Counted from the stretch's first letter, positions 1 through 64,000 are shown. The stretch: 64,000 bases of DNA from Gemmatimonas phototrophica (GCF_000695095.2 NZ_CP011454.1:558001-622000), one strand, 5' to 3'. Notes: generated from the letters alone by a model not told the origin. Numbers and translations: made by a program.

Positions 1-966
1 GGCGATGAGGTCATCGTGCCGGCGTTCACCTGGGTCTCCACCGCCAATGTGGTGGAGCATCTTGGTGCAACGCCGGTGTTTGTTGATGTGGACCTCGACA
101 CCTTCAACATCAATCCGGCGGCGATCGCTGCCGCCATGACGCCACGAACGGTGGGCATCATTCCCGTGCACCTCTTTGGTGAACCGGCGCCCATGGATGT
201 CATCATGGCCCTGGCTGCCACGCATGGGTTGTGGGTGGTGGAAGATGCCGCCTGCGGTTTTGACAGCTGGCTCGATGGTCAGCATGTCGGCACCTTCGGT
301 ACGTTCGGCTGCTTCTCGTTTCATCCGCGCAAGTCGATCACCACGGGCGAAGGTGGCATGGTCATCGGGGGCAGCGCCGAGCAGGCTGCTCTCATTCGCA
401 CACTGCGCGATCACGGGGCCAGTCGCACGGATCTGGAGCGGCACGCGCGGCGCCATTCGTTCTTGCTGGCGGAGTATCATCATGCCGGCTTCAACTACCG
501 GATGACCGATATTCAGGGCGCATTGGGCACGTCGCAGTTGCGCAAAGCGTCCGCCATCATGGCGGGGCGACGACAGGCCGCCGCGTGGTATGACGCGCTC
601 CTGCAGGGCGTTGAATGGCTGCGGCCACCACGCCGGGATCCCCGCGTTCGTCATGGGCAGCAATCGTACGTGTGCCTGTTTCAACCGGAGCCGGTGACCC
701 TCGAGGCCGGGGGGCGCCTGTTCGATCGCCGCAATGACGGTATGTCGGCCCTCGAGTCCCGCGGCGTGATTACCCGGCAAGGAACCCACGCTCCCCCGCA
801 CCTGGACTATTACACCAACCGATACGGATACCGCCCTGCGGACTTCCCCAACGCCTGGCTGGCTGAACGGTGCACCATCACGTTGCCCATGTACGCCGGC
901 ATGACGGCGAGTGACTGTGAACAGGTTGTGCAGGCACTGCACGAGACCTTTGCCGGTACCGTATGA
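1..966 (+). CDS. DegT/DnrJ/EryC1/StrS family sugar aminotransferase (5' truncated)
   Basis: PLP-dependent aminotransferase of the nucleotide-sugar type, transferring an amino group to a keto-sugar for surface-glycan synthesis. The reading frame is open from base 1, so the N-terminus lies outside the window; 321 residues are visible. The fragment opens with GDEVIVPAFTWVSTANVV, the typical start of the cofactor domain. VEDAACGFDS follows, then SFHPRKSITTGEGG, whose Lys (codon 331-333) should be the Schiff-base lysine. The C-terminal small domain is present to the stop. Its stop overlaps the next start by 4 bases (ATGA), so it is co-translated with the methyltransferase. The exact sugar substrate cannot be read from the sequence. 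Confidence 0.9.
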   Translation, partial: GDEVIVPAFTWVSTANVVEHLGATPVFVDVDLDTFNINPAAIAAAMTPRTVGIIPVHLFGEPAPMDVIMALAATHGLWVVEDAACGFDSWLDGQHVGTFGTFGCFSFHPRKSITTGEGGMVIGGSAEQAALIRTLRDHGASRTDLERHARRHSFLLAEYHHAGFNYRMTDIQGALGTSQLRKASAIMAGRRQAAAWYDALLQGVEWLRPPRRDPRVRHGQQSYVCLFQPEPVTLEAGGRLFDRRNDGMSALESRGVITRQGTHAPPHLDYYTNRYGYRPADFPNAWLAERCTITLPMYAGMTASDCEQVVQALHETFAGTV

Positions 967-1877
967 CCACCTCGTCTACGCAGCAGCAGACGTCGGACGC
1001 GTTCGGATACAAGTGGGCCCGTCGCGACAGCTATGAATCGCCAGCGGTGCGCGATGCGTCGCGGGCGTGGCTCCTCTCCCGCTACTGTGGGGGGGACGCC
1101 GCGGTGCTCGACGCGTGGCTGGCCGGCGGCCCCAAAACCATTCTGGATGCCGGCTGTGGCGCCGGCTTCTCGGCCTTGCTGCTGTTTGGAGAGCGACTCC
1201 GCGACCATGACTATGTGGGCGTCGATATTTCGTCGGCGGTAGAGGTCGCGGCACAGCGATTCGCCGAAGCGGAGATTCCGGCGCGCTTCATGCGCGCGGA
1301 TATCGCCACGGTAGACCTTCCGCCGGCCTCGGTTGATCTGTTGTTCAGTGAAGGCGTATTGCACCACACGGACAATCCGGCCACCACCTTGCGTCATCTG
1401 GCCGGATTGCTGCGCGACGGCGGACGGGCGCTGTTTTATGTGTACGCCAAAAAGAGTGTTGTGCGGGAGTTTACCGATGATCACATCCGGCAGCAGTTGA
1501 TGCCTCTGAGTGATGCCGAGGCCTGGGCGGCCCTGGAGCCACTCACCAAACTCGGCATCGCGTTGGGAGCGCTGGAGGGTACCATTGACGTGCCCGAGGA
1601 TATCCCGCTGCTGGGGATCCCCAAAGGCAGCTACCCACTGCAGCGATTTTTTTACTGGCATGTGTGCAAGGCGTTCTATCGCGCCGACTTCAGCGTGGAC
1701 GAGATGAACCACATCAACTTCGATTGGTTCAGACCGGCCAATTGCCACCGGCAAACCCCCGAGGAGGTGCGCGCCTGGTGCACCGCGGCCGGACTGGAGG
1801 TGGAGACGCTGCGTGTTGAGGAGGCCGGTATGACCGTGGTGGCTCGGCGTGTCTCAGCCGGTGCAACGTATGTCTGA
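963..1877 (+). CDS. class I SAM-dependent methyltransferase
   Basis: A 304-residue Rossmann-fold methyltransferase. The SAM-binding motif I is ILDAGCGAGFSALLL (about residues 60-74), followed by an acidic position in DYVGVDISSAVEVA and a post-motif LLFSEGVLHHTDNP typical of the Methyltransf_11/25 families. It starts with ATG in a 4-base overlap with the aminotransferase stop. Its context among sugar-modifying genes suggests that it methylates a sugar or a lipid-linked glycan intermediate. The substrate is unknown. About 150 residues follow the catalytic core (residues 150-304), longer than a minimal methyltransferase, and may give acceptor specificity. Confidence 0.85.
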   Translation: MTTSSTQQQTSDAFGYKWARRDSYESPAVRDASRAWLLSRYCGGDAAVLDAWLAGGPKTILDAGCGAGFSALLLFGERLRDHDYVGVDISSAVEVAAQRFAEAEIPARFMRADIATVDLPPASVDLLFSEGVLHHTDNPATTLRHLAGLLRDGGRALFYVYAKKSVVREFTDDHIRQQLMPLSDAEAWAALEPLTKLGIALGALEGTIDVPEDIPLLGIPKGSYPLQRFFYWHVCKAFYRADFSVDEMNHINFDWFRPANCHRQTPEEVRAWCTAAGLEVETLRVEEAGMTVVARRVSAGATYV

Positions 1878-2469
1878 GCGTCCCGCCGCCCTCTTGCAGG
1901 AGCTGCGACAGCTGTACGACGCCCAAACCGCGCGCTTGCGCGCGGAGCATCAGCGCAGTGTTCCGTTTGGTGATCTCGTGTCCGACCGCTGGGCGCGTGC
2001 GCGCACCCTGGGGTTTGGCGAAGGCGCGAGTATCTATGACAGCGCGCTGGTGATTGGTGAGGTGTCCGTTGGTGAACGCACCTGGATTGGGCCGCACACC
2101 GTGCTGGATGGTTCCGGTGGATTGACCATTGGTGACACCTGTTCCATTTCCGCCGGTGTTCAGCTGTACACCCACGATTCGGTGGCCTGGGCATTGTCCG
2201 GCGGCCGTGCCGAATACGTCCGCGAACCGGTGCACATTGGCGATCACTGCTACATCGGCCCCCTGAGTGTCATTGCCAAAGGGGTCACCATTGGCGCGCA
2301 TAGTCTGGTGGCAGCCAACTCCGTGGTGACCAGATCGGTCGCACCGTTCAGCATCGTGGGGGGCGCTCCGGCGCGGGTCATCGGGCGAGTAGAGCTCACG
2401 GCCACCGGCGAGGTCACGTTGCACTATGGCAATGGCCCAGCGGGTGAGGGGGAGGCTTTGCGTGACTGA
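1870..2469 (+). CDS. hexapeptide-repeat (LbH) acyltransferase
   Basis: A left-handed beta-helix acyltransferase of about 199 residues, of the WbbJ/maltose-acetyltransferase type, likely adding acetyl or another acyl group to a sugar. Imperfect hexapeptide repeats run through the middle and C-terminal part (IGEVSVGERTWIGPHTVLDG, IGDTCSISAGVQLYTHD, IGDHCYIGPLSVIAKGVTIGAHSLVAANSVVT), ending in the family signature FSIVGGAPARVIG. I chose ATG 1870, which overlaps the methyltransferase stop by 8 bases. An in-frame GTG at 1849 would add 7 residues. It belongs to the same tightly packed operon. Confidence 0.85.
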   Translation: MSERPAALLQELRQLYDAQTARLRAEHQRSVPFGDLVSDRWARARTLGFGEGASIYDSALVIGEVSVGERTWIGPHTVLDGSGGLTIGDTCSISAGVQLYTHDSVAWALSGGRAEYVREPVHIGDHCYIGPLSVIAKGVTIGAHSLVAANSVVTRSVAPFSIVGGAPARVIGRVELTATGEVTLHYGNGPAGEGEALRD

Positions 2470-3229
2470 TCCCGTGGTGGCGATCACGCTCGATGTGGAC
2501 TGGGCCCCCGACGCCTGTATCGATGACGTCGCGTCAACGCTGCTCGATGCCGGTGTACGGGCCACGTGGTTCATCACCCATTGGTCTCCTGCCATTGCCC
2601 GCTTGCAGGCACATCCAGAGCAGTTCGAGCTCGGCTGGCATCCCAATTTTTTCGCCGGCTCCACGCACGGAGCTTCCGAGGCGGAGGTCCTGGCCCACTG
2701 TGCGACCTGGCTGCCAAACGCTCGCGCGGTGCGTACGCACGGGCTGCTCCAATCCACTCGACTGCTCGATCTGATGCGCCGCACCACGCCACTGCGCGTG
2801 GATGTGAGCCTCCTGCTGCGCCATCAGCCGCATCTGGCCCCGCATCGCCTGCCGCTGCCGTCGGGGGAAATCATTCGACTGCCATTCTGGTGGGAAGACG
2901 ATGTCGAGATGGTCGCGAAGACACCGCTCTGGGCGTTGGCTACGGCATTCCGTGATGGCGTGCCAGGCTGGCGTGTCCTCAATTTCCACCCCATCCACGT
3001 GGCGCTCGACGCGGCGTCCATGCACCCCTATGAAGCGCTGAAGCGCCGAGTGCCCTCTCTTCAGGAGGCCACCGCCGATGATCTTCGCGACGCCCGGGGT
3101 GAGGCCGGCGAAGCGGGGAACCCCCGGCAAGGTGGGGCCGGTCAGGCGTTTCGCGAAGCGGTGATGTGGCTGCGCGAGCGGGGCGGCGGGGCAACGGTCT
3201 CGCAGCTGGTGGCGCCGCTGTTGGACTAG
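2462..3229 (+). CDS. polysaccharide deacetylase-like protein (WbmS type)
   Basis: About 255 residues with the start of a NodB-like barrel: VVAITLDVDWAPD supplies the metal-site Asp pair, then GVRATWFITHW and the His-containing ELGWHPNFF. The later VRTHGLLQSTRLLDLM and NFHPIHVALD also resemble WbmS-type polysaccharide-cluster proteins. The likely activity is removal of an N-acetyl or similar group from a sugar, but this branch is poorly characterised. I chose GTG 2462 because a purine-rich ribosome site (GAGGGGGAGG, 2447-2456) sits just before it and it overlaps the previous stop by 8 bases. An ATG at 2426 is in frame but would give a 44-base overlap. It is the last gene before a 177-base gap. 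Confidence 0.7.
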   Translation: MTDPVVAITLDVDWAPDACIDDVASTLLDAGVRATWFITHWSPAIARLQAHPEQFELGWHPNFFAGSTHGASEAEVLAHCATWLPNARAVRTHGLLQSTRLLDLMRRTTPLRVDVSLLLRHQPHLAPHRLPLPSGEIIRLPFWWEDDVEMVAKTPLWALATAFRDGVPGWRVLNFHPIHVALDAASMHPYEALKRRVPSLQEATADDLRDARGEAGEAGNPRQGGAGQAFREAVMWLRERGGGATVSQLVAPLLD

Positions 3230-3406
3230 AGCACCCCCGTCGCTTTCCGATGTATGGCAGGGGAGGTGGGAACTCGGTCCCGGAAGAAATTGCCGGACGG
3301 CATGATCTGGCGCCGATCCAAGTTATAGGCTGACTCTGTAAGATTCTGTATTGTAAGGGCTTAGGCTAGCGTCTGCATTGGCACACCTGTTGCAAAACGG
3401 GAGCGC

Positions 3407-5149
3407 ATGCTCATCCTCCATGCCATCCTCCTGGCCGTGCTCACCACGCTGGCACGCTTGGCCATGTTGTCCGATGCGACGAATTCGTCGAACGACAATG
3501 TGGGATCGGTGCGCGTGACGGCTGCCCAGCGTAAACAGCGCTGGCTGGGCTTCACGACCGAAAACTCCATTATTCAGGGGACGTACGGGTACCCCCCACT
3601 CGTCTACTGGATTGTCAGTCATTTTGACCGAAAACGCTGGGCGCAGCTGCGCTATTGGCTGAATTACCTCGCCGATACCGCCACGACGCTCCTCGTCTGG
3701 GGCGCCATCCTCTGGTTGGCTCCCGACCTGCCCCGCGAAGTGGCCTTACTGGTTGCTCTCGCGTTTGGGCTGAACACCCTGCTTTTGCCCGGTGTCGAGC
3801 ACGCCCGGGTGTCGGCCCCCAATGCGCGGGCCATGGGGCTGCTGTTCAATACGCTGTGGATTGCCGGGCTCACGACCCTCGTGGCGCGCCCTGACCTGGC
3901 CGTGCCTGTCGCGCTTGCCATGGTGCCGTTGTCGTGGCTGACGGTGCTCACCTCGCAATTCGGCATGCAGTCCATGGTGGGACTCTCAGTGTGTACGGCC
4001 CTGGTGGCCTGGTCGCCGTGGCCGGTCGTGGCGCTGATGGCCGGTGTTGGCTCGGGCTACGCAGTGAAGGGGCTCGGCGTACGCGAAACGCTGCAGCACA
4101 AGTTTGTACACTGGCGCTGGTATAGCGTGGTCCAGCGCACCGTGGCCAATGCCGCCAGCTATCGCGCACGCCCGTGGCGTGTACGTACCGCGGCAATGCT
4201 CACGCTGTTTGCCTCTCCCTTCCGGAACGGCTGGACGTTGGGCACGGAACTGCAGCGGTCAGCGTGGTGGAAAATGCTGGCTGGAGTGGCGCCATTCCTT
4301 GCCTTTGTGGGCATGACCATATCGGCAGGTAGCGTGGACAGCGCGCTAGCCGCGCCGCTCACGCGCGCGTTGGCCATCGTATGCGCTTCCGCCGGCGTTC
4401 TGTTTTTTCTCACCACGCAGCCCCGACTGGTTTTCCTGGGGGAAGCCGAACGCTATATCGAACACGCGCTCGGGGGCATCGCCGTGTTGAGTGTGCTCTT
4501 TGCCGCCGGTCAACCGGAGCGTGCCCTTGCGGCCGCAGTGCTCGGCGTGGTCGTGGCCGTTACCCTGCTGGTGGCGCAACTGGCTCATCGGCAGTGGACT
4601 ACCGCGCAGATCATGATGCAGTATCCCGCCTTGGGCTTCGGCGGCGAACGGGAGATGCTGAAGCGGTTCGTATCGCTTGGGGTGCCGGTGCGTATTGCCA
4701 CCGTCCCTGTGAAGGCGGCCTTTTTGCTGCATGATCTCCTGCTGGATGAAGCCATGCCCGGAAGTGAACGTGTGTCCTTCTACTTCCAGCACGTCGTGCA
4801 ACCCGGCGATGACCGTTTTCGCTACATGATGGACGACACCGTGGACGGCAATGAGTATCTGCGCGACGATCTTCCGGCTCTGGTTCAGAAATACGGAATT
4901 GATCTCATCGTCGTAGACAGCGCGTGGCTGTACGATCACACGAATACCGCTCCCATTCTCGAGACCCTGCGCCTCCGTCAGGTCCAGTACACCAGCGGAC
5001 GTTTCGCCGTCCTTTCTCTGCAGGATCTCAAGCCCAATACCGCGGCCACGGGTGCAGGCAGCACCGTGGACTTGCTTTTTCCCAAGCCAAAGTCGGCACG
5101 TGAGATTGCGCGCGAGCGGGCAATGGCTGCGGCAGCCGCGTCGGCATGA
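3407..5149 (+). CDS. polytopic membrane protein of unknown function in glycan cluster
   Basis: A 580-residue protein I do not recognise. It has an N-terminal hydrophobic helix, a short soluble stretch with YPPLVYWIVSHF, then many hydrophobic segments up to about residue 400 (such as TTLLVWGAILWLA, VALLVALAFGLNTLLLPG and AVLGVVVAVTLLVAQLA). A soluble C-terminal domain of about 170 residues follows, with a mixed alpha/beta look (LIVVDSAWLYDHTN). This layout recalls GT-C-like or polysaccharide-export membrane proteins, but I can see no diagnostic catalytic motif. Its stop overlaps the next start (ATGA), which ties it to the FkbM/HAD gene. The ribosome site is weak (GGGAG, very close to ATG). The 177 bases before it contain no gene. 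Confidence 0.75.
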   Translation: MLILHAILLAVLTTLARLAMLSDATNSSNDNVGSVRVTAAQRKQRWLGFTTENSIIQGTYGYPPLVYWIVSHFDRKRWAQLRYWLNYLADTATTLLVWGAILWLAPDLPREVALLVALAFGLNTLLLPGVEHARVSAPNARAMGLLFNTLWIAGLTTLVARPDLAVPVALAMVPLSWLTVLTSQFGMQSMVGLSVCTALVAWSPWPVVALMAGVGSGYAVKGLGVRETLQHKFVHWRWYSVVQRTVANAASYRARPWRVRTAAMLTLFASPFRNGWTLGTELQRSAWWKMLAGVAPFLAFVGMTISAGSVDSALAAPLTRALAIVCASAGVLFFLTTQPRLVFLGEAERYIEHALGGIAVLSVLFAAGQPERALAAAVLGVVVAVTLLVAQLAHRQWTTAQIMMQYPALGFGGEREMLKRFVSLGVPVRIATVPVKAAFLLHDLLLDEAMPGSERVSFYFQHVVQPGDDRFRYMMDDTVDGNEYLRDDLPALVQKYGIDLIVVDSAWLYDHTNTAPILETLRLRQVQYTSGRFAVLSLQDLKPNTAATGAGSTVDLLFPKPKSAREIARERAMAAAAASA

Positions 5150-8100
5150 CGGAGGAAACCGGGGTGGTGGCGCAATCCCGTGCAGCAGAGCCATACGACT
5201 GGGCCATTGCCGAGGCGCAGCGGCAGGCGGTGCCAAAACAGAGCGCGGTAGAGGGCAAATCTGCACTGGTACGCGCGCTGCGATCCACGGGGCTGCTGCG
5301 TGCAGCGGCCGTTCTGGACACTGGCAAGAGCACTGGCGCCACCAGCCATGCCGACCTCACGTCGTGCGACGCCGCGCTCGCCAGCCTGCTGCAGCAGCAC
5401 GGGACCCCCGCCATTCCTTCGGTCACTCTTGACCTGCAGGGTGCCCCGCGCTTCTTCGTCACGAGTACGAATCTCTCGTCGCTGGCTGAAGCGCTGCGCA
5501 CCGAGCATGGTCCCACGGGCGTTGATGCAGAGTTGCGACTGTTTCTCGACGAAGCTCTCGTCAAAGGGGACTGTTTTGTTGACGCGTCGCCAGGGCTTGG
5601 GTTTGCGAGCCTCACTGCAGCCACCTGTGTGGAGCCCGTCCCGGTCATTGCCATCGCCCCATCGGAGGAAGCGGCCGGTGACCTGCAGAACTCGGCACGC
5701 TTAACGGGTTGTGCGGAATGGATCACAGTCCAGTCTTCTGCCCCACTCGATGCCGTGACGTACCCGCCCCTCGCATCCACGAGCTATCTCATCGTGCATG
5801 CCGGCGAGGCGCACAATGTGGCACCGCTTCTCGCGGGGGCGCAGCACGTTCAGCAGCGCGGGCTCATTGGCGCAGTCGCCTGGTCGCGCACCAGTGATGG
5901 CGCAGCGGTCGCCGAGGCGGTGCTGACGGTCCTTGGCTTCTCGCACTTCATCCTGTCGGAGGATGAGGACGGGATGCAGTTGGTCCCCGCGCAGCCCGAC
6001 ACGATGGCCACCACGATCTTCTCCATGAGCGCGGCGTTCATGGAGCGTGCCGAACGTGTCGCACCAGTCGCCCCGGCTGCGGGCGATGGTGCGTTGCAGC
6101 AACCCAGTGAGGCGCTCTTTGACGCCATCACTGACACGTTGGCCCCCGGTGCGCGCGAATTGGGCGGTGTGCCCAGTAAAGGACAGCTGGCTCTGGCACA
6201 ACTGGAGTTTGCATGGGCATCGGCGCAAATCGTTTCGTTCGATATCTTTGATACGCTGCTCGTCCGCAAGGCGTCGGCGGCCACCGATGTGTTTCTGCAT
6301 CTGGCGCGCTACGAGCCATTTCGCGATGTGCCTCTTGCACCGCTTGCACTCTCGCAGGCTCGGCAGGATGCCGAAGAGGAAGCGCGCCGTCGCGGCTATG
6401 CGGAGCACGGCTCTACCGAAGTGACCCTGCGTGATATTCATACCGTGCTGGCCGGCATGCTGGCGCTGCCAGACGCGGCAGTGCCCCGCATGGTGGATGC
6501 AGAATGCACGGTTGAACGCGCGCTCTGTGAAGGACACGCGCTACTGCAGCGGTGGTTTGCCCGCGCCGTCCAGGACGGAAAGACGGTGTGGTGCCTGAGC
6601 GATACCTACCACGATGCTGACTTTCTGGCCGAGCTGTTGACGCACTGCGGCTATGATATGCGTGGCATCACAGTGGTCAGTTCGGCCAACCTGCGGGCCA
6701 GCAAGAGCGAGGGGACCATGTTCCGCCGCGTGCTGTCGGAGACCGGGGTCGACCCATCGCAGATACTCCATGTCGGTGATCACCCCGTTGGTGACGAGTC
6801 CGTGCCGTTGTCATTCGGTCTGGTGGCGGTAGCACATCCGTGGGCCTCCATTCGCTCCGACGATGGCTCGGCTGACACCGCTGCCGATTCGGTGGCTCTC
6901 GGTCTTGCTGCGATCGGTGCGCGTACGCTGGAGCCGCCCGCGCCCTTCTGGTTTCGCTTTGGCTTTAGCGTGGCGGGGCCGTTGCTCACCGGGTTTGCGC
7001 TGTGGCTGCGCGAGCGTTTCCGTGCTGACGGCATCACGCGCGCGTACTTCCTGCTTCGCGACGGAGAAATTCTGCACGCGGTATACGAGGCGCTGGGCGC
7101 TGGTGATCCGTCGCACGACGGAGGGCCCACCTCGTCTCTTCTGGAGAGTTCCCGCCGCGCGTTTGTCCTGCCGGCCTTCGACGCACGCCGTAGCACGCTG
7201 TGGAGCCAACTGACCGCGACCGAGAACGCACGGCCGGCGCGTGAGTTTCTCAGTCGATTGGGCGTAGATGCGAATCGTATGGCGTCGGCATTTCCAGCGG
7301 CTGGTTTTGCGTCATGGGATGAGATGGTTGATCCACAGGACCGTGCGGCAATGATGCGGGTGTCCCGCCTGCTGCAGCAGCCGGCGGTGGAGCAGGCGCT
7401 GCATGCACGGTCGGCTGAAGAGCGGGCGTTGCTGATGGGCTATCTCGCGCAGGAAGGGGTGCTGGATGGTGGGCGCGTCGCGCTCGTCGATATCGGATGG
7501 AACGGGACCATTCAGAAATCCCTCATGGCCGCGTTGGAGCTTGAGCACCGCTCGGCGTCCATCTCCGGCTACTACCTTGGCACGTTAGGCACCGCCCATG
7601 TGGAAATGGGTGGGAGTGCGATGGCTGGCTACCTCTTTGAAGCCGGGCGTCCACACGCGCGTCAGCAAACCATCATGCAGCTGCCGCAGTTGCTGGAATT
7701 CGTGTGCAGCACTACGCGTGGCAGCCTGCGCGCCTTTGAACAGCGACACGGACGTGTCGAGCCGGTGCACAGTGCTGTGGATCACGATGCGGCCCAGCAG
7801 GAGGCCCACGAACAGCTGCGCGATGGTGTGCTGGAGTACGCAAAGCGTTTCCGCGAGGTGGCCACACCGCTAGAGACCGCCGCCATATCGCCAGATGCCG
7901 CCATGAAGCGATTGGCGCGCGTCATCCTGTCTCCCACGGCTGAGGAAGCCGCCACAATTGGAAGCGTCCGTCATGGCGAGGGAATGGCGACAGGCCGAGC
8001 GCGTGCGCTGGCGGAGTTCTCACCCGATGCGTGGACCGTACAGGCCGTCCATCGCGATCTGATGCAGTCGTACTGGCCAGCCGGATTGTCGGCGCGCCGC

Positions 8101-8160
8101 AGTGCGCAGGCGCAGATTCTGCGCACGCTGCAATGGTTGTCGCAGGGAGCGCAGGAATGA
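5146..8160 (+). CDS. large FkbM-like / HAD-superfamily hydrolase fusion (COG5610-like)
   Basis: A 1004-residue multidomain protein. Residues about 90-300 resemble a degenerate FkbM-type methyltransferase (FVDASPGLGFASLTAA at the SAM-loop position). Residues about 363-560 form a HAD phosphohydrolase with all four motifs: FDIFDTLL (nucleophile Asp366, acid Asp369), CLSDTYH, the Lys in ASKSEG, and HVGDHPVGDE. Residues about 600-900 match the C-terminal domain of polysaccharide-cluster HAD proteins of the COG5610 type (AYFLLRDGEILHAVYEAL and VALVDIGWNGTIQKSL). It probably acts on a sugar phosphate or glycan intermediate in the cytoplasm, but the reaction is not known. It overlaps both neighbours by 4 bases, so it is translationally coupled on each side. 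Confidence 0.8.
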   Translation: MTEETGVVAQSRAAEPYDWAIAEAQRQAVPKQSAVEGKSALVRALRSTGLLRAAAVLDTGKSTGATSHADLTSCDAALASLLQQHGTPAIPSVTLDLQGAPRFFVTSTNLSSLAEALRTEHGPTGVDAELRLFLDEALVKGDCFVDASPGLGFASLTAATCVEPVPVIAIAPSEEAAGDLQNSARLTGCAEWITVQSSAPLDAVTYPPLASTSYLIVHAGEAHNVAPLLAGAQHVQQRGLIGAVAWSRTSDGAAVAEAVLTVLGFSHFILSEDEDGMQLVPAQPDTMATTIFSMSAAFMERAERVAPVAPAAGDGALQQPSEALFDAITDTLAPGARELGGVPSKGQLALAQLEFAWASAQIVSFDIFDTLLVRKASAATDVFLHLARYEPFRDVPLAPLALSQARQDAEEEARRRGYAEHGSTEVTLRDIHTVLAGMLALPDAAVPRMVDAECTVERALCEGHALLQRWFARAVQDGKTVWCLSDTYHDADFLAELLTHCGYDMRGITVVSSANLRASKSEGTMFRRVLSETGVDPSQILHVGDHPVGDESVPLSFGLVAVAHPWASIRSDDGSADTAADSVALGLAAIGARTLEPPAPFWFRFGFSVAGPLLTGFALWLRERFRADGITRAYFLLRDGEILHAVYEALGAGDPSHDGGPTSSLLESSRRAFVLPAFDARRSTLWSQLTATENARPAREFLSRLGVDANRMASAFPAAGFASWDEMVDPQDRAAMMRVSRLLQQPAVEQALHARSAEERALLMGYLAQEGVLDGGRVALVDIGWNGTIQKSLMAALELEHRSASISGYYLGTLGTAHVEMGGSAMAGYLFEAGRPHARQQTIMQLPQLLEFVCSTTRGSLRAFEQRHGRVEPVHSAVDHDAAQQEAHEQLRDGVLEYAKRFREVATPLETAAISPDAAMKRLARVILSPTAEEAATIGSVRHGEGMATGRARALAEFSPDAWTVQAVHRDLMQSYWPAGLSARRSAQAQILRTLQWLSQGAQE

Positions 8161-10055
8161 CCCGCGGCGTCTTGCACGACCACACGCGACCGCTGGTGCT
8201 GGTGGTGGGAACCGACCCCGCGGCGCGTGAGCGCACGCTTGCGTCGCTGGCTGAGCAGTCAGTCACCGTTCGTGTGCTCGCACCAGGGGAATCGGTGGCC
8301 ACGATCTCGAGCAGTCTGCTCGTGCTGGTGGCGGCGGGGGCAGAACTTGATGCGACCGCGTGCGAGCGTTGCGCGTGGTATCTGGCGACGCATCCTCGTG
8401 CCGGGTGGGTGTCTGGCGGTACGTATTCCGAGTCTGCGCCCGATACGTCGTTGCGCATGATGCTCAACGTGGTGGCGTTCCGCACAAGCGAGGTGCGGCA
8501 GGCACTTGGCGATGCCGTGTGGCGTCTCGCCGGTGACTCCGGTCGTGCCACACCGGGGATCACGCTGCGTAGTGTGGTGTCGCTACTGCGCACTGGCGCG
8601 GTGGGAGGATGGCTCGATCCGGTCCTGCGCGATGTCTCCTCGGGTGCCGAGGCCGAGGGCGACCTGCTGCAGGCAGAGGCGTCGCTCGCGCTGCTGTCGC
8701 TGAGTGAGCGCGATCTGGTGGAGCCGCGGCTGCTGGTGCCGTCGGGCATTCCTCTGCAGCGGGTGGAGGCGCCCGTGGTACCCACCTTGCCGGTGGTTTG
8801 CCACGATGCCAGTGGCGAGCGTGTGCTGGCCTTGCTGCAGGGATTCCCCATGGGCGGGTATGCGGCCTTCAATGCTGATCTCATTCCGCGTCTAGCCGCG
8901 CGCGGTCACGTGGTCACCACGGCGCTGCTCGAGTGGTGGCGGAGTGACTGGCGGCTCGCGCAGGTGCGTGCGGTGGCACCGGACATTCATCATGTCCCAT
9001 CGGTCGTACCGTTCAGTGGCATTGTTGCCTACCTGGAGCATCTCATTCGCAGCCGCGGGATCACCGTGGTGTTCATGAGTCACTCCTTTCTCGGGTACCG
9101 TCTCCTCATGACGCTGCGAGCCACATTTCCCGACGTGGCGTTCGTGGACTACGTCCATACGGAATGGTTTGAAGCCCCGATGTACGGTAGCTATGCCACC
9201 ATGTCGGCGCGGTGGTCACATGCGCTTGATGCGCAGGTGACCTCCAGTGCGGCCCTGGCGGCACAGATGATCCGTGACGGAGCCGACGCCTCGCGTACGC
9301 AGGTGGCACACATTGGAGTGGATACGGCCTGGTGGTCCCGCGACGGGGTGGACCAGGAAGAGATTCGCACGGCGTTCGGAGCCAACGGCAACAGTATCGT
9401 CATGCTCTTTGCCGGGCGGGTGTCCCCCGAAAAGCGTCCGCTGCTGGCGGTGGATGCGCTCGAGCGCCTGCGGGCGGCAGGGCATGACGTACGACTGGTC
9501 GTTGCCGGTGACGGTCCGCTGCTGCGGGAGCTGCATGACGCCGTGGTTGCCCGCGGGCTCGAACCGTGGGCCAGTCTGCTTGGTGAAGTGGACGAAGACA
9601 CGTTACGGCAGGTGTACGCCGCCGCCGATCTGTTCTTTGCGCCCAGCGAAATTGAAGGCATTGCGCGCACCCTGTACGAAGCGATGGCGATGGGCTGTGT
9701 CCCGGTGGTCTCCGATGTCGGTGGCCAGCGTGAGCTGGTGGTGCCCGGCACGGGTTCGCTCGTTGCACCGCTGCCCGGAACGGTGGAGAGTTATCTCCCG
9801 GCGCTCACCAGCTGGTGCGACCGGCGCGCGCGCGAGCGGGCCTCGGCGGCGGCGCGCCAACACATCGTGGCGCACTTCGACAGCGCGCACACTGTACACG
9901 CCATTGAACAGGCGCTGCACGCCGCCCGACAGCGGGTGCCCCGGACGGGGGTGGCAGCGCCGGCGGAGCTTACAGAAGAGGTGGCCGTGCTCGGACTGGA
10001 AGTGGCGCGCCGGCACGCGGCGGCGATCGCCGCCGCCATGAACCGGAAGCTTTAG
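8157..10055 (+). CDS. glycosyltransferase family 4-type protein with extra N-terminal domain
   Basis: About 632 residues. The C-terminal half is a GT-B glycosyltransferase: FAGRVSPEKRPLLAVDAL, then VVAGDGPLLREL, and the sugar-nucleotide site FFAPSEIEGIARTLYEAMAMGCVPVVSDVGG, where the E-x7-E motif is visible. Residues about 10-180 form an extra domain (PLVLVVGTDPAARERTLASL) of the kind seen in GT2-like fusions, but without an obvious DXD. I chose ATG 8157 because it overlaps the previous stop by 4 bases and follows the purine-rich AGGGAGCGCAGG. In-frame starts further upstream lie deep inside the HAD gene. It should extend a surface glycan; donor and acceptor are unknown. Confidence 0.87.
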   Translation: MTRGVLHDHTRPLVLVVGTDPAARERTLASLAEQSVTVRVLAPGESVATISSSLLVLVAAGAELDATACERCAWYLATHPRAGWVSGGTYSESAPDTSLRMMLNVVAFRTSEVRQALGDAVWRLAGDSGRATPGITLRSVVSLLRTGAVGGWLDPVLRDVSSGAEAEGDLLQAEASLALLSLSERDLVEPRLLVPSGIPLQRVEAPVVPTLPVVCHDASGERVLALLQGFPMGGYAAFNADLIPRLAARGHVVTTALLEWWRSDWRLAQVRAVAPDIHHVPSVVPFSGIVAYLEHLIRSRGITVVFMSHSFLGYRLLMTLRATFPDVAFVDYVHTEWFEAPMYGSYATMSARWSHALDAQVTSSAALAAQMIRDGADASRTQVAHIGVDTAWWSRDGVDQEEIRTAFGANGNSIVMLFAGRVSPEKRPLLAVDALERLRAAGHDVRLVVAGDGPLLRELHDAVVARGLEPWASLLGEVDEDTLRQVYAAADLFFAPSEIEGIARTLYEAMAMGCVPVVSDVGGQRELVVPGTGSLVAPLPGTVESYLPALTSWCDRRARERASAAARQHIVAHFDSAHTVHAIEQALHAARQRVPRTGVAAPAELTEEVAVLGLEVARRHAAAIAAAMNRKL

Positions 10056-10137
10056 TCGGCAGATCTTGCCGCACACGCCGCAGCAGGCTTGGAAGCGTAC
10101 GTGTAACGTGTTGATCTGCAAGGACTTGAAGGAGGCA

Positions 10138-10161
10138 CGGTTTATGCAAAAGCATAGACCG
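10138..10161 (+). promoter_or_regulatory. hairpin enclosing a start codon after a strong ribosome site
   Basis: A strong ribosome-binding sequence AAGGAGG (10129-10135) is followed by an inverted repeat: CGGTTTATGC (10138-10147), loop AAAA, GCATAGACCG (10152-10161). The ten base pairs include one G-U. The ATG at 10144 lies inside the stem. This could hold back translation of the short frame that begins there, or act as a regulatory leader for the glycosyltransferase downstream. No function is proven. Confidence 0.4.
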
Positions 10162-10248
10162 TTCGGGTTCGTTCCTCTCCGGCTTCCCTGTGCATATGGA
10201 CAGCACGTCCTCAGCGGTCAGTCGCATCGCTCCGCCATTGAATCTTGA
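10144..10248 (+). CDS. possible 34-residue leader peptide overlapping the next gene
   Basis: A short frame with the best ribosome site in the neighbourhood (AAGGAGG, 8 bases before ATG). It encodes MQKHRPFGFVPLRLPCAYG and continues to a stop at 10246-10248, overlapping the start of the glycosyltransferase in another frame by about 50 bases. The product has no recognisable domain. It may be a leader peptide that couples translation to the downstream gene, whose own start has no good ribosome site. It could also be a chance frame. Confidence 0.3.
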   Translation: MQKHRPFGFVPLRLPCAYGQHVLSGQSHRSAIES

Positions 10249-11413
10249 AGCACGCAAACCGCGGGTTTGCGTGTCGCTTCCGTACGCGTCCCAGCTCCTG
10301 ACCGGAACCGCGATGTATTTCGGCGGGGCCGAAGTGCGAGGCACCACGTTCCTCAATGGGCTGGCGGCCACGCAGGCGTGGGATGTCCATGCGGTGGTGG
10401 TGGGGCCGCCAGCGCCGCCGATGCGCCTCGCCAATGGTGTCACGGTGCACACCAAGCTTGAAGCGCCGTGTCGCATTACGGTCCCCCTGGCCACCCCGGC
10501 CGAGACGGTATGGGGGCGCGTCGCGGCCGATGTCTATCTCGCCTTTGGCGCCAATGAAGCCTCCGCGGAGGTGGCGCACTACTGTCGGGCCGCGCAGCGA
10601 CCGCTGGTGTTGTCCATTGCCTCCGACGCGGCGTTTGATGCCACCGTGTACGAACTTTCCATCGTGTGTGATGCCTATGGTGTGGTTGGGCACTTTCCGT
10701 GGTATGCCATCAACGGCGCGCACACGGTGGTGGTGCAGACCGATCACCAGCAGGCACTGTACCGCGCGCGCTACGGCTCCGACGCCGTGCTGATTCGCAA
10801 CCCCGCGCCACAACAGGGGCACCGGCCCCCGCGCACGGCCGTTGCGAACGGGGGACGAATGCTGTGGGTGGGGCGCGTGGATCCCAACAAACGATACGAA
10901 GAGGCACTGCTGCTGGCCGCCGCGCTCCCCCATCGCGAGATGATCATGGTGTGCAACAACATCCTGTCACTCGGCGAAGGCACGATTGATGAGTTGCAGA
11001 CAGCCATGCCGAATCTCATGGTGGCGGATCAGGTGGCCCTCCCGGATATCGAAGGACTCTTTCGCTTCTCCGATGTGCTGGTGAACACCTCAGTGGTGGA
11101 AGGATTCCCCAACACGTTCCTGCAGGCGGGCCTGGCCGGCATCCCCATTGTGTCCATGGTTGTGGACCCGGATGGCATGCTGTCGCAGCACGGTTGTGGC
11201 CGGGTGTCTGACGGCACATCCGCCGGGATGGCGCACACCGTCGAGACGCTGCTGGCAAACGACAACGCCTACGCTGCCGCCGCAACGGCCTGCAGCGCGT
11301 GGGTGCATGGTCGCCATGACGCCAGCGCCCGCGTGGCCGAACTGTCGGCCGTGCTGGCACAGGCGCTCGCCTTATCACCGGCCGGTGATCTGGCGACCGG
11401 CGCCGCCGCCTGA
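10196..11413 (+). CDS. glycosyltransferase family 4-type protein
   Basis: About 405 residues with a GT-B fold. The N-terminal domain has VSLPYASQLLTGTAMYFGGAE, a glycine-rich loop region usual for GT4. The C-terminal domain has MLWVGRVDPNKRYEEAL, then a nucleotide-sugar site DVLVNTSVVEGFPNTFLQAGLAGIPIVSM with the conserved E-x7 region. ATG 10196 was chosen; GTG 10190 is only two codons upstream. Neither has a good ribosome site, so translation may depend on the short frame upstream. The gene is separated from the preceding one by about 140 bases and is followed after 27 bases by the asparagine-synthetase fusion. Sugar donor and acceptor are unknown. Confidence 0.87.
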   Translation: MDSTSSAVSRIAPPLNLEARKPRVCVSLPYASQLLTGTAMYFGGAEVRGTTFLNGLAATQAWDVHAVVVGPPAPPMRLANGVTVHTKLEAPCRITVPLATPAETVWGRVAADVYLAFGANEASAEVAHYCRAAQRPLVLSIASDAAFDATVYELSIVCDAYGVVGHFPWYAINGAHTVVVQTDHQQALYRARYGSDAVLIRNPAPQQGHRPPRTAVANGGRMLWVGRVDPNKRYEEALLLAAALPHREMIMVCNNILSLGEGTIDELQTAMPNLMVADQVALPDIEGLFRFSDVLVNTSVVEGFPNTFLQAGLAGIPIVSMVVDPDGMLSQHGCGRVSDGTSAGMAHTVETLLANDNAYAAAATACSAWVHGRHDASARVAELSAVLAQALALSPAGDLATGAAA

Positions 11414-11440
11414 CGAACCTCTCACATCACGAACGCTATC

Positions 11441-14398
11441 ATGTGCGGTATTGCCGGCATTCTCGCCCCGTTTCCTCCTGAACGACTTCGCCGCGCCGCC
11501 CTGGCGCTGGCGGATGCGCAGCGGCACCGCGGTCCCGATGGTGCCGGCGTGCAGGTCCAAGGCCCCGTCGCGCTTGCACACCGGCGACTGTCCATCATTG
11601 ACCTGGAGGCGGGTGCCCAGCCGCTCAGCAATGAAGATGGGACCATTTGGATCACGTTCAACGGCGAGATCTACAACTACCAGGAGTTGCGGCACACGCT
11701 GCTGCAGCGTGGCCACCAGTTCCGCACGCGGTCTGATACCGAAGTCATCGTGCACGCCTACGAGGAATGGGGCGACGGCTGCGTGCAGAAACTCCGTGGC
11801 ATGTTTGCCTTTGCCATTACCGACACCCGTCGGCATCGCCTGTTCCTCGCGCGCGATCATTTCGGGATCAAGCCGCTGGTGTATCTGGAGCAGGGCCACT
11901 GGTTCGCCTTTGCCTCTGAGTTGCAGGCGTTCCACACGCTCGAGGATGCCGCCGTTGACCTCGATATTCGCGCCATCGATGAGTATCTCGCGTTGCAGTA
12001 CATCCCGGCGCCGCGCACGGTGTACCGCCAGGCGCGCAAATTGCCGCCGGGGCACACCATGTCGGTGGATTTCGACGGTCGGGTCCAAGGTCCGCAGCGC
12101 TACTGGCGTCCCGAATTCCGCGTCGGTGTGGACATGCCGGATGGCGAGTGGATGGAGCTGTTTGAGGCCACGATGCGCGACTCCGTCCGGGCGCACCTCG
12201 TCGCCGATGTACCCGTGGGGGCGTTCCTCTCTGGTGGGCTCGACTCCACCGGCGTCGTCGCGCTGGCGCAGGAGCTGACCCGCGAACCGGTGCATACCTA
12301 CAGCATCGGGTTCCGCGATCCGGCGCACGACGAGTCGGCCTGGGCTCGCGAGGCTGCCGAGCGATTGGGCACCATACATCATTCCGAGATGCTTGAGGTG
12401 GACGCGCTCGATTCGCTGTCCGCTCTCGTGCAGCATTACGGCGAGCCGTTCGGTGACAGTTCGGCGGTGGCCACGATGGCCGTATCGCGCCTCGCGGCGC
12501 GGGACGTCAAAACGGTGCTGACCGGCGACGGTGGTGACGAAGGCATGGCCGGCTATCACTCGCACATGGCCTGGCTCACCGCGGCGCGTGGTGCCGGCGG
12601 AGAGTTTCCGGCCCGTCCGTCCGTCCAGACCTGGCAGGGAATGATTCACTACTGCGATCCCGCGCTGCGGGCGCAGCTGTGGCAGGGCAATCACCGCGGC
12701 AACACGCTGCTCCCCATCGAATCGTTTGAGGCGGCGTGGGCCGAGGCCCGTGATCTGGGTGCCGTGCAACGGCTCCAGTACATGGATGCCATGACGTATC
12801 TGCCCAATGACATCCTCACGAAGGTGGATATCGCGAGCATGTCGGCGTCGCTGGAAACGCGCACGCCACTCATTGATGTGCCGTTATGGGATGTCCTGAC
12901 GCAAATGCCGGAGCGCCTGAACGTGGCCATGAATCCCCACGGCACACTGTCGGGGAAGCACATGCTCAAGCGGCTGTTGTCCCGCTATTTCCCGGAGCCG
13001 TTCGTGCACCGGAAAAAGCAGGGCTTTGCGGTGCCGCTCTCGCGGTGGTTCTCCTCGGAAGGTGAGGCGCGTCATCTGGTGGATGAGCGACTCATGGGCA
13101 GCGGGTCCATGTTGCACACGTTGTTCGATCCGACCGCGGCGAGAACGCTGCTGGACGGTGGGCGCTACGGCCCGCTCTGGGTCCTGCTGGTGCTGGAGGA
13201 GTGGCTGCGCCAAATGCAGTCGCACGCCGGGGCCGCAGATCCGCTGTCCTTGGCGTCGGAGACGGTGCACCTGCAGGAGTCGCCCATGGCACCGGCCGAG
13301 CGGCCCAAGGTGCTCATTGTTGCGGACGTCCCGAACTGGATCTTTGAACGGCACGCCCGCACACTGCAGACGCTGCTCGCCGATGAGTTCGACATTACGG
13401 TGCAGTATCACACCGAGGATTTCGACGAAGACGCGTGGGATCTGATTTACGTGATGGAGTTCGAGCTGGTCCCCGACGAGAAGTTCACGCAGCCGTGGAA
13501 GTACGTGACGGCGGTGCGTTCCCATGTCTCCTGGGACCATCTGGCGGCACCCATGCTGGCGCGGTTCCTTCGCGAACACTTTCAGCAGACGCACGTGGTG
13601 TCGCAGCGACTGCACCGGGAGCTGGTGCCGTGGCTTCCCACGATCACCACCATCAGCCACGGCATAGACGGGGCGCTGTTCAACTATGCGCCTCGCCCGC
13701 CAATGCAGGGACGCCCGCTGCGCGTGGGCTGGGCCGGCAATCGTCGTACGGCCGTGAAAGGCTTTGCGGAGTTCATTGAGCCGCTGGCCGCACTGGACGG
13801 CGTGGAGCTGGTGTTCTGCGGCTACGCCGATCGCAATCTCACACGCGAAGAAATGGCGGCCTGGTATCGCGAGGTGGATGTCTACGTGTGCGCGTCGCAA
13901 AGCGAAGGGAGCAACAATACCCTGCTGGAGGCTGCGGCGAGCGGATGTGCCATCATTACCACCGACAACGGGACCGTGCCGGAGTACCTGCGTCACCACG
14001 AGGAGGCGTTGATCGTCCCGCGCACACGCGAAGCATTTGCGGCGGCGGTCATGCAGCTGCGCGACGATGAGGCCTTGCGCCATCGATTGTCCGTGGCGGC
14101 CTCGGCGGCGGTGCTCCCCGCCTGGACTTGGTCGGTGAAGAGCGAGGCGTATCGTGCATTCTTCCGTGACGCGCTGGTCCATCAGGACGATGCGCGTCGG
14201 CGCATGGCCAGTACCACCCATACCGGTCGTCGGTGGATCCTGCGTTGCACAACGGCACTGGAAGCCGCGCTGGCGCACAATCAATTCGATGAAGCCATGC
14301 AGATGGTGGAACAGCTGATGGACGTTGACAGCGGCAATCCCGTCTGGATGGAGTTGCGAACCATGCTGGCCGACGGGGCGGCACTCACCGCAGCGTAG
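11441..14398 (+). CDS. asparagine synthetase (glutamine-hydrolysing) fused to a glycosyltransferase
   Basis: A 985-residue fusion. Residues 1 to about 610 are a class B asparagine synthetase: MCGIAGIL with the N-terminal nucleophile Cys2, then RHRGPDGAG, a complete glutaminase domain, and a synthetase domain with the PP-loop FLSGGLDSTG (about residues 262-271) and LTGDGGDEGMAGY. Residues about 620-910 are a GT-B-type glycosyltransferase (VLIVADVPNWIFERHA, GWAGNRRTAVKGF, YVCASQSEGSNNTLLEAAASGCAII). A short helical tail follows. In polysaccharide clusters AsnB homologues usually amidate a uronic acid or similar carboxylate, so this enzyme may both amidate and transfer a sugar. I see no frameshift at the junction. 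Confidence 0.85.
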   Translation: MCGIAGILAPFPPERLRRAALALADAQRHRGPDGAGVQVQGPVALAHRRLSIIDLEAGAQPLSNEDGTIWITFNGEIYNYQELRHTLLQRGHQFRTRSDTEVIVHAYEEWGDGCVQKLRGMFAFAITDTRRHRLFLARDHFGIKPLVYLEQGHWFAFASELQAFHTLEDAAVDLDIRAIDEYLALQYIPAPRTVYRQARKLPPGHTMSVDFDGRVQGPQRYWRPEFRVGVDMPDGEWMELFEATMRDSVRAHLVADVPVGAFLSGGLDSTGVVALAQELTREPVHTYSIGFRDPAHDESAWAREAAERLGTIHHSEMLEVDALDSLSALVQHYGEPFGDSSAVATMAVSRLAARDVKTVLTGDGGDEGMAGYHSHMAWLTAARGAGGEFPARPSVQTWQGMIHYCDPALRAQLWQGNHRGNTLLPIESFEAAWAEARDLGAVQRLQYMDAMTYLPNDILTKVDIASMSASLETRTPLIDVPLWDVLTQMPERLNVAMNPHGTLSGKHMLKRLLSRYFPEPFVHRKKQGFAVPLSRWFSSEGEARHLVDERLMGSGSMLHTLFDPTAARTLLDGGRYGPLWVLLVLEEWLRQMQSHAGAADPLSLASETVHLQESPMAPAERPKVLIVADVPNWIFERHARTLQTLLADEFDITVQYHTEDFDEDAWDLIYVMEFELVPDEKFTQPWKYVTAVRSHVSWDHLAAPMLARFLREHFQQTHVVSQRLHRELVPWLPTITTISHGIDGALFNYAPRPPMQGRPLRVGWAGNRRTAVKGFAEFIEPLAALDGVELVFCGYADRNLTREEMAAWYREVDVYVCASQSEGSNNTLLEAAASGCAIITTDNGTVPEYLRHHEEALIVPRTREAFAAAVMQLRDDEALRHRLSVAASAAVLPAWTWSVKSEAYRAFFRDALVHQDDARRRMASTTHTGRRWILRCTTALEAALAHNQFDEAMQMVEQLMDVDSGNPVWMELRTMLADGAALTAA

Positions 14399-14399
14399 G

Positions 14400-14415
14400 T
14401 GACCGCCTGCGGTCA
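14400..14415 (+). terminator. short hairpin between convergent genes
   Basis: TGACCG, loop CCTG, CGGTCA. The hairpin lies in the 14-base gap between the + strand asparagine-synthetase fusion and the - strand glycosyltransferase, and overlaps the stop codon of the latter. It has no T-tract, so termination is only a possibility. Confidence 0.25.
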
Positions 14416-15822
14416 GGGCATGGCGCGAGGGCTCATCGCGCCCACGGCTCGCTGCAGTTCATCCAAGGCCCCTGCCCAGTCGCGGGGGCCCGGTTGCCGC
14501 ACGAGCCGTGCACTCGGGTACCATGCGGTTCGGTCGCTGCGGAGCCCCCATCGCCAGTCAGGCGCATAGGGCAGCAGCACGAATACCGGGAGCTGCATCG
14601 CTCCAGCGAGATGCGCCACGGCAGTATCCACGGAGACCACGGCATCGAGGGTCTGCAGGAGTCGCGCCGTGTCGAGCCAATCGCCGCCGAGCGCAGGCTG
14701 TTCTGCGTGGTCGAGCGCCGGCGGGATGGGCTCCCCCATCTGCAACCACACCCACTGTATGCCGGGGATCTCGGCAAGTCGCGCCGCGTGGGACGCATCC
14801 AGGTCGCGCAACACGGTCGAGAGGAACGCCGGATTCCCGTGCGTGACCAGCCCCACGCGACGGTCAGCGTGCGGTGCGGGCGCCCCATCGCTCATCTCCG
14901 CGTGCAGGTAGGGCACCACATCGCCCGCCACGTCGGTATCGCTGCCAAGCCGGTGGGGCAACGACAGCAGCGGGACATACCAGTCGGTGCGGGGCAGCAG
15001 CCCTGTGGCCACCGCGTCAAATCCGCTGGCTTGTAGCAGGCGCAGCGCCGAGGGCGGACATTCCACGATGACCCGTGCCGCCCCGCGTGCTTCCAGGCGC
15101 CGCACGTACCGCACAAAATGAAACAGGTCGCCAAGACCCTGTTCCATCACCACGGCGATAGTGGCGCCCGCCAGGGGCTCACCGTGCCACGCCGGAACGC
15201 CCTCCGGTCCCTGGGGGAGCCCGCGGGCTTCGAAGGCGTCCCACCCTGCCTGACAGGCGCCTGCAATAAGGTGCGTAAAGGCCCGCTGCACGGAGGTGAG
15301 CGCATGGTCAGGCCGCAGGCGTTCGGCCTTCGCCAGCCACTGCCGTGCTCCGGACAGATCACCCAGCGCGTGACGAATCTGGGCGGCCGTCAGCAGTAAC
15401 GCCGGAGCGGCGGTGGTCATGCCGATGGCCTTTTGTACCATCGCCCAGCCGCGTTGAGGATCGCCGTTGGCGCGTAACGCCGACGCCAGCGCACCAAGTG
15501 CGGCCGCATCGCGTGGCAGCATACGCACGACACGTTCAAAGCACGGCTGCGCCTCCTGCGGAGCCCCTGTCTCCAGCAAACCCGTGCCCAGCGCATACAA
15601 CCCAGCGGCATCGCCCGGCGGCGCCGTTGTTGCGGCCCGTTGCCACAGTTGCCGCTCGGCCAGGACGTCGCCGGCCAGTCGTCGGGCGTTGGCGGCCACT
15701 TGTACCAGCGCAAACGATTCCCGGTGGAGCTGCCAGGCTTCTTCAAACCGCTCGCTGGCCTCATGAAAGCGCCCGGCATCGAGTGCCGTCTGGCCGGCTT
15801 CGAGGAGCTGTTCAAGGGTCAT
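14413..15822 (-). CDS. TPR-repeat protein with GT9/heptosyltransferase-like domain
   Basis: About 469 residues. The N-terminal 170 residues are tetratricopeptide-like helical repeats (LLEAGQTALDAGRFHEASERF, LETGAPQEAQPCFERVV, AQIRHALGDLSGARQWLAKAERLRP). The C-terminal part resembles ADP-heptose/GT9 enzymes: VVMEQGLGDLFHFVRYVRRLEARGA, then DTARLLQTLDAVVSVDTAVAHLAGAMQLPVFVLLP, which is the usual nucleotide-sugar region. Such TPR-GT proteins occur in flagellin glycosylation and other protein O-glycosylation loci. I used ATG 15822; the frame is open to a TTG at 15840. It is convergent with the glycan cluster and divergent from flagellin, so it links the two regions. Confidence 0.85.
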   Translation of the reverse strand: MTLEQLLEAGQTALDAGRFHEASERFEEAWQLHRESFALVQVAANARRLAGDVLAERQLWQRAATTAPPGDAAGLYALGTGLLETGAPQEAQPCFERVVRMLPRDAAALGALASALRANGDPQRGWAMVQKAIGMTTAAPALLLTAAQIRHALGDLSGARQWLAKAERLRPDHALTSVQRAFTHLIAGACQAGWDAFEARGLPQGPEGVPAWHGEPLAGATIAVVMEQGLGDLFHFVRYVRRLEARGAARVIVECPPSALRLLQASGFDAVATGLLPRTDWYVPLLSLPHRLGSDTDVAGDVVPYLHAEMSDGAPAPHADRRVGLVTHGNPAFLSTVLRDLDASHAARLAEIPGIQWVWLQMGEPIPPALDHAEQPALGGDWLDTARLLQTLDAVVSVDTAVAHLAGAMQLPVFVLLPYAPDWRWGLRSDRTAWYPSARLVRQPGPRDWAGALDELQRAVGAMSPRAMP

Positions 15823-15939
15823 GGGAATTCTGCGGGGCAATCCATGCCCGCAATGTGACGATTTTCGCCACGGTGGTGAAGGGCATGCCGGAACTGTGAG
15901 GGTTTGTTCCCGCCAACCGAATCCGTGCGAAACTCGCGC

Positions 15940-15966
15940 TCAAGTTCTGCGCACTTGGTGCGACAC
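15940..15966 (+). promoter_or_regulatory. candidate sigma-28 promoter of flagellin
   Basis: TCAAGTTC (15940-15947), 11 bases, then TGCGACAC (15959-15966). This agrees with the enteric sigma-28 consensus TAAAGTTT/GCCGATAA at 6 of 8 and 4 of 8 positions, about 80 bases before the flagellin start. The rest of the 224-base region before flagellin shows nothing else I can name. Confidence 0.35.
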
Positions 15967-16046
15967 TCGTAACTGACCGCGATTCACCACTCGAATCGGG
16001 ACCGAGGCACGGATGCCTCAGAATTACCATCAAGGAGGATACCACC

Positions 16047-16820
16047 ATGCGTATTAACACGAACGTCGGCGCCATCACTGCTTCCCGCAATTCTTTCGTC
16101 AACAACATGGCGACGGAAAACAGCATGCGGAAGCTGAGCTCTGGTCTCCGTATCAGCCGTGCGGCTGACGACGCGGCCGGTCTCGCCATCGCCAACAAGC
16201 TGCGTACGCAGAGCCGTTCGCTCGCGCAGGCAGCGGCGAACGCCGAGCAGGGCAACGCGATGCTCCAGATCGCGGAAGGTTCAGCGCAGACCATCCAGCG
16301 CATCATCGAGCGTCAGAAGGAACTGATCACGCAGAAGCTGAACGGAACCTCCAGCTCCGCCACCAGCACCACGATCAACGCCGAAATCACGTCGCTCGCC
16401 ACGGAAGCCACGCGTATCCAGAACGCCAGCAACTTCCAGGGAACGTCGGTCTTCGCGTCGCTCACCTTCCAGGTGGGAGATGCTGACGCCGCGGGCAACA
16501 ACGCGGTTACGGTGACGGCCACGCTCACGCAGACGGTGCTCTCGGGCACGTCGACGCTCGCCAATGCCGATACGGCACTGGACGCCGTGAACACGGTACT
16601 CGGCAACATCGGTGCCGGTCAGAACGTGCTTGACTACACGGTGCAGAACCTCAAGTCGGCGGTGGTGAACATCCGCGCGGCCGAGTCCACCATCCGTGAC
16701 GTCGACATGGCCGAAGAAATGGCCAACTTCACTCGCAACAACATCCTCTCGCAGGCCGCGCAGGCGATGCTGTCGCAGGCGAACCAGGGCAGCCAGAGCG
16801 TTCTCCAGCTCCTCCGCTAA
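16047..16820 (+). CDS. fliC: flagellin
   Basis: A 257-residue flagellin, the filament subunit. The N-terminal D0/D1 signature is intact (MRINTNVGAITASRN, NSMRKLSSGLRISRAADDAAGLAI), as is the C-terminal one (AESTIRDVDMAEEMANFTRNNILSQAAQAML, ending SVLQLLR). The central part is short (roughly residues 100-190), so the variable D2/D3 domains are essentially missing. A textbook ribosome site AAGGAGGA (16032-16039) precedes the ATG. The protein is rich in Ser and Thr, possible sites for O-glycosylation by enzymes of the neighbouring glycan cluster. A strong hairpin follows the gene. Confidence 0.96.
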   Translation: MRINTNVGAITASRNSFVNNMATENSMRKLSSGLRISRAADDAAGLAIANKLRTQSRSLAQAAANAEQGNAMLQIAEGSAQTIQRIIERQKELITQKLNGTSSSATSTTINAEITSLATEATRIQNASNFQGTSVFASLTFQVGDADAAGNNAVTVTATLTQTVLSGTSTLANADTALDAVNTVLGNIGAGQNVLDYTVQNLKSAVVNIRAAESTIRDVDMAEEMANFTRNNILSQAAQAMLSQANQGSQSVLQLLR

Positions 16821-16846
16821 GCCTGAGTTCTTCCACAGGTGAGTAG

Positions 16847-16878
16847 CCCCGGGGTCGGCAAGGTTGCCGGCCCCGGGG
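16847..16878 (+). terminator. strong hairpin between flagellin and fliD
   Basis: Two 15-base arms, starting CCCCGGGGTCGGCAA (16847-16861) and TTGCCGGCCCCGGGG (16864-16878), are separated by GG, with one G-U pair. Only two T follow, so this may be a partial terminator or an mRNA stabiliser that keeps flagellin expression above fliD expression. Confidence 0.6.
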
Positions 16879-16909
16879 TTAGGCCTTACGCAGCAGGACC
16901 GAGGCAGTC

Positions 16910-18958
16910 ATGACAACACCTTTGAACTTCGGTGGGCTCAGCAGCGGCGTCCAGTGGAATGACATCGTCGACACGACGATCAAAGCGCTGGAAGCACGCA
17001 CGCTTACGCCCATCACCGACAGGATCACCAAGCGCGCCGCGCAGAAGGAAGCATGGAACAGCTTCCAGAAGCTCGTCGAAACGCTCAATACCAATGCCAC
17101 CGCAATCCGTCGCACGGGTTTCGGGGGTTTTGTCGCGACGGTGCCACCGAGTCCGACCACCTCGCGGACCCTGCTCACGGCCACGCCGGGACTCACCGCG
17201 ACGCCGGGACGGTATCGCGTGGAAGTCCTGCAACTCGCCGACACCGCCAAGCTGGCCGGTGGGTCGGTTGCTGATACCGCCGCCGCCCGGAATCTCACGG
17301 GCACGCTCGATATCAACGGCAAAACGATCACGCTGGCCGCGACGGACACGCTCGCCGATATCCGCACGAAGATCAATGAAGCGGACGCCGGCGTCACGGC
17401 GACCATCATGAGCGAAGGGGGCACGGCGGGACGCCTGGTCCTGACGTCCAAGACGGCTGGAGCCACCGGGATCAGCATCACCGATGGCACCGGCGGGATG
17501 GCGCGTGAGCTGGGCTTCCTGGACACGCGATCGAAGCCGGTATCGTCGGCCACCTCGACGGCCGCGGCGGCGTTGGGATTGGCCGTCTATCCGCAGCCGG
17601 CGAGCATTCGCGTGGGCAATACGCTCATCACGGCGAACCTGGCCACCGAATCGATCGCCGCCATCGCGGCGAAGATCAACGCGGCGGGTGGCTCGGCGTC
17701 GGTGGAGTCGGAGCAGTACGGCAGTGAAACCCGATTCCGGTTGGTGACGGATGGCAACGTGACGGCGATCGATGGCGATGCGGATTCGCAGGCCATCGTT
17801 GACGCCTTTGGCTTCACGGCCGGTGTCGCGGGGACCATCCGTCAGACGGTGCAATCGCCGGTGTACACGGATGCCGCGGACAACGTGGCAACGTCGGCGT
17901 CCTTGCTGACCGGGCTCAAGTTGGATGGTGCCTCATCCAACCTTGCCGTGGGTGACGCGATCAACATTCGCGGCATGCGGGGCGATGGGACGGCCGTTAC
18001 CATTGGCATCGTGGTCGGTGCCACCGATACCATGCAGACGCTGCTCGACAAGATCAATGACGCCAGCGACGGCTTTGGCGGGGGGACTCGCACGGCCACG
18101 GCGGCTCTGGGCGCTGATGGACGCATCCGTCTGACCGACAACACGGGCGGCGCCTCGCGTTTGTCGATGACGCTGGGTGTGACGCAGGTGGATGGCACGA
18201 GCGGCACGTTGGGCGCGGCGGTGGTATCGACCGTTGGTCGGAGTCGGGAACTGCAGACAGGCAAGGATGCCATTCTTCGGGTCGACGGCCGCGAGATTGT
18301 CCGCCAGACCAACAGCATCACGGACGCCATTGAAGGCGTCACACTCCAGCTCAATGCGGCCGAGGTTGGGACGGAGACCGACGTCACGATTGATCGTGAT
18401 GTCAAGGGTGCCGTGGACGCGGTGCAGAAATTCACGGACGCCTACAACGCCATTCGCAAGTTCTTTGACGAACAGCGTCAGCCCGGTGCTCCGTTGTTTG
18501 CCGACTCCATGCTCCGCGGCGTTGTGGACAGCTTTACGGCGGCCCTGCGTACGGAAGTGGCGAGCAACGCGACCTACTCGCGCCTGACTATCGCAGGCGT
18601 CACGCTGGACCGTACCGGTGTCTTGACGTTCAATGCGGATACGCTGCGGACGGCCATGTCGTCCGTCCCGGAAGAGGTTGAAGCCCTCTTCGGCTTCAAT
18701 GGGGTGGGCGGCGCCTTTGTGACGGCAACGGACAACGCCACCCGCTTCGGCGATGGCCCCATCAGTCTGCAGATCAACAGCATCAACGAGAACACCGTCA
18801 TTTTGCGGCTTCGCGAGGTCGAGGCTCAGAAGCGACTCGACCTGCGTCGTGAGCAGCTTATTGCACAGTACACCCGCATGGAAGAAGCCATGTCGCGGTT
18901 ACAGGCACAAAGCGGATCGCTCTTGGCGAGTGTTCAGGGACTCAACGGCAACAACTAG
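16910..18958 (+). CDS. fliD: flagellar filament capping protein FliD (hook-associated protein 2)
   Basis: A 682-residue FliD. The N-terminal FliD_N region begins LNFGGLSSGVQWNDIVDTTIKALEAR and KEAWNSFQKLVETLNTNATAIR. The middle carries repeated flagellin-hook IN-type segments (TLADIRTKINEADAGVTATI, SIAAIAAKINAAGGSASVES, TMQTLLDKINDAS). The C-terminal FliD_C region runs to RREQLIAQYTRMEEAMSRLQAQSGSLLASV, the usual coiled tail. It caps the growing filament and directs flagellin insertion. The start is supported by GAGG five bases upstream. At 682 residues it is longer than many FliD proteins because of the extra central repeats. Confidence 0.93.
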   Translation: MTTPLNFGGLSSGVQWNDIVDTTIKALEARTLTPITDRITKRAAQKEAWNSFQKLVETLNTNATAIRRTGFGGFVATVPPSPTTSRTLLTATPGLTATPGRYRVEVLQLADTAKLAGGSVADTAAARNLTGTLDINGKTITLAATDTLADIRTKINEADAGVTATIMSEGGTAGRLVLTSKTAGATGISITDGTGGMARELGFLDTRSKPVSSATSTAAAALGLAVYPQPASIRVGNTLITANLATESIAAIAAKINAAGGSASVESEQYGSETRFRLVTDGNVTAIDGDADSQAIVDAFGFTAGVAGTIRQTVQSPVYTDAADNVATSASLLTGLKLDGASSNLAVGDAINIRGMRGDGTAVTIGIVVGATDTMQTLLDKINDASDGFGGGTRTATAALGADGRIRLTDNTGGASRLSMTLGVTQVDGTSGTLGAAVVSTVGRSRELQTGKDAILRVDGREIVRQTNSITDAIEGVTLQLNAAEVGTETDVTIDRDVKGAVDAVQKFTDAYNAIRKFFDEQRQPGAPLFADSMLRGVVDSFTAALRTEVASNATYSRLTIAGVTLDRTGVLTFNADTLRTAMSSVPEEVEALFGFNGVGGAFVTATDNATRFGDGPISLQINSINENTVILRLREVEAQKRLDLRREQLIAQYTRMEEAMSRLQAQSGSLLASVQGLNGNN

Positions 18959-18999
18959 TCGCCGATCACGACATGCTGAGCACAGACGGACTGTCCGTG

Positions 19000-19027
19000 C
19001 TTCAGCAAGTCGGAGAGCAGCCGATAC
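19000..19027 (+). promoter_or_regulatory. candidate sigma-28 promoter before fliS
   Basis: The -10-like GCCGATAC (19020-19027) lies in the 118-base gap between fliD and fliS and shares the 11 bases GCCGATACTCC with the site before cheA. The -35 region at the matching distance (19000-19007, CTTCAGCA) is poor. The call rests mainly on the shared -10. Confidence 0.35.
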
Positions 19028-19076
19028 TCCAGTGTGTACCCCACCAGTCCTTTACGACTTCAGCCACACACTCTCA

Positions 19077-19490
19077 ATGTCGTACGCTGCCCCATCGGCG
19101 AGTCATCGCGATAGCTACCGTGAAATGGAGATCCAGGCGGCAGGCGCCGAAAAGCTCCTCTGCATCGTCTTCGAGCAGCTCGTGGTGAATCTCGAGCGGG
19201 CCCGCATTTCCATGGAACGGCAGGATATCGAGCTCCGAGTGGTATCGCTGCGCCGCGCCCGCAATATCCTGACCGAGTTGCTGGCGACACTGGACTTTGA
19301 GAAGGGCGGGGCGATCGCCATTCAGTTGGCCGATCTGTACCAGTTCATGCTGTATGAGTTGGTGGACATCGGGCAGCGTGGCGATGTGGTGACTATGCGC
19401 AAGCTGGTCAACATCGCGTCGCAATTGCGCGATGGATTTGTGGGCGCCCAGCAGCAGCTGGCCTCCCAGAAGCAGCTGCGGTCGGCGTGA
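19077..19490 (+). CDS. fliS: flagellar export chaperone FliS
   Basis: A 137-residue helical protein matching FliS, which binds the flagellin C-terminus in the cytoplasm and prevents early polymerisation. Family features are the N-terminal Tyr-rich segment (SYREMEIQAAGAEKLLCIVFEQLVVNLERARISM), then RRARNILTELLATLDFEKGGAIAIQLADLYQFMLYELV. ATG 19077 fits the usual FliS N-terminus. The frame continues upstream without a better start. No clear ribosome site is visible. The order flagellin-fliD-fliS is a standard late flagellar arrangement. Confidence 0.88.
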   Translation: MSYAAPSASHRDSYREMEIQAAGAEKLLCIVFEQLVVNLERARISMERQDIELRVVSLRRARNILTELLATLDFEKGGAIAIQLADLYQFMLYELVDIGQRGDVVTMRKLVNIASQLRDGFVGAQQQLASQKQLRSA

Positions 19491-19521
19491 GCCGAGTCAC
19501 TCTCCAGTCGTCCTCCTCTCC

Positions 19522-19983
19522 ATGCGCACCTCCTCCGTTCCGGTAGTTGCCCGTTCCAGCCGTCTGCACGCCGCCCAGTCGGCACTGGCCTTGTGCGCCA
19601 GCGCGGATGAGTTGGCTCGCGCGGTGGAGCGGGAGGTGGTGTCGCCTGCCGACGACCACCGCCTGTTTGCCCTGCTCGAGCAGCGGGATGTCATGTTGCA
19701 GGATCTGGCCGAGCAGCTGGTGGTGCTTCGGCTGGAACGGCCCACGGCCGACAGTGCGCTGTATGCGGCCACGGAGCGGGTGGTGGATGATGCCGATGCG
19801 CTGGTAGCCGAAGTCTGTTCGGCGGTCGCCTCCTCGCATCGCCTCACGGTAGATCTGGCTACGAAAGTGGCCAAGCGCAGCGAAGAAATCCGCGCCGAAC
19901 TCGACGCGGTGCAGCGGGCCTCGACCGCCAGTGTCGCGTACGGCCGTCCGGCCGGCGCTCACGTGGTGGATCGTCGCCGCTAA
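19522..19983 (+). CDS. hypothetical helical protein, possible FliT/FlgN-type chaperone
   Basis: A 153-residue protein with no family I can name. It is Ala/Leu/Glu/Arg-rich and almost entirely helical by eye (HAAQSALALCASADELARAVEREVV, RDVMLQDLAEQLVVLRLE). It lacks Cys clusters, signal peptide and membrane segments. It lies 31 bases after fliS and before another small gene and flgM, the place where FliT- or FlgN-like export chaperones are common. That role is inferred from size, helicity and position only. ATG 19522 was chosen; the frame extends upstream into fliS. Confidence 0.6.
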   Translation: MRTSSVPVVARSSRLHAAQSALALCASADELARAVEREVVSPADDHRLFALLEQRDVMLQDLAEQLVVLRLERPTADSALYAATERVVDDADALVAEVCSAVASSHRLTVDLATKVAKRSEEIRAELDAVQRASTASVAYGRPAGAHVVDRRR

Positions 19984-20000
19984 CGCAACGCCTGACGCGC

Positions 20001-20258
20001 ATGGCTGGTACCCCTGAACGTTTCGACCTGCTGTTGCAGGAAAAGCTCGACGAGTTGGACCAGGCGGCCGATCAGGAAGCCCGGTTGGCAGTGGATGAGG
20101 TGGAGTTGTTGCGGTTGCGGGCGGCTCACCTCGCCACCGCGCGGTCCGGCGGACCGTGGCACGCAGGGCCCGCCGTGCAGTACCAGCAGGACCCCGCCGT
20201 ACAGGGTGTCGTTGCACCACCCACGTTGGACATCCGATTCCCGGCCCGCGTGCCGTGA
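20001..20258 (+). CDS. small hypothetical protein in flagellar operon
   Basis: An 85-residue frame starting with ATG 17 bases after the previous gene and keeping the same direction. The N-terminal half looks helical and acidic (ERFDLLLQEKLDELDQAADQEARLAVDEVELLRLRAAHLA). The C-terminal half is Pro/Gly/Gln-rich and probably disordered. I recognise no domain. The helical repeat and the compact operon position argue for a real gene, perhaps a flagellar accessory or export partner, but coding by chance in high-GC DNA cannot be excluded. Confidence 0.45.
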   Translation: MAGTPERFDLLLQEKLDELDQAADQEARLAVDEVELLRLRAAHLATARSGGPWHAGPAVQYQQDPAVQGVVAPPTLDIRFPARVP

Positions 20259-20337
20259 TCGGAGCCGGCGGAGGCTGAACAGGCCGCCGTCGGGCGACAG
20301 GGACGTCGCATTCCGTAGTTTGGAAACTAATCAAGGG

Positions 20338-20365
20338 TAAAGTTACGGCCCCTTGATGCCGATAG
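20338..20365 (+). promoter_or_regulatory. sigma-28 promoter of flgM
   Basis: TAAAGTTA (20338-20345), 12 bases, then GCCGATAG (20358-20365). Each half matches the known sigma-28 consensus (TAAAGTTT, GCCGATAA) at 7 of 8 positions; the spacer is one base longer than in enterics. It lies 24 bases before the flgM start. If right, the anti-sigma factor is made under its own target sigma factor, the usual negative loop. Confidence 0.7.
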
Positions 20366-20389
20366 TCCCCAGTGAGGAGGAGGATCCTT

Positions 20390-20674
20390 ATGAAAATCAA
20401 CGGTTACAGCGACAACCTGCGGCCGACGCCAGTCGGCACCCCGGCGGTGCAGCGCCCGGCCCAGGAAGTCACGCAGGCCCCGGCGATCAAGCCGGTGAAG
20501 TCAGATTCGGTCCAGATCTCGGACGAAGCGCGGCGGCTCAGTGCCGACGCCAAGGAATCGCTCAACCCTGAGCGAGTCGCCGAGCTCCGGCAAAAAGTTC
20601 TGTCCGGCGCCTACAACACGCTCGACGTGGTGGACCAGGTAGCCCGGCGCATTCTGACGCGCGGCGATCTCTAG
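20390..20674 (+). CDS. flgM: anti-sigma-28 factor FlgM
   Basis: A 94-residue protein of the FlgM family, which binds the flagellar sigma factor FliA until the hook is finished and FlgM is exported. The N-terminal half is unstructured and Pro-rich. The C-terminal half has the conserved DSVQISDEARRLS and ERVAELRQKVLSGAYNTLDVVDQVARRIL. ATG 20390 is favoured by the strong ribosome site GAGGAGGAGGA (20374-20384). Six codons upstream remain open. A near-consensus sigma-28 promoter precedes it. The cognate sigma factor gene is not in this window. Confidence 0.88.
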   Translation: MKINGYSDNLRPTPVGTPAVQRPAQEVTQAPAIKPVKSDSVQISDEARRLSADAKESLNPERVAELRQKVLSGAYNTLDVVDQVARRILTRGDL

Positions 20675-20725
20675 CCAGATCGCACCGCGCGCTCTCCACA
20701 CCGGCTTTGTCAGGAGATCGGTCGT

Positions 20726-21097
20726 ATGAAGTTTCTCGTGGTGGACGACTCAGCGACGATGCGTCGCATCGTCATCAATTCGCTGCAGCGCATCGGCTAC
20801 AATGACACCGTCGAAGCCGGCGACGGTCAGGAAGCCCTTGCCAAGTTTGACAGCTCGATCAAGTTCGTCATTACCGACTGGAATATGCCGAACATGACGG
20901 GCACCGAATTCACGAAGGTGCTGCGTTCCCGCGACGACGGCCGCCACGTCCCTGTACTCATGGTGACCGCGCGATCAGTAAAAGAAGACATCCTCACGGC
21001 GATGGAAGCGGGTGTCAACAATTACATCGTCAAGCCATTCACCCCCCAGGTGCTCAAGGAGAAGATTGATGCGCTCCTGCCTGCGGTGGCCGCCTGA
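20726..21097 (+). CDS. cheY: chemotaxis response regulator CheY
   Basis: A 123-residue single receiver domain. MKFLVVDDSATMRRI gives the acidic pair, FVITDWNMPNMTG the phospho-acceptor Asp, VLMVTARSV the Thr/Ser switch, and NNYIVKPFTP the conserved Lys-Pro. Phosphorylated by CheA, it binds the flagellar motor switch. A good ribosome site AGGAG (20712-20716) precedes ATG. It lies directly between flgM and cheZ, which supports a motor-control role. A second CheY-like gene occurs later in the chemotaxis operon. Confidence 0.93.
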   Translation: MKFLVVDDSATMRRIVINSLQRIGYNDTVEAGDGQEALAKFDSSIKFVITDWNMPNMTGTEFTKVLRSRDDGRHVPVLMVTARSVKEDILTAMEAGVNNYIVKPFTPQVLKEKIDALLPAVAA

Positions 21098-21108
21098 GGA
21101 ATGATAAA

Positions 21109-21786
21109 ATGAGTGATCCCCGTGCCCAAACGGCCTACTACGAATCCGAAGCGGCCCTGCGCCTTGTAGACAAGGAGCTGGATACCCTTCGTGATGGTGC
21201 GGAAGCCGTCTCCCGATTTGTCTCCGTAAGCCTCTCGGATCTTCCGCTCATCCTCGAGCGTGCCAACAATCAGATCCGGTCGGTACTCGCGCATCTGCGT
21301 GAAACACGCAATGCCCTGCAGACCACCACGTTCGACAAGCTCCAGACCACGCACGACAAGATCAAGGAAGTCACGTCGGCAACTGAAGACGCGGCCACCA
21401 ACATCATGGATGCGTGCGATCGGGCCAGTCAGATCGTGGATGAGTTGGACGCCATCGATGCCGAACCGGCACCGGATCGTGAGAAGGCCGGGGCGCTCCG
21501 CTCCACCTTGCGCGACGAGCTCTTCATGATGATGGGCGCTCTCCAGTTCCAGGACATCACGTCGCAGCAGCTCGCTCATGCCTCGTCGGTCCTCGTGGAA
21601 ATGGAGAATCGGCTGGCCGACATCGCCAACCTGTTTGACTCCAGCATCTCGATTGAGCGTCCCTTGGCTTCGCTCAATACGGTGGACGAAAAGACGTATG
21701 ATCCGAACGCCACCACGCGGAACGCGGAACAGCGTCAGAATCTGGCCGATGAGATCTTCACCTCGGTGAAGGCACCCGCCGCCTGA
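21109..21786 (+). CDS. cheZ: CheY-P phosphatase CheZ
   Basis: A 225-residue helical protein that removes phosphate from CheY-P. The family hallmark is visible in ELFMMMGALQFQDITSQQLAHAS: the Asp of FQDIT and the downstream Gln correspond to the catalytic pair of enteric CheZ (QDFQDLTGQ). The N-terminal half forms the long helical hairpin (IRSVLAHLRETRNALQTTTFDKLQTTHDKIKEVTSATEDAATNIMDACDRASQIVDEL). The extreme C-terminus is the usual place for the CheY-binding helix. It starts 11 bases after cheY with GAGGA upstream, so the pair is one operon. A terminator follows. Confidence 0.88.
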   Translation: MSDPRAQTAYYESEAALRLVDKELDTLRDGAEAVSRFVSVSLSDLPLILERANNQIRSVLAHLRETRNALQTTTFDKLQTTHDKIKEVTSATEDAATNIMDACDRASQIVDELDAIDAEPAPDREKAGALRSTLRDELFMMMGALQFQDITSQQLAHASSVLVEMENRLADIANLFDSSISIERPLASLNTVDEKTYDPNATTRNAEQRQNLADEIFTSVKAPAA

Positions 21787-21839
21787 TCTTCACATGGTTC
21801 GCACCGTGTAACTCGCCCCCCGGGTTGCGCGATGCTGCT

Positions 21840-21871
21840 GAACGGCCCGTACGCTTGCGTGCGGGCCGTTC
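21840..21871 (+). terminator. terminator hairpin after cheZ
   Basis: Arms GAACGGCCCGTACGC (21840-21854) and GCGTGCGGGCCGTTC (21857-21871) with a TT loop and one G-U pair, followed by GTGTCTGTCTGG. It ends the flgM-cheY-cheZ unit and precedes the cheA promoter. Confidence 0.7.
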
Positions 21872-21922
21872 GTGTCTGTCTGGTGCCGGAACCCGACTGG
21901 CCCTGCCGATTGCAGGTCACAG

Positions 21923-21950
21923 TAAACCTGCACGACCTCCGAGCCGATAC
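21923..21950 (+). promoter_or_regulatory. candidate sigma-28 promoter of cheA operon
   Basis: TAAACCTG (21923-21930), 12 bases, then GCCGATAC (21943-21950). The -10 matches 7 of 8 consensus positions and the spacer equals that of the flgM site. It lies 64 bases before the cheA start, in the 228-base gap after the cheZ terminator. Confidence 0.6.
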
Positions 21951-22014
21951 TCCTCACCGGACGCGGCGTCTTCCTGGCGCCGCATTGTAGTGCCCACTCG
22001 CACTGGCATGGCCT

Positions 22015-24315
22015 GTGTCTCCACTGAATCTTGATGATGCCGCCACGCTGCTCATGCAGCTTGAGGCGACCGATACTGCCGATCTCGCCGTCCTTCGGGA
22101 TGCGCTGACTGATCTCGCTTTCGAGAATCGGGTCCCGCTCCGTGCCCAGCCCCATGTGGCGCGCGCCGCACGGGTGCTGGGGTCTGTCGTCAACGGGACT
22201 GCAGCCGATGTGTCCGCAGCGTTCGCCGAAGTGGGGCAGGCCATTGAGGCCGCCATGAAGGCGAGCGAAGGGCAGGTAGTGGAGGTGGGAGCCGACCCGG
22301 TTGCTCATGCCATGTCCGAGACGGTTGGCGGTGCGACGGCGATTGCCGTGGCCAGCGGGGCCACGCCCTCACTGACGTTGGCCCTGGTTGACGAAGTGCC
22401 ACCCACACCGGTCGTGGTCGCGACGGCCGCCGTGGCGACGCCCGCCCTGGAGACATCCGCGGTGGTGCCCCCCGTGGCCGCCGCGCCCGCGGTCGCGCGC
22501 AACCGGCAGGAAGATCGACTCCCTGATGACGCCGACCGGGATCTGCTCCCGGACTTCCTCACGGAGAGCAACGAGTGCATCACCAACTCGGAAGCCGCGC
22601 TGCTCCAGCTGGAGGCCAACCCCTCTGACGAGGAAGCGGTCAATACCGTCTTCCGCGCCTTCCACACCGTCAAGGGTACCTCGGCGTTTCTGGGACTGAC
22701 CCGCATCGCCGAATTCGCTCACGAAGCCGAGTCGCTGCTGAGCCGCGTGCGTGACAAGGAAATTGCGTATACGCGTGGCTGCGCTGATCTGTCGCTGCGC
22801 TCCGCCGACATGCTCAAGGCGCTCCTGATGGTGGTGGAGAAAGCGCTCAACGGGGACGGCCGCATGCCGATTCCCGAAGGGTTCTTCGAGCTGCTGGACG
22901 CGTTGGCCGGCTACGATCCTGCCCGTGACGCCGACGGCGTCCAGCTCGCCGTGTCAAGCGGTAGCGACGACATCTTCCCCACGCTTACGGACGGTGCCGA
23001 TGACGCGGGAGCGCTGAGCGGTCCGGTGAGTGGTATTGCCGTGGCCAGGAAGCCCGAGGCGCCTGTTGCGCAGAGTGCGAACAACGCCTCTACCGGCAAC
23101 AGCGGCAGCAATGCCGACGCCACCATTCGTGTGCGTACCGATCGCCTCGATCGCCTCATCGACATGGTGGGAGAGCTGGTGATCGCGCAGTCCATGATTG
23201 CTGGTGACGACACGTTCGGGAGCGGCACGCAGCACGAGCTGCTCCGCAAGGTGACCCACGCGGGCAAGATCGTGCGCGAGTTGCAGGACTTGTCGATGTC
23301 CATGCGCATGGTGCCGCTGCGCCCCACCTTCCAGAAGCTCGCCCGCGTGGTGCGCGATACCGCCACCAAGGCCGGCAAGACGGTGCAGTTCGTTACCGAT
23401 GGTGACGAGGTGGAAATCGATCGGACGATGGTCGATCGCCTCGGCGATCCGCTGGTGCACATGGTGCGGAACGCCGTTGATCACGGCGTGGAACCGCCCG
23501 CTGAGCGTACGGCCAACGGCAAGCCCGGCCTGGGCGTGGTGCGACTGCACGCCTACCACGCCTCCGGCAATGTGGTGGTGGAGCTCGTGGATGACGGTCG
23601 CGGCCTCCACCGCGACAAGATCGTCAAGAAGGCGATCGAGAAGGGACTGATTGAGACCGACAAGGGGATGACCGACAGTGAGGTCTTCAACCTCATCTTC
23701 GCCCCCGGATTCTCCACCGCCGAAAAGATCACCGACATCTCCGGCCGCGGCGTGGGCATGGATGTGGTGCGGCGGAATCTGGAGGCGATCCGCGGCCGTA
23801 TCGACATTACGTCGGCGCCTGGCAAGGGCACCACGTTCTCCATCCGGCTGCCGCTCACGCTGGCCGTGACGGATGGCATGCTGGTGCGCGTCGGCGACGA
23901 ACGGTTCATCATTCCGCTGACGCATATCCATATGTCCTTCCGTCCGGAGCCGAGCATGCTCTCGACCGTCGTGGGCAAGGGCGAAATGGTGCACCTGCGC
24001 GGCGAACTCATGCCGATTCTCCGCCTGCACCGCCTCTTTGATGTGGCGAATGCCGTGCAGAACCCGCTGGACGGACTGCTCATGATCGTCGGGGATGGCG
24101 CCAAGCGGACGGCGCTGCTGGTGGATGAACTGCTCGGTCAGCAGCAGGTCGTCGCCAAGACGCTTGGCGATGGTCTGGGCAAGGTGGCCGGTGTGAGCGG
24201 TGGCGCCATTCTGGGTGACGGACGCGTGGGACTCATTCTCGACGTCAACGAGACCGTCGCTCTGGCCCAGTCCACCGATTGTTCCGCCCCACGGCACGAA
24301 CGCGAAGCGGCTTGA
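22015..24315 (+). CDS. cheA: chemotaxis histidine kinase CheA
   Basis: A 766-residue CheA. An unusual N-terminal stretch of about 160 residues (helical, then Val/Ala/Pro-rich linker) comes first. The HPt domain then carries the phosphorylated His217 in FRAFHTVKGTSAFLGL. After a linker come the dimerisation domain (TDRLDRLIDMVGELVIAQSM), the ATPase domain (DPLVHMVRNAVDHGVEPPAER, then the VDDGRG and SGRGVGMDVVRRN boxes) and a C-terminal CheW-like domain. It autophosphorylates under control of chemoreceptors and passes phosphate to CheY and CheB. GTG 22015 is the start used; an in-frame ATG at 22054 is possible. Most CheA proteins start with the HPt domain, so the extension is odd. Confidence 0.92.
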   Translation: MSPLNLDDAATLLMQLEATDTADLAVLRDALTDLAFENRVPLRAQPHVARAARVLGSVVNGTAADVSAAFAEVGQAIEAAMKASEGQVVEVGADPVAHAMSETVGGATAIAVASGATPSLTLALVDEVPPTPVVVATAAVATPALETSAVVPPVAAAPAVARNRQEDRLPDDADRDLLPDFLTESNECITNSEAALLQLEANPSDEEAVNTVFRAFHTVKGTSAFLGLTRIAEFAHEAESLLSRVRDKEIAYTRGCADLSLRSADMLKALLMVVEKALNGDGRMPIPEGFFELLDALAGYDPARDADGVQLAVSSGSDDIFPTLTDGADDAGALSGPVSGIAVARKPEAPVAQSANNASTGNSGSNADATIRVRTDRLDRLIDMVGELVIAQSMIAGDDTFGSGTQHELLRKVTHAGKIVRELQDLSMSMRMVPLRPTFQKLARVVRDTATKAGKTVQFVTDGDEVEIDRTMVDRLGDPLVHMVRNAVDHGVEPPAERTANGKPGLGVVRLHAYHASGNVVVELVDDGRGLHRDKIVKKAIEKGLIETDKGMTDSEVFNLIFAPGFSTAEKITDISGRGVGMDVVRRNLEAIRGRIDITSAPGKGTTFSIRLPLTLAVTDGMLVRVGDERFIIPLTHIHMSFRPEPSMLSTVVGKGEMVHLRGELMPILRLHRLFDVANAVQNPLDGLLMIVGDGAKRTALLVDELLGQQQVVAKTLGDGLGKVAGVSGGAILGDGRVGLILDVNETVALAQSTDCSAPRHEREAA

Positions 24316-24328
24316 CGCCGCCGAGCGC

Positions 24329-24349
24329 GGCCAGGGCAGTTCCCTGGCC
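24329..24349 (+). other. hairpin between cheA and cheW
   Basis: Arms GGCCAGGG (24329-24336) and CCCTGGCC (24342-24349) with loop CAGTT. No T-tract follows. It could slow transcription or protect mRNA ends inside the chemotaxis operon. Confidence 0.4.
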
Positions 24350-24452
24350 CCAAGGTCCCAGGGACAAACAGTGAAGCTCCGAGGCTGGAGCGCCGATACC
24401 TAACCGACAGGAGTCAGTGGACTCCGGTTTCCCTTCATTTTTCGAGCGAGCC

Positions 24453-24977
24453 ATGAGCACGCAGAGCCTGCAGGTCATGAATTCCGACACCTCCTCCCTC
24501 GCGACGCTCGCGCCCACCCGCGCGGGCAAGTACCTCACCTTCTACCTGGCCGGCGAAGAGTACGGTCTGGAGATTCTCAAGGTGAGCGAGATCATCGGAC
24601 TGCAGCCCATCACGCGCGTGCCCCGCATGCCGGAGTTCGTGCGTGGCGTGATCAATCTGCGGGGCAAGGTGATTCCCATTACCGATCTGCGGATGAAGTT
24701 CGGCATGGGCGCCGAAGATTCCGAAGACAGCTGCATCATTGTGGTGCAGATGCGCGGCATCCAAACCGGTATCGTGGTCGATCGCGTGAGCGAAGTGGTG
24801 GCCATCGCCGAAGCGGACATTGAGGATGCGCCCAGCTTCGGCTCCGGCATTCGCACCGAGTTCCTGCTGGGCATCGGCAAAGCCGGCGGTCGCGTGAAGC
24901 TGCTGCTCGACATCGACAAGGTGTTGGCCACGGCGGAAATTGCTGCGCTGCAGGACGCGCAGGCACACGCCGACTGA
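24453..24977 (+). CDS. cheW: chemotaxis coupling protein CheW
   Basis: A 174-residue CheW, the scaffold linking chemoreceptors to CheA. The SH3-like fold is clear: YLTFYLAGEEYGLEILKVSEIIGLQPITRVPRMPEFVRGVINLRGKVIPITDLRMKFG, then GIVVDRVSEVVAIAEADIEDAP and a C-terminal LLLDIDKVL. The Arg of INLRG is the conserved CheA/receptor contact. ATG 24453 was chosen; the frame stays open 36 bases upstream. It lies 137 bases after cheA, separated by a hairpin, and 32 bases before cheR. Confidence 0.92.
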   Translation: MSTQSLQVMNSDTSSLATLAPTRAGKYLTFYLAGEEYGLEILKVSEIIGLQPITRVPRMPEFVRGVINLRGKVIPITDLRMKFGMGAEDSEDSCIIVVQMRGIQTGIVVDRVSEVVAIAEADIEDAPSFGSGIRTEFLLGIGKAGGRVKLLLDIDKVLATAEIAALQDAQAHAD

Positions 24978-25009
24978 GCGGTGATGCTGCCGCTTTCGAG
25001 GCTGTCATC

Positions 25010-25846
25010 ATGACGGCCCCCGCCACGCCATCGCTGTTGGCTGAATGTGAGCTGACAGCCGCGCAGTTCGCGCGCATCACTGCGGTGCTGCACGAACACG
25101 CGGGTATCCGCATGCGCGAAGGAAAGGAAGGGTTGGTGCGGGCCCGCCTCACCAAGCGGCTGCGAAAGCTCGGATTGAACGATTTCTCCGCGTATCTCGA
25201 TTTCGTGGAGCGAGAGCCCGGGCGCAAAGAGTTCGCCGAGATGATCGACGCGCTCACGACGAACAAGACGAGCTTCCTGCGCGAGGTCTCGCACTTCGAT
25301 TTCCTGCGCGACGCGGTGTTCCCGCAATTGCCGGGGCCGGTCCGCATCTGGAGTGCCGGCTGCTCCAGCGGCGAGGAGCCGTACACGCTGGCCATGTTGT
25401 GCAATGAGGCTTTCGCCGATATCGCCAAACGCGACGTCCGTATCCTCGCCACTGACCTGAGTCATCGGGTGCTTGCCCAGGCCAAGGCCGGTGTCTACCC
25501 GGCGGAAAACATGGGCGACGTCCCAGCCCCGTGGCTCCAGAAGTATTGGAGTCGGAAGCAGGACGCGGGTGGTCGTCCGGTGTTTGAAGCCGAAAAAAAT
25601 CTTCGCCGCCTGGTGAATTTCGCCAAGCTGAATCTGATGGAACGATGGCCGATGCAAGGCCCGTTCGATGCCATTCTCTGCCGCAATGTCATGATCTACT
25701 TCGACAAGGCTACTCAGCAGCAATTGGTGGAGCGGTATTGGCAACTGTTGCGTCCGGGCGGGCATCTGTTCGTCGGACATTCCGAAAGTCTCACCGGTCT
25801 TGCACACAAGTTCCGCTATGTGCAGCCGGCCGTGTATGTGAAGTGA
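25010..25846 (+). CDS. cheR: chemotaxis protein methyltransferase CheR
   Basis: A 278-residue CheR, which uses SAM to methylate glutamates of chemoreceptors. The N-terminal helical domain (ITAVLHEHAGIRMREGKEGLVRARLTKRLRKLGL) precedes TTNKTSFLRE, a CheR hallmark, and the SAM-binding core RIWSAGCSSGEEPYTLAML. The later FDAILCRNVMIYFDKATQQQLVERYWQLLRPGGHLFVGHSESL is also diagnostic. It starts 32 bases after cheW and ends 2 bases before cheD. Confidence 0.95.
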   Translation: MTAPATPSLLAECELTAAQFARITAVLHEHAGIRMREGKEGLVRARLTKRLRKLGLNDFSAYLDFVEREPGRKEFAEMIDALTTNKTSFLREVSHFDFLRDAVFPQLPGPVRIWSAGCSSGEEPYTLAMLCNEAFADIAKRDVRILATDLSHRVLAQAKAGVYPAENMGDVPAPWLQKYWSRKQDAGGRPVFEAEKNLRRLVNFAKLNLMERWPMQGPFDAILCRNVMIYFDKATQQQLVERYWQLLRPGGHLFVGHSESLTGLAHKFRYVQPAVYVK

Positions 25847-25848
25847 TC

Positions 25849-26361
25849 ATGGGGACCACCGTTACCGCACGCGCCAGTGAGCGCGTCGTCGGCGTCGCCG
25901 ATCTCAAGGTGTCGAACGTGGCTGGTGAGCGTCTGATCACGTATGCGCTGGGCAGCTGCCTGGGCATCGTGGTGCACGATCCGGTTGCCAACGTGGCTGG
26001 CATGCTGCACGTGATGCTCCCCACCGGCACGATCGACCCGGCCAAGATGGCGGACAAGCCGGCCATGTTCGTGGATAGTGGAGTGCCGCTACTCTTCAAG
26101 GAGTGCTACAAGCTGGGGGCCAAGAAGGAGCGGATGCAGGTGAAGGTGGCCGGAGGAGCACACGCCGGTGCCCGTGAGGAAGATGATCGGTTCCAGATTG
26201 GCAAGCGCAACATGATCGCGTTACGCAAGCTGTTGTGGAAGAACGGTGTGATGGTGCATGCACACGACACCGGCGGCGTGCAGACGTCCCGGACCATGTG
26301 GGTTGAGGTGACCAGTGGCGAGGTTACGCTCAAGATCAACGGCGCCGAAAGCAAGCTCTGA
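25849..26361 (+). CDS. cheD: chemoreceptor glutamine deamidase CheD
   Basis: A 170-residue CheD, which deamidates receptor glutamines and in some species works with CheC. The catalytic Cys is in YALGSCLGIVVHDPVANVAGMLHVMLP; the His of LHVMLP and a downstream Thr/Ser complete the site. The RMQVKVAGGAHAG and HDTGGVQTSRTMWVEVTSGEV segments are family-typical. ATG 25849 lies just after the cheR stop; GTG 25843, overlapping that stop, is an alternative. Confidence 0.93.
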   Translation: MGTTVTARASERVVGVADLKVSNVAGERLITYALGSCLGIVVHDPVANVAGMLHVMLPTGTIDPAKMADKPAMFVDSGVPLLFKECYKLGAKKERMQVKVAGGAHAGAREEDDRFQIGKRNMIALRKLLWKNGVMVHAHDTGGVQTSRTMWVEVTSGEVTLKINGAESKL

Positions 26362-26376
26362 TGAGCGGACTGATCT

Positions 26377-26805
26377 ATGGCCTTTAACGTGCTCGTGGTC
26401 GACGACAGCGCCGTCATGCGGCAGATGGTCGTGCGGACCCTCAAAATGAGTGGGATCCCGCTGGCCTCGGTTCTCGAGGCTGGGAACGGCGAAGAGGGGC
26501 TGTTTACGCTCCAGGAACAGTGGGTAGACCTGCTGCTGCTGGACATCAACATGCCCGTGATGAATGGCGAGGAGATGCTGCGACGTGTCCGCGCCAATCC
26601 GGAAACGGAAAACCTGCCGGTGATCGTCGTGTCAACGGAAGGCAGTGAAGCTCGCTTGCACACGCTCACGGAGCTTGGTGCGGCGATTGTCCGAAAGCCC
26701 TTCGCGCCGGAAACCCTGCGCGACACCATTTTGCGCATTACTGGAGTGACAGATGTCGAGTACTACGGTGCAGTCGCTGTCCCGAGCGACGACAGCGACT
26801 TTTGA
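26377..26805 (+). CDS. second CheY-like response regulator
   Basis: A 142-residue receiver-only protein. NVLVVDDSAVMRQMVVRTL has the acidic pair, LLLLDINMPVMNGEEML the phospho-acceptor Asp, VIVVSTEGSEARL the Ser/Thr switch, and IVRKPFAPETL the Lys. About 20 residues follow the domain. It overlaps cheX by 53 bases, so the two are probably made together and may act together: CheX-type proteins dephosphorylate CheY. Which of the two CheY proteins contacts the motor cannot be said from sequence. Confidence 0.9.
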   Translation: MAFNVLVVDDSAVMRQMVVRTLKMSGIPLASVLEAGNGEEGLFTLQEQWVDLLLLDINMPVMNGEEMLRRVRANPETENLPVIVVSTEGSEARLHTLTELGAAIVRKPFAPETLRDTILRITGVTDVEYYGAVAVPSDDSDF

Positions 26806-27226
26806 AGATCTGGCACTTCTCTTCCCCGAGATGGAGCTGTCGCCTGAACAGGCGGCAGCGCCCCTCGATGTGGCGGTGTCGGTGGAGTTCCGTGGTCCGC
26901 TGACGGGGCGATTGGTCGTCCGCGTCTCGCAGTCCATCATGCCCACCATCGCCGCCAACATGCTGGGAGCGGAAGAGTCCAAACAGTTGCCGCTGCAGCG
27001 GGATGCGCTGGGGGAAATCGGCAATGTGATTTGCGGGAACGTGCTTCCCCTGATCGCTGGCGCCGACAAGATCTTCAACCTGGCCGCACCCGTCGTCGCG
27101 GAAGGAGGCAGTCTGCCGCATCGCGATGAGGACGAGCCGGTGGCGAGTGTGCAGGTGGGCGTGGAAGACGGTCGCGCCGAGGCGATCCTGTATCTGTTCA
27201 GCGCCAACGCGACCCGCGCCGCCTGA
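26753..27226 (+). CDS. cheX: CheX/CheC-type CheY-P phosphatase
   Basis: A 157-residue protein of the CheC/CheX/FliY fold. The active-site signature is DALGEIGNVICGNVLPLIAG: the Glu and the two Asn correspond to the E-x2-N pattern that hydrolyses CheY-P. Only one such motif is present, as in CheX rather than the double-motif CheC. ATG 26753 is preceded by TGGAGTGACAG, giving a long 53-base overlap with the response regulator. It ends six bases before cheB. A CheZ is also encoded nearby, so two unrelated CheY-P phosphatases coexist. Confidence 0.82.
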   Translation: MSSTTVQSLSRATTATFEDLALLFPEMELSPEQAAAPLDVAVSVEFRGPLTGRLVVRVSQSIMPTIAANMLGAEESKQLPLQRDALGEIGNVICGNVLPLIAGADKIFNLAAPVVAEGGSLPHRDEDEPVASVQVGVEDGRAEAILYLFSANATRAA

Positions 27227-27231
27227 TTCAC

Positions 27232-28335
27232 GTGTCGACTCTCCTCACCCAGTCGCCCGCCTCTGGCGGAACTGCTCCGGCCCGAACGCCGGGAGTGATC
27301 CGCGTGCTTGTGGTGGACGACTCGGCGCTGGTGCGTCGCATTCTGACCGAAGCACTCTCCAAGCACGACGATATCGAAGTCGTGGGCACGGCCACGGATC
27401 CCTATGTGGCGCGCGAACGGATCGCCCAGCTCCGCCCGGATGTCATCACGCTCGACATCGAAATGCCCCGCATGGACGGACTCTCGTTTCTGTCCAAGCT
27501 CATGCGACATTTCCCGTTGCCGGTGGTGGTGTGCAGTTCACTGACGCCCCAGAACAGTGAGACGGCGCTGCGGGCCTTGTCGTTGGGGGCGGTGGAAGTC
27601 ATTGCCAAGCCGGGTTCGTCCCTGGCGGCAGGCGACATCACCGAGGAACTGACCCGAGCGGTACGCGCCGCCTCGCACGCCCGCGTGGTCAAACGCGTGG
27701 AGAGTGCAGAGCCCCCGGTCACTGCACGCGCGGCAATCGCGTCGCTCAACACCACGAACAAGATCATCGCGCTGGGCGCGTCCACCGGTGGCACGCAGGC
27801 CCTCGAACAGGTCCTGCGCCGCTTCCCTGTGGATGCACCAGGCACCGTGATTGTGCAGCACATGCCTGAGCATTTCACGCTGAGTTTTGCCAAGCGCCTC
27901 GATTCCGTGTGCGCCATGCGCGTGCAGGAAGCGAAGGATGGGGACTATGTGGTGCCAGGGCTGGCGCTGGTGGCACCGGGCGGGAAGCACCTGGTCGTGC
28001 AGGCCAGTGGTGCACGGTGGGTGGCGCGCGTCAAGGACGGTCCCAAGGTGCACCACCAGCGACCGGCCGTGGACGTGCTCTTTCAGAGTGTGGCTCGCAG
28101 TGCCGGCCGGAACGCCGTTGCCGCCATCCTCACGGGGATGGGTGCCGACGGTGCCAAGGGCATGCTCGCCATGCGTGAAGCTGGCGCGTACACGGTGGCG
28201 CAGAATGAGGAGACGTGCGTCGTGTACGGCATGCCGCGGGAAGCCGTCAAACTGGGCGCCGCACAAGATATCCTCCCGCTGGACCGGGTGGCCGATGCCT
28301 TGCTGCACGCCGTGCACCTCGGCGCGCACGTCTAG
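27232..28335 (+). CDS. cheB: chemotaxis methylesterase/glutamine deamidase CheB
   Basis: A 367-residue CheB. The receiver domain has VLVVDDSALVRRI, VITLDIEMPRMDGLSFL and IAKPGS. After a linker, the esterase domain carries the catalytic Ser in IALGASTGGTQALEQVL, the His in IVQHMPEHFT and the Asp in TGMGADGAKGML. Phosphorylated by CheA, it demethylates receptors and closes the adaptation loop with CheR. GTG 27232 starts six bases after cheX. A strong hairpin terminator follows, so it ends the chemotaxis operon. Confidence 0.95.
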   Translation: MSTLLTQSPASGGTAPARTPGVIRVLVVDDSALVRRILTEALSKHDDIEVVGTATDPYVARERIAQLRPDVITLDIEMPRMDGLSFLSKLMRHFPLPVVVCSSLTPQNSETALRALSLGAVEVIAKPGSSLAAGDITEELTRAVRAASHARVVKRVESAEPPVTARAAIASLNTTNKIIALGASTGGTQALEQVLRRFPVDAPGTVIVQHMPEHFTLSFAKRLDSVCAMRVQEAKDGDYVVPGLALVAPGGKHLVVQASGARWVARVKDGPKVHHQRPAVDVLFQSVARSAGRNAVAAILTGMGADGAKGMLAMREAGAYTVAQNEETCVVYGMPREAVKLGAAQDILPLDRVADALLHAVHLGAHV

Positions 28336-28403
28336 CGTATCGGGGACGCCCGTGATGCGCTGATCCCGCGCCGCTGCTGGAATGCCCAGTGAGGGGAACG
28401 GCC

Positions 28404-28440
28404 AAAGGGGCCCGACGGCGAGATGCCGACGGGCCCCTTT
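28404..28440. terminator. bidirectional terminator between cheB and a histidine kinase gene
   Basis: AAAGGGGCCCG-A-CGGC (28404-28419), loop GAGAT, GCCG-A-CGGGCCCCTTT (28425-28440). It is a long near-perfect stem with A/T ends on both sides, placed between convergent genes. Confidence 0.85.
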
Positions 28441-28463
28441 GGGTCATGTCCCGGGGGACGGAT

Positions 28464-29144
28464 TCAGCTTGCTGGAAGACGGAGCGTGACCACAGTGCGG
28501 TCGTCGTGCCGTTCGGCCGTCATGGAGCCGTTCAAGGCGCCAACAAACGCGCCGACAATGGCGAGCCCCATGCCGGCCCCGCGAACGCCAGCCTTGCCGC
28601 TGACCAACGGCTCGGTGGCCACGTCGGCCACATCGGCGGGAAATCCGGGGCCATGGTCTTCCACCGCCACGATCATGTGCTCCCCGTCCCGCGCGGTGCG
28701 CACCAGAATGGGGCTTCCCGCCGGCGCCGCGTCGTGCGCGTTCTGCAGCAGTTCCAGTACGACGTCCCGCCACCAGATCGCGTCGGCCTGAATGGTAGCC
28801 CCTGAGGTGGCCTCAAGTTGCACCGGCCGGGCTGGCACACTGGCGCCAAAGAGCGCCACCGCATCCTGAATGCCGGCGTCCGCACCGATGGGCGTGCGTT
28901 TCATCGATCCGGCGCGCGCGAATCGGGTGACCCGCTGCAGGTACTGCACCATGCTCTCCGCCGCGCGCTGAATCTCAGCGACATCGGCGTAGGTTGGTGA
29001 GTCGGGCGGCAGGTCGGACAGCAGTAACTCGCTGTAGGTGCGCACAACCGTGGAGAAGTTGTTCAGGTCGTGTGACACCTTGCGGGCGAACCGGACAATC
29101 GTCTCGTTCGTGACCGCATTTGTCGAAAGAGGCATATCAACCAT
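28464..29144 (-). CDS. sensor histidine kinase without visible sensor domain
   Basis: About 226 residues consisting only of a kinase core. The His is in FARKVSHDLNNFSTVVRTYSELL, with an SHDLNN box like that of the complex hybrid kinases further along. The ATPase domain has VVLELLQNAHDAAPAG, AVEDHGPGFP and GAGMGLAIVGAFV. No transmembrane, PAS or GAF domain precedes it, so it should be cytoplasmic and driven by a partner. ATG 29144 is used; ATG 29135 or a GTG at 29213 are other options, and none has a good ribosome site. No response regulator is next to it except the chemotaxis genes across the terminator. Confidence 0.82.
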   Translation of the reverse strand: MVDMPLSTNAVTNETIVRFARKVSHDLNNFSTVVRTYSELLLSDLPPDSPTYADVAEIQRAAESMVQYLQRVTRFARAGSMKRTPIGADAGIQDAVALFGASVPARPVQLEATSGATIQADAIWWRDVVLELLQNAHDAAPAGSPILVRTARDGEHMIVAVEDHGPGFPADVADVATEPLVSGKAGVRGAGMGLAIVGAFVGALNGSMTAERHDDRTVVTLRLPAS

Positions 29145-29263
29145 AGAATATGCAGATCCGTTCGTGAGCCGACGAGGGGAAGCGGCCAAACGGGCTGCGA
29201 GGCAACGACACACTTGGCCGCCACAGGCGACGGCATGGTGTTTTCTTCATCAGAGACCAGCAC

Positions 29264-29851
29264 ATGACCAACCACGTCCTGCGAATCCTGTCGTTTGTGA
29301 GTGTCGTCACCTTGACCGCCGGACTGGAGGCGCAATCCGCTCCCAGCGCGGCCCAGCAAATTGCCGCGGCCACCCTGGCACTCCCCGAAAAAATGCGCGA
29401 TGGCGCCGGCGTGATGGGTTACCGGACGCCGGGCAAGTTGGAGCTGTTGCGCCCCGCCAAGAACGGGATGCTCTGCCTGGCCGACGATCCGGCGGAGGCC
29501 GCGTTCCATGTGTCCTGCTACGCGACCTCGATGGAGCCGTTCATGGCGCGCGGGCGAGCGTTGCGGGCCGAGGGCGTGAAGGGCGCCCAGGTGGACACGG
29601 TGCGATTCGCCGAGGTCAAGGCTGGGAAGTTGAAAATGCCCACCGCCCCTGCGGCGCTGTACCAGATTTTCGCCAAGGGCTACGATGCTGCGACCGGCAC
29701 CGTAAAGGAGGGGGAGAATCTGTTCGTGGTGTACGTGCCGTTTGCCACCGAAGCGACGACCGGACTGAGCACGGTCCCCTCAGATACCAAGCCGTGGCTG
29801 ATGCTCCCCGGGACACCCAAGGCGCACATCATGTTCAGCTCCAAGATGTAA
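29264..29851 (+). CDS. secreted protein of unknown function
   Basis: A 195-residue protein with a Sec signal peptide (LRILSFVSVVTLTAGLEAQS, likely cut near residue 24). The mature part contains YRTPGKLELLRPAKNGMLCLADDP and ends PWLMLPGTPKAHIMFSSKM. The two Cys (in GMLCLAD and HVSCYAT) could form a disulphide in the periplasm. I do not recognise the family. Its stop is directly followed by the GTG of the DNA glycosylase gene, suggesting one transcript but not a shared job. Confidence 0.8.
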   Translation: MTNHVLRILSFVSVVTLTAGLEAQSAPSAAQQIAAATLALPEKMRDGAGVMGYRTPGKLELLRPAKNGMLCLADDPAEAAFHVSCYATSMEPFMARGRALRAEGVKGAQVDTVRFAEVKAGKLKMPTAPAALYQIFAKGYDAATGTVKEGENLFVVYVPFATEATTGLSTVPSDTKPWLMLPGTPKAHIMFSSKM

Positions 29852-30520
29852 GTGGCACGCCCCACTGCCACGGCCAGTACGCTGACCCGGGCGCGGCTGA
29901 CGCGCGCGCAGGCGGAATTGTCGGCCCGTGACCCGAAGATGGCGCTGGCCATTGAGCGCGTAGGGGCGTGCACGCTGCTGCCGCGCCGCGAGGGGTCACA
30001 CTTCGGACACCTCGCACGCAACATCATTTTTCAGCAACTATCGGGCAGTGCCGCCAGCACCATTCACGGGCGCTTCACGGCGCTCGTGGGTGGCGATGCC
30101 CAGGCCCCCGATCCGCGTGCCATTCTGGCCACGTCCGAGGACGCGTTGCGGACGTGCGGACTCTCACAGGCCAAGGTGCGCGCCGTGCGGGACCTCGCCC
30201 AGCACGTCGTGGACGAGCGATTGCCGCTGCATGCACTCCACACGATGGACGATCAGCAGGTCATCGATGCGCTGGTGCCGGTGCGTGGCATCGGCCCCTG
30301 GACGGCGCAAATGTTTCTCATGTTCCGGCTGGGGCGGCCTGATGTCTTGCCGGTGCTTGACCTCGGCGTGCGCAAAGGGGCGCAGCGCATTTATCGCACC
30401 CGGGCGCTGCCGGATGCCGTGCGACTGGAAAAGCTCGCGCGGAACTGGCGTCCCTGGGCAAGCGTTGCCAGTTGGTATTGCTGGCGGGTACTCGATCTCG
30501 AGGACGCTGGCGGCTGGTAG
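29852..30520 (+). CDS. DNA-3-methyladenine glycosylase II (AlkA type)
   Basis: A 222-residue base-excision repair glycosylase of the helix-hairpin-helix superfamily, removing alkylated bases from DNA. The hairpin motif is LVPVRGIGPWTAQMFLMFRLGRPDVLPVLDLGVRKG, whose Asp in VLDLG is the catalytic residue. NIIFQQLSGSAASTIHGRF is the typical AlkA N-terminal helix. The C-terminus NWRPWASVASWYCWRVLD is also family-typical. It lacks the extra N-terminal domain of E. coli AlkA and so resembles the short form. It starts with GTG immediately after the preceding stop. Confidence 0.9.
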   Translation: MARPTATASTLTRARLTRAQAELSARDPKMALAIERVGACTLLPRREGSHFGHLARNIIFQQLSGSAASTIHGRFTALVGGDAQAPDPRAILATSEDALRTCGLSQAKVRAVRDLAQHVVDERLPLHALHTMDDQQVIDALVPVRGIGPWTAQMFLMFRLGRPDVLPVLDLGVRKGAQRIYRTRALPDAVRLEKLARNWRPWASVASWYCWRVLDLEDAGGW

Positions 30521-30547
30521 CGTAGGTGGCTCTGCAGGAGTGACGCA

Positions 30548-31921
30548 ATGCCGGAGTTTCGTCAGCGGGTACGGGTGCCAGTGTCGGCGCAGGAGCTGTT
30601 TGCGTGGCACGAGCGTCCGGGCGCCTTTCTTCGCCTGTCGCCGCCGTGGGATCGCCCCGAGGTGGTGTCGCACGTCGGGGGAATTCGCGATGGTGCCAAG
30701 GTTGAGTTACGGGTACATGCCGGCCCCATTCCCACCACGTGGAAGCTCGAGCACCGCGACTATATCGCCAACGAGCAGTTCCGCGATGTCATGATTGCAG
30801 GGCCGTTCACGTCGTGGGTGCACACCCACCGCGTGGAGCCGGACGGTCCGTCAGCCAGCGTGCTCGACGATCACATCGCGTATGAGCTGCCGTTGGGGAC
30901 GCTGGGTGAGGCGGTAGGCGGAGGGTTCGCCGCCAGCACACTGGCACGGGTCTTTGCCTACCGGCACGCCATTACGCTGGGTGATCTGGAACGGCACGCG
31001 GAGTATGCGAGCCGGCCTCGTCTGCGGGTCGCCATTACCGGGGCGACGGGATTCATTGGCAGCCAGCTGGCAGCGTTCCTGAGCACGGGCGGCCACGAAG
31101 TCATTCGCATTGGTCGAGGGGCGGTACAGCCCGGTGTGGTCGATGTGTCGTGGAACCCATCACGCGGCCAGTTGGACGCGGGCTCTCTGGAAGGGGTGGA
31201 TGCGGTGATCCACCTGGCCGGGTCCAGCATTGCCGAACGGTGGACGGCCGCGCACAAGCAGGCCATTCGCGACAGTCGCGTGGAAGGCACCTCGTTGCTG
31301 GCGCACACGCTGGCGCAGCTGTCGCGCAAGCCGCGCGTGCTGCTGAGCGGGTCGGCGATTGGGGTGTACGGCAACCGCGGCGACGACGTGCTCGACGAGC
31401 GCAGCGCCTTCGGCACCGACTTCCTTGCCGATGTGGGCAAGGCGTGGGAAGCGGCCACCGCGCCGGCTGAACGCGCGGGCATTCGGGTGGTGCACCTGCG
31501 CACAGGCATTGTGCAGGGAGCGGCTGGTGGCGCACTCGCCAAGCAGGCCCCGCTCTTCAAGTTTGGTGTGGGCGGCCCGTTGGGGAGCGGCACACAGTGG
31601 CTCAGTCCAATCGCTCTGGATGATCACCTTGGCGCCATGCACTTCTGTCTCATGCGCGATGACATATCGGGCCCCGTGAACCTGGTGGCACCGGAGGCGG
31701 TCACCAACGCCGAGTTTACGAGGGTGCTGGCTGAGGTCTTGTCGCGTCCGGCGCTGGTACCGGCCCCGGCCTTTGCCCTTCGGCTGGCACTGGGCCGTGA
31801 GATGGCCGATGCGACGGTGCTGACCAGTCAGCGGGTGCGTCCCACGGTGCTGGAGCGGGCCGGCTTCCGTTGGCGGTTTCCAACGCTCAAGTCAATGCTG
31901 CAGTTTGAGTTAGGGGCTTGA
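30548..31921 (+). CDS. SRPBCC domain fused to TIGR01777-family NAD-dependent epimerase
   Basis: A 457-residue two-domain protein. Residues 1-150 form an SRPBCC/cyclase-like domain (FRQRVRVPVSAQELFAWHERPGAFLRLSPPW). Residues about 158-457 form an extended short-chain dehydrogenase of the YfcH/TIGR01777 type: RVAITGATGFIGSQLAAFLSTGGHEVIRIGR binds NAD(P), followed by DAVIHLAGSSIAERWTAAHK and RVLLSGSAIGVYGNRGDD. The C-terminal DUF1731-like part has VLTSQRVRPTVLERAGFRWRFP. The fusion is common in this family; its substrate is unknown. It starts 27 bases after the glycosylase gene. Confidence 0.87.
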   Translation: MPEFRQRVRVPVSAQELFAWHERPGAFLRLSPPWDRPEVVSHVGGIRDGAKVELRVHAGPIPTTWKLEHRDYIANEQFRDVMIAGPFTSWVHTHRVEPDGPSASVLDDHIAYELPLGTLGEAVGGGFAASTLARVFAYRHAITLGDLERHAEYASRPRLRVAITGATGFIGSQLAAFLSTGGHEVIRIGRGAVQPGVVDVSWNPSRGQLDAGSLEGVDAVIHLAGSSIAERWTAAHKQAIRDSRVEGTSLLAHTLAQLSRKPRVLLSGSAIGVYGNRGDDVLDERSAFGTDFLADVGKAWEAATAPAERAGIRVVHLRTGIVQGAAGGALAKQAPLFKFGVGGPLGSGTQWLSPIALDDHLGAMHFCLMRDDISGPVNLVAPEAVTNAEFTRVLAEVLSRPALVPAPAFALRLALGREMADATVLTSQRVRPTVLERAGFRWRFPTLKSMLQFELGA

Positions 31922-31987
31922 TAGTGGTGCCGTTTCTTGCTTCCTCCAATTGGAACAGCAGTTTCTGAACTGGCCGCCTGTGCTTTT

Positions 31988-32018
31988 TTGACACTTTTTG
32001 TGCGCTGAATCGTAGGTT
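31988..32018 (+). promoter_or_regulatory. weak sigma-70-like promoter before the SPFH cassette
   Basis: A perfect -35 hexamer TTGACA (31988-31993) lies in the 105-base gap. The only -10-like sequence is TAGGTT (32013-32018) at a 19-base spacing, which is poor. It sits 9 bases before the next start, so a leaderless or very short 5' end would be implied. Confidence 0.25.
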
Positions 32019-32026
32019 CAGTACAC

Positions 32027-32287
32027 ATGAACGCCATCATCGTAGAGAGTGTCCTCTTCGTCGCCCTGCTGGCGGTGGTGGGGACGCTTTTACTAAGAGC
32101 GCTGGGCATTACGCCCTTCGGTCGCCGCATCCGGCAAACGGCGAACCGCAAGCGCATCGATAAACAGGCCGAACTCACCTGTCCCATTCACGGGATGCAG
32201 CGCGAAGAGGATCTCGTGCGCCTCCCCACCGGTGAGCCGTTGTGTTCCCTCTGCTACAAGGAAGCTGTCCATGGCGACATCTCTTGA
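32027..32287 (+). CDS. small membrane-anchored zinc-ribbon-like protein
   Basis: An 86-residue protein. One N-terminal membrane helix (ESVLFVALLAVVGTLLLRAL) is followed by a basic stretch (GRRIRQTANRKRIDKQ) and a C-terminal cysteine cluster: LTCPIHGMQREEDLVRLPTGEPLCSLCYKEAV. The Cys-x2-His ... Cys-x2-Cys pattern suggests a zinc site. The basic segment should be cytoplasmic. It overlaps the SPFH gene by 17 bases, so the two are translationally coupled and may form one membrane assembly. No named family. Confidence 0.7.
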   Translation: MNAIIVESVLFVALLAVVGTLLLRALGITPFGRRIRQTANRKRIDKQAELTCPIHGMQREEDLVRLPTGEPLCSLCYKEAVHGDIS

Positions 32288-33242
32288 TGACAAGCTCGAC
32301 GGGCTGCGCGATTCGTTCACCAGTTCCGTGCGCAACAACCTCCAGAACTCCGACAACGGCAACGGCGGGCGCAACGTGAAGCGGTTGGCGTTGGCGGCAG
32401 TGGGGCTGGTGGTGGCCATTCTGCTGGTGCGCCCCACGGTCGCGTACATCGAACCCGGCCACGTGGGCATCGTGATCAACCGGGCTGGTGGCGGCGTGTC
32501 GCCTACGCCGTTGGGCCCCGGATTCCATCTGCGCAATCCGCTGTTCACGGCCATCACGGAGTATCCCACATTCATGCAGACGCTGGTGCTCACGCGGGAA
32601 AGCACAGAAGGTTCGCCCAACAACGACGAAATCAACGTGAACTCCATTGAGGGGCAGCCGTTGTCACTCGATGTGTCCATGTCGTTCGAACTCGACGGCT
32701 CAAAAGTGCCGGCGCTGTATCAGACCTTCCGTACGGACATCCAGACCATTTCGCACGGTTTCATCAAACAGGCCGTTCGTCAGTCGCTCCAGGAGACCGT
32801 CGGGCAGGAGATGATTGCCGATATTCTTGGTCCCAAGAAGGCGGAAACGGTCGCGCAGACGCAGATCGCGTTGCAGAAGCGCCTCGATCCTTACGGCATT
32901 TCGGTGCGGCAGTTCACGCTCAACGAGTTCCGCGCACCGAAAGCGGTGATGGATGCCATCTCGCTCAAGAACGTCATGTCGCAGCAGGCGCTCACAGCCC
33001 AGAACGAATTGCAGAAGAACACGTTCCAGGCGCAGGGTGACAGTATCAAGGCGGCGGGTCGTGCCAAGGCCATCATGGCGGAAGCCGAAGCGCAGTCGCG
33101 GGCGAACGAATTGCTCTCGCGTAGCATTACCCAGACGCTGGTGCAATACGAGATGGCCAAGCGGTGGAACGGCCAGATGCCGCAGGTCACTGGTGGCGCG
33201 ATGCCCATGATGCAGTTGCCGGGTGTCACCAAGAACGAATAG
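32271..33242 (+). CDS. SPFH/band 7 (prohibitin-like) membrane protein
   Basis: A 323-residue stomatin/prohibitin-type protein. One membrane helix near residue 40 (ALAAVGLVVAILLV) is followed by the SPFH domain: VAYIEPGHVGIVINRAGGG, LGPGFHLRNPLFTAITEYPTF, then the long coiled coil (QQALTAQNELQKNTFQAQGDSIKAAGRAKAIMAEAEAQSRANELLSRSI). It probably builds ring-like membrane scaffolds, as prohibitins do, with a partner protease or stress function unknown here. ATG 32271 has AAGGA upstream; in-frame starts further upstream lie inside the zinc-ribbon gene. Confidence 0.88.
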   Translation: MATSLDDKLDGLRDSFTSSVRNNLQNSDNGNGGRNVKRLALAAVGLVVAILLVRPTVAYIEPGHVGIVINRAGGGVSPTPLGPGFHLRNPLFTAITEYPTFMQTLVLTRESTEGSPNNDEINVNSIEGQPLSLDVSMSFELDGSKVPALYQTFRTDIQTISHGFIKQAVRQSLQETVGQEMIADILGPKKAETVAQTQIALQKRLDPYGISVRQFTLNEFRAPKAVMDAISLKNVMSQQALTAQNELQKNTFQAQGDSIKAAGRAKAIMAEAEAQSRANELLSRSITQTLVQYEMAKRWNGQMPQVTGGAMPMMQLPGVTKNE

Positions 33243-33251
33243 CTTGGTGGT

Positions 33252-33743
33252 ATGCCGAATGTGAATTTCGAGACGTTGCCCAATGCGGCGCGTCTGTGGG
33301 TCTTCGCTGCGGCGGCTCCGGTAACCGGAGCCGCCGCAATCGCGTTGCACGCCATGGTGGACGAGCACCTGCGCAACTGGCGCGCGCACGGGGCACCACT
33401 GGTGTGCGCGCGCGACTGGCGTGACGATCGTTTTCTGGCCGTCGCGGTGGACGAGGCGGCTACCGGTGCCTCTGGCTGTTCCATTGACGCGCTCTTTCAC
33501 GCGCTGCGTGACATTGAAGCGCAGGTGGGTAGCTCGCTGGTGGCGAGCGGACAGCTCTACTGGCGCGATGCCGCGGGCGTGGTGCAGGTGAGCGACCGGC
33601 CTTCGTTTCGAGCGCTCGCGTCGGCTGGTGGTGTGACCGTGCAAACACCGGTCTTCGATACCACCGTCACCACGGTTGGTGCGTGGCGTTCTGCTTTTGA
33701 AAAGCCGGCAGCCGACAGCTGGCACGCGCGGTTCATGCCATAA
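33252..33743 (+). CDS. conserved protein of unknown function with ASGCSID motif
   Basis: A 163-residue soluble protein. It carries the pattern ARLWVFAAAAPV ... NWRAHGAPLVCA ... FLAVAVDEAATGASGCSIDALFHALRDIE, which I recall from a family widespread in Bacteroidota and sometimes mislabelled as an ABC transporter ATPase, although no Walker motif is present. The conserved Cys in ASGCSID invites a redox or thiol role, but nothing is known. It follows the SPFH gene by 9 bases and so completes a three-gene cassette. Confidence 0.75.
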   Translation: MPNVNFETLPNAARLWVFAAAAPVTGAAAIALHAMVDEHLRNWRAHGAPLVCARDWRDDRFLAVAVDEAATGASGCSIDALFHALRDIEAQVGSSLVASGQLYWRDAAGVVQVSDRPSFRALASAGGVTVQTPVFDTTVTTVGAWRSAFEKPAADSWHARFMP

Positions 33744-33761
33744 GCGGTCCTCATTCACTCA

Positions 33762-33840
33762 TCACCTCCCCACCTCTCCACCACCTCCGGTCGGGCCCGT
33801 ACCGGATCGACGGAGGTGGGGAGCTCAAGAGGTGAAGAGA
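33762..33840. repeat. GC-rich palindromic repeat element, copy A
   Basis: The core CCACCTCC (33781-33788) pairs with GGAGGTGG (33812-33819) around GGTCGGGCCCGTACCGGAT. Outer arms TCACCTC (33762-33768) and GAGGTGA (about 33829-33835) also pair. A second copy with the same layout and closely related sequence lies at 54412-54602. It fills the gap between convergent genes and may act as a terminator or mRNA end protector. Confidence 0.65.
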
Positions 33841-33846
33841 AACCAG

Positions 33847-34926
33847 CTACCGCAGCCAATCGTCGAGATGCGCCGCCACGAAGTCATCATCGACGAGTTC
33901 CGGATACAGCGCTGGCAAACGCGCCAGCATCTCACTTTGCCCCGGTGACAAGCGCTCGTGCGTGTCGAACGTCCACGTGCCGCGCACCAGCCCCTGGCGG
34001 CGGAGCACCTCGAGAATGCCCGGCAGGCACCCCGTGTAACTGTTGGCGGCATCAAAGATCACCGCGTTCGCCATGGTGAGTGCCGCGCCGCGTGTGAGCC
34101 ATTCGCGCGGCATGACCTCACTGCCACTGGCGCGCCACGCCTGAATCTCCTGTAGCATCTGCACGGCACGTGAGGTCCACACCGCCCACTGTCCGAGCAG
34201 TCCACCAACAAAATGTCGCGTGTACGCCCGTCCACCGCTGGTGACCGGAATATCCGTCACCAGATCGGGCACAATGGCATCGTCGTTGCCAGTGTACAGG
34301 GCAATGTCATCGCGCCCTGCATCGGCCAGCGCGCGCACCACCTCCAGCGTGGCGTAGCGATCGAACGGCGCCACCTTGATGGCCACCACGTTGGATATCT
34401 CGGCGAACTCGCGCCAGAACCGGTAGCTCAAGCGGCGGCCGCCCACCGCGGGTTGCAGATAGAAGCCAAAGAGCGGAATGGCGTCGGCCACCCGACGGCA
34501 GTGCGCCAGAATGGCGTCGTCGGTGGCGTCACGCCATGCCCCCAACGACAGCAGCCCGCAGTGGTATCCCAGTGCCAGCGCCACCTGCGCTTCGCGCAGT
34601 GCCTGGGCGGTATCCCCAATGAGCCCCGCGATGCGTACGAACGGACGCGACTGCTCGCCCAACGCGTCGTTGGCCGTGTGCGCCGCCAACTCCAACACGG
34701 GGCGGTAGAGCCCGATCTTGGCATCGTGAATGGGGAAGCCGGTGGTGTGGACGCCCACCGCCACGCCCCCCGCACCAGCCGCCACGTAATAGCGAGTGAG
34801 TGCGCGCTGATGCATCTCGTCCATGTCGCGCGACGGCGTCAGGGCCAGCGGATGCGCCGGAATGACCAGCCCACCCTGCAACGCCGCTCGCACGTTGAAG
34901 GGCGCAGGCGCGTCAATAGGTGCCAT
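33847..34926 (-). CDS. DapA/dihydrodipicolinate synthase-family aldolase or lyase
   Basis: A 359-residue TIM-barrel protein of the DHDPS/N-acetylneuraminate lyase superfamily. The Schiff-base Lys is in NVVAIKVAPFDRY, and the earlier segment YYVAAGAGGVAVGVHTTGFP corresponds to the GTTGE loop. At 359 residues it is longer than DapA (about 290), with a C-terminal extension, so it is probably not lysine-pathway DapA but a lyase acting on a sugar-derived 2-keto acid. It overlaps the upstream epimerase gene by 14 bases, and the two likely form one catabolic unit. Confidence 0.8.
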   Translation of the reverse strand: MAPIDAPAPFNVRAALQGGLVIPAHPLALTPSRDMDEMHQRALTRYYVAAGAGGVAVGVHTTGFPIHDAKIGLYRPVLELAAHTANDALGEQSRPFVRIAGLIGDTAQALREAQVALALGYHCGLLSLGAWRDATDDAILAHCRRVADAIPLFGFYLQPAVGGRRLSYRFWREFAEISNVVAIKVAPFDRYATLEVVRALADAGRDDIALYTGNDDAIVPDLVTDIPVTSGGRAYTRHFVGGLLGQWAVWTSRAVQMLQEIQAWRASGSEVMPREWLTRGAALTMANAVIFDAANSYTGCLPGILEVLRRQGLVRGTWTFDTHERLSPGQSEMLARLPALYPELVDDDFVAAHLDDWLR

Positions 34927-35944
34927 CGCGCACCTCGAATTTCGTGGGCTTGTTCAACAGTTTACCATTGCTGCGAATCCAGGCCACCGCCCACGCGCAC
35001 AGCGTATCCAGCGGCAAGGGGGTGAAGGGGAGCATTTCCTCCAGACGATCCACATTGCCCACCAGCGCGTGGTCTGATTCGCTCCCCGTGAACACCGGCG
35101 ACACGCCGGCATGTGTCGCCAGCCGTTCGGCCACGTCACGCACCCGCACCATGGGGCCGGTGATGTTGAGCGCCAGCGCCGGGGCATTGGCCACCAGCAA
35201 CGCACGCAGCGCCAGACGGTTGGCATCGCCCTGCCAGATGGTGTTCACCCAGCCGGTGGTGAGATCGATGGGTTGCCGCTGCAGTACCTTGAGCGCCAGT
35301 TCCGTGATCACGCCGTAGCGCAGATCACACGCGTAGAACAGCCGAAAGAGCAGCAGCGGTGACGCACTGCGGCGCATGATGCTTTCAAAGACGCGCTCGC
35401 GCCCCACACAGCTGGCGGCGTACTCCCCATCCGGCAGCAGCGCATCGCCCTCCTGCGAGCCCCCATGGGCGACAGCGCTGGGGCCATACACGTTTCCCGT
35501 GGAGAAGCAGACCAACCGCGACCCCGCGTACCGTTCGGCGGCGTGCACACTCGCCACCACATTCTGGGTCCACGTGCCCACCGGATCGCCGGCGGTGCCG
35601 AACTTCTGTCCCGCCATCCAGATCACGTTGGCGGCGTCGGGGAGCCCCTCCACCGCCCGCGGGTCGGAGAGGTCGGCGCGGTGCACTTCGACGCCCGCCG
35701 TTTCGAGGCCATCGGCCACCGCGCGGTCGCTGAAGCGCGATACCGCAATCACTCGGCGCGAGCGGTCGGCAATCGCGCGCCGCGCCAGACGCGCGAGCGA
35801 CGGTCCCATCTTGCCGCCGGCTCCAAGGATCAGCACGTCGCCACTGAGCGACTCGAGGGCGTGCACCGTTTCCTCGTCGGGCGCCGCGAGTCGCGCTTCG
35901 AGCGAGGGCTCAGAGGTGGGCGCGCTGTCGAGTGGGCTGGCCAT
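34913..35944 (-). CDS. NAD-dependent epimerase/dehydratase family protein
   Basis: About 343 residues, an extended short-chain dehydrogenase. After an N-terminal extension of about 35 residues the NAD-binding loop is DVLILGAGGKMGPSLARLARRA. The later VIWMAGQKFGT and LVCFSTGNVYGPSAV match the family, although the usual Tyr-x3-Lys is altered: after YGP the region reads EYAASCVGRERVFES. Loss of the Lys would be unusual and may mean a changed activity. ATG 35944 was chosen. It is upstream of, and overlaps, the DapA-like gene. Confidence 0.75.
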   Translation of the reverse strand: MASPLDSAPTSEPSLEARLAAPDEETVHALESLSGDVLILGAGGKMGPSLARLARRAIADRSRRVIAVSRFSDRAVADGLETAGVEVHRADLSDPRAVEGLPDAANVIWMAGQKFGTAGDPVGTWTQNVVASVHAAERYAGSRLVCFSTGNVYGPSAVAHGGSQEGDALLPDGEYAASCVGRERVFESIMRRSASPLLLFRLFYACDLRYGVITELALKVLQRQPIDLTTGWVNTIWQGDANRLALRALLVANAPALALNITGPMVRVRDVAERLATHAGVSPVFTGSESDHALVGNVDRLEEMLPFTPLPLDTLCAWAVAWIRSNGKLLNKPTKFEVRDGTY

Positions 35945-36000
35945 GGGAGTCTCGTGTGAGTCGGTGGCAGCGCGCCTGAGCGCCAAGTGCGCTGTTGCCG

Positions 36001-36780
36001 CTATACGGCGACGGCAGTCTCGGCGGGCACCGGCGGCATCGGGATCCCCAGTTCCGCCGCCAGCGCGCGACGGCCCGCGTCAATACGCTCACGGGCCATG
36101 AGCTTGAGGCGGCCAACGTCGTCGAGCGTCATGCCGGTGGTGTCGATGGGCTCGAGTACCTGCGCCAATGCGCGGGCCCGCAAAAAGCGGAAGGTCCCCT
36201 TGGCCATGGCGTTCCGCGTGCCAGCCACGGCAATAGGGAGAATGGGCACCCCACTTTCAATTGCCAGGCGGAACGCGCCGTCCTTGAAGGGGAGCATCTC
36301 CTGCGTCTTGGAGCGGGTGCCTTCCGGGAAGATCATCACGCTCACTTTCTTGGCCAGCCGATCCCGACACTGCGCGATGGCGTCCAGCGTGGAGTCACGG
36401 TTGCCGCGCACCAGCTTGATGTCACCGGCCATCTGCATCATCCAGCCCATGCAGGGGATCTTGAACATGGTGTCCTTGCTCAGCCACTTCATTTCCCACG
36501 GAAAGCAGCTGATGAGAAAGACATCGGCGTACGACTCGTGGTTGGCCACCACCACGTACGGACGACGCGGGTCGGCGAGCGACCCGCGCACCCGAAACGA
36601 CCAGAGCCCGTTCAGGCGCATGGCCGTCACCCCCACCAGCCGGAACATGCGGCCGGCGGCGTAGCGCCCTTTGTCAAACGGGGCGGTGAACAGAAAAATG
36701 ACACCCACGACGGGCGTCCCCAGCATCACCACCAGCACCGTTTCGGTCCACGCCCACCAGTTCAGCATCGTGCCCATCAT
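36001..36780 (-). CDS. 1-acyl-sn-glycerol-3-phosphate acyltransferase (PlsC-like)
   Basis: A 259-residue membrane acyltransferase of phospholipid synthesis. An N-terminal hydrophobic helix (TVLVVMLGTPVVGVIFLF) precedes the HxxxxD box in YVVVANHESYADVFLIS, the second motif in MFPEG-type VMIFPEGTRSK, and GVPILPIAVAGT. These are the four standard PlsC blocks. ATG 36780 is supported by AAGGA about 7 bases upstream. It follows the sufE-like gene by 11 bases in the same direction. Confidence 0.92.
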   Translation of the reverse strand: MMGTMLNWWAWTETVLVVMLGTPVVGVIFLFTAPFDKGRYAAGRMFRLVGVTAMRLNGLWSFRVRGSLADPRRPYVVVANHESYADVFLISCFPWEMKWLSKDTMFKIPCMGWMMQMAGDIKLVRGNRDSTLDAIAQCRDRLAKKVSVMIFPEGTRSKTQEMLPFKDGAFRLAIESGVPILPIAVAGTRNAMAKGTFRFLRARALAQVLEPIDTTGMTLDDVGRLKLMARERIDAGRRALAAELGIPMPPVPAETAVAV

Positions 36781-36791
36781 CAGAATCCTTA

Positions 36792-37235
36792 TCAGGCCGA
36801 AGTAGCGGCAGCATAGCGCTTGAGACGCGCCACCATAGCGGCAAGTCCGCTTTCGCGAGCGCCGAGTCCAATGTCCTGCATGAGCAGCCGCACGAAATCG
36901 CCCGGCAGGGCCAGGGTTGTCGCGGGCGGCTGATCGTTGACGGCCGCAAAGGTGATGGCCAGCACGGCCGCCACGGTGGGCGACTGCCGGGCGTTCACGT
37001 CGGCGTAGAAGTGCATCGTGCCGTCGGCCTTCCACTCGGGGAAAATATCCACCCGGGTCTGGCACTCCGGCACCGTAAAGTCGGCGCGGTCGAGGGCGGC
37101 AAACCGCTCCGGGAGCGGCTCCAGCTTCTTCGACCAGGATAGCAGCGCCTGCATCTTGTCTTCCCGCTCCAGCATCCGGAACTGCTTGAGGGTGCGGGCA
37201 AGAGAAGGGGGCAGGGTATCGGGAGCATCGGACAT
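36792..37235 (-). CDS. sufE: SufE-family cysteine desulfurase partner
   Basis: A 147-residue SufE-like protein that accepts sulfur from SufS for Fe-S cluster assembly. The acceptor Cys is in DRADFTVPECQTRVDIFPEW, the position of the conserved Cys of SufE. The C-terminal region (AVLAITFAAVNDQPPATTLALPGDFVRLLMQDIGLGARESGLAAMVARLK) matches the family. Suf or Isc genes are not adjacent, so its desulfurase must be elsewhere. Confidence 0.85.
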   Translation of the reverse strand: MSDAPDTLPPSLARTLKQFRMLEREDKMQALLSWSKKLEPLPERFAALDRADFTVPECQTRVDIFPEWKADGTMHFYADVNARQSPTVAAVLAITFAAVNDQPPATTLALPGDFVRLLMQDIGLGARESGLAAMVARLKRYAAATSA

Positions 37236-37270
37236 GGCTCAAAAGTAGCCTATCCGCGCGCGCCCGTGAC

Positions 37271-37312
37271 CCTGCCCCCTGCTGCCTGCTGCCTGCTTCC
37301 TGCTCCCTGTGC
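37271..37312. repeat. degenerate 7-base tandem repeat
   Basis: Six consecutive units: CCTGCCC, CCTGCTG, CCTGCTG, CCTGCTT, CCTGCTC, CCTGTGC. The array lies between sufE and the copper amine oxidase stop. Short tandem repeats of this kind can vary in copy number between strains. Confidence 0.8.
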
Positions 37313-37320
37313 CGGTCGCC

Positions 37321-39387
37321 TTACCGTGGCAGGTCGATGGACGGACTCCGGCCAAAGAAGCCCACCGGCTTGATGGCAAAGCTGTGCCAGGCCACCGGCA
37401 TCACTGGCCAGTCTTCCGGCCGTGGGACGTGGTGGAAGCCGAGGGTGAGCCACGTGACGACGTCGGTATTGGCAATCGCCCGGTTGGCCGACGTCCAGCG
37501 GGTCAATCCATCGCCGGCGACGCTGTTGGTGGGGTAGTCACCGCTGGCGTACAGTTCGGCCGGTGCATACGGCGTGGTCCACAGCGTGTGATCCACAAAG
37601 CCCGCGCGTTTGCGCATGTAGTCGTCGGGGGACATGAGCGACATGGCGCCATGCCCTTCGATTTCGTAGCCCACTGGCCAGCCGAACGGATTCATGACCG
37701 CCGGGTTCACAATGCGCCACACTTCCGGCGCGTTCATGGCCGACATGCGCATACCGTCCTTTTCGGTCTGGGCGGTGAGCGTGTTCACCGTCCAGATGCT
37801 GCGCCGCGGATTGTCCTTGGGCAGCGTGGTGGTTTGCAGTTTGTCGACCAGCAACGAGTTCTGCGTGCCGTCCACGTCCATGTCGAGGCGGAACGAGAAG
37901 AAGTGGCTGTGGTTCACACCGACGAGCTTGTTGGCAATGATGCGGCCGTAGTCGTTGTCCTTCGGTGTGCCCGAGGCGGCCTTCACCTGGTCCATGCCGG
38001 TGGCGCCAAGATTCACCGTGATGGAGCCATCCTGCTGCAGCACCCAGTCAAAGAGGTAATCGTAGTTGCCGGCGTTCATGTACATGCGCAGCACGAGGTC
38101 GGTGCGCGGGCGCGCTTCGTTCACCCCGCCGCCGGCGCGCGTGTGGCGCCAGGCCACGTCGCCGGTGTTGCGCTCAAAGAGACAAGCTGTGCGCTGGCGT
38201 TCACGCGGCGCGCCTTTTTCCGTGACGACGTAGCTGTGGAAATAGGTGGCGTAGCGTGGGCACTCCACCCCCGGCTCCAGTGAGCTGGCAATGCCGCCAA
38301 AGGCAAACGGATAGGTGCCGAGGTCGAAATAGCCCTGATAGTTCCACGGGTCGGCGGCGTCCATGTACGGTACGAACAGCTCCGACAGTGAGCCCTGATA
38401 CATGACTGAGCGTTCCTTGCCGCCATCAACATAGCGCACACGCGAGACCACCAGTCCGCGCCGCATGTCCATGCGGAAGTGGAACTTCCAGTTCTGCCAC
38501 TCCACTTCGTGGCCATTCAGCGTGTACGTGGCGCCCTTGGGTTGCACCATTTCCACGGGGTTCACCGGCGCACGGGTGGCGCCGATCTCTTCCGGGGAAT
38601 GTCCATCGGGAAGACCGCTGCGCGCCCCCCCAACATCCAGCACGCGCAAGACTTTTTCGTTGGTGAGATCGACCACGATCACCAGCCCATCAAACGATTC
38701 GCCATAGCCGGAGATGCGATTCCGATCGTCGCCGCACGACAAATGCAAGACCCGGGCGTTCCGCTCCTCGGGCAAATCGAAGTACCCGTTGTTGGCCGGA
38801 CTGCACCCCACGTGAGTGAAATCGGTGACGCCGCGCTTGCGCAGTGCTTCCTTCACCCGTGGGTCTTTCATGGCCAGCGCGTCCGCGGCGCGCGACTCCG
38901 GGCCACTGGTCATGTACTGCTTGCCGGGGAGCTGCGTCCACGAGACGACGTTCTTGCCGGTAATGTCCACCACGGCTTCGTACCCGAACTTGCCTTGCGT
39001 GAGGTGCACCAGCGCTTCACGCTTGAGTGGCTGTCCCGGTCGCCACGCCAGCACCTCGCTCTTCACCGGCTCCTTGAGCCCCTCGTACAGCAGTCGGAAG
39101 GTGGAGTCGAGCTTCCCGGACGACTGCAGGGCGTCATAAATGGCCCAGTGTTCACGCGCCGAAAGCTGGTCCAACGGATGCAGCGGGGTCTGGCCGTGCA
39201 GGGCGGCTCCTGCCGGTACGAGCATCCCGGCCACCGTGACCATGGCCGCTGTCGCCGATTGGCGAATGGAACGTGAACAGTACCGCACGTGGGATCTCCA
39301 GAGTTCAAGACGGGATGAAAGCACCGGGCGTGGCGAAGGTCGCGCCTCGTCACTGCCCGCGCAATCACTGCTTCGGGTGTGATTCAC
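37321..39387 (-). CDS. copper-containing primary-amine oxidase
   Basis: A 688-residue copper amine oxidase, which converts primary amines to aldehydes with release of ammonia and hydrogen peroxide. The topaquinone Tyr (Tyr442 in this numbering) is in MNAGNYDYLFDW. The catalytic-base Asp is in YFDLGTYPF, the copper His pair in VNHSHFFSFRLD, and the third His in VAWHSFAIKP. All active-site elements are present, so the enzyme should be functional. The N-terminus includes a hydrophobic stretch (SATAAMVTVAGMLVPAGAAL) that suggests export to the periplasm. The start is uncertain: GTG 39387 is the longest; a start nearer the signal peptide is likely. Confidence 0.93.
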   Translation of the reverse strand: MNHTRSSDCAGSDEARPSPRPVLSSRLELWRSHVRYCSRSIRQSATAAMVTVAGMLVPAGAALHGQTPLHPLDQLSAREHWAIYDALQSSGKLDSTFRLLYEGLKEPVKSEVLAWRPGQPLKREALVHLTQGKFGYEAVVDITGKNVVSWTQLPGKQYMTSGPESRAADALAMKDPRVKEALRKRGVTDFTHVGCSPANNGYFDLPEERNARVLHLSCGDDRNRISGYGESFDGLVIVVDLTNEKVLRVLDVGGARSGLPDGHSPEEIGATRAPVNPVEMVQPKGATYTLNGHEVEWQNWKFHFRMDMRRGLVVSRVRYVDGGKERSVMYQGSLSELFVPYMDAADPWNYQGYFDLGTYPFAFGGIASSLEPGVECPRYATYFHSYVVTEKGAPRERQRTACLFERNTGDVAWRHTRAGGGVNEARPRTDLVLRMYMNAGNYDYLFDWVLQQDGSITVNLGATGMDQVKAASGTPKDNDYGRIIANKLVGVNHSHFFSFRLDMDVDGTQNSLLVDKLQTTTLPKDNPRRSIWTVNTLTAQTEKDGMRMSAMNAPEVWRIVNPAVMNPFGWPVGYEIEGHGAMSLMSPDDYMRKRAGFVDHTLWTTPYAPAELYASGDYPTNSVAGDGLTRWTSANRAIANTDVVTWLTLGFHHVPRPEDWPVMPVAWHSFAIKPVGFFGRSPSIDLPR

Positions 39388-39427
39388 CGGGGCGCTTCCG
39401 CATTTGACGTCCTGTCATTCTGGGGCA

Positions 39428-40456
39428 ATGGTTCACAGACTGCCTGTTATTTCGATTTCATCCGGAGCCAAGTTGCCTCGCCACGTTGGGCCGAACGTTC
39501 TGCTGCTTTGTGCTGCCGGGGTCCTTGGGGCCTGCGGAAACGGAGAGGGTGCTGCCACTGCGGTGGGGACCCTCGAGATGATCGAGGTGGACGTTGGCCC
39601 GCTGCAGCCGGCGCGCGCGGTGCGTGTGCTGGTGCAGGAGGGGGATGTGGTGCGGGCCGGCGATACACTCGCCGTCTTCTCCACCCCGACGCTCACGGCC
39701 AGCGTGGCGCAGGCGGAGGCGCGAGCGGCGGCCGCGGACCAATCTTCCCAGGAGCTGTCGAGCGGTGCTCGGCCGGCGGAAATCGCCCGCGCGCAGAAGG
39801 AGCTGCAGGCGGTTGAGGCCGAGGCCACGCGAGCGGCGGCCGATCTGGCCCGGCTGGAGCCGCTCGCGGCCCGAGGAGACGTAAGTCGGGCGACGCTCGA
39901 CGCGGCGCGAGCAGCGGCTGGCGTGACGGCCAACCGTCGGGATGCCGCGCGCGAGGCGCTTCGGCTCGTGCGCGATGGGGCGCGGGTGGAACGCCGGGCG
40001 GCCGCGGCCGCGGAAGCGCGCGGGGCACAGGCCGCGGCCGATGGCTGGCGGGCCACGGCCAATGATCTGGTGCTCGTGTCGCCGGTGAACGGCGTGGTCT
40101 CCAGCCGCAATGTGGAGCCGGGCGAAGTGCTCTCGGCCGGGCAAAGTGCGGTCACAGTGGGACAGCCGGACCGGCCGTGGGCGCGCATTTATGTGTCGCA
40201 GTTCGTGTTGCCGCAGCTCAAGGCGGGGGACACGCTGTTGGCACGGCTCGATGGCGATACCACGGCCTATGCCGGGCGCATCACGGCCATTGCCTCCAAG
40301 GCGGAGTTCACGCCACGCGTGGCGCTTACCGAACAGGAGCGCGAGGATCTGCTCTTCGGGGTGAAGGTGGAGTTCACCGCCAACACCGAACGGCTGCGCG
40401 CCGGCTTGCCCGTGACGGTGACGCTGCCCTCGGTATCCCGTTCGTCACCGCGTTGA
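39428..40456 (+). CDS. HlyD-family membrane fusion lipoprotein of an ABC exporter
   Basis: About 342 residues. A lipoprotein signal peptide ends LLLCAAGVLGACGNG, with the lipobox Cys about 27 residues in. Then comes the biotinyl-lipoyl-like domain (VGPLQPARAVRVLVQEGDVVRAGDTLAVF), a long Ala-rich coiled coil (QAEARAAAADQSSQELSSG and more), and the second lipoyl half (DLVLVSPVNGVVSSRNVEPGEVLSAGQSAVTVGQPDRPWARIYV). It joins the inner-membrane exporter to an outer-membrane channel. The ABC ATPase gene starts one base after its stop. ATG 39428 is used; ATG 39404 is another option. Confidence 0.88.
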   Translation: MVHRLPVISISSGAKLPRHVGPNVLLLCAAGVLGACGNGEGAATAVGTLEMIEVDVGPLQPARAVRVLVQEGDVVRAGDTLAVFSTPTLTASVAQAEARAAAADQSSQELSSGARPAEIARAQKELQAVEAEATRAAADLARLEPLAARGDVSRATLDAARAAAGVTANRRDAAREALRLVRDGARVERRAAAAAEARGAQAAADGWRATANDLVLVSPVNGVVSSRNVEPGEVLSAGQSAVTVGQPDRPWARIYVSQFVLPQLKAGDTLLARLDGDTTAYAGRITAIASKAEFTPRVALTEQEREDLLFGVKVEFTANTERLRAGLPVTVTLPSVSRSSPR

Positions 40457-40457
40457 C

Positions 40458-41231
40458 GTGACAACAGGCGTGGGACCGACGACATCGGTGGTGCGGACAC
40501 AGGCACTGCACAAGCAATTCGGATCGCTGGTGGCGGTGCATTCGCTCGATTTGGAGATCCGGCGCGGCGAAGTGTTTGGCTTGCTCGGTCCGAACGGATC
40601 GGGAAAGACGACGACTATTCGCATGTTGTGCGGCCTGGTGCTTCCAACAAGTGGTACCGCTGAGGTGGCCGGTTTTGACATTACCACCGATGCGGAGAAA
40701 GTACGGCGGCGCATTGGCTACATGTCGCAGCGCTACGGTCTGTACGATGAGCTCACCGTGGCGGAGAATCTGCGGTTCTATGCCTCGGTGTACGGGCTGG
40801 TAGGGAAAGCGCGTGACGTGCGTCTGGCTGAACACGTGGAGTTGCTGGGGCTGGGGGAACGCTTGCGGCAACGGGCCGGCACACTAAGTGGCGGGTGGAA
40901 GCAGCGGTTGGCGCTGGCCTGTGCCACGGCGCATCACCCTGATCTGGTTTTCCTGGACGAACCCACGGCCGGTGTGGATCCGGCGGCGCGGCGTACGTTC
41001 TGGCAGACCATTTATGATCTGGCGCAAGCAGGCACCACGGTGCTGGTCACCACGCATTACATGGACGAAGCCGAGCGGTGCCAGCGGCTCGCCTTTCTGT
41101 CGCGCGGGCATCTCATTGGGCTGGGCACTCCCGCCGAAGTGGTGCAACAGTTCGGCGCCAAGACGGTTGAAGATGTGTTCGTGATGCTGCAGCAGCGCGA
41201 TGAGCAGGCCGCGCACGGAGGCGTGTCGTGA
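40458..41231 (+). CDS. ABC transporter ATP-binding protein
   Basis: A 257-residue ATPase: Walker A GLLGPNGSGKTTTIRML, signature GTLSGGWKQRLALACATAHHP (an SGGW variant of SGGQ), Walker B LVFLDEPTAGVDP, and the switch His in TTHYMDEAERC. It is of the drug-export (YbhF/DrrA) class, energising the ABC-2 permease that overlaps it by 4 bases. The start is GTG. Confidence 0.93.
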   Translation: MTTGVGPTTSVVRTQALHKQFGSLVAVHSLDLEIRRGEVFGLLGPNGSGKTTTIRMLCGLVLPTSGTAEVAGFDITTDAEKVRRRIGYMSQRYGLYDELTVAENLRFYASVYGLVGKARDVRLAEHVELLGLGERLRQRAGTLSGGWKQRLALACATAHHPDLVFLDEPTAGVDPAARRTFWQTIYDLAQAGTTVLVTTHYMDEAERCQRLAFLSRGHLIGLGTPAEVVQQFGAKTVEDVFVMLQQRDEQAAHGGVS

Positions 41232-42361
41232 ACGCGCTGTACGAGCGAATCCAGCGGTGGACTGCGTGGCCAATGTTGTGGAAAGAGTTTCTGCAACTGC
41301 GGCGGGACCGGCTCACCTTTGCGCTCATGACCGGCCTGCCGGCCATTCAGCTGCTGCTCTTCGGGTACGCCATTCAGACGGACGTACGCAAGCTGCCCAC
41401 GGTGGTCGTGGATGAGTCGCGCACCAGTGAGAGTCGCGCGCTCATTCAGGTACTGCAGAATACCGACAACTTCCGGGTGGTGCAGGCGGTTGCCAATCGC
41501 GGCGAAGCACAGCGTTGGATTGAGCGCGGCGCGGCGCGGGTGGCGCTGGTCATTCCGCCGGAGTACCAGCGCAATATCCGTGGTGGGCATACCGGTGTGG
41601 CGCAATTGCTCATTGATGCCGCCGATCCGCAGTCAAGCGGCGCGGCCATTGCCGGGGCACAGCTGGCGGCGCAGGCGCGTGGTGCACAACTGCTGGCGCA
41701 GCGCTATCAGTTGCGGCCGCCGGTGGAGATTCGCGTGCGCCCGTGGTACAACCCGGCGCAGAAGAGCGCGGTGTTCATTGTGCCTGGCATTGTGGGGATC
41801 CTGCTCACCATTACCATGACGCTCATTACCAGTACGGCGGTGGTGCGTGAGCGCGAACGTGGGACGCTGGAACAGCTCATCGTGACCCCCATTGGCAAGA
41901 TGAGTCTCATGCTGGGCAAGCTCGTCCCGTTCGTGCTGGTGGGGTATGTGCAGATGTCGGTCATTCTGCTGCTGGGGGTGCTGTTCTTTGATATCCCCGT
42001 GCGCGGCAACCTGCTGCTGCTCTATGCGCTGGCGCTGGTGTTCATTGTGGCCTCGCTGGGCGTTGGGCTCCTCATCTCCACGGTGGCGCGCAGTCAGGCG
42101 CAGGCGATGCAGCTGAGCTTTTTCTTCATGCTCCCCAACATTCTGCTGTCCGGCTACATCTTTCCGCGCGCTGCGATGCCCGAGCCGGCGCAGTGGCTTG
42201 GCCTGTTGCTGCCGCTCACGTTCTTCCTGGATATTCTGCGCGGCGTACTGCTCAAGGGCGTGGGCGTCCGCGATTTGTATGTGCAGCTGGGCGCGCTGGT
42301 GGTGCTGGCCAGTGTGCTGTTCACCGTGAGCGTGAAACGGTTCTCCAAGACGCTCGACTAG
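41228..42361 (+). CDS. ABC-2 type transporter permease
   Basis: A 377-residue permease. One N-terminal membrane helix (RLTFALMTGLPAIQLLLFGYAI), a large periplasmic domain of about 140 residues, then five hydrophobic segments beginning KSAVFIVPGIVGILLTITMTLI. The block RERERGTLEQLIVTPIGKMSLMLGKLVPFVLVG is diagnostic for the YhhJ/YbhS/DrrB-like ABC-2 family. With the ATPase and HlyD lipoprotein it forms a tripartite export system; only one permease is present, so it likely works as a homodimer. The substrate is unknown. Confidence 0.92.
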   Translation: MNALYERIQRWTAWPMLWKEFLQLRRDRLTFALMTGLPAIQLLLFGYAIQTDVRKLPTVVVDESRTSESRALIQVLQNTDNFRVVQAVANRGEAQRWIERGAARVALVIPPEYQRNIRGGHTGVAQLLIDAADPQSSGAAIAGAQLAAQARGAQLLAQRYQLRPPVEIRVRPWYNPAQKSAVFIVPGIVGILLTITMTLITSTAVVRERERGTLEQLIVTPIGKMSLMLGKLVPFVLVGYVQMSVILLLGVLFFDIPVRGNLLLLYALALVFIVASLGVGLLISTVARSQAQAMQLSFFFMLPNILLSGYIFPRAAMPEPAQWLGLLLPLTFFLDILRGVLLKGVGVRDLYVQLGALVVLASVLFTVSVKRFSKTLD

Positions 42362-42388
42362 CTGCAGAGGGGAACGGCGGTTGGGGAG

Positions 42389-43369
42389 TCAGATGCCTCG
42401 GACAGGCTGGACACGATAGGGGCCTTCCAGTCGGCTGACCTCGTCGTGCGTGAGCACAAGCTCCACCGCACCGAGCGCCTCTTCGAGCTGTGCGAGTTTT
42501 GTGGCGCCCACAATGGGGGCGGCCACGGCGGGTTTGCTGAGCAGCCAGGCGAGGGCAATCTGCGCCATGGGCACACCACGTTGCGCCGCAATGTCGCGCA
42601 CCGCATGCACCACGTCCCAGTTCACCTGGTCGTCGTACAACGTGTGTCCGTACGAGTCGGTGGCCGCGCGGGTGGAGGCACTGCGGTCGTTCACGCCACT
42701 GCGGGACCCGGCCAGCAGTCCACGCGCCAGTGGCGACCAGGGGAGGCAGCCAATGCGCTCCTGCGTGCAGAGCGGAATCATTTCCCGCTCTTCTTCGCGG
42801 TAGAGCAGGTTGTAGTGGTTCTGCATGCTGACGAAGCGCGCCCACCCGTGGCGCTCACTGGCACTCAGTGCCTGCGCGAACTGCCAGGCGTATCCCGAAC
42901 TGGCGCCGATGTACCGCACCTTGCCGCTGTGCACGAGATGGTCCAGTGCGGCGAGCGTTTCCTCAATGGGCACGGTGGGGTCGAACCGATGGATCTGATA
43001 CAGGTCGATGGTCTCGACGCCCAATCGCCGAAGACTCGCTTCGCAGGCCTGCACGATGTGTTTGCGGGACAGCCCCTGCGAGTTGGGGCCATCGCTCACC
43101 GGGAAATACACCTTGGTGGCGATCACCAGTTCGTCGAGTCGTCCGTACTCACGTAGCGCCCGTCCGGTGACCTCCTCGCTCACCCCCAAAGAGTACATGT
43201 TGGCGGTGTCGAAGAAGTTGATCCCCGCCTCGATAGCCCGCCGGAAGAAGGGGCGGGCGTCGTCCTCGTCCAGGACCCAGGGGCGCCAGGCGGAGGCGCC
43301 GTAGCTCATGCAGCCGAGGCAGAGTCGGGAGACGGACATCCCGGTGTGGCCGAGTGAGGTATAGAGCAT
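42389..43369 (-). CDS. aldo/keto reductase
   Basis: A 326-residue NADPH-dependent reductase with the TIM-barrel fold. The catalytic tetrad is visible: Asp and Tyr in NFFDTANMYSLG, Lys in LVIATKVYF, His in DLYQIHRFDP. The cofactor part includes PIVGATKLAQLEEAL. It resembles the YajO/PdxI-type AKR enzymes, but the substrate cannot be named. ATG 43369 was chosen because it starts MLYTSLGHTGMSVSRLCLGCM, the normal N-terminus; the frame stays open upstream into repeat DNA. Confidence 0.92.
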   Translation of the reverse strand: MLYTSLGHTGMSVSRLCLGCMSYGASAWRPWVLDEDDARPFFRRAIEAGINFFDTANMYSLGVSEEVTGRALREYGRLDELVIATKVYFPVSDGPNSQGLSRKHIVQACEASLRRLGVETIDLYQIHRFDPTVPIEETLAALDHLVHSGKVRYIGASSGYAWQFAQALSASERHGWARFVSMQNHYNLLYREEEREMIPLCTQERIGCLPWSPLARGLLAGSRSGVNDRSASTRAATDSYGHTLYDDQVNWDVVHAVRDIAAQRGVPMAQIALAWLLSKPAVAAPIVGATKLAQLEEALGAVELVLTHDEVSRLEGPYRVQPVRGI

Positions 43370-43430
43370 GGGGCTGGGTGGTGTTGGGGAAAGCCACTGC
43401 GATTCGGGTAGGAGCTGCTCCCGCAGTTCT

Positions 43431-43708
43431 GGACTGCCACGGCAGTTTGGGACTGCCACTGCGGGTGAGGAATACGGCGGTTTGGGCCTTTAGGGAAAGT
43501 GCTTCCCCGGCGTCGCCGGGGAAGCACTCCCTTGGCGGTTGATATACCCGCCCCTGCAGTTGACGTGACAAAACCACCAGGAAATGCGCCCGCCAGGCGA
43601 AGCCGGCGGGCGCTTCCATACCGACCCCAACTGCCGTGTTCCCCAACCGCCGTGGCAGTCCCAAACTGCGGTGGCAGTCCAGAACCGCCGTGGCAGGTCC
43701 AAACCCGA
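43431..43708. repeat. nested inverted repeat arrays and palindromes in a 430-base intergenic region
   Basis: The region 43370-43799 has no gene. A 34-base arm at 43431-43464 (starting GGACTGCCAC) is repeated inverted at 43647-43680 with two mismatches. Each arm is made of about 18-20-base units; the right side continues to 43708 with further units (AACCGCCGTGGCAG-type). Between the arms lie a perfect 15+1+15 palindrome AGTGCTTCCCCGGCG/CGCCGGGGAAGCACT (43498-43528) and another hairpin GCGCCCGCC/GGCGGGCGC (43586-43594 and 43605-43613). It divides two divergent genes. Confidence 0.75.
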
Positions 43709-43799
43709 ACCGCAGCTAAACAAAAATGCGGGGAACCGTATTCCTGTCTCAGCGATAGAATATGTGGTCCCTGTCCGTATTCCGTTTCCGGTCCTCGCC

Positions 43800-44720
43800 A
43801 TGCTGATTCGCCGTCCCGACGATATCCCCTCCTCCGAAATCACCCCGGAGTCGCTGTACCAGAACCGTCGCCAGTTCATGGGCACCGCCGGCGCGCTGGC
43901 GTTGGGCACGGTGCTCAGCCCGGCGGCGCTCGAGGCCATGGCGCGCACCGGCGGGGCGCAGGAGGACAAGGTCACCCCCGAAGAGGACGCCACCAGCTAC
44001 AACAACTTCTACGAGTTCGGGACGGACAAGGAGGAGCCCAAGGTGCTCTCCCGCGGATTCGTGTCGACCCCGTGGACGGTGCAGGTGGAGGGGCTGGTTA
44101 AAAAGCCGCGGCCGTATTCGTACGACGAGCTGGTGGGCAAAATCGCCGTGCAGGACCGGACCTACCGCATGCGTTGCGTCGAGGCCTGGTCCATGGTCAT
44201 CCCCTGGCGCGGGGTGCAGCTGCGCGACGTGATCAACCGGGTGGAGCCGCTGCCGAGCGCCAAGTTCGTGGAGTTCACCACCCTGTTCGACCCCAAGCGC
44301 ATGCCCGGCCAGCGCAGCGCAGTGCTGCCGTGGCCGTACAAGGAGGCGCTTCGCATGGACGAAGCCATGCATCCGCTCGCCCTGCTGGCCACCGGGATGT
44401 ACGGCAAGTCTACGCTGCCGCCCCAAAACGGCGCCCCGCTGCGCCTGGTGACGCCGTGGAAGTACGGCTTCAAGGGCGTCAAGAGCATCGTGAAGATCCG
44501 CTTCACCGATCGCATGCCCAACACCACCTGGAACGACGCCAACCCCAGCGAATACGGCTTCTACGCCAACGTGAATCCCACCGTGGATCACCCGCGTTGG
44601 AGCCAGGCCAAGGAACGCCGCATCGGCGAATTCCTCAAGCGGAATACGCTCATGTTCAACGGCTACGCCGATCAGGTGGCGTCGTTGTACAGCGGTATGG
44701 ATCTGCGTCGGAACTACTGA
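43800..44720 (+). CDS. msrP: protein-methionine-sulfoxide reductase catalytic subunit MsrP
   Basis: A 306-residue periplasmic molybdenum enzyme (YedY family) that repairs oxidised methionines in envelope proteins. A twin-arginine-type signal NRRQFMGTAGALALG opens the protein. The Mo-cofactor Cys126 is in YRMRCVEAWSMVIPW, followed by WRGVQLRDVINRV and the conserved IVKIRFTDRMPNTTWND. ATG 43800 gives the family N-terminus MLIRRPDDIP; the frame remains open upstream through repeat DNA. The partner msrQ follows after 4 bases. Confidence 0.95.
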   Translation: MLIRRPDDIPSSEITPESLYQNRRQFMGTAGALALGTVLSPAALEAMARTGGAQEDKVTPEEDATSYNNFYEFGTDKEEPKVLSRGFVSTPWTVQVEGLVKKPRPYSYDELVGKIAVQDRTYRMRCVEAWSMVIPWRGVQLRDVINRVEPLPSAKFVEFTTLFDPKRMPGQRSAVLPWPYKEALRMDEAMHPLALLATGMYGKSTLPPQNGAPLRLVTPWKYGFKGVKSIVKIRFTDRMPNTTWNDANPSEYGFYANVNPTVDHPRWSQAKERRIGEFLKRNTLMFNGYADQVASLYSGMDLRRNY

Positions 44721-44724
44721 TCCC

Positions 44725-45339
44725 TTGGCCCCAGACCAGTCCAAAATCGAACACCTCGTCCGCCGGGTCATCCGCCCGGCCATGTGGGCGCTGGTCATTC
44801 TGCCAGCGCCCATGCTGGTGGCCCAACTCCTCCTCGATCAGCTGGGGGCCGACCCCATCGACAAGCTGGAGCGGCTCACCGGGCACTGGGCGCTGCGATT
44901 TCTGATTGCCTCGCTGGCCGTGACCCCGCTCATGCGCCTGACCGGCTGGGGATGGCTGGTGGCCCAGCGCCGCTTTCTGGGGCTGGCCGCCTTTTTCTGG
45001 GCCATCGGGCACCTGAGCGTCTACACCGTGCTCGACTGGTTCTTTGACTGGCAGGAAATCACCAAGGACATTCTCAAGCATCTGTACATTACGGTCGGAA
45101 TGACCGCTTTTGTGCTCATGGTCCCGCTGGCGCTCACCTCCACCAAAGCCTCCATCAAGCGGCTGGGCGGTGTCCGCTGGAATCGGCTGCATTCACTGGT
45201 CTACGTCTCGGTGATTGCCGGGTGTCTTCATTTCTTCTGGGCCGTAAAGAAAGATGTAACCGAGCCGCTGATCTACGCAGGTATCGCGATGGTGCTGCTC
45301 GCCTTCCGGGTGGTCTGGCAACCGCCGGCCCGGCGCTGA
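44725..45339 (+). CDS. msrQ: heme-binding membrane subunit MsrQ
   Basis: A 204-residue inner-membrane b-type haem protein (ferric-reductase-like) that passes electrons from quinols to MsrP. About six hydrophobic segments are visible (AMWALVILPAPMLVAQLLL, FLIASLAVTPLMRLTG, GLAAFFWAIGHLSVYTVLDW, ITVGMTAFVLMVPLAL). Likely haem ligands are the His in AIGHLS, in RLHSLVY and in CLHFFWAV. The start is taken as TTG 44725, directly after the msrP stop, because it gives the normal N-terminus; ATG 44782 is an alternative. Confidence 0.92.
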   Translation: MAPDQSKIEHLVRRVIRPAMWALVILPAPMLVAQLLLDQLGADPIDKLERLTGHWALRFLIASLAVTPLMRLTGWGWLVAQRRFLGLAAFFWAIGHLSVYTVLDWFFDWQEITKDILKHLYITVGMTAFVLMVPLALTSTKASIKRLGGVRWNRLHSLVYVSVIAGCLHFFWAVKKDVTEPLIYAGIAMVLLAFRVVWQPPARR

Positions 45340-45422
45340 AGGAATTCGCACCCACAGAGTGACGGTCATGCCAGCTGGGACGTCCTGCAAGGGACAACTT
45401 CGTCCTGCACTGCTCTGCTGCC

Positions 45423-48287
45423 ATGACTGTTCCCGACGACGTCGAACGACGTCGCGCCAATCAACGTCCTACCCCCTATGATCGCCGCGTAACCGGTGGG
45501 GGCTTGTCCGCAGGCATTCCCGCCGTGGAGCCGGGACCAGAGAGCCCGTTGGGGGCGCTGGCGCGGTGGGACCGCGCGGTGCTTGGCGTGCTCATGGCGT
45601 ATGCCGCCACCCTGGCGGTGTGGTTCAGTACCTCCCAGACCCCGCTGGCGCGCGGCCTCCTGGTGCGCCTGCTTCTCCCGGTGCCGGTGGCCGGCGTGGC
45701 CATGCTGCTCGCCTGGCGAGCCAGTCGGGACCTCACGCTCGATCATGGCACCCGCCGGTTCTGGCGCCTCATGATGCTGGCCACCGCGCTCGTTCCTACG
45801 GAACAGCTGGCCCGCCTGGCTCCCGCCCCTGGTATCAGCCCCTGGCAGGACGCGCTCTGGCTCGGCACCGCGCTCTCGGCGCCGGTCGTGATGTTTTATG
45901 CCCTGCTGCAGCTGCCCAGCGCACCGCGCGCGCCCGTGGATCGGCTCAAGCTGTATCTCGACATGGCAACGGTGGCGGTGGGCGGCGTGCTGTTGGGATG
46001 GTACAACTTCTCCACGATCACCTCCATTACCACCGACGCCGGTCGGCTCTGGTTCGTGCTGTTGCACGTGCAGGGCGTTTTTGACTTGGTGCTGGTGCTG
46101 GTCGCCTCAATCATTTGGCGTCGCACTGCGCTTCAGCACCGCGCCAATACGCTGGTCATCATTGGCGCCGCGCTGCTCGTGCACTTCCTCGGCCATACGG
46201 CGGCCGTGGTGCAAATGCTTCATGGCATGCTGGTCCCCGATGTCATGCATATGGTAAGCCCCATCGCCATTACGCTCGTGGCGGCGGCGGCCTGGGTCAG
46301 TAGTGTATCCGTAATGCAGCGCGAGGCGCGGCGCCCACGCGACAAGCGCGGCCCCTCGTCGAGTATCCTGCCCTATGCCGCCGCGTTGCCCGGTTTTGCG
46401 CTGCTGCTGAAGGTGGCGTACGAACAGCAGGCGCAGCCTCTGGTGGGATTGGTGATCGGGGCCGTGGCGCTCACCGTGCTCGCCTTCGCCAGACAGTTTG
46501 TCTCCACCCGTGAAGCGGTCATGGCACTGGCCGAATCGGCGGCCCGCGAGAATGAGGCCCGGTTCCGTGCGCTCGTGCAGCACTCCAGCGACGTCATCAT
46601 GATCGTCGATCCGGATGGCACCATCCGGTACGCCAGCCCCTCGATGGCCACGGTGTTTGGGCATACCCCTTCCGCGCTGGTGGGCACCAATCTCCTCGTG
46701 CTGCTGCACGACGAGGATTATGTGGTGGGCTCCCGCTTTCTCGATGAGCTGGCCCGCACCACGGTCCGCACCGGGCACTCGTCGCCGGGGGTCCTCAAGT
46801 GCGAGTGGCGCCTGCGCAACGCAGCCGGTGCCTGGATGACGGTGGACAACGTGGGCACGAACCTGCTGCGCGAACCCGTCATTGGCGGGCTGGTGCTCAA
46901 TACGCGCGATGTAACTGAGCAGAGTGTCATCAAGCAGCAGTACATGCATCAGGCGTTTCATGATCCGCTCACGGATCTCGCCAACCGTTCGCTCTTTCTG
47001 TATCAGGTGGGCCATGCGCTGGCGCGGCAGTCGCGTCATTCGCATCCGGTTACGGTGCTGTTCCTCGATCTCGACAACTTCAAAACGGTCAACGATTCGC
47101 TGGGCCATGCCTTCGGCGACCGTCTGCTTGTGGAAGCCGCCCGGCGGCTCGCCACCTGCGTGCGGGCCAGCGATCTCATCGCACGGCTGGGCGGCGACGA
47201 GTTTGCCGTGCTGGTGGAAGACGCGGAGTCGGTGGACGAAGTGCTCATCGTGGCCACCCGGATCGGCGAAGCGCTCTCGCGCCCGTTCATGCTGGGCGGA
47301 AAGGAAGTGTTCGTGAACGCTTCCATCGGGATTGCCCGCTCCACGAGTGGGGAGGGGTCCGACGAATTGGTGCGGAACGCCGACGTGGCGATGTACGTGG
47401 CCAAGACGCGCGGGAAGGGGCAGCATGTGCTCTTCGAACAGCAGATGCACGCGGCCGCGTTGGAACGTCTGGTGGTGGAAGCTGATCTCCGTCGTGCCAT
47501 TGAGCACGAGGAGTTCTTCCTGCAGTACCAGCCCATCGTGGAGCTGGCGACGGGCGACATTGTAGGGGCCGAGGCGCTGGTGCGCTGGATGTGCCGTGAT
47601 CGCGGCACCGTCCCCCCAGGGGTGTTTATTCCCATTGCCGAGGAAACGGGGCTGATTGTCCCGATTGGGCGCTGGGTGCTCCGTCGTGCCTGCCGTGAGG
47701 CCCAACGCTGGACTCGCGAACGTGGCATGTCGTGTCGGATTACGGTGAATCTGTCGGGTCGGCAGCTGCAGGATGCCAGCGTGGTGGACGATGTCCGACT
47801 TGCGCTTGAGGAGTCGGGGCTTGATCCCACGCAGCTCGTGCTGGAAATCACCGAGAGCATGCTGATGCACAACACCGAGCTGTCGATGGAGCGCCTGATG
47901 GCGCTCAAGGCACTCGGGGTGTCGCTGGCCATCGACGACTTCGGAACCGGTTATTCTTCCCTGAGCTATCTGCAACGCTATCCGATCGACATTCTGAAGA
48001 TCGACAAGGCGTTTGTGGATGTCATCGATAAGGGAGGCGAAGGACCGGTGCTGGCACAGGCGATTGTGGCGCTAGGGGAGACGCTGCGGATGAACACCGT
48101 GGCGGAAGGGATCGAAACGGAGGCGCAGCGGGGAACGCTGCTCCGCCTGGGGTGCGAGTTTGGACAGGGGTATCTGTTCGCACCGCCCATCGATGCCGAG
48201 GACTATTGGCAGTTGCTCCTCGCCCGCGGCGCGCGCACGCCCATGACCAGCGGCCGGCATCGCGAGCGGCGTGCCGAAGCCGCGTAA
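45423..48287 (+). CDS. membrane PAS-GGDEF-EAL cyclic-di-GMP enzyme
   Basis: A 954-residue protein with about eight or nine membrane segments in residues 40-360, a PAS domain (residues about 375-500, [33 protein letters not shown]), a GGDEF cyclase domain with an intact GGDEF (about residue 592), and an EAL phosphodiesterase domain with the EAL motif in GAEALVRWM (about residue 716), later [10 protein letters not shown] and [15 protein letters not shown]. Both active sites look intact, so it may make and degrade c-di-GMP, governing motility versus surface life. It overlaps the next gene by 17 bases. Confidence 0.93.
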
Positions 48288-49542
48288 GCCAACCGCACCG
48301 CCTCGGCGGACGCCCGTGGCCGCCGCAGCGCCGGCGTTGCCCCCCCAGACTGAGTGGCCGGACCTGTTGGATGTCTTTGCCGTGTGTGCTCCCGGTTTTG
48401 CACCACTGGTGGCCGCCGAGTGCGAAGCCTTGGGGTTCACCCCGGTGTCGGTTGAGCCAGCCGGGGTCGCGCTGTTGCTCACGCGTCGCGATCTGTTCCT
48501 GCTCAATTGCTGGTCGCGCTGCGCCAGTCGCATCGTGGTGCGGCTGGCCACCTTCGAGGCGCGCGACTTCGCCACGTTGGAGAAGCAGGCGGCGCGGGTG
48601 CCGTGGGTCCGTGTGATCGCGCCTGGCGGACAGGCGCGCATTCGCGTCACCTGCCGCAAGTCACGACTATATCACTCCGATGCCGTGGCGGAACGGGTGG
48701 GGCGTGGCATTGCCGGGGCGATTACGGGCTCTCAGGTTATCGGGCGCGCGCGCGACGACGAAGAAGACGATGATGAGGTGGCGACGCCTTCTCAGCTGAT
48801 CGTGGTGCGCTTCGATCACGATATCTGCACGATCAGCGCGGACACGTCGGGCGCGTTGTTGCACCGCCGTGGCTGGCGGCTGGCCGTGGCCCGCGCACCG
48901 CTGCGAGAAACGCTGGCGGCGGGAATGCTGGCCGCGTTGCCGTGGAACGGCGAGGTCCCGTTGGTCGATCCGTTTTGCGGATCGGGCACGATTGGCATTG
49001 AGGCCGCGCTGCGGGTCCGCAACATGGCGCCCGGCGTGTCCCGGTCGTTTGCCATGGAGCAGTGGCCGGGAGCCGATGCCGTGCTTATGCGGGCCATGTA
49101 CGCGTCGGTGCGTGAGGCGGCCCGTGCAGCGGCACGCCCCAGTGCGGGCGTACCCATCGTGCTGCGCGACCGGGATAGCGGAGCCATTGCCGCGGCGCGT
49201 GCCAACGCCGAACGAGCGGGCGTGCTGGATGATCTCGTTATCGAGCAGGGCGCGCTGTCCGACACTGATCTGGCGGCCATTGGCCCGCGCGGGGTGGTGC
49301 TGACCAACCCTCCCTACGGTCTACGCGTGAGCGAGGGGGCGGACCTGCGGGGCCTCTACGCGCGCATGGGCGATGTGTTGCGCGCCGGTGGACGAGGCTG
49401 GCGCTTTGCCATGCTGGTGCCCCCCGACAAAACACTCACCGGTCAATTGCGGGTGCCCATGGATCCGCTGCTGCGCACCACGAACGGTGGGCTCCCGGTG
49501 GAGCTCATGGCGAGTGAGACGCTGGCGGCGCACCGTCGCTAG
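48271..49542 (+). CDS. THUMP-domain RNA methyltransferase (RlmL-like)
   Basis: A 423-residue protein: a Pro/Ala-rich N-terminus, a THUMP-like RNA-binding region ([24 protein letters not shown] ... [26 protein letters not shown]), then a UPF0020 methyltransferase domain with [16 protein letters not shown] for SAM and the catalytic NPPYG in [14 protein letters not shown]. This matches the N-terminal half of RlmL, which makes m2G2445 in 23S rRNA; the RlmK half is absent. It starts with GTG inside the end of the upstream gene. Confidence 0.88.
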
Positions 49543-49573
49543 CGCACCCGCCGGCGCTCAACCGCTACCGCCT

Positions 49574-50470
49574 TCACTCGGCGGAAATGGACTTGACGTG
49601 TCGGAGCAGTTTCTCGTGCGGTACCGCGAAGTTGCCGCTCACGCGCGCGCCGGCCGGCACGGACTTCGTTACGACGGCACCGAGGGAGATGGAGGCACCG
49701 TCGCCAACGGTGAGCCCATTGGAGATCATGGCACCGGGGCCAACCCACACATCGTTACCCAAGGTGACACTGCCGGCGACCATGGCGTGCGCCACAATGA
49801 GACAGCGTTGTCCGGTGTGCACACCGTGGGCGATGTGCACGAGATTGTCCACCTTGGTGTCGTTGCCGAGCTGCGTGTGCCGGAAGTGAAAGCCTTTGTC
49901 GAGGCAGCTGTTACCACCCACTTCCACGCGGTCACCCAGGACAACTGACCCGTCGTGAAAGACCGGGAGCAGTCCGCGAGAGGTGCGTTTGTACTCGTAG
50001 CCTTCGGTGCCAACCACCGCGTTGGCGCGGATAATGCACTCTGCGCCCATGGTGACATCGGGCAGAATCACGGCGCCCGGCTCAATGATGCACCGTGGTC
50101 CAATGTGCACATTGCATCCGCTGATGGTGGCGCGCGGGTGGATGACCGCCGTGGGATCAATGAAGGTGGGACGCTGAGTCGCGTGCTCCCGTCCCGCCAC
50201 ATTGAGCGTCTGATAGAAATCGTGCCGGGGATCGTCCGTCACAATGGCCACCCGTCCGGTGCCCAGCACGGCCTCTTTCAGCGCCGGGGTCGTCAGCACC
50301 ACGGCAATGCCCGCATTGTCGGCCACCGCGGAGAGGAACTGCGCATCGTCCAGAAACGCCAGGCTCTGCGCCGCCGCCGGTTGTGTGGCGAGCGCAAAGC
50401 CGTGACAAACAAAAGGGGCGGGTGCCTTGAGCCCCGTTGCCCGCTCAAGCACCGTTTCATCAATGAGCAT
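49574..50470 (-). CDS. LpxD-like UDP-acyl-glucosamine N-acyltransferase
   Basis: A 298-residue left-handed beta-helix acyltransferase. The N-terminal domain (about 90 residues) is followed by hexapeptide repeats (VIHPRATISGCNVHIGPRCIIEPGAVILPDVTMG). The catalytic His stands in NLVHIAHGVHTG, the LpxD signature NLVHIAHNV. The C-terminus ends in a short helix. LpxD adds the N-linked fatty acid of lipid A. The gene is not next to other lipid A genes, so it could be a paralogue acting on another UDP-amino sugar. ATG 50470 has AGGAG ten bases upstream; frames further upstream are unsupported. Confidence 0.82.
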   Translation of the reverse strand: MLIDETVLERATGLKAPAPFVCHGFALATQPAAAQSLAFLDDAQFLSAVADNAGIAVVLTTPALKEAVLGTGRVAIVTDDPRHDFYQTLNVAGREHATQRPTFIDPTAVIHPRATISGCNVHIGPRCIIEPGAVILPDVTMGAECIIRANAVVGTEGYEYKRTSRGLLPVFHDGSVVLGDRVEVGGNSCLDKGFHFRHTQLGNDTKVDNLVHIAHGVHTGQRCLIVAHAMVAGSVTLGNDVWVGPGAMISNGLTVGDGASISLGAVVTKSVPAGARVSGNFAVPHEKLLRHVKSISAE

Positions 50471-50502
50471 AGACCGCTCCTGGTCCGGGAATGCGCGACG
50501 GA

Positions 50503-50943
50503 TCAGACGCGGAACGTATCGGCGCGCCAGTTGGTGATCTGCTGCTTGATTTCCTTGCCCTTGAGACCGGGATTGGCGATGACGTTCTGCACCAGTCCGG
50601 CCAGTTCCGCATCGCCGGCAAAACGGAGCGCAATGTAGTGGCGCGGTGAGAAGGTCGCCGCGGCTTGCTCCGCCAGCGCGGCGGGGAGCACGCGCTGATA
50701 GCGCAGCTGTTCTTCCAGTCGGATGAGTCGATCCTGCGCCCGGAGCGGCGACAGACGCGACACAGAAACGACGCCGAACATGGCCAGGGCCCCGATCAGG
50801 AAGTAGGTGGTGTCGTATCCCGGGTTCTTGAAGAAGCGGGTGAGGCTCCACACCAGAAACACCAGCGCGAGTGGGCTGGTGAAATAGTGATAGAGCGGGT
50901 TGTACTGCGCGTGATTGCTGTATGACTGCGAGCTGTTGGCCAT
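50503..50943 (-). CDS. small membrane protein, DUF6526-like
   Basis: A 146-residue protein with two membrane helices (FTSPLALVFLVWSLTRFF and YFLIGALAMFGVVSV) and a C-terminal cytoplasmic helical part that includes RLEEQLRYQRVL. The N-terminus SNHAQYNPLYHYFTSPLAL resembles DUF6526 membrane proteins. Function unknown. A ribosome site AGGA precedes ATG 50943. It is transcribed in the same direction as the LpxD-like gene, 32 bases upstream of it. Confidence 0.7.
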   Translation of the reverse strand: MANSSQSYSNHAQYNPLYHYFTSPLALVFLVWSLTRFFKNPGYDTTYFLIGALAMFGVVSVSRLSPLRAQDRLIRLEEQLRYQRVLPAALAEQAAATFSPRHYIALRFAGDAELAGLVQNVIANPGLKGKEIKQQITNWRADTFRV

Positions 50944-50972
50944 GGTCCTGTAAGTATGCGGTCAGTGAAAGG

Positions 50973-51515
50973 TCAGCGGTGCGGCAAGACTACCTGCTCA
51001 ATGCTACGAACGGCGGCGGCGAAGCGCTCCTGCCATGAACCGCTGATCCGGACGTACTTTGCCCCAAAGCGCTCCAGCGTCTCCTCGAACAGCGCCTGGA
51101 CTTCCTCGCGACGTGTGCCCCGGTCACGGATTCCATCGGGAACCCACGGGACATCGATTTCGAGCAACAGGTACAGATCCGGCCGGCGGGCCTGCGCGGC
51201 CTCTTCAAGATAGGGCTCACATTTGCCGTGGTAATGCCAGTGATATACCACGGTGCTCAGCAAATCGGTGTCGTGTACCAGGAGCGAGTGGCCGTCGGCA
51301 CGCGCCTGGGCCATGCCGGCATCTTCCAGCGCCGTCTGCCCCCGCACGAGGGCGGCATGATCGTCGTAGACCAGTGGCGAACCCTTGGCGGCGGCAAATT
51401 CACGCACGTATTCCCCCACACAAGGCACGCCAAAGCATGCCGCCAGCTGAGCGGCAAGGGTGGTCTTGCCCGTGCTCTCCGAGCCAGTCACCACCACGCG
51501 TGTGAGGGGCGTCAT
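50973..51515 (-). CDS. NadR-type ribosylnicotinamide kinase-like ATPase
   Basis: A 180-residue P-loop kinase equal to the C-terminal kinase domain of NadR. Walker A is VVVTGSESTGKTTLAAQLA, then CVGEYVREFA, LLVHDTDLLSTVVYHWHYHG, and YLLLEIDVPWVPDGIRDRG. In NadR this domain phosphorylates nicotinamide riboside to NMN. Here it stands alone and overlaps pnuC by 4 bases (ATGA). Since the locus faces a TPP-riboswitch-controlled receptor, phosphorylation of thiamine is an alternative. The ATG is at 51515. Confidence 0.85.
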   Translation of the reverse strand: MTPLTRVVVTGSESTGKTTLAAQLAACFGVPCVGEYVREFAAAKGSPLVYDDHAALVRGQTALEDAGMAQARADGHSLLVHDTDLLSTVVYHWHYHGKCEPYLEEAAQARRPDLYLLLEIDVPWVPDGIRDRGTRREEVQALFEETLERFGAKYVRISGSWQERFAAAVRSIEQVVLPHR

Positions 51516-52132
51516 GCGTGTACTACCCCGGTCTGCGAGGGCTGGCTGCTCCGCCGCCACTGCACGTAGCCGAGCATGGCCAGTCCGAGGAAGACGGCGT
51601 ACAGCACGGCGGTGAGTGGCAGGTCGCGGTTGATGAACAGGCCGATGTACACCACGTCCACCGCAATCCAGAGCAGCCAGTTCTCCAGCAGCTTGCGCGT
51701 CATCATCCACTGGGCCACGAGGCTGATGGCCACCAGCAGCGAATCGAGCCAGGGGAGGGCCGCCCCGGGAATGCGCGACGTGATCAGAGCGAGAGTCACC
51801 CAGGTCACGATCACCAGACCGCCCAGCATCGCGGCGAGACGTGACGGTGTACGGGTAACGGGGAGTGGCGTGCTGGCCTGCGCGCCACGGGTCCAGTGCC
51901 ACCACCCGTATAACGACAGCACGAAATAGACGACCTGGAGGCCAGTGTCGCTGTACAGGCCGGTGCGGGCAAAGACCACCATGTAGAACAGCGCGTTGAG
52001 GACGCCCAGTGGCCAACTCCACAGGCTCTGGCGCGTGACCAGCCACACGTTGGCGACCCCCGTGATGAAGCCGAACGCCTCGGCGCAGGACGACCCATGC
52101 AACGACAGCCACCGGCAGAGCGAATCGAGCAT
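51512..52132 (-). CDS. pnuC: PnuC-family vitamin transporter (nicotinamide riboside or thiamine)
   Basis: A 206-residue inner-membrane transporter with about seven hydrophobic segments. The family signature is LLENWLLWIAVDVVYIGLFI; the first part WPLGVLNALFYMVVF and LYGWWHWTRG also match. PnuC proteins facilitate uptake of nicotinamide riboside and trap it through a kinase; PnuT relatives carry thiamine. ATG 52132 is used since AGGA lies about ten bases upstream; ATG 52165 and TTG 52174 lack ribosome sites. The NadR-type kinase follows in a 4-base overlap. Confidence 0.88.
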   Translation of the reverse strand: MLDSLCRWLSLHGSSCAEAFGFITGVANVWLVTRQSLWSWPLGVLNALFYMVVFARTGLYSDTGLQVVYFVLSLYGWWHWTRGAQASTPLPVTRTPSRLAAMLGGLVIVTWVTLALITSRIPGAALPWLDSLLVAISLVAQWMMTRKLLENWLLWIAVDVVYIGLFINRDLPLTAVLYAVFLGLAMLGYVQWRRSSQPSQTGVVHA

Positions 52133-52197
52133 GGTTGAGCTTTCCTGGACGAGGACACTGGTCATGTACGGCAAAGCTAATTACCGTTCCGGCACAT

Positions 52198-52282
52198 GAC
52201 CGGGGTGCCGGCGCCGCCAGTGAGCGTCCGGCTGAGATAACACCCGTCGAACCTGATCCGGTTTGCACCGGCGTAGGGAGTC
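52198..52282 (+). ncRNA. TPP riboswitch (THI element)
   Basis: The conserved blocks occur in order and spacing: GACCGGGGTGCC (52198-52209), CTGAGATAACACCC (about 52231-52244), GAACCTGATCCGGTTTGCACC (about 52249-52269) and GGCGTAGGGAGTC (52270-52282). The first and last blocks pair as P1. The GGGAG of the 3' P1 strand is also the ribosome site of the next gene, starting at 52287, so TPP binding should directly block translation. Confidence 0.93.
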
Positions 52283-52286
52283 CAAC

Positions 52287-54413
52287 GTGTCTCGTCGCAT
52301 CCTTGCGCGCCTCGTGCGCGCCGGGCGACCGGAGGCCAGCGTGTCGCGTGGTATTGCGCACGGCATGGCCACGGCAGTCGCCCTTCCGTTCTTCCTGTCT
52401 GCGTCTTCGTCTGGCCTGGCGGCTCAGGCGAGGCCCGACTCCACCCGTGCCGACAGCGCCGCGCGCCGTATTGAAGGCGTGTCGGTGCAGGCTATCCGGG
52501 CCGGGAGTACGGCCCCCATCGCGCAGAAAACCCTTGAGCGGGCGGTGCTCACGCAGCGGCACTACGGGCAGGACGTGCCCATGCTGCTCATGAACGCCGC
52601 GCCCAGTCTCATTGCCCACACTGAAACGGGCACCCAATGGGGCTACAGCTACCTGCGACTGCGCGGGCTTGATCAGACGCGCATCAACATCACCATTGAT
52701 GGGGTGCCGCTGAACGACATGGAGGATCAGGTCCTCTATTTCGCCAACTTTGCCGATCTGTTGAGCAACGTGCAGAGTGTGCAGGTGCAGCGCGGCGTGG
52801 GAACCAGTACTGCCGGCACCGCGTCGTATGCGGGAAGCATCAACTTCGAGACGGTACCGGTGGCGCGCCAAGACGCCGGCGGCGATGTGCAGTTACAGAT
52901 GGGGAGCTTCGGTGCGCAGCGCGCCACCGCGAGCTTCAACAGTGGCCTGCAGAACGGGTTTGCGACGTATGGCCGCGTGAGTGCGCTGCGCACCAATGGC
53001 TACCGCGATCACAGCGGCGTGGCCGGACGATCGGCGTTCCTGGGGGCCGGGTGGTTTGGCACCCGGGACATCGTGAAGCTGACGGCGCTGGTGGGGCAGT
53101 TGTACGACACACTCAGCTACACGGGCGCCACCCGCGAAGAGCTGGCCACGAACTGGCGGTTCAACCCGCTCGCGCCCAACGAACGCGACAAGTTCGGGCA
53201 GCAGCTGGTGTCACTGGCCTGGTCGCGCTCGCTGAACAACGGCGGGTCGCTCAACACGACCGTGTACCGCAACTCGGCGAGCGGCAACTACGACTACTTC
53301 GAGCTCCCGGATCGGTATCGGTTCAATCTGGCGCATACGTGGTATGGGGTGACCAGCGTGTACAACGTGGAGCGTGGGGCGCTCACGGTGAACACCGGCG
53401 TGAATGCCAACACCTATCAGCGCGCGCACCGCGGCTATTTCCAGCCCAGTACCGAGTTGTACGACAACACGGGACACAAGCAGGATGCGAGCGGCTTCGT
53501 GAAGCTATCGTACGCGGCAGGGCGCGCGACGTGGTTCGCCGACATGCAGGGGCGGTGGGCGCGGTTCCGCTACGAGCCCTCGGCCAACGCGGAGATCACG
53601 GAACGCAGCATCGACTGGACGTTCTTCAATCCCAAGGCCGGCGTTACATACGCCCTCGGCGCGGGCGTGTCGGCGTTTGCGAGCTATGGCATCACCGGCC
53701 GAGAGCCGGCGCGGAACGATCTCTTTGCCGGCGACGATGACCTCAACGCGGGCAACGTGGACGCCTACGGCGATTTCACGCGGGTCAAGCCGGAGCAGCT
53801 GCGCGACTTCGAGCTGGGGCTCAATCTGCGCAAGACGGCCTTCGACTTGTCGGCCAACGTGTACAGTATGGATTTCCGCAACGACATTGCGCGCATTGGA
53901 GCGCCGACGGCCAGCGGCTCCATTTTGCGGCGCAACGTGGGGAGCAGCTACCGTCGCGGGCTTGAGCTTGACTGGGCGTATCGTGGAATCGATCGCGTCG
54001 TGCTGGCTGGCAACGCCAACTGGAGCACGAACCGCATTGCGCAGTTCACCGACAGCTCACGCGGTACGCCGGTGGTGCGCCGTAATGTGGAGCCGCTGCT
54101 CACGCCGCGCTTCACCAGTGCCCATCGCGTGGAAGTCACGCCGGTGTCCCGGTTGTGGCTGAGCCTTGAGGGACGCTACCAGAGCCGTGCCTTCCTCGAT
54201 AACACGAGCAGCCCCGATCGCGTGTTGCCGGACTACTACACGCTCGATGCCACCGCGCGCGTGTCGGCAGGGCCCGTCACGTTTACGCTACGCGGCCAGA
54301 ATCTCGGTGACACGCGCAAGTTCGGCAGCGGTGCGGTGTCGAGCAGCGGGCGGGTGCGCTACTTCATTTTGCCGGCGCGCGCGGTGTTTCTGACGGCGGC
54401 GTACGACTTTTAA
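52287..54413 (+). CDS. TonB-dependent outer-membrane receptor, TPP-riboswitch controlled
   Basis: A 708-residue outer-membrane receptor. After an N-terminal signal region (ATAVALPFFLSASSSGLAAQ) come a plug domain (QDVPMLLMNAAPSLIAHTETGTQWGYSYLRLRGLDQTRINITIDGVPLNDM) and a beta-barrel ending in the aromatic C-terminus VFLTAAYDF. GTG 52287 lies 4 bases after the TPP riboswitch, whose last strand supplies the ribosome site, so the earlier TTG at 52263 is unlikely. The riboswitch indicates transport of thiamine, its precursors or TPP. The PnuC/kinase operon diverges from the same region. Confidence 0.92.
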   Translation: MSRRILARLVRAGRPEASVSRGIAHGMATAVALPFFLSASSSGLAAQARPDSTRADSAARRIEGVSVQAIRAGSTAPIAQKTLERAVLTQRHYGQDVPMLLMNAAPSLIAHTETGTQWGYSYLRLRGLDQTRINITIDGVPLNDMEDQVLYFANFADLLSNVQSVQVQRGVGTSTAGTASYAGSINFETVPVARQDAGGDVQLQMGSFGAQRATASFNSGLQNGFATYGRVSALRTNGYRDHSGVAGRSAFLGAGWFGTRDIVKLTALVGQLYDTLSYTGATREELATNWRFNPLAPNERDKFGQQLVSLAWSRSLNNGGSLNTTVYRNSASGNYDYFELPDRYRFNLAHTWYGVTSVYNVERGALTVNTGVNANTYQRAHRGYFQPSTELYDNTGHKQDASGFVKLSYAAGRATWFADMQGRWARFRYEPSANAEITERSIDWTFFNPKAGVTYALGAGVSAFASYGITGREPARNDLFAGDDDLNAGNVDAYGDFTRVKPEQLRDFELGLNLRKTAFDLSANVYSMDFRNDIARIGAPTASGSILRRNVGSSYRRGLELDWAYRGIDRVVLAGNANWSTNRIAQFTDSSRGTPVVRRNVEPLLTPRFTSAHRVEVTPVSRLWLSLEGRYQSRAFLDNTSSPDRVLPDYYTLDATARVSAGPVTFTLRGQNLGDTRKFGSGAVSSSGRVRYFILPARAVFLTAAYDF

Positions 54414-54602
54414 CAGCTCGTCGGAGGCACGGAGGGCACTGAACCAGCTGTTCTCCTCTCCTCAACGGCTCTCCACCTCCCTCGGTCAGGCCCGGACCAG
54501 ATCGAGGGAGGTGGGGAGCATTGGAGGTGAAGAGTGCTTGAAGAATGCTTCTGGTGTGGAACTCCGCGTCCTCCGTCCCCCCGTGCCTCCGACGAGCTGT
54601 TC
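54412..54602. repeat. GC-rich palindromic repeat element, copy B, with outer inverted repeat
   Basis: The inner palindrome CCACCTCCCTCG (54473-54484) pairs with CGAGGGAGGTGG (54502-54513) around GTCAGGCCCGGACCAGAT. It is flanked by a perfect 21-base inverted repeat: arms 54412-54432 and 54582-54602 (starting AACAGCTCGTCGG and CCGTGCCTCCGACG). The inner part resembles copy A at 33762-33840, including a following GAGGTGAAGAG. It lies in the 231 bases between the receptor and the peptidase gene, where I see no gene. Confidence 0.7.
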
Positions 54603-54644
54603 AGCGGTGCTGGCAAACGCAGCGAGCGGGCGGTAGCGTGAGAG

Positions 54645-56183
54645 ATGCGTCCATTTCTCCTAGCCGCCGCGCTGTTCGCGCCGATTGCCATGCAGGCCCA
54701 GCCGCTGCGCCCGCAGGTAGACGCGTGGCGTAAGGCCCACGAACGCGAGATCCTCGACGAAGCGTTCGCTCTGCTCGCCATTCCCAATGTGGCCAGCAAT
54801 CAGGATGACATTGCCAGGAACGTGGCCTTCCTGACACAGGCATTCGCCAAACGAGGCGTCACGCTCGTCGAGCTGCGGGCGCCGAGTGGGGGGAGTCCGG
54901 CGCTCTTTGGCGAGATCAAGGTGCCGGGGGCCACGCGTACGGTGGTGATGTACGCGCACTACGATGGACAACCGGTGGCGGGAGGCGGCTGGGAGAGTGA
55001 GCCGTTCACGCCCAAGTTGAGCCGGTATGCGAACAGCGCCCCCACCGTGGATGTGCCGTTGCCGGCGCCGGGTGATACCGTTGATCCCGAGGTGCGTATC
55101 CGGGCCCGGTCGGCTAGCGACGACAAGGGGCCCATTGTGGCCATGCTGGCGGCACTCGACGCCATGAAGGCGCTCAATCAGCGGTCCACGGTGAACGTGA
55201 AGTTCTTTCTGGAAGGTGAGGAGGAGGCCGGCTCCAACCATCTGGGTGAGCTGCTGCGCACCCACAAGGACAAGCTGCAGTCGGACGCGTGGCTGTTCTT
55301 TGACGGCCCGGTGCATGTGAGCGGTACGCCGCAGATCGTCCTGGGGGTGCGTGGTGTGATGGGCGCCGAGGTGACCTTTTATGGCGCCAATCGCGCGCTG
55401 CACAGTGGGCACTACGGCAACTGGTCGCCCAATCCGGCGGTGGCGGTGGCCACGTTCATTGCGAGCATTCGCGACAACGACGGGCGTATCAAGATGCCCG
55501 GGTTCTACAACGATGTGCCCGCCCTGACGGCGGGGGACCGGGCGCTGGCGCGCGCGTTGAGCGTGACCGACGACAGCGTGCGGAGCTCGCTGGGGCTGTC
55601 GCGCACCGAAGCGAACAGTGCGCCGCTGGGCGAGCGCATCATGCAGCCAGCGCTGAATATTCGTGGAATTCGTGGTGGCAACGTGGGCGCCGGGGCCAGT
55701 AATGCCGTGCCCACCAGCGCCAGTGTGAGTATTGATTTCCGGCTGGTCCCCGACCAGCAGCCGGCCCGCATTCGCACGTTGCTGGAGCAGCATCTGGCAG
55801 CGCTGGGCTACACGGTGGTACGGGATGCCAACGCCGCCAGCCGCAGCAACGACCGTTCGCGGCTGGCGTATGTGAGCTATGACAGCGGCTACACGGCCGT
55901 GCGTGTTCCCAGTGCGTTGCCGGTGGTGCAGGCGGTCAAACGGCTCATGGCCCGCAGCTACGGGCAGGAACCGTTCACGCTACCCATCCTCGGCGGGTCC
56001 TTGCCTCTGTTTCACTTTGTGGAGCAGCTGGGCGCGACGGTGATCACGGTCCCCACCGTCAACGCCGACAACAGTCAGCATGCCCCCAACGAGAACCTGC
56101 GTGTGCGCAATCTGTGGGACGGCATCGGGCTCATGGTCGAATTGATGTCGAGCCTCGGGAAGGAGTGGGGCCCGCGCTCATGA
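54645..56183 (+). CDS. secreted M20-family zinc metallopeptidase
   Basis: A 512-residue dipeptidase/carboxypeptidase-type enzyme. A short signal peptide (RPFLLAAALFAPIAMQAQP) precedes the catalytic domain: VVMYAHYDGQPV with a zinc His, RSASDDKGPIVAML with the bridging Asp, and FLEGEEEAGSNHL with the catalytic Glu pair. The dimerisation domain follows (ALHSGHYGNW), then the last His in LPLFHFVEQLG. These positions fit the ArgE/DapE/carnosinase group. It would cleave peptides in the periplasm. No regulatory site is evident. Confidence 0.92.
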   Translation: MRPFLLAAALFAPIAMQAQPLRPQVDAWRKAHEREILDEAFALLAIPNVASNQDDIARNVAFLTQAFAKRGVTLVELRAPSGGSPALFGEIKVPGATRTVVMYAHYDGQPVAGGGWESEPFTPKLSRYANSAPTVDVPLPAPGDTVDPEVRIRARSASDDKGPIVAMLAALDAMKALNQRSTVNVKFFLEGEEEAGSNHLGELLRTHKDKLQSDAWLFFDGPVHVSGTPQIVLGVRGVMGAEVTFYGANRALHSGHYGNWSPNPAVAVATFIASIRDNDGRIKMPGFYNDVPALTAGDRALARALSVTDDSVRSSLGLSRTEANSAPLGERIMQPALNIRGIRGGNVGAGASNAVPTSASVSIDFRLVPDQQPARIRTLLEQHLAALGYTVVRDANAASRSNDRSRLAYVSYDSGYTAVRVPSALPVVQAVKRLMARSYGQEPFTLPILGGSLPLFHFVEQLGATVITVPTVNADNSQHAPNENLRVRNLWDGIGLMVELMSSLGKEWGPRS

Positions 56184-56201
56184 TTCGTTGGAACGTGCGA
56201 T

Positions 56202-58307
56202 TCAGTCCGTGTCGGCGCTCGCTTCGAATGCTGCGGCCTTGCCAATCTGATGGGCCAGCACGGCCAGCAACGCCTCGGTGCGAAACGGTTTGGCCACGAA
56301 GTTGACCCCTTCCTGGAGGCCAAGCGTCTCCTCGTTCGAGGTGCCGGCGAACCCGCTACAGTAGACAATGGGAAAGCCCGGACGTTCGGCGCGAATCCGC
56401 TCCACGAGTTCACTGATCGGCATCTCGCCCGGCATGAGCAGGTCGGTCACGAGGGCATCGAACGATCCGGGGAACTCCTGCCACGCGTCCCACGCCGCGT
56501 CGGCGCTCGATGTGCTGTGCACCGTGAATCCATGGGCGGCGAGCACGCGGTTGAGCGCTCCGGATACGGCGGCATCGTCTTCTGCGATCAGCAACCGCGC
56601 CTGCGGCTGAACGCGCAAACGCTTAGGCCGCGCCACGGCCGGCGCACCGCCCGGGAGAGGCGGCGCCACGGCCGGCGCACCGCCCGGGAGAGGCTGCGCC
56701 AACACGGACAGTGGCGTACCTCTCATGGGCAAGAGCACGGTGAATACCGCGCCCCCGGTGTCCCGATTCGCCACCGAAACCGCGCCCCCGTGCATCAGGG
56801 CGATGTCGCGAACCGTGGCCAATCCGAGCCCGGTGCCTTCATGCTCGGCCTTGGTGGTGAAGAACGGCTCGAAAATTTGCGGCAGGACCTCGAGGGGAAT
56901 GCCCGTTCCGGTATCCGCCACTTCGATACAGACATACCGGCCCGCGTTGAGGACCGGGGTGTAGCCCATCCCTGCCTCGTCCGTGAGCGTGACCACGCGA
57001 GTGGTAAGCGTGAGCCGGCCGCCGGATTGCATGGCGTCGTTGGCGTTGAGGCCGAGGTTGATGACCGTCTGCTCCAACTGATGCTCGTCCGCCAGTACGC
57101 CCGTGAACTCCGAGGTCGGATCCACATCGAGTTCGACGTCACGCCGCAGCAGACGCGACAACATTGAGGCGGCCGACCGGACAACGCTGTTCACTTCGCA
57201 CCGTCGGCGCTGTGACTCACTGCGCCGACCGAAGGCCAGCAACTGCCTGGTGAGGGCGCGGCCGCGTTCGACGTTCGAGAGGATTTCGATGGTCAGCGCT
57301 TCCGTGTCGGGCGCGGTCTGCGGCAACACCTCAGCGGTCAGTCGAATGGCTGCCAGCAGATTGTTCATATCGTGGGCCACACTCGACGCGAGGCGCCCGA
57401 CGGTCTGCACCCGCTGCATCTGCAGCTCCTCGCTCTGCAGCTGCTTCCGCCGGATTGCGTGGCGGAGGATGCGCCCGAGTCTTCGACCGTTCAGGTCGTT
57501 CTTCGGCAGAAAATCGTCGGCCCCGGCGGACAAGGCGGCCTCTCCCACTTCCGCGTACGAGCCCGTGAGCACGATGATCGGTGCATCGGCGGCGACAGAA
57601 GCCAGGAGGCGGATGGACTCCACGCCCTTCGCGTCCGGCAGCGACAGATCCGACACGATGGCATCGTACGCCTGCCGCTCGAGTTCGGCCAGCGCCGCCG
57701 TGACCCGGTCGACATGCACCACCTCGAACGGCTCGGCCGTGTGGTCACCCCCCAGCGCGTCCCGAAAGAGCAGGGCATCGGACGCGGAATCCTCCACGAG
57801 CAACAACCGGCGGCGGGCCGATGGGGCAGCCGGCTGTCCGGCAAGCGGGACCGGAGAGCCGGGCGGCACAATGGTGCCGCACCAGAACCGCATGGTCAGG
57901 CTTATCATCGCCACGAAGGCGTCATAATCCGTCGGCTTGCGGAGATAGCAGTTGGCATGCGTGGCATAGGTCGACTGCACATCACTTGGCGATTCCGACG
58001 TGGTCAGAATGACGATGGGAATCGAGCGCAGCTCAGGGTCTGCCTTCACGCGCCGCAGCAAGGTGCGGCCGTCCATGCCCGGCAAATTGAGGTCGAGCAA
58101 TATGAGATCCGGGCGCGGGACCTCCTCAAACGGGCGCTCGCGACGCAGAAACCGCAGCGTATCCGTACCGTACTCCACCGAGTGCAGGACATGCGGGACC
58201 CCCGATTCCTTGAGCGCGAGCTCGGTCATCAGGCGGTCGCTCGGCGAGTCTTCGACGAGAAGCACGTGGTACGGTCCGTCTCGTCCGTGGGAATCAGCGC
58301 TCAGCAT
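56202..58307 (-). CDS. hybrid histidine kinase with three receiver domains
   Basis: A 701-residue hybrid kinase. The order is receiver 1 of the Rcp1 type ([41 protein letters not shown]), receiver 2 ([37 protein letters not shown]), kinase core with His in [19 protein letters not shown], ATPase box [16 protein letters not shown] and [14 protein letters not shown], then receiver 3 ([37 protein letters not shown]). A 33-base direct repeat in the linker before receiver 3 encodes two LPGGAPAVA-type units. ATG 58307 has GAGGA upstream; it overlaps the stop of the neighbouring kinase by 14 bases, so they are co-expressed. Confidence 0.88.
56630..56695. repeat. 33-base direct repeat within a kinase linker
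   Basis: Two units start with GCGCCACGGCCGGCGCACCG at 56630 and 56663, period 33. They encode two LPGGAPAVA-type 11-residue repeats in the Pro/Ala linker before the last receiver domain. It keeps the reading frame. Confidence 0.85.
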
Positions 58308-60603
58308 CGTGTCCTCGGGTGACGGGCAACGTGAAATGGACGATGCACCCTGCGCCGTCTTCGGGTTGCGTGAGCCAGATGGAACCCCCGTGGCGCTCGA
58401 CGATCCGCCGGCACAGCGCCAACCCGACCCCGGTTCCGGCATACTCGTCGCGCGTGTGGAGCCGCTGGAAAATCTGGAACACGCGTTCGGCGGCAGCCGG
58501 CGGTACGCCGATCCCCCAATCTCGTACACGGACTTCGACCCGGTCGGCGTGCGTGAGGCTCGAAATCGTCACGCGTGGCGCCGCACGACCGGCATACTTG
58601 AGGGAGTTGCCGATGAGGTTCTGGAACAGTTGAATCATCAGCGTGCGGTCCGCGTCGACCGCTGGGAGGTCTGCCACCTCGATGATCGCGCCCGTTTCCG
58701 ACACGCTATGAGCGATGTTGGCGAGCGCATCCTCGACGACCAGTCGCAAAGGCACCGTGGCGACGTTCGCGGTCCCTGATCCCACTCGTGAAAACGTGAG
58801 CAGATCATCGATAAGGGTACGCATACGAGTCGCCCCTTCGGTCATATGTCTGATAATGACGTCGGCATCGTCGTCGAGGCGACCCGTGTATCGGCGACCG
58901 AGGATCTGCGCGAACCCCGCGACCGCACGCAGCGGTTCCTGGAGGTCGTGTGACGCGGCGTAGGCGAACTGCTGCAGGTCGTCGTTGCTGCGCTGCAGTT
59001 CACGGGACTGGTGCTCGAGTTGCTGGCGCAACGTCACCGAATCCGTCACGTCCTGGTTGAAGAACATCATCCCCCCCACGCGACCCTCGTCGTCGTACCA
59101 GGGGCGTGCTTCCCACGCGATGTACTGGATCTCTCCGGACTCGCGCACGAACGGATCCTCCGGATGGCTGCACACGGTGCCGGACAACACCTGCTGGTGA
59201 ATCTGCTTCCAGCGCTCGGGGATCTCGGGAAACACGTCGTAATGATGCCGTCCGACGAGCGAGCCTTCGGGAAGCGCGTAGAGCTCCGTCCAGCGCCGAC
59301 TCGCTTCGATGTACGTGATGTTGGCATCGAGCATGGCGATGGCGGCCGGTGCATTGCGGATGAAGTCGCGCAACTTGGCGAGGCGACTCGCTCCCGCCTG
59401 CTCGGCCAGCACCTCGGCCGTGACATCCACACAAATGCCGATGATACGACGGCTCCGGTCCCCACTGTCTCCGTTCAGCTTGGCCGTGGCGCGGATGATG
59501 CGCTGTGAGCCGTCGCGCTGTCGCACGCGATACGTCGACAGAAAATCCTTCGTGCCGGCGATGGTCTCCTGCAGGCTGCGCTCGGCTTCGGCCCGGTCCT
59601 CCGGGAGCATGGCATTACGCCATACTTCGTAGCTCGGTGTGCACTCCTGCGGGAGATCGAACAGCCGGTGCATCTCGTCGTTCCACGTCAGCGTGTCATC
59701 ATCCACCCACCAGTCCCACACACCGATCCCCGCGAATTGCGTCGCGAGCGCCGTACGCTCCAGGGCCACGTCGCGTTCATGGCGCGCCCGCACGAGCTCG
59801 GAGACGTCCTGAAACGTGCCGAAGAGCCGCGCGCTCCTTCCCTTCTCCGTCTGCGCCGGGTTGCACCGGGCGATGGCGAAGCGCCGTCCGCGCTCGGTGG
59901 ATGCCAGCTCCACTTCGATCTCGAAGGCGATCCCGTCGTTTATCGCGCGGGCGAGCCCCGCGTCGAATCGACGCCAGCTATCCGTTTGAAAATGTGCCTG
60001 CACGTCGCCGAACGAGGGGACGGCGTCGCTGACGGGCAGTCCGAACAGGCGGAACATCTCATCGGACCACTGCAGCCGTTGCGTCCGGAGGTCGAGGCTC
60101 CAGCTGCCGGTGTTCGTGATGTACTGCGCCATCTCGAGCTGAACGCGCGCCCTCATCAGATCGGCGGTGCGATCGGCGACGCGCTGGTCGAGGTCTCGAT
60201 GGAGCCCCTGCAGTGCTGCTTCCTGGTCGCGCAGGTCCTGCGTGTCGGTACTGATGCCGTACCAGCGGGCGATGGTGCCGTCTTCCAGCACCTCGGGAAC
60301 GGCGCGGGTGGCGAACCATCGATAGGCGCCGTCGTAACGCCGGATCCGAAAGTCGATGTCGAGATCGGAGCGCGGGGCGACGGCCGCCTGCCACGCATCA
60401 TTGGTGTGTTGGCGATCGTCGGGGTGGATCGCGTCGAGCCACCCGAAGCCAAGTTGCTCGGCGGCCGGACGACCCGTGTAGGCTACCCATTGCGGGCTCA
60501 GATAGTCGCATGAACCATCGCCACGACATGTCCACACGAGATTGGGGACGAGTTCGGCGATCCGGCGAAAGTCCAGATCCGCTTGACTTGGGAGTGGAGT
60601 CAC
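58294..60603 (-). CDS. multi-PAS sensor histidine kinase
   Basis: A 769-residue kinase with four PAS or PAS-like domains (starting near residues 10, 150, 290 and 410; for example LVPNLVWTCRGDGSCDYLSPQWVAYTGR and FIRNAPAAIAMLDANITYIEASRRW). The histidine box is in FAYAASHDLQEPLRAVAGFAQILG, of the phytochrome-like/Cph1 class, and the ATPase domain has VTISSLTHADRVEVRVRDWGIGVPP and GTGVGLALCRRIVERHGG. No membrane helix is visible, so it is a cytoplasmic sensor. The Rcp1-like receiver of the overlapping downstream gene is a probable partner. The start is GTG 60603. Confidence 0.9.
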   Translation of the reverse strand: MTPLPSQADLDFRRIAELVPNLVWTCRGDGSCDYLSPQWVAYTGRPAAEQLGFGWLDAIHPDDRQHTNDAWQAAVAPRSDLDIDFRIRRYDGAYRWFATRAVPEVLEDGTIARWYGISTDTQDLRDQEAALQGLHRDLDQRVADRTADLMRARVQLEMAQYITNTGSWSLDLRTQRLQWSDEMFRLFGLPVSDAVPSFGDVQAHFQTDSWRRFDAGLARAINDGIAFEIEVELASTERGRRFAIARCNPAQTEKGRSARLFGTFQDVSELVRARHERDVALERTALATQFAGIGVWDWWVDDDTLTWNDEMHRLFDLPQECTPSYEVWRNAMLPEDRAEAERSLQETIAGTKDFLSTYRVRQRDGSQRIIRATAKLNGDSGDRSRRIIGICVDVTAEVLAEQAGASRLAKLRDFIRNAPAAIAMLDANITYIEASRRWTELYALPEGSLVGRHHYDVFPEIPERWKQIHQQVLSGTVCSHPEDPFVRESGEIQYIAWEARPWYDDEGRVGGMMFFNQDVTDSVTLRQQLEHQSRELQRSNDDLQQFAYAASHDLQEPLRAVAGFAQILGRRYTGRLDDDADVIIRHMTEGATRMRTLIDDLLTFSRVGSGTANVATVPLRLVVEDALANIAHSVSETGAIIEVADLPAVDADRTLMIQLFQNLIGNSLKYAGRAAPRVTISSLTHADRVEVRVRDWGIGVPPAAAERVFQIFQRLHTRDEYAGTGVGLALCRRIVERHGGSIWLTQPEDGAGCIVHFTLPVTRGHDAER

Positions 60604-60756
60604 TGGGAGGGCGAGGCGCGGGCAGGCCGTACCGCGCCTGAGGCAGGTCGAACGGGCCCGTCGGTACGGGCAAGTGTTCGGTCAATCTTGCCGCCAATTT
60701 CTCGCAAAACAATATAAGTGTGTGATAATTCATATTCCAGATTCGAGATTTTGTTG

Positions 60757-60927
<171 letters not shown>

Positions 60928-60965
60928 GGCTCCCCAAGCCGCGCGCGGGGGTGCAGAGTTCCCAG

Positions 60966-62237
60966 ATGACGTCGCCCATCAATCCCGCCGACTTTCCGGC
61001 CAGCAATCAGGACCTTCTCTATTCGGACTACCGAAAAACAGAAGAGCTCGGCACTCTGCGTCAGGTTGCGCGCGCGCTGGCAGCTGAGACCAATTCGCAG
61101 AAGGTGCTGGATACGCTGTGCCAGCTATCGATGGTCCGTGGACGTGCTAATGGCGCTGCAGTGGCGCAGATAAGTGGTGATAATGGCGTATATTCCGCTT
61201 GTGCCGGGCACGCGTTGTCGTTGCTGGGGATCACCTTCCCGCTGGAAGGGACGTTCACCGGACGGGTGGCTCGCGAGCATCGCACGCTCTCCATTGCCAA
61301 CCCGTTGGAAAGCTCCCCCTTCTTTGCCCAGCTGCTCCCCACGCTGGGCATTGGGCCCATTCTGCTGCTGCCCCTGCTCGCCAACCAGCAGCTCTTCGGG
61401 GTGTTGTCCATTACGCGGGACGTTGGCCACCCCCTCTTCGACGAGGTGGATGAAGAGCGTCTCGGGGTCATGGCCGACCTGGCCGCCCTGGCCCTCTGGA
61501 AGGCCAGTCTGCTCGAGGAGGCGCGTTCGGCCGACGCGGCCAAGACGAGCTTGCTGGCTACGCTGTCGCATGAGCTGCGCACGCCCCTCACCGCGCTCGA
61601 AGGGTATGGCGAACTGCTGGAAGACGAGATTCTGGGCTCCCTCACCGACGCGCAGCGCGATGTCATTGTTCGGCTGCGTACCGTGGGCCGCCACCTGGGG
61701 AGTCTCATTGAGGACATCCTCACCTTTGCGTCGCTGGAGGCCGACCGGCTCACCGCCCGCAACGCCCCGGTGCGTCTCGACGAACTGCTCGATTCGCTGC
61801 ACCCCTTCCTGGAGCCGCTGGCCCGCGAAAAGGGGATCGAGTTCCTCCTCGACCTTGAGCCCGGGCTCCCCACGCTCGTGACCGACGAAGCCCGGGTGCG
61901 CCAGATTCTGCTCAACCTGTGCCAAAACGCCATCAAGTTCACCGAGGTGGGCCGAGTCACGCTACGCGTGTCCCGGGGGTCGCCGGCCCCTGACGGTGGG
62001 GCCACGGTCCGTCTGGCCGTGCGTGATACCGGTGTGGGGATTGCCGCCACCGACATGCAGCGGCTGTTTCGGCCGTTCTCGCAGCTGGAGGACTCCCAGA
62101 CCCGCCGTGCCCGAGGCACCGGGTTGGGGCTCTACATTGCCCGCCGACTGGCCACCATGCTGGGGGGGCGTATTGAGCTGGTGTCGCGCCCGGGCGAAGG
62201 ATCCACCTTTACTCTGGTCCTGCCGCAGAACCACTGA
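60966..62237 (+). CDS. GAF-domain sensor histidine kinase
   Basis: A 423-residue cytoplasmic kinase. The N-terminal GAF-like domain ([42 protein letters not shown], later [19 protein letters not shown]) is followed by the His in [21 protein letters not shown] and by ATPase boxes [25 protein letters not shown] and [21 protein letters not shown] 60966 is used; GTG 60951 adds five residues. No response regulator is next to it, so it should act on a distant partner. It points away from the DUF2256 gene. Confidence 0.88.
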
Positions 62238-62315
62238 CGCCGCATAACCGCCGTTGCCAATTTTGCCGAGTTTGCCGGCGCAGTTGTGTCGCGCAGCCCA
62301 CTACATTTCGTGTTT

Positions 62316-64000
62316 ATGTCAGCTATTACGAGCGTATTCAACGACGGCATCTTTGCCGAGCAGTTCGAGAAGTACCGCCGGGACCCCGCGAGCGTCGATG
62401 AGACGTGGCGCCAATACTTCCGGATTGCGGAGTCGCTGTTTGGTGGTGCCGCCGGCGCCGCTCCGGTGGCGTCGGCAACGGACACCGCGCTCCTGACCAA
62501 GGTTGCCGCGGCCGCGTCGCTGCAGCAGGCCATCCGCATGTACGGACACTATGCCGTGCAGCTGGATCCCCTTGGATCCCCGCCGGCGGGCGCCGATGAA
62601 CTGAGCCCGGAGTTTTACGGACTCACCGACGCCGATCTCGCCAGCATTCCCGGCGCGGCGCTGGGTGATGATCGGTACGCCACGGCGAAAGATGTGATTG
62701 AGCGCAAGCGCAGCGTGTATTCGGGGCGCGTGGGCTACGAAGTGTGGCACCTCGAAGTGAACGAGGAGCGCAACTGGTTCCGTCGCGCCTTCCGCGACGG
62801 AGTGCTGACGCGCCCGCTCACGGCTGACGAAAAGAAGCAGGTGCTGCAGCGCCTCAACGAAGTGGACGGACTGGAGCGTTTCCTCGGGCGCGCCTATCAG
62901 GGCTACAAGCGCTTCTCCGTGGAAGGCACCGATACGCTCATCCCCATGCTCGATGCCATGATCGACGCGTTGGGACGTGAAGGGGCCAACGAGGTGGTGA
63001 TAGGCATGGCGCACCGCGGCCGTCTCAACGTGCTCACGAACGTGATGGGCAAGCCGTTCGAGGCGCTGTTCGCCGAATTTGAAGGGCACCACGAAGCGGC
63101 CGATGAGAACGCGACCGGCGACGTGAAGTACCACATGGGCTACAACGGCGCGCGCACGGTGGATGGCCGCGACGTGAAGCTGCGTCTCATGCCCAACCCG
63201 TCGCACCTCGAAGTCGTAAACCCGGTCATTGAAGGGGTAGTACGCGCGCTGCAGCGCGAGCCCGGCAAGCCGGGGGAGCGGAATGAGCATGTCGTGGTGC
63301 CGGTCGCCATTCATGGTGACGCCGCGTTTCCGGGCGAAGGCATCGTGGCGGAGACGCTGAACATCTCGCATCTCAATGCGTACCGCACCGGCGGTACGAT
63401 TCACATCATCGTGAACAATCAGGTCGGCTTCACCACCGACCCGTCCGATGCGCGCTCCACGTATTACTCGTCGGATCTCGCCAAGGGATTCGAAATCCCC
63501 ATCTTCCACGTCAACGCCGACGACGCCGAGGCGTGCATCATTGCCATGCGGCTGGCGTGCGCGTACCGCGCGACGTTCAAGAAGGATGTACTGATCGATC
63601 TGGTGGGCTACCGTCGTCATGGGCACAACGAAGGCGATGAGCCCATGTACACGCAGCCGACGCGCACGGCGGCCATTCGGAAGCATCCCACAGTGCCGCA
63701 GGTCTGGGCCAGCCGTCTGGTGCGCGAAGGGGTGATGGGCACCGATGATGCTGCCGCGGTCGAGCAGGCGGTGTCGCAGCGGTACGCCGAGATTCACAGC
63801 CGCTTCAAGCAATCGCTGCTGGGCAGTGAAAAGCATGCGCCGTGGCCGGCCGAAGCGGTGGTCGTCCCCAAGCCGGTGGTCACCGCGCTGCCCGCTGAAC
63901 GGCTGCACTTCGTCAACGAGTCGCTGCTGCAGTGGCCGGCCGACTTTGCGGCCAATCCCCGCCTGGCCAAGCAGCTGGAACGTCGTCGCGACACGATGGG
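62316..64000 (+). CDS. sucA: 2-oxoglutarate dehydrogenase E1 component (3' truncated)
   Basis: The first 561 codons of the thiamine-diphosphate-dependent E1 of the 2-oxoglutarate dehydrogenase complex, a TCA-cycle enzyme. The N-terminus MSAITSVFNDGIFAEQFEKYRRDPASVDETW is the usual E1 start that binds E2. GMAHRGRLNVLTNVMGKP, MPNPSHLEVVNPVIEG, IVNNQVGFTTDP and GYRRHGHNEGDEPMYTQP are highly conserved. The reading frame continues past the window end; full-length homologues have about 930 residues. ATG 62316 lies 78 bases after the kinase gene. Confidence 0.95.
   Translation, partial: MSAITSVFNDGIFAEQFEKYRRDPASVDETWRQYFRIAESLFGGAAGAAPVASATDTALLTKVAAAASLQQAIRMYGHYAVQLDPLGSPPAGADELSPEFYGLTDADLASIPGAALGDDRYATAKDVIERKRSVYSGRVGYEVWHLEVNEERNWFRRAFRDGVLTRPLTADEKKQVLQRLNEVDGLERFLGRAYQGYKRFSVEGTDTLIPMLDAMIDALGREGANEVVIGMAHRGRLNVLTNVMGKPFEALFAEFEGHHEAADENATGDVKYHMGYNGARTVDGRDVKLRLMPNPSHLEVVNPVIEGVVRALQREPGKPGERNEHVVVPVAIHGDAAFPGEGIVAETLNISHLNAYRTGGTIHIIVNNQVGFTTDPSDARSTYYSSDLAKGFEIPIFHVNADDAEACIIAMRLACAYRATFKKDVLIDLVGYRRHGHNEGDEPMYTQPTRTAAIRKHPTVPQVWASRLVREGVMGTDDAAAVEQAVSQRYAEIHSRFKQSLLGSEKHAPWPAEAVVVPKPVVTALPAERLHFVNESLLQWPADFAANPRLAKQLERRRDTM

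Follow-up and report, generated by a model that had tools for sequence, protein, structure and literature searches.

A NadR-type kinase in a PnuC and TPP-riboswitch locus of Gemmatimonas phototrophica is very probably a thiamine kinase

A locus of the freshwater bacterium Gemmatimonas phototrophica in which a TPP riboswitch and a TonB-dependent receptor gene face pnuC and a kinase gene is, we are confident from comparative sequence analysis, a PnuT-type system for the uptake and trapping of thiamine, its kinase being a thiamine kinase built on the ribosylnicotinamide-kinase fold of NadR. A kinase that would usually be annotated as a vitamin B3 (nicotinamide riboside) enzyme is thus very probably a vitamin B1 kinase, one that curated families do not name. 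The window analysed is a stretch of 64,000 nucleotides from the complete genome of G. phototrophica AP64 (4,716,552 bases, 4.72 Mb). Between positions 50973 and 54413 it contains a TPP riboswitch directly 5′ of the receptor gene, with pnuC and the gene for a stand-alone NadR-type kinase running divergently from the receptor (Table 1). A sequence-only reading had described this arrangement, and each of its elements was recovered by family searches (RF00059, PF00593/PF07715, PF04973, PF13521); the boundaries it gave coincide with the stop codons of kinase and receptor.

Table 1. Features of the locus, with positions counted from the first nucleotide of the window.
Feature	Position	Strand	Evidence
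TPP riboswitch aptamer	52191..52296, core to about 52284	+	RF00059, 62.9 bits, E 5.7e-10
Putative Shine–Dalgarno sequence GGGAG	52276..52280	+	Within aptamer 3′ strand, 6 nt before GTG
TonB-dependent outer-membrane receptor, 708 aa, predicted thiamine receptor (OMthi/Omr1-like)	52287..54413	+	PF00593, PF07715
PnuC-family inner-membrane facilitator, predicted PnuT (thiamine)	51512..52165	-	PF04973 2e-56
Stand-alone NadR-type P-loop kinase (ribosylnicotinamide-kinase fold), predicted thiamine kinase (thiamine to TMP)	50973..51515	-	PF13521 1.8e-37, fold, pathway gap, co-occurrence
ATGA, 4-nt overlap of pnuC stop with kinase start ATG	51512..51515	-	Sequence

Results

The riboswitch and the TonB-dependent receptor

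The aptamer scored above the RF00059 gathering score in a covariance-model search (62.9 versus 54.3 bits) and is the sole TPP riboswitch of the genome. The GGGAG sequence belongs to the conserved aptamer end GGCGTAGGGAGTC, and the receptor gene likely starts at GTG 52287, just 3′ of the aptamer, and not at TTG 52263, which lies inside it. All seven Gemmatimonas genomes have GGGAG followed after 6–9 nt by ATG or GTG. Because GGGAG is within the aptamer 3′ strand and this arrangement is kept in the seven genomes, translational control of the receptor by direct occlusion of the ribosome site is likely. Minimum-energy folding of the riboswitch region did not point to any particular alternative structure (z 0.60), and a promoter scan found no promoter.

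The receptor has the plug (PF07715, 1.1e-9), the barrel (TonB_dep_Rec_b-barrel, PF00593, 3.8e-23), the TPP switch and the Pnu-family partner of the OMthi/Omr1-like class, thiamine transport itself being predicted. Relatives were found in 42 of 150 Gemmatimonadota genomes (E ≤2.8e-132), with a clean gap below them, no match falling between 2.8e-132 and 1e-60. A TPP switch lies just upstream of the receptor in 41 of these 42 genomes; in the exception, G047, the receptor adjoins pnuC–kinase and no TPP switch was detectable. In five other Gemmatimonadaceae (L080-L083, L099), thiM-like salvage genes are preceded by a further TPP switch, which has no counterpart in the G. phototrophica genome. Between the receptor gene and that of an M20 peptidase, the window contains an inverted repeat (54412–54601), whose 25-nt arms are 96% complementary and separated by 140 nt. 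It encloses a second palindrome with 41-nt arms and could be a small mobile element or else act as a strong terminator.

PnuC and the kinase

The PnuC protein is the only one in the genome; its gene starts at ATG 52165 or at an internal ATG further in. The only clear match to its predicted fold was 4QTN (Foldseek E 2.9e-8). It exceeds the cut-off of TIGR01528, the model for nicotinamide riboside PnuC (93.7 versus 42.45); its context is that of thiamine, and NadA is present. The protein sequences did not by themselves separate thiamine from nicotinamide riboside versions. Comparison of binding-site residues in PnuC and PnuT, a check proposed in the sequence-only reading, did not discriminate: the last position of the motif WxxWxxx(N/D) is D here and also in a NadR-linked PnuC of Tritonibacter, and both D and N are found among receptor-carrying genomes. 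Similarly, TPP-linked and nicotinamide riboside PnuCs were intermixed in a PnuC tree containing no characterized PnuT sequence, and no PnuT clade was seen. Seven of the 150 Gemmatimonadota genomes have PnuC and no receptor, and three of these are NadA-negative and ThiC-positive (G106, G118, G120). Because NadA is missing there, the PnuC proteins of G106 and G118 may be true nicotinamide riboside transporters. Copies of pnuC with neither receptor nor TPP switch lie at L041 (G118), L066 (G106) and L035 (G016).

The overlap between pnuC and the kinase gene probably reflects translational coupling. The kinase matches the NadR model TIGR01526 only at positions 164–325, which correspond to the kinase domain, and lacks the NMN adenylyltransferase (NMNAT) domain; its score of 107.5, against a cut-off of 341.15, places it outside NadR as defined by a fused NMNAT. 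It has the AAA_28 (PF13521) fold and the motifs of a P-loop kinase, and the NadR core motifs GxExxGK, DTD and WVxDGxR are retained. NadR kinase domains are the closest solved chains to its AlphaFold model (pLDDT 93.7; 8x7f, Z 22.8, rmsd 2.1 Å over 176 residues), followed by thymidylate kinases at Z 18. Identification as a thiamine pyrophosphokinase (TPK) was rejected, as the protein matches PF13521 and not PF04263. A second AAA_28 match in the genome (3612809, 69 bits) was also set aside, being a different P-loop ATPase without GxExxGK and WVxDGxR.

The kinase (window 50976–51515) is far less conserved than its neighbours: it shows 55% identity to its counterparts in G078 and G054, where the receptor and the M20 gene are 84% identical (L061, L065 and L052 were compared), and its closest match, in G. 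groenlandica, is at about 60%. This low conservation hints at rapid change or replacement. Downstream of the kinase gene, window positions 49574–50943 encode an LpxD-like hexapeptide acyltransferase and a DUF6526 protein, the latter remaining a neighbour of the kinase across Gemmatimonas.

Linkage and co-occurrence in Gemmatimonadota

The 150 Gemmatimonadota genomes were mapped for PnuC, TPP switches, AAA_28 and the receptor, and kinases were counted at scores of at least 85 bits. All seven Gemmatimonas genomes, and G144 as well, have receptor and pnuC–kinase in divergent orientation, the kinase being displaced by 13.6 kb in one Gemmatimonas. In this genome (G067; kinase at L114 3959–4471) the kinase gene lies with its DUF6526 and methyltransferase neighbours at that distance from pnuC and receptor. 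G016 and G112 (loci L034, L037) have TPP switch, receptor, pnuC and kinase in this order on the same strand, the arrangement is convergent in G021, G023 and G025 (loci L039, L040, L049), and the separation is about 5.5 kb in G024 and G129 (loci L048, L055). Most of the remaining receptor genomes have pnuC–kinase elsewhere in the genome than the TPP switch and receptor, and pnuC–kinase is not beside a TPP switch in many genomes.

Co-occurrence was scored across all 150 genomes with unlinked cases included (numbers are genomes with both, the first only, the second only and neither). Kinases were present in 43 genomes, all of them PnuC-positive (kinase versus PnuC 43/0/5/102), and in 40 of the 42 receptor genomes (kinase versus receptor 40/3/2/105). 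PnuC itself followed the receptor (41/7/1/101), and the receptor followed the absence of ThiC (39/3/8/100). PnuC and NadA absence were negatively associated (7/41/37/65), PnuC being rarer where NadA is missing. Fisher p values were tiny; because the genomes are related, these values measure association and do not count phylogenetically independent events.

Thiamine and NAD pathway genes

Family models were used to look for pathway genes in the genomes. ThiC, PF02581 (ThiE/TenI) and TPK (PF04263) were not found by these searches in G. phototrophica, while ThiL, above its curated cut-off, and NadA are present. By known pathways, the TPP supply of this organism would depend entirely on uptake of thiamine or thiamine phosphate. 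ThiC is missing in all seven Gemmatimonas and in 39 of the 42 receptor genomes, as compared with 8 of the 108 others; PF02581 is missing also in G073, G111 and many other receptor genomes. TPK was found in none of the 150 Gemmatimonadota genomes and ThiL in every one, 141 of them with scores above the curated cut-off. Because ThiL is present and the genome contains no known thiamine kinase, the kinase next to PnuC stands out as the candidate for conversion of thiamine to thiamine monophosphate (TMP).

In published tests of G. phototrophica, G. groenlandica and P. spongiicola, vitamins were described as dispensable. The media used for the latter two (T21 and limnic M3) included yeast extract and peptone, so that these tests are not informative on thiamine auxotrophy. 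G. groenlandica used only yeast extract as nitrogen source, and not casamino acids or ammonium.

Related loci in other phyla

On a plasmid of Persicobacter (Bacteroidota), pnuC is followed by the gene for a NadR-type kinase (33% identity), then by a TPP switch and finally by a related receptor. When genome contigs were scanned with a kinase alignment, 80 loci were recovered, nearly all from Bacteroidota. A regular-expression search for TPP switches recovered only 21 of 44 known aptamers; a covariance model derived from 36 TPP aptamers was used in its place and located a TPP switch in about one in four of the 80 loci, in most cases with the kinase on one side and the receptor on the other. From this set 18 genomes were selected, the majority having a TPP switch; TPK was found in none of them, ThiL in all (17 above cut-off) and ThiC in two. 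A control Bacteroides genome contained TPK, as expected from the pnuT-tnr3 operon published there (PMC5613172). Many Bacteroidales pnuC–kinase pairs had no TPP switch or receptor within about 7 kb. Tandem TPP aptamers were seen ahead of the Bacteroidota thiamine receptor at four loci (L125 7636–7839, L132 7569–7784, L145 7540–7747 and L190 11663–11867).

A locus on a Sphingomonas plasmid (L116) has the order TPP switch, receptor, phosphotransferase and pnuC. In contrast, PnuC of Tritonibacter adjoins a full NadR with its NMNAT domain, and there is no TPP switch. On an Acinetobacter plasmid (L120), genes for a phosphotransferase, a TonB receptor, PnuC and an e(P4)-type nucleotidase stand in a row without a TPP switch; this locus is a candidate for carrying nicotinamide riboside or thiamine phosphate across the outer membrane.

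Discussion

From the observed genes, riboswitch, conserved linkage and pathway gaps we infer the following scheme, in which the substrates of receptor, PnuC and kinase are predicted. When cytoplasmic TPP is low, the riboswitch would leave the ribosome-binding site of the receptor accessible; when TPP is bound, translation would probably be blocked directly, because GGGAG sits in the aptamer 3′ strand. The TonB-dependent receptor would bring thiamine into the periplasm, and PnuC, acting as a PnuT-type facilitator, would allow it to equilibrate across the inner membrane. The NadR-type kinase would then convert thiamine to TMP, trapping it in the cell, and ThiL, encoded elsewhere, would convert TMP to TPP.

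Much of this scheme has precedents. TPP-controlled PnuT transporters and TonB receptors for thiamine are already established (PMC5613172, PMC6977713, PMC5301498), as the sequence-only reading recognized, and deletions in Bacteroides showed that both OMthi and PnuT matter for growth on thiamine (PMC5613172). The Bacteroides OMthi-PnuT-tnr3 system (PMC5613172) shares with the present locus the TPP riboswitch, the TonB-dependent receptor, the PnuC-family transporter and a thiamine-phosphorylating enzyme, predicted as such here. However, the Bacteroides kinase is a thiamine pyrophosphokinase that forms TPP in one step, whereas the present kinase is NadR-type, the genome has no TPK and the second step would fall to ThiL. 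The Sphingomonas locus follows the same logic with the same kinase slot, its kinase being annotated as an APH-type phosphotransferase. With TPK in Bacteroides, an APH-type enzyme in Sphingomonas and a NadR-type enzyme here, different kinases appear to fill the PnuT kinase slot. The THI-element pnuC of acI Actinobacteria, a predicted PnuT (PMC5301498), is likewise a TPP-riboswitch pnuC in thiamine auxotrophs; no outer-membrane receptor is present, and a NadR-type kinase was not reported there. With PnuC–NadR salvage of nicotinamide riboside, the locus shares a PnuC-family facilitator, a kinase of the ribosylnicotinamide-kinase fold and metabolic trapping. Unlike that system, it has no fused NMN adenylyltransferase, it is linked to a TPP riboswitch and a TonB receptor, and it tracks loss of ThiC and not of NadA.

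The retention of the NadR fold and motifs by the kinase, together with the mixed PnuC tree, would be consistent with a bispecific kinase and PnuC that serve both thiamine and nicotinamide riboside, thiamine being the selected function in G. phototrophica. Nevertheless, a nicotinamide riboside route would be unneeded in this organism, because no NMNAT domain is fused to the kinase and NadA is present, and we regard dual specificity as unlikely.

We give even less credence to a locus shared by two vitamins, as also envisaged in the sequence-only reading, in which the TPP-controlled receptor would serve thiamine while the divergent pnuC–kinase pair salvages nicotinamide riboside to NMN. Database names and folds of PnuC and the kinase do point to nicotinamide riboside, the pnuC strand carries no riboswitch in Gemmatimonas, and pnuC–kinase pairs occur away from TPP switches and in NadA-negative genomes such as G118. 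Yet pnuC and kinase stand in line behind the TPP switch and receptor in L034 and L037, co-occurrence with the receptor is near one-to-one even where the genes are unlinked, and without the kinase the genome would have no recognized route from thiamine to TMP. Furthermore, PnuC is not enriched where NadA has been lost; kinase and PnuC track the loss of ThiC instead, which leaves the two-vitamin proposal unsupported. Finally, it is most improbable that the kinase acts on some other thiamine-related compound (e.g. HMP or a degradation product) while a different, unrecognized enzyme phosphorylates thiamine: the second TPP switch upstream of thiM-like genes, which the five other Gemmatimonadaceae keep, would suit precursor salvage, but in G. 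phototrophica such salvage would be a dead end, because there is neither a PF02581 protein to condense HMP with the thiazole nor a second switch.

The genomic data favour the remaining proposal of the sequence-only reading, a thiamine kinase that evolved from the NadR domain, in that the kinase follows both the receptor with its TPP switch and the loss of thiamine synthesis. Extending this from G. phototrophica to other genomes, we think it likely that the NadR kinase domain has given rise to a new and widespread family of thiamine kinases in Gemmatimonadota and Bacteroidota, which would trap PnuT-imported thiamine and provide the sole thiamine-to-TMP step in many auxotrophs. Not every member of the family need be specific for thiamine: nicotinamide riboside may be the substrate of some relatives, as suggested by the Bacteroidales pairs without TPP switch or receptor and by the NadA-negative PnuC genomes without receptor. 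A NadR-type thiamine kinase was found neither in the literature searched nor among curated family names (subscription papers, RegPrecise and SEED lay outside the search), and it is the kinase assignment that appears to be new, the association of TPP-linked PnuT with a TonB receptor being known.

If this assignment is correct, it would give a function to a widely distributed group of kinases that is now annotated as NAD-related, and would account for the conversion of thiamine to TMP in many TPK-lacking thiamine auxotrophs, where this step is at present missing. Predictions of vitamin use (B3 versus B1) made from pnuC together with NadR-like matches would need correcting, and the trapping-kinase slot of PnuT systems would be filled by at least three types of kinase: TPK, APH-type and NadR-type.
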